A program made the translations under genes and the position numbers. 37,914 nucleotides of DNA from assembly GCA_030537155.1 (NCBI GenBank), contig JAUNOH010000012.1, positions 1 to 37,914 on the forward strand, written 5' to 3'. The notes under the pieces are model-generated. The model was not told the DNA's origin. It saw only the letters and a program-made list of their open reading frames with translations, and made no database searches. Shown here in pieces: positions 1-37,914 of the stretch. The DNA comes from Bacillota bacterium. GTDB taxonomy: Bacteria > Bacillota_I > Bacilli_A > RFN20 > CAG-826. The number at the start of each line of letters is the position of its first letter. Position 1 is the first letter of the stretch.

Positions 1-32
1 GTTTCGCCCTTTTTATTCGATGGATGGCTTAT

Positions 33-920
33 TTATTCAACTTCTTCCTTCTGTTTCCCGATGAAGTTGACGCTGATGCCGCTGGGACCGAGCATCGTCG
101 AGAGGATGGGGCCGTGCTCATAGATGGTCACCTTCACATCCTTCGGAATCCGCCTTTTGAGGTTGAATGATAATCTCATGGCCTCAAGGGAGCAGGCGGT
201 GTGCCCGATTAAAATCCTCTTCGTCACCCCTGGCTCCACCCTTTCGGCGGAACGCTTGGCCAATATCCTTATTGATCTACCGCGCCCATGCGTATGGAAA
301 AGGGGCATCGGCTCGCCTTTCCTATCAAAGCCGATGATGGCTTTCTTGCCAAAAATCCCATAGAAGAATGCCTCAAAGGGTCCGACCAAATCGGCCTTGG
401 CCAGATAACGGAGGTTCCTGGAGGTCGATAGATGGTGGGTATGGGGTTTCTTCTCCTCGATCATATCCCCCACTTCCTCAAGGCTATGCCCCTTCTTCCT
501 TAATTTGCTGGCCTCGATGGATAAGCTCCCCAAAGCCGGGCCGATCGTCATCGAGTCGATGCAACGGAATTTGAATTCCGGATATTCCTCCTGGATCTTC
601 TTTCCGACCGATAGGGCGCTCATATAGGAGCCAAGAACCTTATGGGAGGGGGCGATGTAGAGGACGCCCTTCCCCTTTTTGGCCTGCTTCCTGAAGAATT
701 CCTCAAACGAATTAAGCCCAACCTGGAGGGTGAATACCCTCTCCTTCTTCTTCAGCATCCGGATGAAGGCGGCCCTTTCGACGTGTTCCCAGTCCACGCT
801 GGCCGGGTATTCCTTGCCATCTAGGAAAATCTGCATGGGCAAAAACTCGAGGGAATGCTCCTTCCTGGCGGCCTTTCCCAAATCGGCGCTGGAATCACAC
901 AAAATGACGAAGTCGGGCAT
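33..920 (-). CDS. DegV family fatty-acid-binding protein
   Basis: About 295 residues from the ATG at 920, the usual length for DegV proteins. The N-terminus carries the family's DSSAD motif (residues 9-13). The C-terminus has the HGPILSTMLGPSGI region, matching the conserved glycine-rich end that closes the lipid pocket. DegV/FakB proteins bind one fatty acid and present it to fatty acid kinase for phosphorylation; no FakA partner is seen in the window. A frame extending to an ATG at 953 exists, but a TATAAT box at 942-947 lies inside it, so I prefer 920. Strand and spacing suggest a single-gene unit with its own promoter. Confidence 0.9.
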   Translation of the reverse strand: MPDFVILCDSSADLGKAARKEHSLEFLPMQIFLDGKEYPASVDWEHVERAAFIRMLKKKERVFTLQVGLNSFEEFFRKQAKKGKGVLYIAPSHKVLGSYMSALSVGKKIQEEYPEFKFRCIDSMTIGPALGSLSIEASKLRKKGHSLEEVGDMIEEKKPHTHHLSTSRNLRYLAKADLVGPFEAFFYGIFGKKAIIGFDRKGEPMPLFHTHGRGRSIRILAKRSAERVEPGVTKRILIGHTACSLEAMRLSFNLKRRIPKDVKVTIYEHGPILSTMLGPSGISVNFIGKQKEEVE

Positions 921-941
921 AATCGATAATACCTTACTGGC

Positions 942-947
942 ATTATA
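942..947 (-). promoter_or_regulatory. -10 box for degV-like gene
   Basis: Perfect TATAAT on the minus strand, 21 nt before the chosen ATG at 920. It follows directly after the terminator of the preceding gene (975-996). No convincing -35 is seen at 16-18 bp. Confidence 0.5.
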
Positions 948-974
948 CCCCATCGCGTAGTATTTGCCCGTAAC

Positions 975-996
975 AAAAAAGCCCCATTGGGGCTTA
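975..996 (-). terminator. Rho-independent terminator
   Basis: AAGCCCC / GGGGCTT hairpin followed by a T-run on the minus strand. It overlaps the stop codon of the 994-1533 gene and closes the four-gene operon. Confidence 0.8.
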
Positions 997-1533
997 TTCG
1001 TCAGTAGTCTCGTCTTCCGGGGTGTTATCCACGCTTTCCTCGGCTTGGGGCTCGGGGGATTCTTCTCCCTTCAGCTCCTCCTCGATGGCCTCGAGCATCA
1101 GGGGGACCGGATGGTAGTAATGGTAGATGGCCTGGAATATATAGACCAAGCCGAGGTAGATCAGATCTCCCCCGATCACGTAGCCGAATAAGGGCGAGGC
1201 CTCAGCCCCCTCGGGGATATGGACATAGCCCAAGCAGAGCATGCAGATATCGAAGACGAGGACGAATAAGGCCACGGGGAGAATCATCAATTTGTCGATC
1301 ATCGCCGATTTCTTCCGGTGCTTCTCGCTTTTTAAGCACCAGATGAAGTCGAAGATGAGATAGCTGCAGCCAACTAGGGTCACGTAGGTGAAGGCGATCC
1401 TCTTCCAGTCGGCCACCGAGATGACCCCGGTGACGATGAGGATGCCCAAAACCAAAAAGACGGCGGCAAATACCAATAGCTCGCCGGAATATATCAGCTT
1501 GATCTTCTTGATGGGGTCCATCTTCTTTTTCAT
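994..1533 (-). CDS. Small membrane protein, last gene of operon
   Basis: 179 residues, not recognised as a named family. Four hydrophobic segments are visible (about residues 15-37, 47-67, 82-103 and 118-138). They are followed by a 40-residue acidic tail rich in Glu, Pro and Ser that should lie in the cytoplasm. The start overlaps the stop of the upstream gene by 4 nt (ATGA), implying translational coupling. The three membrane genes and the GT-B-like gene upstream are co-directional and tightly packed, so they probably act together at the membrane. No catalytic motif is visible. Confidence 0.75.
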   Translation of the reverse strand: MKKKMDPIKKIKLIYSGELLVFAAVFLVLGILIVTGVISVADWKRIAFTYVTLVGCSYLIFDFIWCLKSEKHRKKSAMIDKLMILPVALFVLVFDICMLCLGYVHIPEGAEASPLFGYVIGGDLIYLGLVYIFQAIYHYYHPVPLMLEAIEEELKGEESPEPQAEESVDNTPEDETTDE

Positions 1534-1907
1534 GAGCGTTTCTCCTTCACCACTTCCGGCTCGCTTTGCTCCTCGAGGGCCAATTTGGCCTCCATAGCCG
1601 AAAGGCGTTTGGCCCGGCTTTTGGCGATCGATATCCGGATGGCCGAGGCCACGTCGAGGTAGCCCATGAAGATGTCAAAGCAGATCCAGAAGGCGAATAT
1701 TATCACCGGGAAGATGCCCAGGATGATGTCGACGGGTAAATATAGCAGGGAGAGGAAATGCTTTCCCATCTGCTTAAAGCACAGTAAGAAGAGGTTTTTG
1801 AAGATCCCATATATCGGGATGATGATGTCCACCACCAAAATGCGGTAGACGTACATCACCGCCCACATCGGGAGGAAGCCTATGATGGCGATGAGCTTAT
1901 TGATCAT
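1530..1907 (-). CDS. Small membrane protein, operon middle gene
   Basis: 125 residues, unrecognised. Strong hydrophobic segments cover roughly residues 3-25 and 50-80, so two or three membrane passes are likely. The C-terminal 40 residues are charged and end in a run of Lys and Arg. Both ends overlap its neighbours by 4 nt (ATGA at 1904-1907 and 1530-1533), which is a strong sign that the three proteins are made in step. It has no similarity to the other two that I can see by eye. Confidence 0.7.
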   Translation of the reverse strand: MINKLIAIIGFLPMWAVMYVYRILVVDIIIPIYGIFKNLFLLCFKQMGKHFLSLLYLPVDIILGIFPVIIFAFWICFDIFMGYLDVASAIRISIAKSRAKRLSAMEAKLALEEQSEPEVVKEKRS

Positions 1908-2581
1908 GCCTTCTCCTCGCTTTCCCCGCCCTCGGGGGCTTCATCCTCCTCCAAAGACTCGTGGGTATAACGGATCTCGGCGATGCGGATGAGGTTGCTC
2001 AATAAGAAGGTAAGGAAGACGATGAGCATCAAGGTGTAGGTGACTATCTCGGTCCACACCCCATCCGCGGCGGCGATGGAGATGATGCTGGTGACGATGC
2101 CGATGACGCTCCCCAATAAAGAGGTGGCGAGCCTGATTTTCTTCTTCGGGAGCTTCAGGGGGACGTAATGGATGGCGGTGGCGATCCCAAAGCAGACGAA
2201 GGCGATGACCTCAAAGGAGGCCGTGGTCCAATCCAAGGCGTCGGTCTCGGTGTAATTCGACCAGAGTAAGAAGAAGCTGGCGATGGCCAATAAGCCGAAA
2301 TATCCCATGCCCATCGCGTTTTGGGCCCATTTCTTTTGATCGGTGTAGTAATTCATCATCAAGAAGGCCCCGAAGACGCCGAGCAAGACGGCGACCGCGG
2401 TCGTGAAAAGGCAATAGAAGACCAACAGGGTGGCGATTTCCCCGGATAGGCTATCCTGGGCGGCGGCCAGGAGGATGATGACGAAATAGGCGTAGGCCGT
2501 ATAAAGGAAAGTCGGCCCCGCGAATAAGGAGAATAGGCCCGACATGAGCCTACTGAATTTAATGCCCCTCTCGAAATCCAT
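1904..2581 (-). CDS. Multi-pass membrane protein
   Basis: 225 residues with six predicted membrane helices (about residues 12-35, 45-75, 90-108, 120-140, 150-172 and 178-198) and a Glu-rich C-terminal tail. Family not recognised. The ATG at 2581 has no Shine-Dalgarno sequence. A perfect TATAAT (2589-2594) lies just 7 nt upstream with TTAAGG 17 bp further back, so this gene probably has its own leaderless promoter embedded in the 3' end of the preceding gene. It is translationally coupled to the next gene by an ATGA overlap. Confidence 0.75.
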   Translation of the reverse strand: MDFERGIKFSRLMSGLFSLFAGPTFLYTAYAYFVIILLAAAQDSLSGEIATLLVFYCLFTTAVAVLLGVFGAFLMMNYYTDQKKWAQNAMGMGYFGLLAIASFFLLWSNYTETDALDWTTASFEVIAFVCFGIATAIHYVPLKLPKKKIRLATSLLGSVIGIVTSIISIAAADGVWTEIVTYTLMLIVFLTFLLSNLIRIAEIRYTHESLEEDEAPEGGESEEKA

Positions 2582-2588
2582 GGTGATG

Positions 2589-2617
2589 ATTATAACCTAT
2601 TTATTCTTTTCCCTTAA
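2589..2617 (-). promoter_or_regulatory. Promoter, leaderless type, for 1904-2581 gene
   Basis: TTAAGG - 17 bp - TATAAT on the minus strand. The -10 box ends 7 nt before the ATG, so transcription should start at or next to the start codon. Confidence 0.55.
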
Positions 2618-4046
2618 CCGCGAGCTCGACGGCTTTGTAGCCGCCATCGTAGAGACCCTCGGATTTTAGCTTGAGGATATTGCGGTTGATGTGGCGCAGT
2701 AGCTCCTTGTCGGAGATGAGCCTGACGGTCATCTCGTGCTGGCTTTTCACCTCGGGCACCTCAAAGCTCCCATCCCCGTATTCAGCCCCGTGGATGGCCC
2801 CATAGGCCTCATGCCCGCCGATGTGCTTGGTGAAGATCTTGGGGATCGGGTAGAAGGATAGTTCGCTGGGCTTGGTGAGGAGGATATCCGAGACCCTCAT
2901 CAAAAGGTTAGACGAATAGACGGCCTCGAAGATGTCGGAGTTATAAAAGCAGTAAATGCCTTTGGCGTCAGCCGTCCGTAGCTCTTTAACCAGTTCCTCG
3001 ATTTTGCCGTATTCATCGAAGAATTTATGGCAGTCCTTCATGAGTTCGGCATCCTTTTTGCACAGGTATTCGTAGACGTTTTTGTGGTCGCCGAAATTGA
3101 GGAAGACAGCGATCTTCCCCTCTTTGATATAGGGGGATAGCTTCTTTAGGCTCTCAAGCAGCGACTTGGCCCCGGCCCCGGCGCCCCCGACGGAGAATAA
3201 TAGCCTCAAAGGCTTATCCGAATCGATTCTCTCCAGGCGGGATTTGGTATCTTCCTCCAGGTTGGCGACCAATTCGTGGTCGACGTAGTGGCCAACCTCG
3301 AATAGGCTATCGTCATCCATCCCCTTGAGGGGGGTCTTGGCAAAGCCGTTCATCATCTTATAACCCAGATAGGCAAAGGGGGTCTGGACGGTGTGGATGG
3401 CCCCTTCGGAAAGGTGGAGGGCCATCGGCCAGTTGTCCGGGATGGCGTTGACCACGTGGGTCAGTCCGGCATGAACGGCGCCTTGGCTGGGCCAGACGTG
3501 GGTGGCGACGTAAGGCACATCCTTCGGGAAATCGGCGAATAAAGGCACCAAAAGCTCGGAGTTCTTCTGATCGGCCGCGTTATAGGTGAGTTTACGGAAG
3601 CCCTCGGAATTCAAAGGCTCCCAGATCAAGGCATTGAATAGCTTCGACTTCGAGGAGATGCGGCTGGCTAACGAATATAGGTCGTTCTGGTAACGGATCA
3701 TCTTGCTCCCGGTCGCCTCGAAGCCGGCCAGGTTAAACCAATAAGGCTCATACCCCATGGCCTTGGCGCAGCTGGCGATGGCCATCGAGATACGGTAATG
3801 CCCGAAGCCCATGCGGATATTCCCGACCACCACCGCTTTCTCGCTCCACTGGAAGGGTTTGTCCGAGGAGACGAGCTCGCTCACGCCCATATGGGAGAGG
3901 CAGGGAATCGGCTTGAGGGCGAGGTGGTATTCCTTCTTGGAGTCATCCCCGAAGCGCTTGATGAATTTGGCCTTGGATTTCTCGGCCTTTTTGAGGGTCT
4001 TCTTGTCGATCGGATTCCCGAAAATGATGGATGAACGGTCTTTCAT
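2601..4046 (-). CDS. GT-B-like (MGDG synthase/MurG-like) protein of unknown substrate
   Basis: 481 residues. Residues about 70-95 contain a VVVGNIRMGFGHYR stretch, reminiscent of the glycine/histidine loop that opens the N-terminal half of MGDG-synthase and diacylglycerol glycosyltransferases. LLFSVGGAGAG (about 280) would then open the second Rossmann half, and a TKPSELSFYP motif (about 390) with a following GGHE recalls the donor-sugar loop. The fold is inferred from these motifs. No signal peptide or membrane helix, so cytoplasmic or peripheral. It heads an operon of three membrane proteins, which fits a role in lipid or envelope glycosylation. The function is not established. Confidence 0.65.
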   Translation of the reverse strand: MKDRSSIIFGNPIDKKTLKKAEKSKAKFIKRFGDDSKKEYHLALKPIPCLSHMGVSELVSSDKPFQWSEKAVVVGNIRMGFGHYRISMAIASCAKAMGYEPYWFNLAGFEATGSKMIRYQNDLYSLASRISSKSKLFNALIWEPLNSEGFRKLTYNAADQKNSELLVPLFADFPKDVPYVATHVWPSQGAVHAGLTHVVNAIPDNWPMALHLSEGAIHTVQTPFAYLGYKMMNGFAKTPLKGMDDDSLFEVGHYVDHELVANLEEDTKSRLERIDSDKPLRLLFSVGGAGAGAKSLLESLKKLSPYIKEGKIAVFLNFGDHKNVYEYLCKKDAELMKDCHKFFDEYGKIEELVKELRTADAKGIYCFYNSDIFEAVYSSNLLMRVSDILLTKPSELSFYPIPKIFTKHIGGHEAYGAIHGAEYGDGSFEVPEVKSQHEMTVRLISDKELLRHINRNILKLKSEGLYDGGYKAVELAVKGKE

Positions 4047-4165
4047 GGGTCAATTTTTCCTAACTCAATTATTCTACTATTTACGCGCGCAAGATTGGGC
4101 GCCAAATTGCCTTTTAAATATCGATAAGTTTGATAAAATATCGGGCTTGGTAAGCGAGGAGAGAT

Positions 4166-4630
4166 ATGGAAGAGCGTTTCATGCTGGAGGCCATCGCCGA
4201 GGCGAGGCTTGGTATCAATAACGGCCACGGGGGTCCCTTCGGGGCCGTCATCGTCAAAGACGGGAAGATCGTCGGGCGGGGCCACAATCAGGTCATCAAG
4301 AACCAGGACGCCACCTGCCATGGCGAGATGATGGCCATCAGAGATGCCTCGAAAAACCTAAATAGCTTCGATCTATCCGGCTGCGAGATTTACACCACCG
4401 GCTACCCCTGCCCCATGTGTATGGGCGCCATCCTCTGGGCCAACATCGATAAGGTCTACTATGGCTGCGACGTCCATGACACCGAGAAAATCGGCTTCCG
4501 GGACAATGCCTTCTACGAGAAGCTATCCTCCGAGGAGGAGAAGAAATCCTTCATCAAAGAAATCGGTCGGAAGGAATGCCTGGACCTCTATGGCGAGTAT
4601 ATGAAGATCCAGGGCGGGGCCAATTATTGA
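4166..4630 (+). CDS. guaD: Guanine deaminase-type nucleoside deaminase
   Basis: 154 residues, full length for the small CDA-fold guanine deaminases such as Bacillus GuaD. Zinc-site motifs are present: CHGEMMA (His and proton-shuttling Glu, about residues 51-57) and PCPMCMGA (two Cys ligands, about 82-89). Family knowledge says the enzyme hydrolyses guanine to xanthine and ammonia in the cytosol. Other tRNA-adenosine or cytosine deaminases share the fold, but the HGE motif and C-terminal tail favour guanine deaminase. The AGGAGAG ribosome-binding site sits immediately upstream. Monocistronic and divergent from the GT-B-like gene; purine salvage links it to the AzgA-type permease at 18.5-20.1 kb. 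Confidence 0.85.
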   Translation: MEERFMLEAIAEARLGINNGHGGPFGAVIVKDGKIVGRGHNQVIKNQDATCHGEMMAIRDASKNLNSFDLSGCEIYTTGYPCPMCMGAILWANIDKVYYGCDVHDTEKIGFRDNAFYEKLSSEEEKKSFIKEIGRKECLDLYGEYMKIQGGANY

Positions 4631-4656
4631 AAAAGCCGTGAACGCCACGGCTTTTT
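4630..4656. terminator. Bidirectional terminator
   Basis: AAAAAGCCGTG / CACGGCTTTTT hairpin with A- and T-runs on both sides. It lies between the converging guanine deaminase (plus) and the 4660-5109 membrane gene (minus). Confidence 0.9.
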
Positions 4657-4659
4657 CTT

Positions 4660-5109
4660 TTATTGTTCCTCGACCTCGGCCTCGATCGGCTCGCTTCTAT
4701 CGACTTTCGGCGATAGCTGCTGGTCGGTGAAGGAGAGGGCCATGGCCCCGGCGATCTTTAGGAAGAGCTCCCCGAAGATGAGGCAGATGACCCCGATGGC
4801 GATCAGTTGTTTCCTCTGGGTGGCTTTTTTGGATAGGTGACGCAGCCACAGTCCAAGGAAGAACGAGATGGCGAAGTAGACCCAACTCACAACGTTGATG
4901 ATCCAGAAGATGATCCAGCATATCTTCTCGGCCGAATCGATTTGATCCTGGGTGGGGATGCCACCCTCGGCGAAGATATCGGCCACCTCCTTCACAATCT
5001 CGGGAAGGATGAGGATGGAGACTATAGTGATGATGAGGGCGATGGCCAAGCCCATGAAGGCCCCGAACAGGGCGAAGGTCTTGACGTCGTATTTCTTTCC
5101 GGAATTCAT
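4660..5109 (-). CDS. Four-helix membrane protein, end of glycolipid-type operon
   Basis: 149 residues from the ATG at 5109. An open frame continues upstream, but its extension only overlaps the acyltransferase in another frame. The chosen ATG overlaps the preceding stop by 4 nt (ATGA), the operon's habitual coupling. Hydrophobic stretches lie at about residues 10-35, 60-88 and 102-127. The C-terminus is acidic. No family recognised. Its position after a glycosyltransferase and a PlsC-type enzyme suggests a membrane accessory of the same pathway, which is inference only. Confidence 0.7.
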   Translation of the reverse strand: MNSGKKYDVKTFALFGAFMGLAIALIITIVSILILPEIVKEVADIFAEGGIPTQDQIDSAEKICWIIFWIINVVSWVYFAISFFLGLWLRHLSKKATQRKQLIAIGVICLIFGELFLKIAGAMALSFTDQQLSPKVDRSEPIEAEVEEQ

Positions 5110-5900
5110 TTGCTTTCCTCCTTGGGGCGGGGGAGATAGCGAATGCATTCGATATTCTCGTCCTCGGCTGAATGTTTGACCATGAAGTCGTACACCTGAT
5201 CGCGGAGATCCTTCTTCCGGGCGGAGAGGGATAGCCGCATGTTCGGGTAGATGGGGGCGGAGATGTGGAGGGTCATCCTCGGCTTGAGGTTTTTGAAGAG
5301 TTTCCTCCTCCGATAGGTGGTGCACATGGCGACCACCGGGGCCCCGAGCTCAGCCGGGTAGACGAAGGCATCGTCCTTAAAAGGACGGATGTGGGTGCTA
5401 TAGGGCCAGATATGGGCCTCGGGGAAGATGGAGATGGCGGCTTTCTGCTTGATCCTATAACGGATGCAGTTATTGAAGCCCTCCCTCTCCTCCATGTTCT
5501 CGGGGACGGGGATGCAGCCTAGCATCTGGATCAGCCAGCGGATGCCGCGGATCGAGGTCGAGTCCTGATTGGAGACGATATAGGTCCGGTGCCCCCTGAC
5601 GACGTAGCACTGGGCGGTCCAGGCATCGCATATCTGGGTGTGGTTGCCATAGATGAAGTAGCCCTGCCGCTTCAACGGCTTGACGTTTTTCTTGCCGATG
5701 GTCTTCACGCCCCAGCCGATTTTGCCGACCATCCAGATGACGGGGATGGCAATAAGGCGGTAAAGCAAAGTGGCGCATAGCCTCCAGAAGACGTTCGTGT
5801 GGACGTATTTGAAATTCTTGCCAAGGGGGCGACGCTTGATGTTGTTGCCCGAGAACTCGTCGTTTAAAAGGTCATCGTAATAAACGGTTTTTACCTTCAT
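5106..5900 (-). CDS. PlsC-like 1-acylglycerol-3-phosphate O-acyltransferase
   Basis: 264 residues. The acyltransferase block I motif, Asn-His-x4-Asp, is seen as NHTQICD (residues 86-92). Block III is FPEAH (159-163), equivalent to the FPEGT of PlsC. A hydrophobic segment at about residues 40-62 should anchor it to the inner face of the membrane. Family members acylate lysophosphatidate or related lipid hydroxyls with acyl-ACP/acyl-phosphate. The substitution EAH for EGT is unusual, and the co-transcribed GT4 enzyme leaves open that the acceptor is a glycolipid. Start and stop overlap both neighbours by 4 nt. Confidence 0.85.
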   Translation of the reverse strand: MKVKTVYYDDLLNDEFSGNNIKRRPLGKNFKYVHTNVFWRLCATLLYRLIAIPVIWMVGKIGWGVKTIGKKNVKPLKRQGYFIYGNHTQICDAWTAQCYVVRGHRTYIVSNQDSTSIRGIRWLIQMLGCIPVPENMEEREGFNNCIRYRIKQKAAISIFPEAHIWPYSTHIRPFKDDAFVYPAELGAPVVAMCTTYRRRKLFKNLKPRMTLHISAPIYPNMRLSLSARKKDLRDQVYDFMVKHSAEDENIECIRYLPRPKEESK

Positions 5901-7051
5901 ATCATTTCCTTGGGCTGGCCGGAGGCGACTTCCTTGAACATCTGCTCCATCTTCCTCATCGACTCATCGAAATTGTATTTCTGGCGGTAGATTAAGTATT
6001 TTTGCCCGTTTTCGATCCTCTCCTGGGGGTGGTCGATCCAGTAATCGATCTTCGCGGCGCAGTCTTTGGAGGACTTATGGTGGAAGACGTTATTGGGGTC
6101 GAGGGCATAGCCGGAGACGGCCGAGACCTTGGAGTCGGTCAAAACCGGGCATAGCCCGATGGAAAGGGCCTCAAGGCAGCCTAATGGTTCGATGTCGACC
6201 CTCCCACAGTGGGCATAGATGTCGGTCATCGAGAGCAACTCGATCATCTGCTCGTGGCTATGGAAGCCCAAAACCGCGGGATTGGCACAGTATTTCTTGC
6301 AGAGCTTTTTGATTTTCTTCTCCTTAGGCCCGGCCCCAGCCAAAACCAGGACGACGTCCTTGTTGTGCTTGGAATACTTCATGGCCTTGATGAGGACCTT
6401 ATGAGACTTCTCGGCCGAATAGCGGGCCGAATAGAGGATGACGATCTTCCCCTCCAGCTCCGGGGGGCGCTTGACGTCCAGCTTCTCGAAGTCGGCGTGG
6501 ATGCCATTGGAGATGACATAGGCCGGGACCTTGTTCTTGGTCTCGTTTTGGAAGAAATGATGGATGAACTCCGAGGGGTAATGGATGGCCTTCACCTTCG
6601 AGAAGAGGTTCCGATTCAGGATCTTATACATGACCTTGTTGGCGAAGCCGGCCTTATCGAGGTAGACGTGGTTGGTGAAGTTCTCGGCCTGGGCGTGGAA
6701 GCTGGCGGTGCAGGGGATATTGTGCTCGTTGCAGTATTTGACGCACCAACTCGAGAGGGCGCCGCAGAAATTGAAATGGACCACATCGGCCCCCTCGAGG
6801 GCCTTGATGACGGTGTCCTTGTCCTTGCTGGAGGCTAAGGTGACGCCATTATGGCGGACGTAGCCGTTGAAGGGCCCGAAGTTGATGGAAGGCACCACGA
6901 AATAGCCGGGGGTCCCCTCCTTGTCCTTATCCGGGCAGACGATGCGGACCTCATGGCCCTGGGATTTGAGGTAATGGGCGACGTTTAGGGTGGCGATGGT
7001 GGTGCCGTTATTGGCCTCGCCGAGGACGTCGCAGACGAATGTAACGATCAT
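5897..7051 (-). CDS. Family 4 (GT-B) glycosyltransferase
   Basis: 384 residues. GT4 hallmarks are present: an N-terminal Rossmann half with the Gly-rich NNGTTIATLNVAHYL segment, the phosphate-contacting R-x4-K (RYSAEK, residues 210-215), and the retaining E-x7-E motif (E288 to E295 in EPLGCLEAL). Soluble with no signal peptide, presumably membrane-associated in the cytoplasm. The order (GT4, PlsC-type acyltransferase, membrane protein) resembles glycolipid anchor synthesis loci in Bacilli. Donor and acceptor cannot be read from sequence. A clear sigma-A-like promoter lies at 7082-7110. Confidence 0.9.
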   Translation of the reverse strand: MIVTFVCDVLGEANNGTTIATLNVAHYLKSQGHEVRIVCPDKDKEGTPGYFVVPSINFGPFNGYVRHNGVTLASSKDKDTVIKALEGADVVHFNFCGALSSWCVKYCNEHNIPCTASFHAQAENFTNHVYLDKAGFANKVMYKILNRNLFSKVKAIHYPSEFIHHFFQNETKNKVPAYVISNGIHADFEKLDVKRPPELEGKIVILYSARYSAEKSHKVLIKAMKYSKHNKDVVLVLAGAGPKEKKIKKLCKKYCANPAVLGFHSHEQMIELLSMTDIYAHCGRVDIEPLGCLEALSIGLCPVLTDSKVSAVSGYALDPNNVFHHKSSKDCAAKIDYWIDHPQERIENGQKYLIYRQKYNFDESMRKMEQMFKEVASGQPKEMI

Positions 7052-7081
7052 TTGTTGGCTCCCCTTGCTTGAGCTGGACTT

Positions 7082-7110
7082 ATTTTAGGGAGACCCACCT
7101 TTGGTGGCAA
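7082..7110 (-). promoter_or_regulatory. Promoter of GT4-PlsC operon
   Basis: TTGCCA (7105-7110) - 17 bp - TAAAAT (7082-7087) on the minus strand, ending about 30 nt upstream of the ATG at 7051. Confidence 0.7.
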
Positions 7111-7257
7111 GAGAGCCCCCTCTATTAATATTCATCAGTCGATTCTACGAAACGAAGAATGCCGAGCCAATCACTCTTTTCCGGGTGTTGACACTACACA
7201 TTCTGGGCAATTTAACGCGCCCGCGTTTTATAGTGGGCAAAACCGATGCGGGAGTGG

Positions 7258-7263
7258 CATAAT
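7258..7263 (+). promoter_or_regulatory. Extended -10 box of glf, leaderless type
   Basis: TGG-CATAAT (7255-7263) gives an extended -10 element. The ATG at 7270 follows after 6 nt, with no Shine-Dalgarno at usable distance. A second possible promoter upstream starts with TTGACA at 7184-7192. Confidence 0.5.
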
Positions 7264-7269
7264 ACAGTT

Positions 7270-8376
7270 ATGACATACGATTACCTGATCGTCGGGTCCG
7301 GTTTATCCGGCGCGACCATGGCGCGGTTATTGACCGATGAGGGCAAGAAGGTCCTCGTCATTGAAAAAAGAGATGAGGTCGGCGGCAACATCGCCACCAA
7401 GAATATCGACGGCATAGACGTCCATGTCTATGGCCCCCACATCTTCCACACCTCCGATAAGGGGGCGTGGGATTTCTTCTGCTCGCACGCGGACGTCTTC
7501 CCCTTCATCAATGCGCCTCTGGCCTACTATAAGGGCCACTACTACAACATGCCCTTCAACATGAACACCTTCCAGCAGCTCTGGGGCGTCACCACCCCCG
7601 AGGAGGCGAAGAAGAAAATCGCCGAGGAAGTGGAAAAAGAAGGCATCAAAGACCCCAAGAACCTCGAGGAGCAGGCCTTATCCCTCGTCGGGAGGACCAT
7701 CTTCGAGACCCTCGTCAAGGGCTACACCGAAAAACAATGGGGAAGGGATTGCAAAGACTTGCCGGCCTCCATCATCAAGAGGCTCCCCCTCCGCTTCGAG
7801 TATAACAACAACTACTTCAACGACATCTACCAGGGCCAGCCCCGTGGCGGCTATACCGCATTCATCGAAAACCTCCTAAAAGGAGTCGAGGTGAAAACCG
7901 GAGTCGACTATCTGGCGGGCAAGGAAAAATGGGACTCCTTGGCCGAGAGGGTCATCTACACCGGTAGGTTAGACGAGTACTTCGGCTTTGAATTGGGCCG
8001 TCTCGATTGGCGTTCCCTCCGCTTCGAGGTCGAGAAGTTGGACATCCCCGACTTCCAGCATAACGCTGTGGTCAACTACACCGACCGCGAACCGGCCTAT
8101 ACCAGGATAACCGAACACAAGCACTTCGATCCGGAGTGCCCCAATAAGACGAGCACCATCATCACCAAGGAATACCCCGATTCCTTCGAAGAAGGAAAAA
8201 TCCCATACTACGTCGTGAATGACGAAAGGAACAACGCCCTCTCCGAGGAATATCGGAAGAAGGCCGCCTCGCTTAAAGGAGTCTATTTCCTCGGTAGGTT
8301 AGCCAACTACAAATACTTCGATATGGACGATACCATCATCGAGGCCTTCGCCCTCCATAAGAGGCTGTCCGAATAA
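7270..8376 (+). CDS. glf: UDP-galactopyranose mutase
   Basis: 368 residues, normal for bacterial Glf. The FAD-binding motif GSGLSG occupies residues 9-14, followed by the family's DEVGGNIATK region and HVYGPHIFHT. The C-terminal part keeps the Glf features NYTDREPAYTRITEHKHF and EYPDSF. The enzyme interconverts UDP-galactopyranose and UDP-galactofuranose using reduced FAD, in the cytosol. An upstream in-frame ATG at 7246 is not used because the -10 element lies between. The next gene is a membrane GT2, so galactofuranose is probably built into a surface glycan. Confidence 0.95.
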   Translation: MTYDYLIVGSGLSGATMARLLTDEGKKVLVIEKRDEVGGNIATKNIDGIDVHVYGPHIFHTSDKGAWDFFCSHADVFPFINAPLAYYKGHYYNMPFNMNTFQQLWGVTTPEEAKKKIAEEVEKEGIKDPKNLEEQALSLVGRTIFETLVKGYTEKQWGRDCKDLPASIIKRLPLRFEYNNNYFNDIYQGQPRGGYTAFIENLLKGVEVKTGVDYLAGKEKWDSLAERVIYTGRLDEYFGFELGRLDWRSLRFEVEKLDIPDFQHNAVVNYTDREPAYTRITEHKHFDPECPNKTSTIITKEYPDSFEEGKIPYYVVNDERNNALSEEYRKKAASLKGVYFLGRLANYKYFDMDDTIIEAFALHKRLSE

Positions 8377-8398
8377 CCCCCGCAAAGGAACCCCCAAT

Positions 8399-9739
8399 AT
8401 GGAAATACTTTACCGCACCCTCGAGGTGATTAATTACATCGTCATCGGGATCTGCACCCTGATGTTCCTCTTCCAGTTTGTGATGATTCTGTTTTTCTGG
8501 CTCCCGGAAAAGCATTTCAAGAAAAGCGAGGAAAAGCATCGGGCGGCCATCGTGATCTGCGCCCGCAACGAGAGCAGCGTCATCGCCGAGACGATTCGCC
8601 TCTTCAAAGAGGAACAGGATTACCCAGCCGACAAACTGGATATCTACGTCGTGGCCGATAATTGCACCGATAACACCGCCGAACTAGCCGAGCAAGCCGG
8701 GGCCAAGGTCATCGTCCATAACGATCCCGACCCCGCCCACCACCGGGCCAGTTACGCCATCGAATATGGTTTGAGGAAAATACTCGAATCCGGCGAAAAA
8801 TATGACTTTTTCATCCGTTTCGACGCCGATAACCACGCCAATCCGGGCTACGTCAGCTATATGAATGACGCCTATTGCTCGGGGGTGGAGATCGCCCGTC
8901 CCTTCGAGAATTCGACCAACCCCGGGCAAAACGCCTGGGCCTCGGTCTCGGCCGGCTATTACGTCAGGGACTCCAAAATCGCCTGCAACTTCCGCGAGAA
9001 CTTCCACCTCGACTCGATGTTGACCGGGGCCGGCATGATGGTCTCTGGCAAAATCGTCGAGGAGATCGGCGGATGGGACGCCATGGGCGTGAGCGATGAC
9101 TCCGAGTTCACCCTGAACCGCCTATTGGAGAATAAGAGGGTCCACTATGTGGCCGATGCCATCGTCTACGAGGATCAGCCCTCCACCTTCAAGGATACCT
9201 GGAACCGCATCACCCGCTTGGGAAAAGGCATCCACACCCTCTTCTGGCAGAAAGGATTTAGGCTGCTCGGCCACTTCTTCAAATCCGGCAAATGGAGCAA
9301 CGTCGACCTCTTCGTCCAGCTATTGGCCATCCCGGTCGCCGTCTTAGTCTTCTGCTGGTTCGTCCCCTACTACATCTTCTACATCATCGTCAACCTGCTT
9401 AACGCCGTCGGGCCCGTGGCCGGGTGGATGGCCGATGTCCACACCATCCAGGGCGTAGCCCTGACCGCCGAGGTCTCGGCCGCCAACTTCCTCGGGGATT
9501 ATGGCCTTATCAAGATGATCGTCATCGTCCTCGGGACCTACATCGTCATCTATCCCCTCCAGACGTGGCTGGCCATCATCACCTCCAAGAAGAAGATGGG
9601 CCTAAAGAGCCTAAAAGGCTGGTATAAGGGCATCTTCGCCTCTCCCCTATTCATGATCTTCTATAGCTTCGCCATCTTCGTCGGGGTCTTCTCCAAGCCG
9701 AAGTGGAAAGCCGTCAGCAGAAACCCCAAGACCAACTGA
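8399..9739 (+). CDS. Membrane-bound family 2 glycosyltransferase
   Basis: 446 residues. One N-terminal helix (about 13-36) precedes a GT-A catalytic domain with the nucleotide/metal motifs AARNES-like (ICARNESS, 53-60), ADNCTDNT (86-93) and DAD (142-144), plus the VSDDSEF aspartate pair (233-234). Three or four C-terminal helices follow (about 315-345, 370-395, 415-440). This layout is that of processive or semi-processive polysaccharide synthases, but the canonical QxxRW is not visible; RITRLGKG stands at the equivalent place. It lies 22 nt after glf, with AAAGGAA as ribosome-binding site, so it probably uses UDP-galactofuranose or acts on the same glycan. Confidence 0.85.
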   Translation: MEILYRTLEVINYIVIGICTLMFLFQFVMILFFWLPEKHFKKSEEKHRAAIVICARNESSVIAETIRLFKEEQDYPADKLDIYVVADNCTDNTAELAEQAGAKVIVHNDPDPAHHRASYAIEYGLRKILESGEKYDFFIRFDADNHANPGYVSYMNDAYCSGVEIARPFENSTNPGQNAWASVSAGYYVRDSKIACNFRENFHLDSMLTGAGMMVSGKIVEEIGGWDAMGVSDDSEFTLNRLLENKRVHYVADAIVYEDQPSTFKDTWNRITRLGKGIHTLFWQKGFRLLGHFFKSGKWSNVDLFVQLLAIPVAVLVFCWFVPYYIFYIIVNLLNAVGPVAGWMADVHTIQGVALTAEVSAANFLGDYGLIKMIVIVLGTYIVIYPLQTWLAIITSKKKMGLKSLKGWYKGIFASPLFMIFYSFAIFVGVFSKPKWKAVSRNPKTN

Positions 9740-9742
9740 GAT

Positions 9743-9772
9743 AAAAGCCGATCCGATGGGACCGGCTTTTTC
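9743..9772 (+). terminator. Terminator after glf-GT2 operon
   Basis: AAAGCCG / CGGCTTT hairpin followed by TTTTTC. Confidence 0.85.
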
Positions 9773-9780
9773 TTCGCACG

Positions 9781-9816
9781 AAAAAAGCCACCAGATCTAT
9801 CGATTCACGGTGGCTA
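9781..9816 (-). terminator. Terminator of initiator tRNA gene
   Basis: On the minus strand, AGCCACC / GGTGGCT stem then six T residues, 10 nt after the tRNA 3' CCA. Confidence 0.8.
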
Positions 9817-9826
9817 TCTTCTCGAT

Positions 9827-9903
9827 TGGTTGCGGAGGCTAGATTTGAACTAGCGGCCTCCAGGTTATGGGCCTGGCGAGCTACCGGGCTGCTCTACTCC
9901 GCG
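9827..9903 (-). tRNA. Initiator tRNA-fMet (CAT)
   Basis: 77 nt with encoded CCA. Initiator identity is shown by the C1 x A72 mismatch at the top of the acceptor stem and by the A11:U24 pair in the D-arm. The anticodon arm is CCAGG-CCCATAA-CCTGG. This gives A29:U41 in place of the first of the three conserved G:C pairs, and C33 where U33 is nearly universal in bacteria. The T-loop TTCAAAT is normal. Confidence 0.93.
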
Positions 9904-9925
9904 ATGTATGCCTTTCGGCCGTATA

Positions 9926-9954
9926 AATATATTACTTCGGGAGGGCCCTTGCAA
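9926..9954 (-). promoter_or_regulatory. Promoter of initiator tRNA
   Basis: TTGCAA (9949-9954) - 17 bp - TATATT (9926-9931) on the minus strand, giving a leader of about 15 nt before the mature tRNA. Confidence 0.7.
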
Positions 9955-9963
9955 GGGGGAGTC

Positions 9964-11196
9964 TCACTCGCTCCTCTTCTGGCGCAGTATCTCGGCAAGG
10001 CCGCCTTCGCTTGTCTCCTTATAAGCCTCGGCCAAGGCATCGCCGGTCAGCTTCATGGCCGCGACCACGTCGTCGAAATTGACCTGGTTTTTCTTAATTT
10101 TGCCCACGTATTTGGCATATAGATAGGCTGCATGGGCCCTTAGGGCCCCAAAACCATTCCTCTCGATGCAGGGAATCATGACGTAGCCATCGACCGGGTC
10201 GCAGCTTAGCCCCAAAAAGTGCTCGAGGGCGCATTCGGCGGCGAATTCCTGCTCGTATAGCTTCAATCCATCCATCGCGCATAAGGCGGCCGCGGCCATG
10301 GCGGAGGCCGTGCCGATTTCGGCCTGGCAGCCCCCTACCGCCCCGACGATGGTGGCGTTCTGCTTGACGATGTTGCCGAAGATCCCAGCCGTATAGAGGG
10401 CATCCTTACAGCTTTCAAAGCTATAACCCTTATTCTTATGCATGTAATAAAGGATGGAGGGCAAGACGCCGCAGGAGCCACAGGTCGGTCCGGTGACGAT
10501 CTCCTCGCCTGAGGCGTTGGATTCCGCCACGGCCATGGCGTAGCCCATCAAATACATATCCTTCCTCGATTCCTCGGGGAGGCATGAGGCCTCCTTCACT
10601 ATCCGGCCACCGGATCTCGTCCATTGGAGCCTCGGGTTATCATTAGCCGGTATCTTCCCGGATTTCGAAAGGCCGTTTTCGACGGCGGAAAACATTTTGA
10701 GGACAGCTTCGTTCAAATAATCGTCAATCGATGGATCCTCATATAGGAGAGCGAATTCCTTCAGACTCTTCAATCCCTTCTCCTCCATGATCTGCTTGAC
10801 GTGCTGGAAGTTTAAAACCGGGTAAATATCCTTCTCGTTAACTTCCAAATCATCTTCCGAAGTCACCTCACCACCACCTAATGAGGTATAGTGGCATTTT
10901 TTGAACGGAACTCCGTCCCTAAAGGCCTCGAAGCTGAAATAGATCGGATGGGGTGCCTCAGAATAGAAATCGAAGATGACCTCGCAGGGGATCGGGGAGA
11001 ATATCGAGGAGATGATGAAATCGCTATGGTGTCCTTTACCAGTCAGGGCGATGGAGCGGTAAAGGGTGGCCTTAATGAGGTCGGGCTTATCGTCTTTAAC
11101 CTGCTTAAGAAAACTCCTGGCCGCCGTAGCGGGCCCGATGGTGTGGGAGGCTGAGGGGCCATTCCCGATGCGGAATAGCTTAGACAGTGATTTCAT
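9964..11196 (-). CDS. sdaA: L-serine dehydratase (single chain, iron-sulfur)
   Basis: 410 residues, somewhat shorter than the 454-residue E. coli SdaA. The N-terminal beta domain begins with GNGPSASHTIGP (11-22) and the C-terminal alpha domain contains GPTCGSCG (236-243). Cysteines C290, C332 and C343 have exactly the spacing (42 and 11) of the three 4Fe-4S ligands of E. coli SdaA. It deaminates L-serine to pyruvate and ammonia in the cytosol and should be oxygen sensitive. The ATG shares one base with the stop of the alpha-galactosidase gene (TAATG), so the two are translated from one mRNA, an unexpected metabolic pairing. Confidence 0.92.
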   Translation of the reverse strand: MKSLSKLFRIGNGPSASHTIGPATAARSFLKQVKDDKPDLIKATLYRSIALTGKGHHSDFIISSIFSPIPCEVIFDFYSEAPHPIYFSFEAFRDGVPFKKCHYTSLGGGEVTSEDDLEVNEKDIYPVLNFQHVKQIMEEKGLKSLKEFALLYEDPSIDDYLNEAVLKMFSAVENGLSKSGKIPANDNPRLQWTRSGGRIVKEASCLPEESRKDMYLMGYAMAVAESNASGEEIVTGPTCGSCGVLPSILYYMHKNKGYSFESCKDALYTAGIFGNIVKQNATIVGAVGGCQAEIGTASAMAAAALCAMDGLKLYEQEFAAECALEHFLGLSCDPVDGYVMIPCIERNGFGALRAHAAYLYAKYVGKIKKNQVNFDDVVAAMKLTGDALAEAYKETSEGGLAEILRQKRSE

Positions 11197-13508
11197 TACT
11201 TAATCTTCTCAATTAGATACATTCTTGAGTGGAAATCGCCATAAAGAGCGACATCTTGGTCAAAACCGGTGCCCTGCCATTGCTTGGGTAATTTGATGGC
11301 ACCGGCATTGAGGATGGAGCCCTTGGCCTTGCCCTCGCACTTCTCGCAGTCCATCTGCACGAAGTGGGAGACGATGTTTAGCATATTCGACTCCTCCTTC
11401 AAATGGATGGGGCTCACGTAGTTGACCATACCCCCGAAGCGGCGGATGTCATGCTTGAACTTCCGGAGGGTAAACGAATACTCGGCCTCGGGATCCAATC
11501 CTTTGACTTCCAGGGTTTCCAAGGGGGAAGTAACTTTTTGAACGGTCATCGTTCTAACCACCGCGGTGAAATCCTTATCCCCCACCTGGCGGACAGAGGT
11601 GTTCTCCTGGGTCAATTTATGGTGTTGGATATATTTCCCATATTGGAAGGCGTGCCGGTATTTTTTATATAGGGCAACCTGCTTACCGATCTCATCCATA
11701 TCTTGCTTTGAGCAATCGTTGAGATTAAGTTCATAACCCATGACCCCCAAAGAAGCCACCTCGAACTTGGAGGCGAAGGAAGTCTTCCTAAGAAGCTGGG
11801 CGCTCGTTTTGCAGGAGACGTGGTTGGCCATGACGCTTTGGGGATAGCCGACGATCATCCCCTCCTGGATGAGGGCGCGTTGGTATCCATCGGTGTCATC
11901 GCTAACCCAAGTCAGAGGGAAATAAGAAAGCATGCCGAGGTCGCAACGGTTCCCACCCGATGCGCAGTTTTGGAAAAGCACATTCGGATAAGCCTTGGTC
12001 AAACGATCCATTAGCTTATACAAACCGAGGTAGTAATGATGAATGTAGTTGGAAGGCGAATTGGGGATATCCGCGATGCAGCGGTTCCAATCCCACTTCA
12101 CAAAATCGACTCCCTCATCCCGAAGGTATTTGCCGACAGCCTCAAATAGGTAATCCACCACTTCATCCTTAGAGAGGTCGAGGACCAACTGATGTCTTCC
12201 GAGGACTGGTTCGTGGATTCCATCAGTTAACGCCCAATCGGGATGAGACTTATAAAGTTCGGATTTTGGGGATATCATCTCAGGTTCGAACCAGAGTCCA
12301 AATTTCATCCCCAGCTTATGGGCGTAAGAGGAAAGTCCCTTGATCCCGTGCGGCAATTTTTTCTTATTGGTAAACCAGTCTCCAAGGGAGGTCGAATCAT
12401 CGTCCCTTTTTCCGAACCAGCCATCGTCGAGGACGAATAATTCCATCCCTAAACCGGAGGCTTTCCTCATCAGGGATTTAATCTCCCCTTCATCGAATTT
12501 CGCGCCACACCCTTCCCAGGAGTTATAGTCGATCAGTTTATCGACTTGTTCAAAACGCTCCGGAACGATGTGGCTATTGACGAAAAAATGGAAATTCTCC
12601 GTCAGGCCATTTAAGCCTGCTTCTGAAAAGGATAAAACAGCAACCGGGGTCTCAAAGGATTCTCCGGTTTTTAACACTTCCTTAAATGCGAAAGAAGATA
12701 TGCCGTTTTGTATTTTGAGCAAGTTATCATTTTCAAGTTCCACTTCAAAGAAGTGGTTTCCTGAATAGACTAGATTAATACCAAAATGCTTGCCATGATT
12801 CAGCCCAGCTCCGCGCTCTCTGATATAGAAGAATGGGTTATGACGGGCCGAGGAGGTTCCACTATGGACGTCGACGATCTGTCTGACGTAGGTGATGGGT
12901 GAGACATTTTCCTTAAATTCATCGGCCCATCCGCCATAGAAAGATACCAGTTCATAATCGCCGGCCTCGAGGACAAGCTGCATGGAAGCAGCCTTTCTGA
13001 GGGTGATTTCCTCCTCGGATTCATTGAAGATTTTTAGGTATCTCCCAAAGACCTCAGAGTTTTTGAACACGAGGTAATGGAGTTCGGCCTTAACACCCAT
13101 CTTGGGCTCAGTGAGATGGATGGTTAGCTCCTCCTCGACATCCCTTGGGGTGGGCAACCCTTCGAGGGGTTTGCCTTCTCCAATTTCATAACTCTCGTAT
13201 ACAAAGTCGTATATCATGGTTCTCGGACCTTCAATCAAAAGGCTCGGGTCTCCATAGTCGCCCTTAAAGGGGGTCGATAGCTCCAATGGAAGATTATCGA
13301 GGCTTAAAATCGGGCTTTTGGCCTCGTCGTAGACGGTGGAATTCCCGGAAGCGGTCGGTTTCCTATAAAGGGTCGCCGCATCGACGGGATCGGCTATATA
13401 CGCCCCAAAATGGACGCATATGGGTTTTTGGCTGACCGGCTCAATCATCAAAACCAGGCTGGATTTCTGATTGCTCAGGTAGAAGCCGTTTTCGATCTTC
13501 TTAATCAT
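11196..13508 (-). CDS. Alpha-galactosidase, GH36
   Basis: 770 residues, full length for GH36. An N-terminal beta-sandwich (about 1-320) is followed by a TIM barrel with LDDGWFGKRDDD (360-371), the nucleophile Asp473 in KWDWNR, and the acid/base region WVSDDTD (534-540). The C-terminal beta domain closes the chain. No signal peptide, so it is intracellular and cleaves imported alpha-galactosides such as melibiose or raffinose. The GPH symporter just upstream on the same strand is the likely importer. The start is at 13508; TAAAAT lies 7 nt upstream and no Shine-Dalgarno is present. A near-perfect inverted repeat (GGCTTTATC / GATAAAAGCC, 13528-13551) covers the -35 region and could be a sugar-repressor operator. 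Confidence 0.93.
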   Translation of the reverse strand: MIKKIENGFYLSNQKSSLVLMIEPVSQKPICVHFGAYIADPVDAATLYRKPTASGNSTVYDEAKSPILSLDNLPLELSTPFKGDYGDPSLLIEGPRTMIYDFVYESYEIGEGKPLEGLPTPRDVEEELTIHLTEPKMGVKAELHYLVFKNSEVFGRYLKIFNESEEEITLRKAASMQLVLEAGDYELVSFYGGWADEFKENVSPITYVRQIVDVHSGTSSARHNPFFYIRERGAGLNHGKHFGINLVYSGNHFFEVELENDNLLKIQNGISSFAFKEVLKTGESFETPVAVLSFSEAGLNGLTENFHFFVNSHIVPERFEQVDKLIDYNSWEGCGAKFDEGEIKSLMRKASGLGMELFVLDDGWFGKRDDDSTSLGDWFTNKKKLPHGIKGLSSYAHKLGMKFGLWFEPEMISPKSELYKSHPDWALTDGIHEPVLGRHQLVLDLSKDEVVDYLFEAVGKYLRDEGVDFVKWDWNRCIADIPNSPSNYIHHYYLGLYKLMDRLTKAYPNVLFQNCASGGNRCDLGMLSYFPLTWVSDDTDGYQRALIQEGMIVGYPQSVMANHVSCKTSAQLLRKTSFASKFEVASLGVMGYELNLNDCSKQDMDEIGKQVALYKKYRHAFQYGKYIQHHKLTQENTSVRQVGDKDFTAVVRTMTVQKVTSPLETLEVKGLDPEAEYSFTLRKFKHDIRRFGGMVNYVSPIHLKEESNMLNIVSHFVQMDCEKCEGKAKGSILNAGAIKLPKQWQGTGFDQDVALYGDFHSRMYLIEKIK

Positions 13509-13515
13509 ATCGATG

Positions 13516-13551
13516 ATTTTAGCATGGGCTTTTATCTATTGATAAAGCCAG
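13516..13551 (-). promoter_or_regulatory. Leaderless-type promoter and inverted repeat before GH36 gene
   Basis: TAAAAT (13516-13521) ends 7 nt before the ATG. GGCTTTATC and GATAAAAGCC, separated by AATA, form an operator-like palindrome immediately upstream on the minus strand. Confidence 0.45.
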
Positions 13552-13564
13552 CATCCTCCTTTCT

Positions 13565-13598
13565 TAAAAAAGGGCCACGACGATGTGCCGTGGCCCCC
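13565..13598 (-). terminator. Terminator of GPH symporter gene
   Basis: GGGCCACG / CGTGGCCC hairpin then TTTTTT on the minus strand, so the symporter and the alpha-galactosidase are separate transcription units. Confidence 0.85.
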
Positions 13599-13608
13599 GA
13601 AATTTAGC

Positions 13609-15318
13609 TTAAGCCCCGGCTCCGGGGTTGGCATTCTCTGAAGGCGCTTCGACCGCCTTGAGGGCAGCTTCCTCGTCTTCCTTATGACGGCGTTCAAGCT
13701 CAGCGGTGATCTCCGCGGCTTTCTTCTCGTCGATGGTGTATTTGAAGTGGAGCAATAAATAGGCGATGAGGACGGACACCAAGATGATGCCGACCGTCCA
13801 GGCCCCGTAAACGACCAATTGGCCAGAGGTCACCGATTCGCCAGCCTCAAAGATCATCTCATCCCTAACGGCCGAGGTGATGGCTCCGGAGTTATATTTG
13901 CCCTCAGCATCGGAGACGGTGGCAAAGTAGGCCGAGACGCCGGCGAAGGCAAAGATCATGTACTGGAAGGCCCTGAGCAAGGCGGAGGAGAGTTTGACGT
14001 CGAGCGGGCGCCAGGAGAAGGCGACGGCCTCCTTCCTCTCGCCGTATTCGTATTCGTTATAGTCGATGGCGCCCTGGAACATCATGAGGATGATCATGTA
14101 GATGGTGCCGAGGCAGAAGAAGAAGATAAGCGGCAAAAGGTAATATAAGAACATCGTGCCGCCCACGGCCCAGACTAACGATTGCCCCATGTCGGAGATG
14201 AAATAAGGATCATCAGTCAAATAGGAGGAGGGGTCGTTGTAGGCGATGGGGTGCTCTCCAAATACCGGGAAGCAGCAAAGGAAGAAGGCCACGAAGGCGA
14301 CTACGGCCACCCCAGTGGTGATGGTCAATAGGAGCTGCTTGTTCTTTATCTTCTTGATGAGGATGGGATAGAGGGCCTGGGCGGCGACGTTGCCGACCAC
14401 GTAGACGACCGAGATTAAGGTCGCGGCCATGCCACCCTGATAAGAGCCATAGCCCAAATTCAAATAGAAGTAATATAAGCCGATGCCACCGGTCAAAACG
14501 CCAGAGGCAAGATAGTAAAGGAACATGGCGATGACGGCATATAGCAGCTGCTTGTTGTGCCAGACGATCTTGAATAGATCAAGGAAGTGGGTGGCTTCGG
14601 AAATCTCATCCTGCTTGGGGTCGCGGGCCTTTTCCTTGCAGAAGAAGAAGATGGCGGCTTGGGAAGCTAGGAAGAGGATGGAGATGGCGATGGCGATGAT
14701 CATGTAGACCGTGCCGGCCCCGGCTCCGCCGCCGGAGGCGAACATGCTGGGGAGGAGGAAGCAGGCGGCCGTCATGGCGAAACCGCCGATTGAGGCGCAT
14801 AAGGTGACGCGGGAGGTCAGGCTGGCCCTCTCGTGCTCATCGTTGGTAAGCGAGGGCAACATCGACCAATAACCGACGTCATTCATCGTGAAGAAGACGT
14901 CCCAGAGGAAGTAGAAGGCGATCATGCAGCCGACATAGGCCCAGCCATCGGCCACGCCTTCCAAACGGATGCAGAACATCAAGACGACGGCGAGGGCGTT
15001 GCCGATCGCGCCGATGAGGATCCACGGTTTGAATTTGCCGGATTTGAAGTGGAACTTCTCGACCAACAAGCCCATGATGGGGTCGTTGATGCCATCCCAG
15101 ATCAGGGCGATGACCATGGCGATGGTGATGACGCCGTACTGGGCGGAGTAGACGTCCGGGTCGTTGGATAAGACGCCGGTCGTCATGGCGTAGGTAAGTA
15201 GGAACGAACCTATCAGGGCGTAGCAGGCATCGCGGAAAATGCCCGTGAACGGGTAGAGGAACTTCGTCAGGCGTGGAACTTTATTGCCCTCGAAAGTCAA
15301 ATTGGGGGTATCTGCCAT
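13609..15318 (-). CDS. GPH-family sugar:cation symporter (MelB-like)
   Basis: 569 residues with about 12 membrane helices, somewhat longer than MelB (about 470) because of an extended C-terminal charged tail and a periplasmic-side loop near residue 360. GPH signatures are visible: WDGINDPIMGLLVEK (about 74-88) and GKFKPWILIGA (about 93-103), matching the family's D-x2-NDP-x-G and G+x+PW blocks. Expected to import a galactoside or related glycoside with Na+ or H+. The genomic neighbour GH36 supports an alpha-galactoside substrate. The start has AGAAAGG upstream. The leader contains a GGCGA/TCGCC palindrome at 15335-15348. Confidence 0.88.
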   Translation of the reverse strand: MADTPNLTFEGNKVPRLTKFLYPFTGIFRDACYALIGSFLLTYAMTTGVLSNDPDVYSAQYGVITIAMVIALIWDGINDPIMGLLVEKFHFKSGKFKPWILIGAIGNALAVVLMFCIRLEGVADGWAYVGCMIAFYFLWDVFFTMNDVGYWSMLPSLTNDEHERASLTSRVTLCASIGGFAMTAACFLLPSMFASGGGAGAGTVYMIIAIAISILFLASQAAIFFFCKEKARDPKQDEISEATHFLDLFKIVWHNKQLLYAVIAMFLYYLASGVLTGGIGLYYFYLNLGYGSYQGGMAATLISVVYVVGNVAAQALYPILIKKIKNKQLLLTITTGVAVVAFVAFFLCCFPVFGEHPIAYNDPSSYLTDDPYFISDMGQSLVWAVGGTMFLYYLLPLIFFFCLGTIYMIILMMFQGAIDYNEYEYGERKEAVAFSWRPLDVKLSSALLRAFQYMIFAFAGVSAYFATVSDAEGKYNSGAITSAVRDEMIFEAGESVTSGQLVVYGAWTVGIILVSVLIAYLLLHFKYTIDEKKAAEITAELERRHKEDEEAALKAVEAPSENANPGAGA

Positions 15319-15434
15319 TTTTGTTGGCCTTTCTGGCGAATAATCGCCGTAGTTATCGAATAGATTTTAGCCGTGTGTTCGAAGAAAAGAAACCGCTTAC
15401 TTCAAAAAGCGATACATATGTTCGATATTTGTAG
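15319..15434 (-). promoter_or_regulatory. Intergenic region with GPH promoter
   Basis: TAAAAT at about 15364-15369 gives a candidate -10. The palindrome GGCGATTATTCGCC (15335-15348) lies in the expected leader. A CGCTT / AAGCG hairpin followed by a T-rich stretch (about 15385-15412) may end the DUF2804 gene transcript. Confidence 0.4.
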
Positions 15435-16463
15435 TTACCAGCGGTTGCTGACCTTCTCGGCAAAGCCGGGCAGGCCCTCGAAATCGAGGCGGAGCCCATC
15501 GAGGAAGAGGGTTCCGGTGAATAATCCGAAAACTTGATTGGCGTTTTGGCTGATGATGATGGCCGAGGCTTTTTCATGGCGGTTATACACCGGGCGGAAA
15601 CTGGCCTTGATGCGGCCGTCGCTGCTCCTTATCGTCCAAGGTGACATGAAGTCGTCCTTCCCGTTTTTCCCGATCGGGATGTCGAAGCGGACCTCCTCCA
15701 GCTTATAGGCCTTATCGCCATAAAAGACCATGTTCTCGCTGGCGGCGTTCGTATTGCCAAAGCCATAGCCGAGGTTCCAGCCAAAAGGCTGGCCTTTTAG
15801 CTCGCTATTGAGGGAGGACCAATACCAGGTGTTCTTCCTCGTCCAGACGCCGCGCCCCCAGTCCAAGACGCCATAGCAGGAGGAAAAATCCAGCATCTTC
15901 TCGCCGAGTTTGGCATAGCCGTTGGCCTTCATGTTGTTGATCTTCTGGTTGTAGTAGAAATGCCCCTTTTTGTGGAAGGGGGTGGCGATGACCATCGAGT
16001 TGGGGCTGGTCTCGGTGAGGGTGATGTCGAAATGGAGGTCATGGCCTTCCTTGTCGAATTTGGGCCAGTAGCCGGTTAGGCGCCTTTTCCCCTCGCCCGA
16101 ATGGCAGAAGGAAAGCACGACGCCCTTCTTGTTGCTGTAATGGGTGTCGCCCTCCTTGGAGGAGGCAGGCAATTTCCCCTTGCCCATCGGGAAGGCGTAC
16201 ATGTGCGATTTATGGATGTGGACGTCGGGGAATTCCATCCAGGTGGCGGCCCCAAGTCCCATATAGCCGTTGTCGTCGATCGTCAAAGCCAAGCCGAACT
16301 CTGCGTTCCCGATATAGTAATAATCCCATTCCTTGATGCGGTGTTTTGGCACCTTGATGGCGTTTCTATCGTATTTTTTTACGAGCGAAAAGGCGTATCC
16401 GGCCTCGCAAAGTTCCCCCTTTTCGTCTAACAAAGGGCCTTCTGACAATTGATGCTGATCCAT
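15435..16463 (-). CDS. DUF2804 family protein
   Basis: 342 residues. The conserved DUF2804 pattern is visible: NAEFGLALTIDDNGYMGLG near residue 50, DWGRGVWTRKNTWYW near 200, and GFGNTNAASEN near 230. The family is predicted to be a lipocalin-like or beta-rich domain of unknown activity and is often annotated only as DUF2804. No signal peptide. Preceded by an AAAGGGGG ribosome-binding site 5 nt from the ATG. It stands between uracil permease and the sugar symporter on the same strand, but gaps on both sides suggest its own unit. Confidence 0.85.
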   Translation of the reverse strand: MDQHQLSEGPLLDEKGELCEAGYAFSLVKKYDRNAIKVPKHRIKEWDYYYIGNAEFGLALTIDDNGYMGLGAATWMEFPDVHIHKSHMYAFPMGKGKLPASSKEGDTHYSNKKGVVLSFCHSGEGKRRLTGYWPKFDKEGHDLHFDITLTETSPNSMVIATPFHKKGHFYYNQKINNMKANGYAKLGEKMLDFSSCYGVLDWGRGVWTRKNTWYWSSLNSELKGQPFGWNLGYGFGNTNAASENMVFYGDKAYKLEEVRFDIPIGKNGKDDFMSPWTIRSSDGRIKASFRPVYNRHEKASAIIISQNANQVFGLFTGTLFLDGLRLDFEGLPGFAEKVSNRW

Positions 16464-16548
16464 ATTAGCCCCCTTTCCTTTTACTTATTATCAATCATAA
16501 AGGAAAAGAGGCCTCATTCATTCAAAAAAACCGAAGGGAAAATGATGC

Positions 16549-18093
16549 TTATTCCGCCGAAGTGGGCTCCTCGGCGTCTTGTTTCTCTTTGAGCAATTGG
16601 TTGGCGAGGATGCCTAGGATCATACTGACGGCGGTCGAGGTGACGCTTATCTGGGCGTCCCCGACGGCGAAGCTGATGGCCAAGCCCCCGATGCCGCTGA
16701 CTAGAATCAGGGAGGCGATGAAGATATTCCGCGTCTTCCCGAAGTCGATCCTCTCTGAGATAAGCATCTTCACGCCGCTGGAGGCGATGAAGCCATATAG
16801 CAAGAGGGAGACCCCGCCGGTCACGCAGGTCGGGATCGTCTGGATAAGGGCCATCAAAGGCGAGAGGAATCCGAGGGCGATGGTGACGAGGCAGGCCAGG
16901 ATTATGACCTTGACCGAGGCGATCTTGGTGACCCCGACGACCGCCACATTCTCGCCGTAGGTCGTATTCGCCGCCCCGCAGAGGAAGCCGCTTAAGGCCG
17001 TGGCGATGCCGTCTCCCGCCAAAGTCCTGGCTAATCCCGGGTCCTCGAGGAGGTCGCGGCGTAAGATGCCGGAGAGGTTTTTATGGTCGCCGATATGCTC
17101 GCAGATTGTGACCAAGCTGACCGGTCCAAATAGCAGGAGGATGCTCCATAGATGGGAAGGCGTCAGGGAGACGCTGGCCTGGAAATTCTCCGGCAAGAAT
17201 AAGAAGCTCGGGAGATTGATGAAGGAGGAGACCCCGATTTCCGAGAAGTTATCGACAAGCGGGGAGAAATCGACGATGTGGAAATAGGAATTGCCGCATC
17301 CGTAATATCCGATGAGGGTCAAGACGGCGGCCAAAAGGTAACCGCCCAGCATCCCGAGGACAAAGGGTATCAGGGCGATGCCCTTTTTCCCATAATGGGC
17401 GCACACCGCCGTAACCGCCATGGCGAAGAGTCCACAGAGGATAGCCAAGAGGTTATAGCTATCGCCAGAGCCGCTGGCAGCCTCGAGGTTGGCGATGGCC
17501 GAGGATGATAAGCCCAAGCCGATGACCATGATGACCGGCCCGATGACGATGGTCGGGAGCAATCTCTCTAACCATCCGACCCCGACGAAGCGGATCAAAA
17601 TGGCGACGATCACATAAATCAATCCGACGACGCTCATCCCGATAGGCAAAGCCCAGAGGTTGGCGAAGTAGCCGACGACGAGGCTGCCCTCGGTGGCGAT
17701 GGCTAAGCCTGTTGAGGTGGCCATCACCGGCTCCGCCCCCAATAGCAAAGCCGAGCTCATCGGGGCGATGTAGGCAAAGCTAGAGGCCAAAAAGACCGGG
17801 CTTTTCATCTTGGTGAGGAAGATATAGAAGAGGGTGCCGACGCCGGCGGCCACCAGAGTCGGGGCGATCATCGTATCGGCCAAGGCCTGGCCGTTCGCAT
17901 TGACGTAGCTGACTATTTCCCCGGCATTCGCATAGCCCTCGGGCACGCTTATCGAGGCGGCGAATACGAGCAGGGGGACGCTGATGCAGGCGACGAACAT
18001 CGCCAACACGTGTTGAAGGGAGAGGACGAGCCAATCCCGGATCCTCTTGGGCGACTCGTCGACGTCGAGGATCATCGTCTTTTCTTCATTCAT
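16549..18093 (-). CDS. Uracil permease (NCS2/UraA type)
   Basis: 514 residues from the ATG at 18093, chosen over an upstream ATG at 18117 because an intrinsic terminator fills 18115-18136 and AGGAAAAAGAAAG precedes 18093. About 14 membrane helices. UraA substrate-site motifs are present: the transport helix region TICEHIGDHKNLSG (about residue 330), the GAANTTYGENVAVVG block, and SSFAYIAPM in the first half. Expected to be an H+:uracil symporter. The 5' leader has two successive terminators, pointing to transcription attenuation, although a recognisable PyrR-binding loop was not found. Divergent from the purine permease gene. Confidence 0.92.
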   Translation of the reverse strand: MNEEKTMILDVDESPKRIRDWLVLSLQHVLAMFVACISVPLLVFAASISVPEGYANAGEIVSYVNANGQALADTMIAPTLVAAGVGTLFYIFLTKMKSPVFLASSFAYIAPMSSALLLGAEPVMATSTGLAIATEGSLVVGYFANLWALPIGMSVVGLIYVIVAILIRFVGVGWLERLLPTIVIGPVIMVIGLGLSSSAIANLEAASGSGDSYNLLAILCGLFAMAVTAVCAHYGKKGIALIPFVLGMLGGYLLAAVLTLIGYYGCGNSYFHIVDFSPLVDNFSEIGVSSFINLPSFLFLPENFQASVSLTPSHLWSILLLFGPVSLVTICEHIGDHKNLSGILRRDLLEDPGLARTLAGDGIATALSGFLCGAANTTYGENVAVVGVTKIASVKVIILACLVTIALGFLSPLMALIQTIPTCVTGGVSLLLYGFIASSGVKMLISERIDFGKTRNIFIASLILVSGIGGLAISFAVGDAQISVTSTAVSMILGILANQLLKEKQDAEEPTSAE

Positions 18094-18280
18094 CTTTCTT
18101 TTTCCTTTCCTGGGCAAGAAAAAAGGGGCCTAAGCCCCAAATGCGACGCCGGATTGGCACTTGGCCAAAAGAAGAAAAAAATCCCCCTTGGAATTGGGGA
18201 TTCTCATCTTCTCGCTCCGGAGTTCCATCTTTCTTCTCCGGGATTTCACTCTAAGCCAGGAACCGATTTGTGGCAAGTAA
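18094..18280 (-). promoter_or_regulatory. Uracil permease leader with promoter and two attenuator-type terminators
   Basis: On the minus strand TTGCCA - 17 bp - TAGAGT lies at about 18247-18275. Its transcript would carry a CCGGAG / CTCCGG hairpin (about 18216-18241), then a first terminator (AATCCCC / GGGGGATT plus seven T, 18174-18203), a TTGGC/GCCAA hairpin, and a second terminator (GGGGCTTAGGCCCC plus six T, 18115-18134) just before the ribosome-binding site. Two terminators ahead of a start codon imply regulated read-through. Confidence 0.6.
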
Positions 18281-18379
18281 AGAAATCAGTTTTTCTCGGT
18301 TTCCGCAAAAGTTTATTTTTATTATTGTAACAACCACAGGCACCGCATTTAAACCAAAATAGGCAATTTCGCCAATGGG

Positions 18380-18402
18380 GCCGCTTTCAGGGTGGCTTTT
18401 TT
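18380..18402 (+). terminator. Hairpin plus T-run upstream of purine permease
   Basis: GCCGC / GTGGC stem with a 7-nt loop followed by TTTTTT. It precedes the -10 of the permease. It either insulates that promoter or belongs to a longer leader transcript. Confidence 0.45.
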
Positions 18403-18413
18403 CGATTTGCCCA

Positions 18414-18521
18414 TATAATCCCGTAGTCAAAGGGACACTTTACCCGATTTGGCAAAAACACCGGTCGCTTGGGTTTTTGTCTGTCGGGTCTTCCTTTGGC
18501 AGGCTCTTCATAACAAGGAGG
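18414..18521 (+). promoter_or_regulatory. Purine permease promoter and SD-sequestering leader
   Basis: Perfect TATAAT at 18414-18419. The predicted about 100-nt leader folds as an outer stem ACCCGA (18442-18447) / TCGGGT (18484-18489) enclosing a second stem CAAAAAC (18453-18459) / GTTTTTG (18473-18479). Next to it, CTTCCTT (18490-18496) is complementary to the ribosome-binding site AAGGAGG (18515-18521). The layout suggests control of translation. It is not a canonical guanine aptamer. Confidence 0.5.
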
Positions 18522-18526
18522 CATTT

Positions 18527-20071
18527 ATGTCAGAGGAAGCAGTCTACGAAAACCACATCCCCGGAGACGGGCAATGGTCGCCCAAAAACGGATTCACCCG
18601 CTTTTTGGACCGCTATTTCCACATCTCCGAGCGCGGATCCAACATCCTGCGCGAACTTCTAGGCGGGTTGATCACCTTCCTGGCCATGTTCTACATCCTG
18701 CCGCTCAACTCCAACATGCTCTCGAGCTGGGCCGGCGTCGTCACCGGGGATACCTCGAACGTCAAGATCGTTGAGGGCGTCTACTACATCCTCATCTAGG
18801 GCGATAACTGGGCCACCATCGACCAGGTGCGGGCCGCCGTCTTCGCCGCCACCGCCATCTCGGCCGCCGTCACCACCCTCCTAATGGGCTTATTCGGGCA
18901 CCTTCCGGTCGGCTTAGCCAGCGCCTTAGGCCCGAACTCGTTGATCGCCTATACGGTCTGCCTCGTCATGGGCTTCAACTTCGCCCAGTCGATGGCCATC
19001 GTCTTGGTCGACGGCATCATCTTCCTGATAATCTCGCTCACGCCTTTAAGGGCCTGGGTTATTAGGAGCATCCCCAAATCGCTTAAATTCGCCATCTCGG
19101 CCGGCATCGGCTTCTTCATTGCCTTCATCGGCTTGAATAACATGGGCGTCATCGTGGCCGGAAGCGCCTCGACCACCCCGGTGGCCATGGGCGACTTCAC
19201 CTCGTTAACCGTCTTATTGGGCCTATTGGGCGTCATCATCGTCTTGGTCATCTCCTCGATTCCCCAGAAGAGCAAATTCGGCTTCTGGATCAGCAAGTTC
19301 GCCATCATCATCTCCCTGGTCTTCATGGGTGTTTTATGCGCCAGCTTAGGGACCGCCGGGGTCGGCGATGTCGAGACCACCTTCTACGATTCCTCCTACC
19401 ACATCAGTGAGATCGGAAACATCTCCAAGCTCTGGGGCGCCTGCTTCTTTGGCTTTGACGCCTTCGCCTCGCCCTTAGCCATCGCCTTGGCCTTCTCGCT
19501 GTTATTCGTCGACTTCTTCGATACCGCCGGCACCTTAGTCGGCGTCGAGGCCGGAGCTGATCTATTGGACGAAAATGGCCTCTCCAAGGTCGATGATCGT
19601 CCGGCCATGGTCGTCGATGCCGTCGGCACCTGCTTCGGCGCCATCTGCGGCACGACCACCGTCTCCAGCTTCGTCGAATCCACCACCGGCGTGGCCGCCG
19701 GGGCCAGGACGGGTTTGGCCAGCGTCGTCACCGGCTTATTGTTCGCCCTCTCCTTGGCCATCTACCCCTGCCTGGCCATGTTCTCCTCGAACGCGGTCAC
19801 CGGACTTGCCCTCGTCTACGTCGGCATCTGCATGTTCAAGAGTTTGGAGAAGCTCGAATGGCATGACTTCACCGCCTTGGGCAGTGGCTTCATCACCATC
19901 TTGGCCATGACTCTCTCCTACTCGATCAGCGACGGCATCGCCTTCGGCTTCATCACCTACACCGTCATGACCCTGGCCAGCGGCAAATTCAAGAAATCCG
20001 ACATCACGGTCGCCTGCTGCTCCTTGGCCTTCGTCGCCATCTACATCGTCAACTTCGCCTTCATCGAATAG
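18527..20071 (+). pseudogene. AzgA-type purine permease gene interrupted by an in-frame TAG
   Basis: The frame opens at ATG 18527 behind AAGGAGG and runs 90 codons to TAG at 18797-18799. The same frame then continues without another stop to 20071 (515 codons in all). Both halves belong to one NCS2/AzgA-like guanine/hypoxanthine permease: GGLITFLAMFYILPLNSNML before the TAG (first helix and substrate motif), and GLASALGPNSLIAYTV, DFFDTAGTLVGV and GTTTVSSFVESTTGVAAG after it. A CAG-to-TAG change (Gln91) would explain it. No Shine-Dalgarno precedes the GTG at 18827, so a separate second protein is unlikely. Reading frame and codon usage after the TAG look intact, so the lesion is recent, recoded, or a sequencing error. 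The gene's own natural stop is also TAG. Confidence 0.85.
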
Positions 20072-20085
20072 GGCTATACAAAAGG

Positions 20086-20119
20086 AAAGGGGCCGCCGCC
20101 GGGCGACCCCTTTTTTTGT
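20086..20119 (+). terminator. Terminator after purine permease
   Basis: GGGG...CCCC GC-rich hairpin followed by seven T residues. It separates the converging permease and lipoprotein genes. Confidence 0.8.
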
Positions 20120-20124
20120 TGGTG

Positions 20125-21873
20125 TTAGGCGGCGATCCCAACGATTTCGTAACGGCCGTAGCTCCCGTTTTTGGAGTCGCGGACGTAGACGTAGTAATCC
20201 TGGGTGGTGCCGACATGTTCGGAGAGCCAACTGAGCTGGCTTCCGTTGGTCGAATATAGCGTCAGATAAGAACTGCCATCCGCATCGTAGAGCCGGTAGT
20301 TGGTGTAGTAGGTTGTGGAATTTTGCTGGACGTAGCCGTTGATCTTATAGATCTTGCCGATGTCCGAGATGGCGAAGTTCGAATAGAGGTTGGCACAAGT
20401 ATTGGTGCCGCTGACGATGGAGGTGTCCCATTCGTGGACTAAGCCATCGTGGGAGAGCAATTCGGCGCTGGCCAACCTGTTATAGCCATCATAGGCGCCA
20501 TCGATCTGGAAGTCGCGGGTGACGGTGCCCTTGAAGACCATCAATTCGCCTTCTTTGTAGTCGGAAATCTCCAAGGACTGATAATAGACGGCCAGGATGC
20601 CGGTGGAGTCGACTAGGTAGACGCCGGAGTAGTTGGTGGTGAACTTGATGTAGATGCCGGAGACGTAGACCTCGCTCCCCTCCTCGGCGGCTAAGGCCTC
20701 GGCGATGGTGATGGTCTCATATTCCGGGGCTTTGGCGACGGTGATGGAGACCTTGCGGGTATAGGTGACCTCCTTATAAAGCAGGGAGATGGTGACCTCA
20801 AAAGTTTCTTCACTCGCGGAATCGATGGAGAGGTAGGTCCCGACTTCATCCTCGAGGATGAGGCTATTGGAGCTGGAGGAGGAATAGCTGACCGAGGATT
20901 CGGCAAGCAGTTTGCTATCCTGCTTCAATAGATCGACCCTGACGGATTCGCTATAGCTATCGAGGAATTGGTCCTCGAGCCTATCGAGGGCAAAGCCGGC
21001 GATATCGGCGTCGGAGGGAGTCACGACATCCCCGATGGAGATGGGGACGATCCTCCAGGCCTCGTCGCGGGGACGCATCGAATGAACGGCGATGATGACC
21101 TCGTGGGAGGTGTTGTCGTATTCATCGAGGTAGGAATAATCGGCGCCCGAGGTCTTCGAATAGCAATAGATCGACTGATCCATCGAAAGGTCGTAGAAAT
21201 AGTAATTGGTGTAACCGGTGCTGGCGGCCTTGACGATGGTGGCGGGCACCCGGAAGAGGCGGGAGGTCAAATCCTCATCCCGGAAATCGGTCTCGCTCAA
21301 AGTCTTGATGCGGCTATCGGTGATGGCGCCTTCGGGGATTTCGCTGACGCCGGAATCCAAGACGCTTATTTCGGAGGAAGCCACCAACTGGAGGGCCCCA
21401 TAATAGCCGATCTCGCTTCCGACCGCGGCGTCGGTGTTGCTCTGATAATGGTCGCGGGTGCCGGTGATGGAGACGGTGTTGCCGATCGCGATGCTCTCAA
21501 TCGAATAATCACCCGGGTAGACCAAGATGGAGCCGGTGGAATCGCAGACGTAGAAGCATTCGGGGCCATCATAGCCATAGGTGAACTGGGCCACGACGCC
21601 TTTGACTGAGAATGAATCCTCGTCCTGGCCGGAGTAGACGTCGCTGATCGAGGAATACTCCACCGGGGCCTCGCTGGATGAGGAGGAGGAGGCGCTGGAG
21701 GCGGCTGAAGAAGATGACTCGGAGGAGGAGGAACTCTCCGGGGTGGAGCTATTGGAAGATGAGGCGGGTTCCGAGGAGGAAGAGGCCAAGGAAGATGAGG
21801 AAGCCCCCTGGCAGGAGCTTATGAGGAAGAGGCAACTTAGTAAACCGAATGTAAGGTAGGCAGATTTTTTCAT
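20125..21873 (-). CDS. Surface lipoprotein with Ser-rich linker and three OB-fold-like repeats
   Basis: 582 residues. A lipoprotein signal peptide ends in the lipobox LISSC (Cys21). A linker at about residues 24-72 is almost entirely Ser with Ala, Glu and Pro, a surface-exposed spacer. Three similar beta-rich blocks follow: about 80-190 (SVKGVVAQF...GNTVSITGT), 395-480 (EVYVSGIYIKF...VFKGTVT) and 490-582 (KIYKINGYVQQN). They resemble the OB-fold domains found in extracellular nucleases and surface proteins. No catalytic domain is visible, so binding is more likely than hydrolysis. Ribosome-binding site AAAGGATC. Not named. Confidence 0.75.
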   Translation of the reverse strand: MKKSAYLTFGLLSCLFLISSCQGASSSSLASSSSEPASSSNSSTPESSSSSESSSSAASSASSSSSSEAPVEYSSISDVYSGQDEDSFSVKGVVAQFTYGYDGPECFYVCDSTGSILVYPGDYSIESIAIGNTVSITGTRDHYQSNTDAAVGSEIGYYGALQLVASSEISVLDSGVSEIPEGAITDSRIKTLSETDFRDEDLTSRLFRVPATIVKAASTGYTNYYFYDLSMDQSIYCYSKTSGADYSYLDEYDNTSHEVIIAVHSMRPRDEAWRIVPISIGDVVTPSDADIAGFALDRLEDQFLDSYSESVRVDLLKQDSKLLAESSVSYSSSSSNSLILEDEVGTYLSIDSASEETFEVTISLLYKEVTYTRKVSITVAKAPEYETITIAEALAAEEGSEVYVSGIYIKFTTNYSGVYLVDSTGILAVYYQSLEISDYKEGELMVFKGTVTRDFQIDGAYDGYNRLASAELLSHDGLVHEWDTSIVSGTNTCANLYSNFAISDIGKIYKINGYVQQNSTTYYTNYRLYDADGSSYLTLYSTNGSQLSWLSEHVGTTQDYYVYVRDSKNGSYGRYEIVGIAA

Positions 21874-22009
21874 TTGATGATCCTTTCAGTAAACGACTTT
21901 TCAAACGACGGCATCGGCTTTTTTACAGCATCGCTTCCTCCTTTCGCTTCTTTTTCCAACCATTCTAATACGGTATGTGCGCGGGCGGATGTTAAAAGTG
22001 CGAAAAAAA

Positions 22010-22034
22010 GCCCCCATGGGCAATGGGGGCGCTT
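22010..22034 (-). terminator. Terminator of rex
   Basis: GCCCCCAT / ATGGGGGC hairpin then seven T residues on the minus strand. Confidence 0.85.
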
Positions 22035-22038
22035 TCAA

Positions 22039-22680
22039 TCAGTCGATATCGGCGGTAGTTGCCTTGCCTAGCTTATGGGCCAAGACGGCCAAGGAGGAGG
22101 CCAAGTTAACGTTTTCGATGGCGATGTGCGGGGGCACGATCAGGGACACCGGGGCGAAGTTCCAGATGCCGCGGATCCCGCTTTCGATGGCTATATCCAC
22201 CACCCTTTGGGCCACTTCGGCCGGGACAGTGATGATGGCCAACTGGATCGAGAGGCTATCGACGACATCCTTGAGGTTTTTGATGTCGTATATCTCCTTA
22301 CCCCCGACGGTGCTTCCGACCTTCGAGGGGTCGCTATCCATGCCGGCCACGATCTCCAAGCCCATGTCGGAGAAGGCCGGGAAGTTCAGCAATGCCTCAC
22401 CCAAATGACCCGTTCCAATGACGATGGCCGAGGCCACGTTTCGATAACCTAGGAATGTCTCGAGGTCGACGATCAATTGCTGGACGCTCCTCCCGCATTT
22501 GGGCTTGCCGGGGGAATCGGAGATGGCCTGGAGGTCTTTCCTGACCTGCTCTTGGCTATAGCCAAAGCGATCGGCGATCTTCGGGGAGGAAATCGTCTCG
22601 ATCCCGCTCTCCTCGAGCTCCTTGAAATACTTAAGATAGAGAGGATACCTCTCGAGTTGGTTTTTCGAAAACTTATCCAT
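22039..22680 (-). CDS. rex: Redox-sensing repressor Rex
   Basis: 213 residues, standard for Rex. The N-terminal winged helix contains SSPKIADRFGYSQEQVRKDL (31-50), matching the VRKDL signature of the recognition helix. The Rossmann domain has the NAD(H) motif GTGHLG (89-94) and the conserved GIRGIWNFAPVSL. Rex senses the NADH/NAD+ ratio and represses fermentation and respiration genes when NADH is low. A strong ribosome-binding site (AAGGGG) precedes the ATG. A palindrome at 22726-22743 in its promoter region may be its operator. Divergent from the 22844-23293 gene. Confidence 0.95.
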   Translation of the reverse strand: MDKFSKNQLERYPLYLKYFKELEESGIETISSPKIADRFGYSQEQVRKDLQAISDSPGKPKCGRSVQQLIVDLETFLGYRNVASAIVIGTGHLGEALLNFPAFSDMGLEIVAGMDSDPSKVGSTVGGKEIYDIKNLKDVVDSLSIQLAIITVPAEVAQRVVDIAIESGIRGIWNFAPVSLIVPPHIAIENVNLASSLAVLAHKLGKATTADID

Positions 22681-22725
22681 ATCGGTTTCCCCTTATCGGT
22701 TAATCAGTATCGATATGATAACATC

Positions 22726-22743
22726 TTTGAAAAGGCTTTCAAA
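22726..22743. promoter_or_regulatory. Perfect palindrome, possible Rex operator
   Basis: TTTGAAAAGGCTTTCAAA: 7-bp arms around a 4-bp centre, 46 bp upstream of the rex ATG. The half-site spacing is that of Rex operators, but the arms differ from the classical TTGTGAA at three positions. Confidence 0.4.
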
Positions 22744-22843
22744 TGCTTCGCTGAAAATGCTTGAAAACCGTCACATATCGTCGATTAGACATTGGAATCA
22801 GATTTGACTATACAGCCGGAATTAATACAGTTAAGATAATGAC

Positions 22844-23293
22844 GTGAAAAACGAGAAAACCTACAAAAAGGTCGCGTTAATCGGGGTTATTGCCTACATC
22901 GTCATGGCCGTAGTCCTATTGGCCCTGATGTATAGCCATAGCCTCATCGGCGATCCCGTCCAGATTTTCTTTGGGACCGGGATGGACCTTAGCATTTTGG
23001 CCTTCATCCTCATCGGGGTGGTCCAGATAGTCTTAATCTGCCTCGGGGCGAGGGTGTTGCCCGCCTTGGTATCGACTGGCAAAGTCATATTCTGCATCCT
23101 GCTGATATTGGCCTTATCCCGTTATACCTTCTCAAACGCCTGGGCCAGTAGCGGTTCCGGCGAAGGGATAGCCAGCAACCACCTCGTCTTTTATGTGAGC
23201 TATATATTCGCCGCCCTACTGCTTCTTTCCTACATCTATGACGTCGGAACCACCATCAGGTTCCGCCGTAGCTTATCCGAAGGCAGGGATTAA
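22844..23293 (+). CDS. Four-helix membrane protein, GTG start
   Basis: 149 residues with four hydrophobic segments (about 8-30, 45-68, 75-95 and 110-135). Family not recognised. The GTG at 22844 has no Shine-Dalgarno. TTGACT - 16 bp - TACAGT (22804-22831), or GATAAT at 22835-22840, would start transcription within a few nucleotides of the GTG, hence a leaderless or near-leaderless mRNA. It shares its promoter region with the divergent rex gene, so redox regulation is possible but unproven. Confidence 0.65.
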   Translation: MKNEKTYKKVALIGVIAYIVMAVVLLALMYSHSLIGDPVQIFFGTGMDLSILAFILIGVVQIVLICLGARVLPALVSTGKVIFCILLILALSRYTFSNAWASSGSGEGIASNHLVFYVSYIFAALLLLSYIYDVGTTIRFRRSLSEGRD

Positions 23294-23295
23294 CA

Positions 23296-23316
23296 AAACC
23301 CGATCATAAATCGGGC
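23296..23316 (-). terminator. Terminator of 23353-24192 lipoprotein gene
   Basis: CCCGATTTATGATCGGG followed by TTTTGTT on the minus strand, in the gap between converging genes. Confidence 0.65.
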
Positions 23317-23352
23317 AGTTATTGTCTCCACCGCTTTTTTGCCGCGCGGGCA

Positions 23353-24192
23353 TCAGCTGAAATAGTTGTTGTATTTGACGTAGGCCTTAGAGAAAGCAAG
23401 CGAGGAATCGACCCTCACGATGTAGGAACGGTATTTGAAATCCCAGTAGGTATCGGTATCCCTTTTGACGTCGATATCGATTGATAGATAAAAGGAATCG
23501 TCGAGGAGATAGCATCCGTTGATTTTGGAGAATTCCTCATAGCAGTTATCGTAGCCGAACTGGAAATAGACCAAGGTATATTTGGAGAAATATTCCTCGT
23601 TGGGATCGAAGCCGGGCAAATAACTTCTGACGAGGCCACCTATGAAGGAGGAGTGTTCCTCGTATTTGGCCATGCTGTCGACGATGAGGTTTCCGTCTTG
23701 GAGGTCGTCATCGTAAATGGAAAGGGGATTCCGGTAGGTCATCCTCTCATACGACACGGATAAATCGGAGATGCTGAAGGAGACGCTGGCGGGGCTATCC
23801 TTTATCGAGATGGTGAAATCGCCGGTGACATCCTTGGTGTATATGGCGAATTCGAAATCCATGAAGCGGAAATCGCATGCGCTGTGGTCATAGTGGCCGA
23901 ATTCGATGCTGATGGCCTCTTCGTCATAGACGAATTCTAATAGCGAGGCCTGCAGGGTTATATCGGATTCCACAATTAGATAATACGAGGATGAGACGTT
24001 GAGCTTATTGACCTGATGGTCACTCCAGGTGGCGAGCTCATAATCGCTTATCCGGATGGAGAGATTGGCGTTGGACACCTGATGGGAATCTTCTTCCGAG
24101 GTGGACGCACTTATAAAATCGGAGGAGGTCCCACCGCAAGAGCATAGGAAAAGAGTTATCAGCGTGATGGGTAGCAACGATCTAGCCTTCAT
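23353..24192 (-). CDS. Lipoprotein of unknown function
   Basis: 279 residues. The signal peptide ends at the lipobox LFLCSC (Cys19 region) followed by GGTSSD, so it should be anchored on the outer face of the membrane. The rest alternates short beta-strand-like segments with many Tyr, Asp and Ser; no known motif is visible. A strong GGAGGGGAG ribosome-binding site precedes the ATG. A bidirectional terminator separates it from the S41-like gene upstream, so it is a separate unit. Confidence 0.7.
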   Translation of the reverse strand: MKARSLLPITLITLFLCSCGGTSSDFISASTSEEDSHQVSNANLSIRISDYELATWSDHQVNKLNVSSSYYLIVESDITLQASLLEFVYDEEAISIEFGHYDHSACDFRFMDFEFAIYTKDVTGDFTISIKDSPASVSFSISDLSVSYERMTYRNPLSIYDDDLQDGNLIVDSMAKYEEHSSFIGGLVRSYLPGFDPNEEYFSKYTLVYFQFGYDNCYEEFSKINGCYLLDDSFYLSIDIDVKRDTDTYWDFKYRSYIVRVDSSLAFSKAYVKYNNYFS

Positions 24193-24303
24193 ATCTCCCC
24201 TCCACGAATCCGGCGACCTCTTTCTATGGATTACTCAAAATACTCTAGCATGGCCATCGCTCCGCTTAATATCCCGGGAGTGTTAAGAAAATCCGGCACG
24301 AAA

Positions 24304-24334
24304 AAAGGTGAGCCTTTTGGACTCACCTGTTTTT
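24304..24334. terminator. Bidirectional terminator
   Basis: GGTGAG / CTCACC hairpin flanked by A6 on the left and T6 on the right. It ends the S41-like gene on the minus strand. Confidence 0.85.
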
Positions 24335-24346
24335 TAACGTCTAATC

Positions 24347-26167
24347 TTATTGCAAGTTGGCTAGATAGGAATCTAGTTTAGCGGCGTCGTACCAGTAGTC
24401 TTTGCTCACTTCGTAGTCGACCTCGATTCCGGCGTCGTTATCGGCGCTCCCGCCATTGTATCCATTGGATAGGCGGAGGATTCCGGAGATTTGGAAGGGC
24501 TGCCCGTCCGGGGAGACGCCATTCTGCACGATGCAGGCGCCGCCACCGCTCTTCTCGCCGATGATCTTGATGCCGTTATCCTTGCAGACGGTCGGGAACC
24601 AATTGCCGCAGGAGAAGGAGTAATTGCTCGTCAAAACGTAGAATTCGAATTTGTCGGCGTAGGATTCGTCTCCGCTGATGATCCCATCGGCGTTGGCGTC
24701 GACGTTGACGCTGAATTTGCCCAGGTCGCCGGTAAGCGTTTCGTAGGTCGAGTATTTCACCGTATCCATCAGGAAGCCCAATGTCTGGACGCAGGCGATG
24801 GCCATGCCGCCGCCATTGCAGGTGAGGTCGATGACCACGCGTTTGACGTCGTTCTCGGCAAAGGTCCTGAAGGCGTAGACGAAGAGGGAATAATTGTCGT
24901 TGGCCTTGTTTTGCTTATAGGCATCCGTGCTCTGACCGGCCGCCACATTGCCAGCCATGAAGCTATCGAAGCGGATGATGCCGGTATTGCCGGAAATCTC
25001 CACGTCCCTGTCCCCGAGCGAGGAAGAGCCGAAGGCTTCCTTCCTGAGGGCTAAATTGGTGGCGTAGTTAGAATGCAGGATCTTGCTCCTATCGCTCTCG
25101 GCCGCCGTTTTGGTATGGGCGCCTCCGTTATAATAGTTTCCGAGGATCCCGAAGTAATTGGGTAAGCCGGTATGCCCGTCGCCGATAATGGTCGTCATTA
25201 TGGAGTCCAAGGCACTCGCGTTGGTATCGGCGTCGGTGGAGAACATGTTTTGATAGACGTCGTTATAGGAGGAGGATAGATAGCTCTTCCATCCATCCGC
25301 CACATTGACATTCGTATCTCTAAAGCCATAGAAATGGTCTAGGTAGAAGAGCGTCTCCTTGGCCTCCAGCCTCGCGATTTCGGAGCTCTTTTTGCTCTCG
25401 GTGGAGAAGGCTCCGCCATAGTAGTCTTGGCCATAAGGGGTCAGGGTGGCGCTCTCGCCGCTCTCGTCTAGAGTATATAGATAGGCGGAGTTGGGATAGG
25501 CATAGAAAGCCGTGCCGTTATAGGTGAGCTGATACGAGGTGGTCGAAAGGAAAAGGTAGCTCGCCATCTCAATCGGGAGATAGGCGTCTTCCTCGTATTG
25601 GTAGACGGGGATGTTATACGCCCCGAGATCGAAGACGGTGGCTTTGCCGGTTTCGACTAGCCCCACGTTATCGGAGGCATAGGCATAAGTCGTGATGCCG
25701 CTGATCCCGGTCGTCGCCGGATCCATCAAGGCGAGTTCATAGGCGCTATGGACCCTCGTGTAGTTGGAGAAGGTTATCGTCGAGTTGGAGAAATCGACCT
25801 CCATCGTCCCCCTGCCGGCGTTGAAACTGTAGGTATAGGCGTTATCTTCGTAGCTGACCGAATATTCAAACTTGCTTTGGGCGGAGGAGAGAAGGCTGTA
25901 GTAATTGCTTAGGAAGCTCTTCATGGAGACCATCGGCTTGGCCTCGCCATAGCCGGAGGAGATCCCATAATCCAGACTCGCGACTTCGGCGGCCACGATT
26001 TGCATAGTTTCCGGATTCATGACCGGGATATATGCCGCGGCGGTTGAGGTATCGGTGATCGTCCCGGGATCGACGTCGGCGTCTATCGCGGCGTTGCAGG
26101 AAGCCAAAGTCATGACGGACAAGGAGAGGAATGAGATGGTGAGTAATGATATTTTTCCGTTTTTCAT
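24347..26167 (-). CDS. S41 family peptidase-like lipoprotein
   Basis: 606 residues. Lipoprotein signal with lipobox LASC (Cys24). The C-terminal half has the tail-specific-protease core: TGIIRFDSFM, then RVVIDLTCNGGG (the family's DLR-x-NpGG strand), then LTSNYSFSCGN with the likely catalytic Ser, and GIKIIGEKSGGGACIV. Motif order matches S41, but the Lys of the CtpA-type Ser-Lys dyad is not where expected, so it may belong to the tricorn/IRBP-like branch with a different dyad partner. No PDZ domain is obvious. It probably processes or binds surface polypeptides. Ribosome-binding site GGAGTG. Confidence 0.78.
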   Translation of the reverse strand: MKNGKISLLTISFLSLSVMTLASCNAAIDADVDPGTITDTSTAAAYIPVMNPETMQIVAAEVASLDYGISSGYGEAKPMVSMKSFLSNYYSLLSSAQSKFEYSVSYEDNAYTYSFNAGRGTMEVDFSNSTITFSNYTRVHSAYELALMDPATTGISGITTYAYASDNVGLVETGKATVFDLGAYNIPVYQYEEDAYLPIEMASYLFLSTTSYQLTYNGTAFYAYPNSAYLYTLDESGESATLTPYGQDYYGGAFSTESKKSSEIARLEAKETLFYLDHFYGFRDTNVNVADGWKSYLSSSYNDVYQNMFSTDADTNASALDSIMTTIIGDGHTGLPNYFGILGNYYNGGAHTKTAAESDRSKILHSNYATNLALRKEAFGSSSLGDRDVEISGNTGIIRFDSFMAGNVAAGQSTDAYKQNKANDNYSLFVYAFRTFAENDVKRVVIDLTCNGGGMAIACVQTLGFLMDTVKYSTYETLTGDLGKFSVNVDANADGIISGDESYADKFEFYVLTSNYSFSCGNWFPTVCKDNGIKIIGEKSGGGACIVQNGVSPDGQPFQISGILRLSNGYNGGSADNDAGIEVDYEVSKDYWYDAAKLDSYLANLQ

Positions 26168-26266
26168 GGCGATAATTATTGCACTCCCTCTTTACGTAGT
26201 AAGCCAAAGTCGCACAACGAAAAAGGAACCTAATTTGAACATGTGTCTGCTTTTTAAGCAGAAATG

Positions 26267-26335
26267 AAAAAAGAGCCATCCGTCGCCGATGGCTAATTCG
26301 GTGGGTACCCGTGGCAGCGCACCCACTGGGTTTTC
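26267..26335 (-). ncRNA. Repeated terminator-linked RNA element, copy 1
   Basis: Minus strand. A core TGGGTGCGCTGCC is followed by GGGTACCC, then AGCCATC / GATGGCT hairpin and six T. It shares the core and the ATCC...GGATGGCT terminator with copies 2 and 3. It is the shortest copy, with the 5' hairpin reduced to CCCAGTGGG. It lies just after the 26354-26968 gene, for which it is the only terminator seen. Confidence 0.55.
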
Positions 26336-26353
26336 CATATTCCTTCGAAGCTT

Positions 26354-26968
26354 TTACGCGCTTAAATCCACGCCGTCGCGGAGTTGATAGTCGAGGATGG
26401 TGAGTCCGCGGTCATCTCCACTCGTATAGAAATCAAGGGCCCAGGGATAAGGGCCATGCCAATGGGTGGGCGAACCGCAGTCATAACGGAAATAGTAGTC
26501 GTATTCCTGCCCTGATTCGCGTATAAGCCCTTCTTCCTGAGGCTCTCCCAATAACTCCACAATCTCATTCACCTGCATTTCCTTCACTTCATACCTATCA
26601 AGGAAATCGCGGGCCATCGGGGCTTTGTATTGCCCGTCGACGTTTTGCCATTTCTCGGGGGAGAAACTGATATAGGCGTTATAGCAGGCCGTCTCGATGC
26701 CGTAATCGATAGGAAAGCCAGCCATCAAAATCGCGACAAAGGAAAGGCTGACGGCCACCTTGGCGGGGCCGCTAACTCCGGAGATATTGAAGAGGATGAG
26801 GGAAATTATCGAAAGGAAAAAGATGGCGACGCAGCAGAGGGCTATATAAACAAGGGCGATGCCCGAATCCCAGACGGCGATATGCATGAAATAAAATCCG
26901 AGGCCAAGGAAAGCAAACGAGGCGGCCCCAAGGGCTAGCGATATGAGAAAGCAGATTTTCCCCTTCAT
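26354..26968 (-). CDS. Membrane protein with C-terminal soluble domain
   Basis: 204 residues from the ATG at 26968. Three helices (about 5-28, 33-60, 68-90) precede a 110-residue soluble domain, rich in aromatic residues, with a QVNEIVELLGEP segment that recalls the small BamE/SmpA-type fold, which is only a resemblance. No family is assigned. The start lies 6 nt downstream of TAAAAT (26975-26980) without a Shine-Dalgarno, so leaderless. A TTG two codons earlier overlaps the expected transcription start. Copies of the repeated RNA element flank the gene on both sides. Confidence 0.65.
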   Translation of the reverse strand: MKGKICFLISLALGAASFAFLGLGFYFMHIAVWDSGIALVYIALCCVAIFFLSIISLILFNISGVSGPAKVAVSLSFVAILMAGFPIDYGIETACYNAYISFSPEKWQNVDGQYKAPMARDFLDRYEVKEMQVNEIVELLGEPQEEGLIRESGQEYDYYFRYDCGSPTHWHGPYPWALDFYTSGDDRGLTILDYQLRDGVDLSA

Positions 26969-26994
26969 AACCAAATTTTAGAGCATATGGGTTG

Positions 26995-27097
26995 AAAAAA
27001 GCCATCCTCTAAGGATGACTCTTCCAGTTGATCTTTCCCTTTTGGGATGTATCCCTCGGCAACGCACCCAGTGCTCGGAGAAATTCAGACTGGGAAC
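26995..27097 (-). ncRNA. Repeated terminator-linked RNA element, copy 2
   Basis: Minus strand, about 100 nt. Hairpin CCCAGT / ACTGGG, then TGCGTTGCCGAGGGATAC, hairpin GGGAT-AC-ATCCC (27044-27055), then GAAGAGTCATCC / GGATGGC hairpin with six T (26995-27020). It is separated from the upstream gene by that gene's own terminator at 27147-27175, so it could be an independent small RNA. TTGCTG - 18 bp - TACAAC just upstream is a possible promoter. Confidence 0.6.
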
Positions 27098-27146
27098 ACA
27101 CTAAGAAATGATACGGTTGTAGCCACCCCCCATCCTACACAGCAAG

Positions 27147-27175
27147 AAAAAACGGAAACCTCAAGGATTCCCGTC
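27147..27175 (-). terminator. Terminator of 27217-27633 gene
   Basis: CGGGAA / TTTCCG hairpin with one G-T pair, followed by TTTTTT on the minus strand. Confidence 0.65.
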
Positions 27176-27216
27176 GCAGGGATGAATTTGTTTGAAAAGC
27201 CACCTCGTCTTCTAAG

Positions 27217-27633
27217 TTATTTGGCCTTCTTTTTCAGACTATCGGAGACGATGGCGATGACGAAAGCGGCCAAGAAGGCGATCATCCCCCAGCTGGCAAA
27301 AGGCATAAGGCTAAAGCAATTCACGGCCTGCGTCAGATTGGCCAAAGGATTGAATCCGACCGCGATGAACAATCCAAACAAAGCAACGTAGCCGATCCAA
27401 TTCCTCTTCCATTTAAGGATGAAAGTCGCCAGTTCCCCTCCAATAAGCAAAACAAGCAGGATGCTCGGGGGAATGAGGTAAACCATCCTGGCGGCATCCG
27501 AAATCCCTTCCGCATGCATTATGTCTTGCTCTTCGCCGAAGTAGCTTATGCAGGCAAGGATTATCCCTATGACGATGAGGGCGTACTCTATGCCTAGCAG
27601 GACGTATCTCGCAATTTTATTGGTGCCATTCAT
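27217..27633 (-). CDS. Four-helix membrane protein
   Basis: 138 residues with four hydrophobic stretches (about 8-30, 50-70, 80-97 and 105-130) and a short Lys-rich C-terminus. No family recognised. AGAAGGA ribosome-binding site. A TATAAT box (27721-27726) about 90 nt upstream probably drives it. The leader contains a 28-codon open frame (27636-27722), but its ATG overlaps the -10 box, so I do not count it as a gene. Confidence 0.65.
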   Translation of the reverse strand: MNGTNKIARYVLLGIEYALIVIGIILACISYFGEEQDIMHAEGISDAARMVYLIPPSILLVLLIGGELATFILKWKRNWIGYVALFGLFIAVGFNPLANLTQAVNCFSLMPFASWGMIAFLAAFVIAIVSDSLKKKAK

Positions 27634-27880
27634 ATTTATTTTCCTTCTGCATTAAGAGATATCTCTTCGATGTTGCCAAACGCTTTTTGCACGTCGTCAT
27701 CTAAGGAAACCTCAAATAGCATTATAAACTTTTTTCTTTTGGCCAATCCTTTCCAATGAGGAGTGTCAGAATTTCGTCATTATTCCAATGCGGTCAAAGT
27801 ATAGATGTTCTAATCGCGTCATGACCCTGGCAGTCCAAAATAAAAGAGGACGATCGTCTGCAAACGTTCATCCTTATAGT
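27634..27880. other. Non-coding gap between membrane gene and toxin gene
   Basis: About 250 bp. It holds the leader and -10 box (27721-27726) of the 27217-27633 gene. Otherwise AT-rich sequence with no gene, terminator hairpin or repeat that I can support. Confidence 0.5.
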
Positions 27881-28138
27881 TCATTCGTAATGCGTCCACA
27901 TCCTGATGACCTTGATGGTCTTCTCGGCTTCGTAAACTTGATAGACAAGCCTATGCTGGACGTTGATCCTTCTTGAATAGACGTGTTCGAACCCAGCGAG
28001 CTTCTCGTATGACGGGGGCGTCTGGAACGGGTTCTCCTCCAATAGATATAGCAATGCCCTGGCTTTTTTGAGAAGGGAAGGGCTGGATTTTATCTTCTCG
28101 AAGTCCTTCTTGGCCTGCTTGGTGAAGACTATTTCCAT
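27881..28138 (-). CDS. yoeB: YoeB/Txe family mRNA interferase toxin
   Basis: 85 residues from the ATG at 28138. It ends in RMWTHYE, matching the catalytic C-terminal His-Tyr of YoeB, with the family's RINVQHRLVYQV block before it. YoeB binds the ribosomal A site and cleaves mRNA behind the start codon. The ATG lies within the last codons of the antitoxin gene (10-nt overlap), the normal arrangement for translational coupling. A few codons of upstream frame (to 28153) lie inside yefM and are not expected to be used. Confidence 0.93.
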   Translation of the reverse strand: MEIVFTKQAKKDFEKIKSSPSLLKKARALLYLLEENPFQTPPSYEKLAGFEHVYSRRINVQHRLVYQVYEAEKTIKVIRMWTHYE

Positions 28139-28371
28139 TCGACCTTCTCGCACTCCTCAAGGGGCGTGTTGACGCCTTCAAGGATGCTTTCATACATCCC
28201 GGGGATGCCCGCAAGGGCAAGCGATTCGATGAGGGAGTTATAGTCCTCCTCGGACATCATGATGACGTTGCCTTCCTTGGTAGAAATGTTGATGACATCG
28301 TTATATTTAATGCAGGAAGACACGGTCTTGAAGAGGTTGTTCCTGATGGCGGTTATGTTTATCGTGGTCAT
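28129..28371 (-). CDS. yefM: YefM/Phd family antitoxin
   Basis: 80 residues from the ATG at 28371, with AGGAGG 7 nt upstream; a longer frame to 28419 crosses the operator and is rejected. The N-terminus TINITAIRNNLFKTV is the DNA-binding Phd/YefM fold, MMSEEDYNSLIESL is the family motif, and the acidic C-terminus should wrap the toxin. It represses its own operon together with YoeB through two palindromes at 28387-28408. The stop codon is TAG. Confidence 0.92.
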   Translation of the reverse strand: MTTINITAIRNNLFKTVSSCIKYNDVINISTKEGNVIMMSEEDYNSLIESLALAGIPGMYESILEGVNTPLEECEKVEWK

Positions 28372-28386
28372 GGTTTTTCCTCCTAT

Positions 28387-28419
28387 ATGTACATTAAAGC
28401 GTACGCTTCGATTAGTCAA
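28387..28419 (-). promoter_or_regulatory. yefM-yoeB promoter with two-palindrome operator
   Basis: Palindromes AAGCGTACGCTT (28397-28408) and ATGTACAT (28387-28394) share a GTAC core and are centred exactly 12 bp apart, the geometry known for the long and short YefM sites of E. coli. TTGACT (28414-28419) is the -35, so the palindromes cover the spacer and -10 region. Confidence 0.75.
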
Positions 28420-28566
28420 TCACTTGAATATTGAATTGGGGCGTGCCAAATCGACATGCCTTCGTTTGAAAGCCTTTCGCTAGATACTACCGGAGAAGGG
28501 CAAATCCGAGACCAGATTCAAAAGAAGCTAATGAGCACGAAAAACTTCAAAAATAGCCAAAAATAA

Positions 28567-28810
28567 TAAAAAACGCATTGATTTCAGCGATTATCGCTGT
28601 ATCAATGCATAGATGGTTTCGTGGCGGAGCACCATCTTCTCGGTACGAACCCCATTGACGACCCTTTCAACTAATAAAGTGAGGCGCGGGTCTCCCGCCC
28701 CGGTCTAGTCGGAACGGGGTTGGCGCAAATTGGGCCAGCCCCTTATCCTGTTCAGCGAAACAAACTGCAATCGATGAAGAGGTTTGCAATCGACCTTCCC
28801 TTTTATTGTA
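28567..28810 (-). ncRNA. Candidate structured RNA with five consecutive hairpins
   Basis: On the minus strand: GGGGCTGG / CCAACCCC (28735-28742 with 28716-28723), CCCCG / CGGGG (28715-28719 with 28698-28702), GCGGG / CCCGC (28686-28698), GATGGT / ACCATC (28612-28636), then a long terminator CGCATTGAT...ATCAATGC with an inner CAGCGAT/ATCGCTG stem and T6 (28567-28608). The first three pairings share a few bases and so are partly alternative. TACAAT boxes at 28817-28822 and 28805-28810, with TCGAAA 16 bp upstream, form a plausible promoter. The gene next door is an AlbA_2 regulator on the other strand. Confidence 0.55.
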
Positions 28811-28845
28811 TATTTTATTGTATATTTTTAATGTATACTTTCGAT
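28801..28845. promoter_or_regulatory. AT-rich divergent promoter with three ATTGTATA repeats
   Basis: ATTGTATA at 28805-28812 and 28817-28824 and AATGTATA at 28830-28837, spaced 12 and 13 bp. Read one way they give TACAAT -10 boxes toward the RNA. Read the other way, TTGTAT - 17 bp - TAATGT faces the AlbA_2 gene. Repeats at one-turn spacing suggest an operator. Confidence 0.5.
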
Positions 28846-28877
28846 GATTAGAGATCTCAAAAGGCGGCTATCTGACC

Positions 28878-30269
28878 ATGGACAAATTCACCGATATCAT
28901 CGAAAACCTGCTGTCATTCAAAGACGAATACGAGTGGCTTGATTTCAAGGAGAACTGGTTCTCAAAGGACGAGATAGGGGAATACATCTCTGCCATATCC
29001 AATGGCGCAGCAATTTGTGGAAAGGAATATGGATACATTCTTTGGGGCGTAAACGACAAAACTAAAAAGGCGGTAGGCACATCCATCCATTTCGACAAAG
29101 ACTTGGATGGTGAACCCTACAAGCATTATCTATCGAGGAACCTAAGTCCAAGGATACCTTTTGAATGCGCTGAATGCGACTATGCGGGGAAGCGGATGGT
29201 GCTTCTGATAATACCGGCCGCCAAGGCGGTTCCGACAAAGTTTAAGGGCACCAGCTATATTAGGATCGGCTCGAGCAAAGAACGGGCGGACCGTTTCCCC
29301 GAATGGGAGATCAAGCTGAACACCACATTGGTGAATGGCTACCCCACCATCGTCAACAACGCCGCCCCGGACTACGCCCAGGAGCTGACCTTTGCGAAGC
29401 TTTTCATGTACTACGCCGCCAAGGGAATAGCCCTGAAAAGGGAGACTTTCGAGAAGAACCTTAAACTGAGGAACAAAGACGGTAAATACAACGTGATGGC
29501 CTACATACTTTCCGACCAGAACGCCATACCGGTCCGCATCTCCATTTTCAGTGGGAAGGACAAGACGGCGCCTCTATTTTCGGTAAAGGAATTCGGAAAC
29601 GACTGCATCATGTATTCCATGGACAAAATACTGGAATACGGCGATGCCATAAACATAATCCAAGCCGACGAGGCGGGGAGGATATCGGAACGCAAAGACG
29701 TCCCTCTCTTCGACTACGAGGCTTACCACGAGGCGGTGCTGAATGCGTTCATCCACAATAAGTGGCTGACCTTGAACGGTCCCCAGATCAGCATATTCGC
29801 GGACAGGATAGAGATACTGTCGCACGGAGGGTTGGCCTTAGACCAAGACGAGGAAGGCTTTTATTCAGGGGCCAGCATCCCAGTCAATGACGTCTTGGCC
29901 TCGATCTTCCTGCAACTAAGGATCAGCGAGAGATCGGGAAGGGGCGTTCCAAAAATCGTCGGCAAATATGGGAAAGAAGCGATTCTCATCGAAAAAAGCA
30001 GAATCACGGTAACCATCCCTTTTCAGAGAGTAGGGGGCGCGAACTTTGCCGTCGGTGAGGGAGGGGTATCCAATAAAAAACTGAACAGGACGCAATCTCT
30101 TATCGTAAGCCATATGAGAGACAACCCGAACATTACCTTCAAGCAATTGGCTCATGAACTAGCCTTGAAGGAGATAACCATCAAGAAAAACGTCTATGTG
30201 CTACGTGATCTGGGAATCATTACAAGGGTGGGCGCCAGGAAAAACGGTTATTGGTTGGTGAATGAATGA
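28878..30269 (+). CDS. AlbA_2 (Schlafen-like) ATP-binding regulator
   Basis: 463 residues. The N-terminal 150 residues form an AlbA_2 domain (EYEWLDFKENW near 17-27, then a GKEYGYILWGV strand and GTSYIRIGSS near 126). The middle has the HATPase_c_4-like region typical of these proteins (EAVLNAFIHNKW near 286, IFADRIEILSHGG, ERSGRGVPKI). The C-terminal 65 residues look like a winged helix (FKQLAHELALKEITIKKNVYVL). Such proteins are annotated as putative transcriptional regulators and often sit in accessory or defence islands. ATA codons are more frequent than in neighbouring genes, a hint of transfer. A weak AAGGCGG lies 11 nt upstream of the ATG. Confidence 0.85.
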   Translation: MDKFTDIIENLLSFKDEYEWLDFKENWFSKDEIGEYISAISNGAAICGKEYGYILWGVNDKTKKAVGTSIHFDKDLDGEPYKHYLSRNLSPRIPFECAECDYAGKRMVLLIIPAAKAVPTKFKGTSYIRIGSSKERADRFPEWEIKLNTTLVNGYPTIVNNAAPDYAQELTFAKLFMYYAAKGIALKRETFEKNLKLRNKDGKYNVMAYILSDQNAIPVRISIFSGKDKTAPLFSVKEFGNDCIMYSMDKILEYGDAINIIQADEAGRISERKDVPLFDYEAYHEAVLNAFIHNKWLTLNGPQISIFADRIEILSHGGLALDQDEEGFYSGASIPVNDVLASIFLQLRISERSGRGVPKIVGKYGKEAILIEKSRITVTIPFQRVGGANFAVGEGGVSNKKLNRTQSLIVSHMRDNPNITFKQLAHELALKEITIKKNVYVLRDLGIITRVGARKNGYWLVNE

Positions 30270-30334
30270 CCCTTAAAACGCCTTCCCGGCAGAGAAAGCC
30301 CGATCTTAAAGGCATTGCCGGCAATGGCTAAACG

Positions 30335-30444
30335 AAAAAAGCCATCCGCTATGGATGACTCTTCGTGTGGATTTTTCTCTTCGGGAGGTATCCCACGGCA
30401 ACGAACCCCGACTGGTGGCATACAGTGTTCGTACAGATTCGAAC
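30335..30444 (-). ncRNA. Repeated terminator-linked RNA element, copy 3, trailing the tRNA operon
   Basis: It begins right after the CCA of tRNA-Ser. GTTCG can pair with CGAAC 8 nt later, or that CGAAC can pair with the GTTCG just before TTGCCG, giving two competing hairpins. Then come GGGATACCTCCC (30383-30394), GAAGAGTCATCC and its terminator partner GGATGGC plus six T (30335-30360). The last 55 nt match copy 2 closely. Confidence 0.6.
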
Positions 30445-30536
30445 TGGCGGAGGCTTAGGGATTCGAACCCTAGCTGGGACGGAGCCCCACTATCGGTTTT
30501 CAAGACCGACCCCTTCAGCCGCTTGGGTAAGCCTCC
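30445..30536 (-). tRNA. tRNA-Ser (TGA)
   Basis: 92 nt with encoded CCA. Acceptor GGAGGCT / AGCCTCC, discriminator G, anticodon loop CTTGAAA, a long variable arm typical of class II serine tRNAs, and a normal TTCGAAT T-loop. Confidence 0.95.
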
Positions 30537-30540
30537 GCAT

Positions 30541-30615
30541 TGGTGGTCCACCGGTGTGCTGCCCACCGGACCTAGGCCTTATAAGGACCCCGCTCTCCTG
30601 CTGAGCTAGTGGACC
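30541..30615 (-). tRNA. tRNA-Ile(TAT)-like gene with abnormal T-loop
   Basis: 75 nt with encoded CCA. Acceptor GGTCCAC / GTGGACC, D-arm GCTC-AGCAGGA-GAGC with G18G19, anticodon loop CTTATAA (anticodon TAT), and T-stem CGGTG / CACCG all pair. The T-loop is GGCAGCA, however, lacking T54, T55 and A58. It lies 4 nt upstream of tRNA-Ser in the same transcript. It may be a functional divergent tRNA, a degenerate copy or a tRNA mimic. Confidence 0.7.
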
Positions 30616-30629
30616 ATGACGGCTAAAGA

Positions 30630-30658
30630 ATTATATACATTCAGGCCCGAAGAATAAA
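30630..30658 (-). promoter_or_regulatory. Promoter of tRNA-Ile-like/tRNA-Ser operon
   Basis: TTTATT - 17 bp - TATAAT (30630-30635) on the minus strand, with the -10 ending 14 nt before the first tRNA. Confidence 0.65.
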
Positions 30659-30769
30659 CAAGCAAACTAACCGCGTTTTTTTTGGTGAAAAGGTGTTGAA
30701 ATTACCGATTGCATCGTGACAATTCGTCGCGAAAATGTGTCGTTTGGTCCCCGGCTTGTTTTTCAGTTT

Positions 30770-30788
30770 CCATCTTTGATGGTAACAT
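30770..30788 (+). promoter_or_regulatory. Palindrome and -10 box of membrane HTH regulator
   Basis: CCATC-TTT-GATGG (30770-30782) abuts TAACAT (30783-30788). The ATG at 30795 follows after 6 nt. Confidence 0.4.
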
Positions 30789-30794
30789 CTTGCC

Positions 30795-32312
30795 ATGACT
30801 AAGAGGGAAAGCTTAGGGAGTTTCGTCGCGAGGCGCCGTCGGATGCTGGGTTTGACCCAACGCGACATGGCCCTGGCTTTGGGCTACACCTTCCAGGCCA
30901 TCTCCAAATTCGAATCCGAGGGCGGGGCACTGCCTTTAAGCGTCCTCCCCTCCTTGGCCAACACCCTCCAATTGAGCTACACGGACATATTCGCTCGGAA
31001 CGCCGACGGGGAGAAGCCCGAGGTCCAATACGAGCCGATCGACGTCGACGTCTTCACCAACAACATCGTCTTCCTCCGCGGACTCACAAAATACTCACAG
31101 GCTCAAGAAGCCAACTACGTCGAAGTCAGCAAGCGCTCGATCATCAACTACGAGCAGGGCGCCTCCATCCCCAACACCAAAGTGGTCGAGGGCTTAATTG
31201 AACTATATGGCGTCACCCCGGAAGAAATCATCTACAAAGACCTCATCAAGGAGGCCGAAAGGGAAGCCATCCTCGAGAGGAAGAAGAAGCTGGCCCCCTC
31301 CTGGCTCCGCCCGACTATGGTCGGTGGCCTGATCCTGCTTTTATACGGAGCCGCCTCGTTGATCGTGACCCCCAGAGTGAGCGCCAAATTCAATGACGGG
31401 GCCTCCACCACTTATGTCTCCACCTCCACCGAATTGGTCGAGGCCATCAATACCACCAATACCGGTTCGATCGTCCTCTTAGATGACATCGACCTATCCG
31501 AGACCAACTGGGCCGAGGTCGATAACTCCAGGGCCTTTGCCGGGACCTTCGATGGGAATGGGCACACAATCTCCAACCTGAGCATCCGTGGGCAGGGCGA
31601 TGATGCCCAGCTAACTTCCGATTCCTCCGCCATGCGCCATTCCTATGGCTTCTTCTCGGGGCTTAGGGGCACGGTCAAGGACGTCTGCTTCGACAACATG
31701 AGCATCACCTTGGCCGAATCCGATAACTGCGTGGTCGGCGCGGTGGCCGGCACCATCTTCGGCGGAAGCGTGGAAAACGTCATCATGACCTCCTCCTCCA
31801 TCAACGTCGCCACCATGGACGATGAAGACGCCAAGACCATCGTCGGTGGTTTAGTCGGCATCAGCCTCGGCAACTCCAGCATCGAGCAATGCGCCATCTT
31901 CGAGAGCTCGCTTTCCAACGAATCGGGCTACATGGGCGGCATCGTCGGCTGGGCCAAGGATTTCCTCGGCAAGTTCTCCATCTCCGGCTGCGTCTTGGGC
32001 AAAACCGAGATTTACTCCGCCAAAACGAGCCAATGCCTCGGCATCGGAGTTGGGGCCGGCGGCGAGCAGACCAACGAGAAAAGCGAGGACTACGATAAGG
32101 TCTATTACGGGGAGGACGTGGTCTTCGGCTCAGGCTCGAATTATTCCGGCCAATTCTCCAGCGGGGCCATGGGCGGCAATAAGACCGAAACCTCCCTGTT
32201 CGATAGCCGGGAGTTCTACGTCAACGACCTCGATTTCTCCGAGAGCGTCTGGAACCTGAACGACCTCTCCTATGAGAACGGCGTCTATCCGAGATTAAGG
32301 CTTCAAGACTGA
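30795..32312 (+). CDS. Membrane-anchored regulator with two XRE HTH domains and GLUG-like ectodomain
   Basis: 505 residues. HTH 1 spans about 8-66 (LTQRDMALALGYTFQAISKFE) and HTH 2 about 86-145 (VSKRSIINYEQGASIP). A Lys-rich stretch and one membrane helix (about 174-193) follow. Residues 194-505 should be outside the cell: FAGTFDGNGHTISNL (GLUG start motif), then repeats of the type VGGLVG...SIEQC and MGGIVGW...ISGC. This topology would connect an external binding domain to DNA binding without a kinase. TAACAT ends 6 nt before the ATG and no Shine-Dalgarno is present. The palindrome CCATCTTTGATGG (30770-30782) may be an autoregulatory operator. Confidence 0.85.
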   Translation: MTKRESLGSFVARRRRMLGLTQRDMALALGYTFQAISKFESEGGALPLSVLPSLANTLQLSYTDIFARNADGEKPEVQYEPIDVDVFTNNIVFLRGLTKYSQAQEANYVEVSKRSIINYEQGASIPNTKVVEGLIELYGVTPEEIIYKDLIKEAEREAILERKKKLAPSWLRPTMVGGLILLLYGAASLIVTPRVSAKFNDGASTTYVSTSTELVEAINTTNTGSIVLLDDIDLSETNWAEVDNSRAFAGTFDGNGHTISNLSIRGQGDDAQLTSDSSAMRHSYGFFSGLRGTVKDVCFDNMSITLAESDNCVVGAVAGTIFGGSVENVIMTSSSINVATMDDEDAKTIVGGLVGISLGNSSIEQCAIFESSLSNESGYMGGIVGWAKDFLGKFSISGCVLGKTEIYSAKTSQCLGIGVGAGGEQTNEKSEDYDKVYYGEDVVFGSGSNYSGQFSSGAMGGNKTETSLFDSREFYVNDLDFSESVWNLNDLSYENGVYPRLRLQD

Positions 32313-32323
32313 ACAAAGCAAAT

Positions 32324-32350
32324 TAAAAGAGGGAGCGAAGCTCCCTCTAT
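32324..32350. terminator. Bidirectional terminator
   Basis: AGAGGGAGC-GAA-GCTCCCTCT followed by ATTTTTT on plus and TTTTAATTT on minus, between converging genes. Confidence 0.85.
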
Positions 32351-32363
32351 TTTTTATGCTGGA

Positions 32364-32501
32364 TTACTCCTCGACTTTCTCGAATTCCTCTTTGCCGACT
32401 CCGCAGAGGGGGCAGGTGAAGTCATCGGGAAGCTCTTCGGGTCCTTCGAAGGTGTAGCCGCAGACTTTGCACCTCCAGGTGACTTTCTTTTCCTCGGGCA
32501 T
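32364..32501 (-). CDS. Small rubredoxin-like protein
   Basis: 45 residues, too short for most gene callers. The iron-binding pairs are CKVCGY (residues 11-16) and CPLCG (30-34), followed by the typical [10 protein letters not shown] tail. The spacing between the pairs (16 residues) is shorter than in classical rubredoxin and matches the compact domain found at the C-terminus of rubrerythrin. The ribosome-binding site is AAGGAGG. It follows the flavodiiron protein gene on the same strand with a 65-nt gap, so it is its likely electron donor for reduction of oxygen or nitric oxide. Confidence 0.88.
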
Positions 32502-32566
32502 CCTTTTATCCTCCTTACGCAAAATTGATTATAACAAAGTGATATGGCGATGGTCTTGGCAAACGC

Positions 32567-33763
32567 TTACAGGACGGTCGCGGCCACTTCCTTGGCGATC
32601 TCCTCGAGCTCGGGGAGCTGCTCCTTCTTCAAGGAGCTTGCGATGGTCAGCGAATGCTCAAGGTAGTTGATGTTCTTCAAGGGCTCGAGTATCCGCTTCA
32701 TGTTGGCTTTGGCAGCCGGGGACCAGGAGCCATTCTCCAATAAGGCGATGTTCCGATTCCTGATGCAGTGATTGGCCAAATCGTGGAGGAAGTCCTCCAT
32801 CTTCACGAACACGTTCATGTTGTAGGTTGTCGCGGCCAGGACGATGGTCTTGACCCTGAAGGCTTCGGCGACTAGGACCGAGCTATGGGTCTTCGAGACG
32901 TCATAGACCACGAGGTTACGGACACCCAATTGGGCGATCTTGCTCGCTAATATCGAGACGGCGTTCTCGGTGTTTCCATAAACCGAGCTATAGGCGATCA
33001 TCACCCCATCTTGATCCTCGGGGGTGTAGCTGGCCCAGGCGGTGTAGACCTTCAACAGTTCGGGGATATCCTCCTTCTTATGGATGGGTCCATGGAGGGG
33101 GCAGATCATCTCGATTTCGATATTGGCGGCCTTCTTGAGGACGTTCATGACCTGGTCGCCGTATTTGCCGACGATGTTGGTGTAGTAACGCCTGGCCTCG
33201 TTGAGGTCGAAGTTCTTGTCGGACTTATAGATGTCCCCGTTGAGGGCGCCAAAGGTACCGAAGGCATCCGCCGAATATAGGATCTTCTCATCCACGTCGT
33301 AGGTGAACATGACCTCGGGCCAATGGACCATCGGGGCCATGACGAAGGTGAGGGTGTGCTTGCCGATATTGAGGGTGTCGCCCTCTTTGACGATTAGGAA
33401 CTCGCACTTGGCCTCGGGGAAGTAATTCAGCAGGAACTTCTTGGCCATGGCGCTGGTGACGACGACGGTCTCCGGGTGGCGGAGCAATAGCTCCCCAATA
33501 TTGGCCGCGTGGTCTGGCTCCATATGGTCGACGATGAGGTAATCTAATTTCCTGCCGTCCAATAAAAAGTCGATGTTATCGAAATAAACCCCGGTCACCG
33601 AGGAATCGACGGTGTCCAATAGACAGGTCTTCTCGTCCAGGTATAGATATGAGTTATAGGAGACTCCGTTAACGAGGGGGTAGACGTTCTCAAATAGCTC
33701 TATCCTCCTGTCGCTTCCGCCTACGTAATATAGGCCTTCCTTGATCTTAACTTCGTTATGCAT
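32567..33763 (-). CDS. Flavodiiron protein (FprA-type)
   Basis: 398 residues, the basic two-domain form. The beta-lactamase-like domain has the di-iron ligands H80, E82, D84 and H85 (HMEPDH), H147, D166 (SADAFG) and H224 (PLHGP). The flavodoxin domain begins near 254 with YSSVYGNT for FMN. These enzymes reduce O2 to water (or NO) with electrons from rubredoxin, protecting anaerobes. Residue set complete, so it should be active. GGAGG is the ribosome-binding site; TTGGAA - 16 bp - CATAAA upstream is a reasonable promoter. Together with Rex and the Fe-S serine dehydratase it suggests an anaerobe with oxygen defence. Confidence 0.94.
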   Translation of the reverse strand: MHNEVKIKEGLYYVGGSDRRIELFENVYPLVNGVSYNSYLYLDEKTCLLDTVDSSVTGVYFDNIDFLLDGRKLDYLIVDHMEPDHAANIGELLLRHPETVVVTSAMAKKFLLNYFPEAKCEFLIVKEGDTLNIGKHTLTFVMAPMVHWPEVMFTYDVDEKILYSADAFGTFGALNGDIYKSDKNFDLNEARRYYTNIVGKYGDQVMNVLKKAANIEIEMICPLHGPIHKKEDIPELLKVYTAWASYTPEDQDGVMIAYSSVYGNTENAVSILASKIAQLGVRNLVVYDVSKTHSSVLVAEAFRVKTIVLAATTYNMNVFVKMEDFLHDLANHCIRNRNIALLENGSWSPAAKANMKRILEPLKNINYLEHSLTIASSLKKEQLPELEEIAKEVAATVL

Positions 33764-33841
33764 AGATATCCTCCGGGGGTAGTTTATGATAATTGCCTAT
33801 TCTATTCCAAGATTATGCGTCATGGGGGTGAGATTCTCTTA

Positions 33842-33870
33842 TTGTTTAGCAAAATCGCGACGAATATAAT
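33842..33870 (+). promoter_or_regulatory. Promoter of tRNA-Ala
   Basis: TTGTTT (33842-33847) - 17 bp - TATAAT (33865-33870), about 26 nt before the tRNA. Confidence 0.75.
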
Positions 33871-33896
33871 GTTCACGCCCAAAAGGGCCACTACGT

Positions 33897-33972
33897 GGGG
33901 CTTTAGCTCAGCTGGGAGAGCGCGTGCTTTGCAAGCATGAGGTCAGGGGTTCGAACCCCCTAAGTTCCACCA
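33897..33972 (+). tRNA. tRNA-Ala (TGC)
   Basis: 76 nt with encoded CCA. Acceptor GGGGCTT / AAGTTCC includes two G-T pairs, of which the third position is the alanine-type identity region. Anticodon loop TTTGCAA; T-loop TTCGAAC. Confidence 0.95.
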
Positions 33973-33980
33973 CTTAAGAA

Positions 33981-34009
33981 AACACATCGGGAGAGCCCCG
34001 GTGTTTTTT
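33981..34009 (+). terminator. Terminator of tRNA-Ala
   Basis: ACAC-at-CGGG / CCCG-GTGT hairpin with six T, 9 nt after CCA. Confidence 0.75.
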
Positions 34010-34159
34010 ATTGATCCGCCGCTTCAATCCACCTTTCAACAAAAAGGCCACCGAATTTCCAAAGCGGGTCAAAATCACGAAATGCACCGAAATTGGCGTT
34101 TTTCCTTCTTGAAATCCACGCGCGTAAATGCAATTATATTCCGCACGCCAAAAGGGAAC

Positions 34160-34245
34160 CCCTTCAGGCGTTGGATATATATCATAGATACGCCGGTGTT
34201 ACGCGATTACGGCGTAGACGAAAGGCCATTAGGCCCTTCGTCAAA
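34160..34245. other. Structured region upstream of tRNA-Met
   Basis: Three inverted repeats in a row: GGCGT / ACGCC (34168-34194) around an AT-rich loop, TACGC / GCGTA (34200-34216) and GACGAAAGGCC / GGCCCTTCGTC (34217-34242). No T-run follows. The tRNA-Met promoter must lie here, but I cannot fix it. The rest of 34010-34160 shows nothing recognisable. Confidence 0.35.
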
Positions 34246-34259
34246 AAATCGCTGCTTAT

Positions 34260-34336
34260 GGCTGAGTAGCCCAGTTGGTTAGAGCAACCGGCTCATACCC
34301 GGTATGTCGAGGGTTCGAGTCCCCCCTCAGCCACCA
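34260..34336 (+). tRNA. tRNA-Met (CAT), elongator type
   Basis: 77 nt with encoded CCA. Acceptor GGCTGAG / CTCAGCC has a paired G1:C72, which excludes the initiator. Anticodon loop CTCATAC. The D-stem GCCC / GAGC has one mismatch. A lysidine-type tRNA-Ile(CAT) cannot be ruled out by eye, but the stem and loop fit elongator Met better. Confidence 0.85.
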
Positions 34337-34348
34337 CACGAACATAAC

Positions 34349-34372
34349 GCCCCGTCAATCGGGGCTTTTTTC
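34349..34372 (+). terminator. Terminator of tRNA-Met
   Basis: GCCCCG-TCAAT-CGGGGC then TTTTTT. Confidence 0.9.
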
Positions 34373-34428
34373 TTACCAACTCGGCCGAAATAACCCCAAA
34401 ACTCAATCAATCGATTATCATTTAATTC

Positions 34429-35115
34429 ATGAAGATCTTCGAAAGGATCAAATCGAGCAAGCTGGGCCACTACTTCTTCGGGGAATACGATGGCAAAACC
34501 ATCGCCTTTGGCTTGCTCTCTTTGGCCATCAGCCTCTTCTTCATGGGGCTGAACTTATTTTATGCCATCTATGCCTGGTCGCTTTGGTATGCCATTTTGA
34601 CAGGCTATTACCTCTGCCTGATCCTCTTCCGGGGATCGATCATCCCCTTGGGGGTCAGGGCCCGCAAAAAGCATGAAGGCGACGAATCCGGATTAAGGCA
34701 GGCCGAAAGGCGGATATATTTACTCTCAGGTTTTTTCATTTTCATCCTTTTCGCCGTGATGGCCATCGCCATAAGCGAGCTCATAATCCACGGCAAACCC
34801 GGCGAGACCGGCACCATCATGGCCATCGCCACCGCCGCTTACACTTTCTATAAAACAGGTTTAGCCATCTATAACTTAGCCAAATCACGCAGGATAGGCG
34901 ATTGGGTCAGTCAGAGTCTTAGGAACCTCAACTTCGCGGATGCCCTGATGTCGATGGTCTCCTTGACCGTGACGATGCTAGCCACCTTCGGGGATTCTGG
35001 CGATTACGCCCTCACCATCGAAGCCTGCACCGGCTTTGGGGCGGCCGTGCTGGTGTTGGGGCTTTCGATCTACACGATCGTCGAGGCCCTGAAAAGCAAA
35101 GAAAAAGGGGATTAG
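34429..35115 (+). CDS. Six-helix membrane protein
   Basis: 228 residues, family not recognised. Helices at about 25-50, 52-70, 98-122, 130-150, 172-188 and 195-220. The conserved-looking loop RGSIIPLGVRARKKHE between helices 2 and 3 is basic, so cytoplasmic. TATCAT (34416-34421) ends 7 nt before the ATG without a Shine-Dalgarno, so it is probably leaderless. The TAG stop overlaps the stop of the convergent mntP gene by 4 nt, leaving no room for a terminator between the two. Confidence 0.7.
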   Translation: MKIFERIKSSKLGHYFFGEYDGKTIAFGLLSLAISLFFMGLNLFYAIYAWSLWYAILTGYYLCLILFRGSIIPLGVRARKKHEGDESGLRQAERRIYLLSGFFIFILFAVMAIAISELIIHGKPGETGTIMAIATAAYTFYKTGLAIYNLAKSRRIGDWVSQSLRNLNFADALMSMVSLTVTMLATFGDSGDYALTIEACTGFGAAVLVLGLSIYTIVEALKSKEKGD

Positions 35116-35726
35116 AGAATCCCCTCGAGCAATATCTTCAAGCCGATGGCTATAAAGGCCACGCCGGCGATGAGGCCGGCCCATCTTTCGAATTTATCGC
35201 CGATCTTCCTGCCGAGCAATAGGGCCAACAAGGCCAAGAGGAAGGTAACTCCCCCGATGATGCCGAATATCAATATGGCTGGCCCAAAATCATATTCCAA
35301 AGGCGAATAGACAAAGCCGATGCAGAGGGCGTCGATCGAGGTGGCGATGGCCTGGAAGATGATGCCGCCTATCGAGAGGACGGGCGCCTCCACTTCCTCG
35401 CCGGTTTTCTCCTTCCTCCTCTCCAATATCCAGGAGACGATGCTTTTGATGCCTAAAAACGATAAGAGGGCAAAGGCGATCCAGGGGATATAACGGTCCA
35501 AGGTATTTGTGACATCCTCACCCAATCCATAATGGATGACGATATAGAAGATCAAATACCCGATCAGGGGCATCAAAAACTGGAATAGCCCAAAGAAAAA
35601 GGCGATCAAAACCGCCTTGCGCTTCTTCATGGCGGGCTCATTGATGGCATCCGCGGCCCCGACGCTCATGCAGTCTATGGCCATCGAGCAGGACACCAAA
35701 AAAGTATTGAGCCAGTTTATTCCCAT
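35112..35726 (-). CDS. mntP: MntP-like manganese efflux pump
   Basis: 204 residues from the ATG at 35726 behind a perfect AAGGAGG; the frame continues upstream to 35906 but without membrane or family features. Six helices in two related halves. The first carries SMAIDCMSVG and the second ATSIDALCIGF, matching the paired D-A motifs of MntP that bind Mn2+. Expected to export excess manganese. TTGCGC - 16 bp - TACAAT at about 35758-35785 leaves a leader of only about 25 nt, so there is no room for the yybP-ykoY Mn riboswitch often found here. It converges on, and overlaps, the 34429-35115 gene. Confidence 0.82.
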   Translation of the reverse strand: MGINWLNTFLVSCSMAIDCMSVGAADAINEPAMKKRKAVLIAFFFGLFQFLMPLIGYLIFYIVIHYGLGEDVTNTLDRYIPWIAFALLSFLGIKSIVSWILERRKEKTGEEVEAPVLSIGGIIFQAIATSIDALCIGFVYSPLEYDFGPAILIFGIIGGVTFLLALLALLLGRKIGDKFERWAGLIAGVAFIAIGLKILLEGIL

Positions 35727-35842
35727 CAGTTGCCTCCTTAACCAAGCAACGGCTATAGATTGTATCGGAATAATGGGCGTGCGCAAGCGTATGCGACTAA
35801 TTGGTGGCCTATCCCAAAATAAACGCGTCCGTTCCCTCCCCT

Positions 35843-35872
35843 TTGCTAGAGGTTCCACCCATCCTTTATAAT
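35843..35872 (+). promoter_or_regulatory. Promoter of DUF1275 gene, leaderless type
   Basis: TTGCTA (about 35843-35848) - 18 bp - TATAAT (35867-35872). The upstream ATG at 35871 lies inside the -10 box. The ATG at 35883 is 10 nt downstream, at the expected transcription start. Confidence 0.6.
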
Positions 35873-35882
35873 GCCTTTTGGC

Positions 35883-36599
35883 ATGGTTAAGGGACGGGAG
35901 AGGCAAATATCCGAATCGCTCCTAGTGGGCCTTCTTTTGGCCTATGTGGGTGGATACCTCGATGGATACACCTATTTGCTGAGGGATGGGATGTTCGCCA
36001 CCATGGAAACCTCCAACCTCATCCTAGCCGTCTACCATATGATCCATAGCCACTGGTCGACGGGGATGATGTATATGATTCCGATCGCCGGCTTCACCCT
36101 CGCGGTCGCGGCCACTTCCCTCACCGAGCATTTCCTCAAATACCGGAAGCCCCCGCTCCACTGGAGGCAGATCACCCTCATCGCCGAGATCGCCTTGATC
36201 ATCTGGGCATCCTTCATACCGATATCCCCCGAGCTGAATATCTATTCGACCCTATTGCTTTCGATCGCCTCCGGCATCCAGTTGGAGAGCTTTAGGAGCA
36301 TCCACTCGATATCCTTCGCCGCCAATATGGCCACCGGCAACCTCCAGAAGATCGCCCGCGGGGTGGTCAAGGGGATAACCCTCCATAATAGGCAGGTATT
36401 GAAAGAGGCCCTCTGCTTCGTCGGAATCGTCTTAAGCTTCACCGTTGGGATCTCGACCTCATTCCTGATTGGGGAGAGCGTCGGCTGCTACACGACCTTA
36501 TTCTCTATCATCCCGTTATTGATAATATTCTTCGTCCTCTTCAAAAAGCCCGTCGCCACCGAGGAAGCGATGGCCTTCCCCATCATCGAGGAAGAGTGA
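35883..36599 (+). CDS. DUF1275/YoaK family membrane protein
   Basis: 238 residues with about six helices. Family signatures are visible: GGYLDGYTYL near residue 25, METSN near 43 (the T/SxN motif) and ANMATGNLQK near 150, the repeat expected for this two-fold family. Function of DUF1275 is unknown; a transporter role is usually suspected. The start was chosen at 35883 because the first in-frame ATG (35871) overlaps the -10 box. No Shine-Dalgarno. Ends at a clear terminator. Confidence 0.85.
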   Translation: MVKGRERQISESLLVGLLLAYVGGYLDGYTYLLRDGMFATMETSNLILAVYHMIHSHWSTGMMYMIPIAGFTLAVAATSLTEHFLKYRKPPLHWRQITLIAEIALIIWASFIPISPELNIYSTLLLSIASGIQLESFRSIHSISFAANMATGNLQKIARGVVKGITLHNRQVLKEALCFVGIVLSFTVGISTSFLIGESVGCYTTLFSIIPLLIIFFVLFKKPVATEEAMAFPIIEEE

Positions 36600-36626
36600 T
36601 TTAGCTAATATCGGAGAATCAATAAG

Positions 36627-36650
36627 CCGCTTCTAAACGAGCGGTTTTTT
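36627..36650 (+). terminator. Terminator of DUF1275 gene
   Basis: CCGCT / AGCGG hairpin then TTTTTT; it overlaps the TAG stop of the convergent gene. Confidence 0.8.
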
Positions 36651-37163
36651 CTTATGCGAGAAATAAAAGGCAATCGCATCCACCACATCCAAAACGAAAC
36701 AGAATTGCAGGATGATGTGGATGACTCCCCACTTTAGGGGAATCTCCCCCTGCAGGGTCTTCCTCAATAAATAGGCGATCAGATTCGCCGAGGAGGCCAA
36801 GAGGACCACATACGTCAACCCAACCTCCAAGAGTATGATGGCCGGGGCCGCCCAGAATAGCCAGGGATTCAAAAAGCCCGAGAGGGCGCATAAGCAGACG
36901 AATAGATTGGCGGCAAAGAAGGGAATAAGGATTAGCTTAGCCACCAAAGAGAACTTTGGGGCATCCATATCGGGTAGCCCGATTTTAAGGCAGGCGATGA
37001 CGATGTTCGCGGCGAAAAGTGGGAAGCTCAATAACCCAAAGGCCAAGGATACGTAAAAGAAGGCGTGCAAATAGCAATAGAAGCCGATCAGGAAGAAAAC
37101 CTGGAGCAAATAAAGGCAGCCGATATATAGCCCCATCAATATATTCCTGGCTCTCCGCCCCAT
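36633..37163 (-). CDS. Four- to five-helix membrane protein
   Basis: 176 residues, unrecognised. Hydrophobic segments at about 8-35, 38-60, 70-95, 98-128 and 145-168; basic C-terminus SHKKKPLV. Ends in TAG. GTGACG - 17 bp - TATAAT (37172-37177) ends 8 nt before the ATG, again without a Shine-Dalgarno. Three related 13-bp palindromes 50-90 bp further upstream suggest tight control by a dimeric repressor or activator, which is unusual for a gene of this kind. Confidence 0.7.
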   Translation of the reverse strand: MGRRARNILMGLYIGCLYLLQVFFLIGFYCYLHAFFYVSLAFGLLSFPLFAANIVIACLKIGLPDMDAPKFSLVAKLILIPFFAANLFVCLCALSGFLNPWLFWAAPAIILLEVGLTYVVLLASSANLIAYLLRKTLQGEIPLKWGVIHIILQFCFVLDVVDAIAFYFSHKKKPLV

Positions 37164-37171
37164 GATTCATG

Positions 37172-37200
37172 ATTATAGGTAGGGCGAAATATTGCGTCAC
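37172..37200 (-). promoter_or_regulatory. Promoter of 36633-37163 gene
   Basis: GTGACG (37195-37200) - 17 bp - TATAAT (37172-37177), 8 nt before the ATG. Confidence 0.6.
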
Positions 37201-37212
37201 CTAAAAGCGATT

Positions 37213-37258
37213 TATACAGTGTATATATACATTGTCTAATCAATTTAGACAGTGTCTA
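37213..37258. promoter_or_regulatory. Triple 13-bp palindrome operator
   Basis: TATACAGTGTATA (37213-37225), TATACATTGTCTA (37226-37238) and TAGACAGTGTCTA (37246-37258), consensus TAnACAnTGTnTA. The first and third are perfect palindromes. Centres are 13 and 20 bp apart. They lie upstream of the 36633-37163 promoter and directly after the cupin stop codon. Confidence 0.65.
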
Positions 37259-37265
37259 GTTTATC

Positions 37266-37547
37266 TTAAAAATGAATGATGAACAGCTCACTATCCTCGA
37301 TGGCCTCGAGGTTGTGCAGATCGCCGGGATTCATATAGACGGCCTTGCCGGGGAATATCTCCTCCCCGCCATCTTTCCCATCGCCGAAGAATACGCGTCC
37401 TTTGACTATGGTGACGAGAACGCTTTTGGGGGAGCTATGGGCCGGGATCTTGGCGCCGGCTTTAAGATTCGCGCACACCACCACCGCTTTGCCATCGTCG
37501 ACTAATTTGCTTTTCCCGGGGACTCCGGGGGATTTTAGGAATTGCAT
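37266..37547 (-). CDS. Single-domain cupin protein
   Basis: 93 residues, one small cupin barrel. Motif 1 is degenerate (AGAKIPAHSSPKSVLVTIVKG, with the single His of PAHS). Motif 2 is PGKAVYMNPGDLHNLEA, with the conserved PGDLH histidine. Small cupins of this type bind a metal or ligand, and the function is unassigned. GAGGT lies 7 nt upstream of the ATG. A CCTCTA / TAGAGG inverted repeat (37557-37576) in the leader includes this ribosome-binding site and could hide it. Confidence 0.82.
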   Translation of the reverse strand: MQFLKSPGVPGKSKLVDDGKAVVVCANLKAGAKIPAHSSPKSVLVTIVKGRVFFGDGKDGGEEIFPGKAVYMNPGDLHNLEAIEDSELFIIHF

Positions 37548-37556
37548 GTTTTTTTA

Positions 37557-37576
37557 CCTCTATTTGATTTTAGAGG
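37557..37576. promoter_or_regulatory. Inverted repeat in cupin leader
   Basis: CCTCTA-TTTGATTT-TAGAGG on the plus strand; on the mRNA the 3' arm contains the GAGG of the ribosome-binding site. Confidence 0.4.
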
Positions 37577-37618
37577 AAATCCCATCTTTTCTCCTATGGC
37601 ACGCTCAGGGAAAAGAAA

Positions 37619-37645
37619 ACGCCCGCCTTCCGACGGACGCTTTCG
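37619..37645 (-). terminator. Weak terminator of last gene
   Basis: CGTCCG / CGGGCG hairpin with one G-T pair then TTTTC on the minus strand. Confidence 0.45.
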
Positions 37646-37648
37646 AAA

Positions 37649-37903
37649 TTATCTTTTGATTATCTTCTTCCCGGAGAGGGAGACTTGGGAGTCGATGTTT
37701 AGGATATTGACCGCGTCCTTATCGTAGGCATTCCCAGCCACCTTCTCCCCAAACAGGGGATCGTCCACGCCTATCTTGTGGTATTCGACGCCTTTCTGGA
37801 GGCAGGTGATGACGTCGTTGGCCTTATCGAGTCCCCGGAAATCGGTCAGGTAGATGTGGGTCCTCCGCTCCTTGGACTTATTGACCAGGCGGCCGTTCGA
37901 CAT
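37649..37903 (-). CDS. Small hypothetical protein at window edge
   Basis: 84 residues from the ATG at 37903, with AGGAAG upstream; a GTG two codons earlier is possible. Highly charged, no signal peptide or membrane helix, and no motif I recognise. Beta-alpha pattern THIYLTDFRG, then DVITCLQKGVEYHKIG. The window ends 11 nt upstream, so an earlier start cannot be excluded. Confidence 0.6.
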   Translation of the reverse strand: MSNGRLVNKSKERRTHIYLTDFRGLDKANDVITCLQKGVEYHKIGVDDPLFGEKVAGNAYDKDAVNILNIDSQVSLSGKKIIKR

Positions 37904-37914
37904 CTTCACTTCCT

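Follow-up and report, generated by a model that had tools for sequence, protein, structure and literature searches.

Among the closest described counterparts of the gene analyzed here is the tRNA-Ile(UAU) of Mycoplasma mobile, which reportedly decodes the isoleucine codon AUA and which we take to have an ordinary elbow. AUA is also served by the lysidine route, that is, by TilS together with tRNA-Ile2(CAU). Few parts of tRNA are as conserved as the elbow formed by the D-loop and T-loop. Both tRNA finders and textbook definitions rely on its letters, though these are usual for a tRNA and not strictly defining. In bacteria, the canonical elbow consists of G18-Psi55, G19-C56, and U54-A58.

The window, a 37,914-nt stretch from the draft genome of an uncultured gut or rumen Bacilli species, contains a tRNA-Ile(UAU) gene. 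As in M. mobile, a UAU anticodon would serve AUA and the lysidine route has been lost. Unlike in M. mobile, the elbow is rewired, in a single species, and tRNA-Ile(UAU) occurs in two or more genera of a Bacilli family. Compared with the canonical elbow, the window tRNA keeps G19-C56, R57, G53-C61, and the cloverleaf, but it has A18/G55 in place of G18/U55 and G54/G58 in place of U54/A58. Its D-loop, of the form A-N-CAG-N-A, is shared with A18/G55 tRNAs of phages (vB_EliS-L02 and the IMG/VR contigs L275-L302, L345, L385, and L389). The T-loops of these phage tRNAs read GGCRGCA or TGCRANN, and the GGCAGCA group also shares the window tRNA's D-stem, GCTC/GAGC. The phage tRNAs sit in phage tRNA clusters with many anticodons, whereas the window gene is chromosomal and syntenic.

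We consider it likely that the window gene yields a functional tRNA-Ile(UAU), which is probably alone in decoding AUA in this species, and that the lysidine route was replaced, tilS lost, and the elbow switched as a unit. Judged from sequence, the window gene appears to be a functional alternative to the canonical design rather than a defective copy, because many phage tRNAs carry this swap as well. The proposed history begins with a replacement, within the genus, of the TilS/tRNA-Ile2(CAU) route by tRNA-Ile(UAU), at the position before tRNA-Ser(UGA) where relatives keep tRNA-Ile2(CAU). Loss of tilS in this species would have followed. In the window lineage, the elbow would have switched as a unit, from G18-U55 to A18/G55 and from U54-A58 to G54/G58, while the D-loop shrank to 7 nt and G19-C56, A57, and G53-C61 were retained.

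The tRNA-Ile(UAU) gene and its orthologues

The gene lies on the minus strand at positions 30541-30615 and is 75 nt long including the encoded CCA (30541-30543). All 21 of its 21 stem pairs form: an acceptor stem GGTCCAC/GTGGACC, the D-stem GCTC/GAGC, an anticodon stem GGGTC/GGCCT, and a T-stem CGGTG/CACCG, with TA, G, and AGGTC as the joining segments and A73 (30544) as discriminator. The stems of 7, 4, 5, and 5 bp, the 7-nt anticodon and T-loops, and the CCA make up a standard tRNA cloverleaf, as the first-pass annotation of the window had recognized along with the odd T-loop. When the 38-kb window was scanned mechanically for cloverleaves with a UAU anticodon and 18 or more of 21 pairs, this was the only place found. 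The anticodon TAT (30581..30583) sits in the loop CTTATAA, with U33 and a purine at 37, as in an AUA decoder. The 7-nt D-loop AGCAGGA (30596..30602) corresponds to A14 G15 C16 A18 G19 G20 A21, and the T-loop GGCAGCA (30557..30563) to G54 G55 C56 A57 G58 C59 A60; an identical T-loop occurs in phage tRNAs. From the canonical set of G18G19 and T54 T55 C56 R57 A58, only positions 19, 56, and 57 are kept.

These letters had first been read as making the T54-A58 and G18-T55 contacts impossible. The canonical pairs are indeed absent, but the elbow is not simply lost: the D-loop has changed along with the T-loop, as in phage tRNAs. Covariation of positions 18 and 55 suggests that A18 and G55 touch in space, replacing the G18-Psi55 contact, and G54 may pair with G58 in place of U54-A58. 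G19-C56 is the outer stack recognized by RNase P and the ribosomal L1 stalk. With the elbow still closed, we propose that the tRNA can fold and decode. GGCAGCA lacks both U54 and U55, which rules out the modifications m5U54 and Psi55 in this loop.

ARAGORN run on the window did not report this tRNA, nor did Rfam when run on the whole window or on the region with the neighboring tRNA-Ser included. Given the candidate region alone, the Rfam tRNA model (RF00005) scored it at 42.3 bits (E 3e-8), above the gathering score of 29. The idea that Rfam is blind to this tRNA was therefore rejected, and its earlier misses were presumably caused by the neighboring tRNA 4 nt away. Among the other 39 tRNA sequences that ARAGORN found in the window genome, which include a 27-nt fragment, the T-loops are all ordinary, with TTCRA in 37 and TCCGA in two.

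That neighbor, tRNA-Ser(UGA), lies 4 nt downstream on the same strand (30445..30536), in keeping with the pairing noted in the first-pass annotation. Ahead of the pair, 14 nt upstream of tRNA-Ile(UAU), is a -10 box with a perfect match to TATAAT (30630..30635, minus strand), and TATAAT-like boxes are present upstream in relatives too. The good promoter claimed earlier holds for this box; the -35 is only weak, and a consensus promoter scan did not list the promoter. We infer that this tRNA is transcribed, charged by IleRS, and used in decoding; codon usage and the missing alternatives described below lend indirect support to charging with isoleucine and to AUA decoding.

Absence from relatives, together with a second normal AUA tRNA, had been set as the mark of a degenerate copy. 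Instead, tRNA-Ile(UAU) is present in 24 of the 31 genomes of the genus (the window genome counted), usually directly ahead of tRNA-Ser(UGA), as in the window. None of these orthologues shows the same T-loop, with all 23 others carrying a normal TTCAA loop. A pattern blind to the T-loop recovered 39 other tRNA-Ile(UAU) genes in the order, every one with TTCAA, which leaves GGCAGCA unique to the window gene among the tRNA-Ile(UAU) of the order; a further match, in G091, proved not to be a tRNA. No UAU tRNA was found in seven congeners. Six of them also yielded no tRNA-Ser(UGA), which makes it probable that their assemblies do not include the locus; the seventh, G041, has a tRNA-Thr upstream of tRNA-Ser(UGA). 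Other candidates were discarded: weak BLAST matches in G014, G019, and G024 are not tRNAs, those in G005b and G008 are tRNA-Arg, and low-scoring matches in the window genome (C12:3144 and C8:3399) are not AUA tRNAs.

The window gene shares with its relatives' tRNA-Ile(UAU) the place before tRNA-Ser(UGA), six of seven acceptor pairs, and all five T-stem pairs. Given this shared locus and the normal TTCAA loops of the relatives, it is orthologous to a normal tRNA, and its elbow has changed. Relative to its nearest relatives it has seven stem changes, with three pairs altered on both sides and none broken; seven random stem changes would leave all 21 pairs intact with a probability of about 1e-4. 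Its anticodon stem is unlike that of every congener.

Two further observations concern the UAU tRNAs of the order. In another family, G064 carries one (C77:197-266) that is nearly identical to that of G010, by horizontal transfer or contamination. In G020, G024, and G007 (L103, L104, and L105), the acceptor stem of tRNA-Ile(UAU) starts with CCTCCC, at the same place before tRNA-Ser(UGA).

The A18/G55 elbow in phage tRNAs

Viral tRNAs were sampled by pattern. Requiring a UAU anticodon and a GGCAGCA-type T-loop in IMG/VR yielded one phage contig, whose tRNA(UAU) has the 7-nt D-loop ATCAGCA. Leaving the anticodon free and requiring the A-N-CAG-N-A D-loop together with the T-loop yielded 28 contigs with nine anticodons and nearly perfect cloverleaves. 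When only the T-loop GGCAGCA was fixed, the D-loop was A-N-CAG-N-A in 28 of 29 viral cloverleaves (two further matches were not tRNAs). The exception, L431, combines GGCAGCA with G18, and the coupling of the two loops is thus strong but not absolute. When only the D-loop was fixed, G55 appeared in 64 of 67 distinct cloverleaves among the matches listed, in which positions 54/58 were T/A, G/G, C/A, or A/T.

We then scanned all loci with no conditions on 18, 19, or the T-loop, that is, blind to 18 and 55. Among 7-nt D-loops, G55 accompanied A18G19 in 92 of 95 cases, and a pyrimidine (U55 or C55) accompanied G18G19 in 84 of 86. D-loops of 8-10 nt had never been selected on; G55 was present in 47 of the 59 without GG, and U55 or C55 in 177 of the 179 that contain GG. 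The association involves many anticodons and acceptor stems, with Fisher p-values of 3e-45 and 8e-36 that overstate independence because the sequences are related.

A covariance model (R1) was built from 23 phage tRNAs, with the window gene left out. In these 23, 98.8% of cells are paired, and 16 of 21 pairs show changes on both sides. The window tRNA scored 77.5 bits against this model, compared with at most 58.2 for canonical tRNAs and about 43-51 for the tRNA-Ile(UAU) of congeners. With AGCAGGA, GGCAGCA, and an intact cloverleaf, it belongs to the A18/G55 class (A-N-CAG-N-A D-loop, G55, and intact cloverleaf). In three viral arrays of tRNA genes, G55 is present in all cloverleaves found (L389, 20/20; L345, 10/10; L385, 8/8). 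Each of these is of the A18/G55 type with a TGCRA T-loop and apparently no encoded CCA. A separate viral contig, L294, also contains a match to the selenocysteine tRNA model (1937-2021, minus strand; RF01852, 51.3 bits).

Two related phages provide a direct comparison. Their tRNA-Val(GAC) genes have similar acceptor and T-stems, but the loops read AGCGGTA and TTCAAAC in Lacusarx (Sphingobium) and AGCAGTA and GGCAGCA in vB_EliS-L02 (Erythrobacter). Thus, the elbow switches as a unit and in place. The window gene conforms to this pattern, with both loops changed, the T-stem identical to that of congeners, and six of seven acceptor pairs the same.

Alternatively, all or part of a phage tRNA gene might have recombined into the chromosomal locus, giving a working tRNA with an imported elbow. 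This alternative concerns origin only and is compatible with a functional AUA decoder. The same D-loop/T-loop pair is found in phage contigs with the UAU anticodon as well (L275, L292, and L294), and an import could explain an anticodon stem unlike that of all congeners. However, the T-stem lies inside the block that would have been imported, and its identity with the nearest congeners would then have to be a coincidence. The matching acceptor pairs, the chromosomal synteny, and the in-place switches seen in other phage tRNAs also argue against it, and we regard an import as unlikely. Plasmids gave no match to the window tRNA, and plasmid matches to an A18/G55 array tRNA were canonical at 18/55 where read.

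On chromosomes, the A18/G55 elbow was found in one metagenome-assembled genome of one species. We give about even chances to the broader proposition that it is a second natural elbow, reached repeatedly and independently in phages, sometimes across whole arrays, and on at least one cellular chromosome, where it belongs to the only AUA decoder. A covarying alternative in phages and an organism that apparently relies on it for an ordinary codon would mean that nature has solved the elbow in more than one way. A18/G55 tRNAs are natural variants with which to ask what the canonical letters are for, be it folding, modification, EF-Tu, RNase P, or tRNA-cutting defenses. For phages, the swap could make tRNAs independent of modification by the host or let them evade tRNA-cutting defenses, and it may shield them from enzymes that recognize the canonical elbow. 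Escape from such defenses has been proposed to occur via anticodon-loop changes (PMC10264068). Among openly searchable papers, we found no published description of the A18/G55 coupling.

AUA readers in the genus

The draft assembly of the window genome comprises 37 contigs totaling 1.33 Mb, with a completeness of about 91%. No tRNA-Ile(CAU) is among its own tRNAs, and none was detected in the 31 genomes of the genus with a pattern that detects tRNA-Ile2(CAU) in 78 genomes of the order; companion patterns recovered the elongator tRNA-Met in many congeners. A search of the assembly for another AUA-reading tRNA, which the first-pass annotation had advised, also found none.

TilS orthologues are present in 25 of the 31 congeners, and none was found anywhere in the window genome assembly. 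The mfd-S4-tilS-ftsH operon there (L249, contig C14) has mfd, the S4 gene, and ftsH intact, with a 118-bp gap where tilS would stand between the S4 gene and ftsH. A weak TIGR02432 match at C21:85757 is not TilS and looks TtcA-like (CSIC cysteine motif, 381 aa). The genome has neither part of the lysidine route in its assembly, and the earlier description of the UAU anticodon as a minority solution for AUA is supported. The gene is also missing from this operon in G022 (L252), G021 (L253), and G019 (L254), and no S4 gene was found at the operon in G022 and G021. FtsH and Mfd trees were too poorly resolved for counting loss events.

Within the genus, the TilS PP-loop departs from SGGxDS (e.g. 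GTYGPDS), and it departs further in G001, G002, G005, and G018. Altered or degenerate forms (L210-L234) include GTYGPDS, CNYSMES, CNFSPDG, and ANFGLSS, in genomes where tRNA-Ile2(CAU) was not found, whereas the motif is SFGPDS or SNGPDS in members of the family that retain tRNA-Ile2. To judge by these motifs, TilS is possibly losing its first function in the genus, which appears to display a stepwise replacement of the lysidine route.

The codon itself is in regular use. ATA makes up 497 of 4691 Ile codons (10.6%) in 278 kb of the window genome and occurs in 126 of the 158 ORFs there; in two congeners, its share is 6.4% and 8.7%. The species therefore needs a working AUA reader, for which its assembly offers no candidate besides the window tRNA. 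The ATA richness of the AlbA_2-like gene singled out earlier is real (16 of 45 Ile codons), but it is a local feature against the genome-wide 10.6%. Positions 27881-28419 and 28878-30269 of the window hold a toxin-antitoxin-looking gene pair and this AlbA_2-like gene, adjoining the tRNA pair and possibly forming a mobile island. Separately, AGG is the commonest Arg codon of the window genome (997 vs 309 for CGG), unlike in G010, and no tRNA-Arg(CCU) was found in the assembly.

These data bear on whether the gene is decaying, with a drifted T-loop and with AUA read by another tRNA missing from the draft. The T-loop consensus is broken, ARAGORN misses the gene, and a second AUA tRNA could be unassembled, since the incomplete assembly also lacks, for example, tRNA-Leu(UAG). 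However, five of the seven T-loop positions differ while every stem pair is intact and several stem changes are compensatory, and the elbow exactly matches the phage module. Together with the absence of tRNA-Ile(CAU) from all 31 congeners, the in situ deletion of tilS, and the frequent use of AUA, this makes a pseudogene improbable. We think it still less probable that the gene encodes a regulatory or otherwise non-translational tRNA-like RNA, for which a Bacillus cereus pseudo-tRNA with a regulatory role is a precedent (PMC3399842), given the encoded CCA, the intact anticodon loop, the compensatory evolution of the stems, and a frequently used codon for which no other tRNA was found. An assembly or sequencing artefact is the least credible reading, because errors would not produce the coordinated D-loop/T-loop combination of dozens of phage tRNAs plus compensatory stem changes, even though only one assembly carries the gene.

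A second non-canonical elbow

In 22 genomes of sister genera, we found a chromosomal tRNA-Ile2(CAU) with the D-loop AAAGGAA and the T-arm T53 GTCRGGA T61. Sixteen belong to genus g44 (G212, G213, G215, G216, G218-G228, and G230), four to g26 (G107, G118, G119, and G129), and one each to g23 (G100) and g39 (G191). In every locus fetched (L259-L268 and L272-L274), the gene lies ahead of tRNA-Ser(UGA). Like the window tRNA, it is an AUA reader before tRNA-Ser(UGA) with a 7-nt D-loop and G54 plus G58. It differs in keeping G18/U55, in T53/T61, and in its T-loop, and it needs TilS or a substitute. With the A18/G55 and GTCRGGA elbows together, the AUA-reading tRNAs of this family have left the canonical elbow at least twice.

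ARAGORN misses this second type too, while Rfam scores it at 46-50 bits. It is also found in 30 viral stretches, and Bacillus phage vB_BsuM-Goe19 (Okubovirus) carries an unannotated tRNA(CAU) with this elbow (L434:1994-2065).
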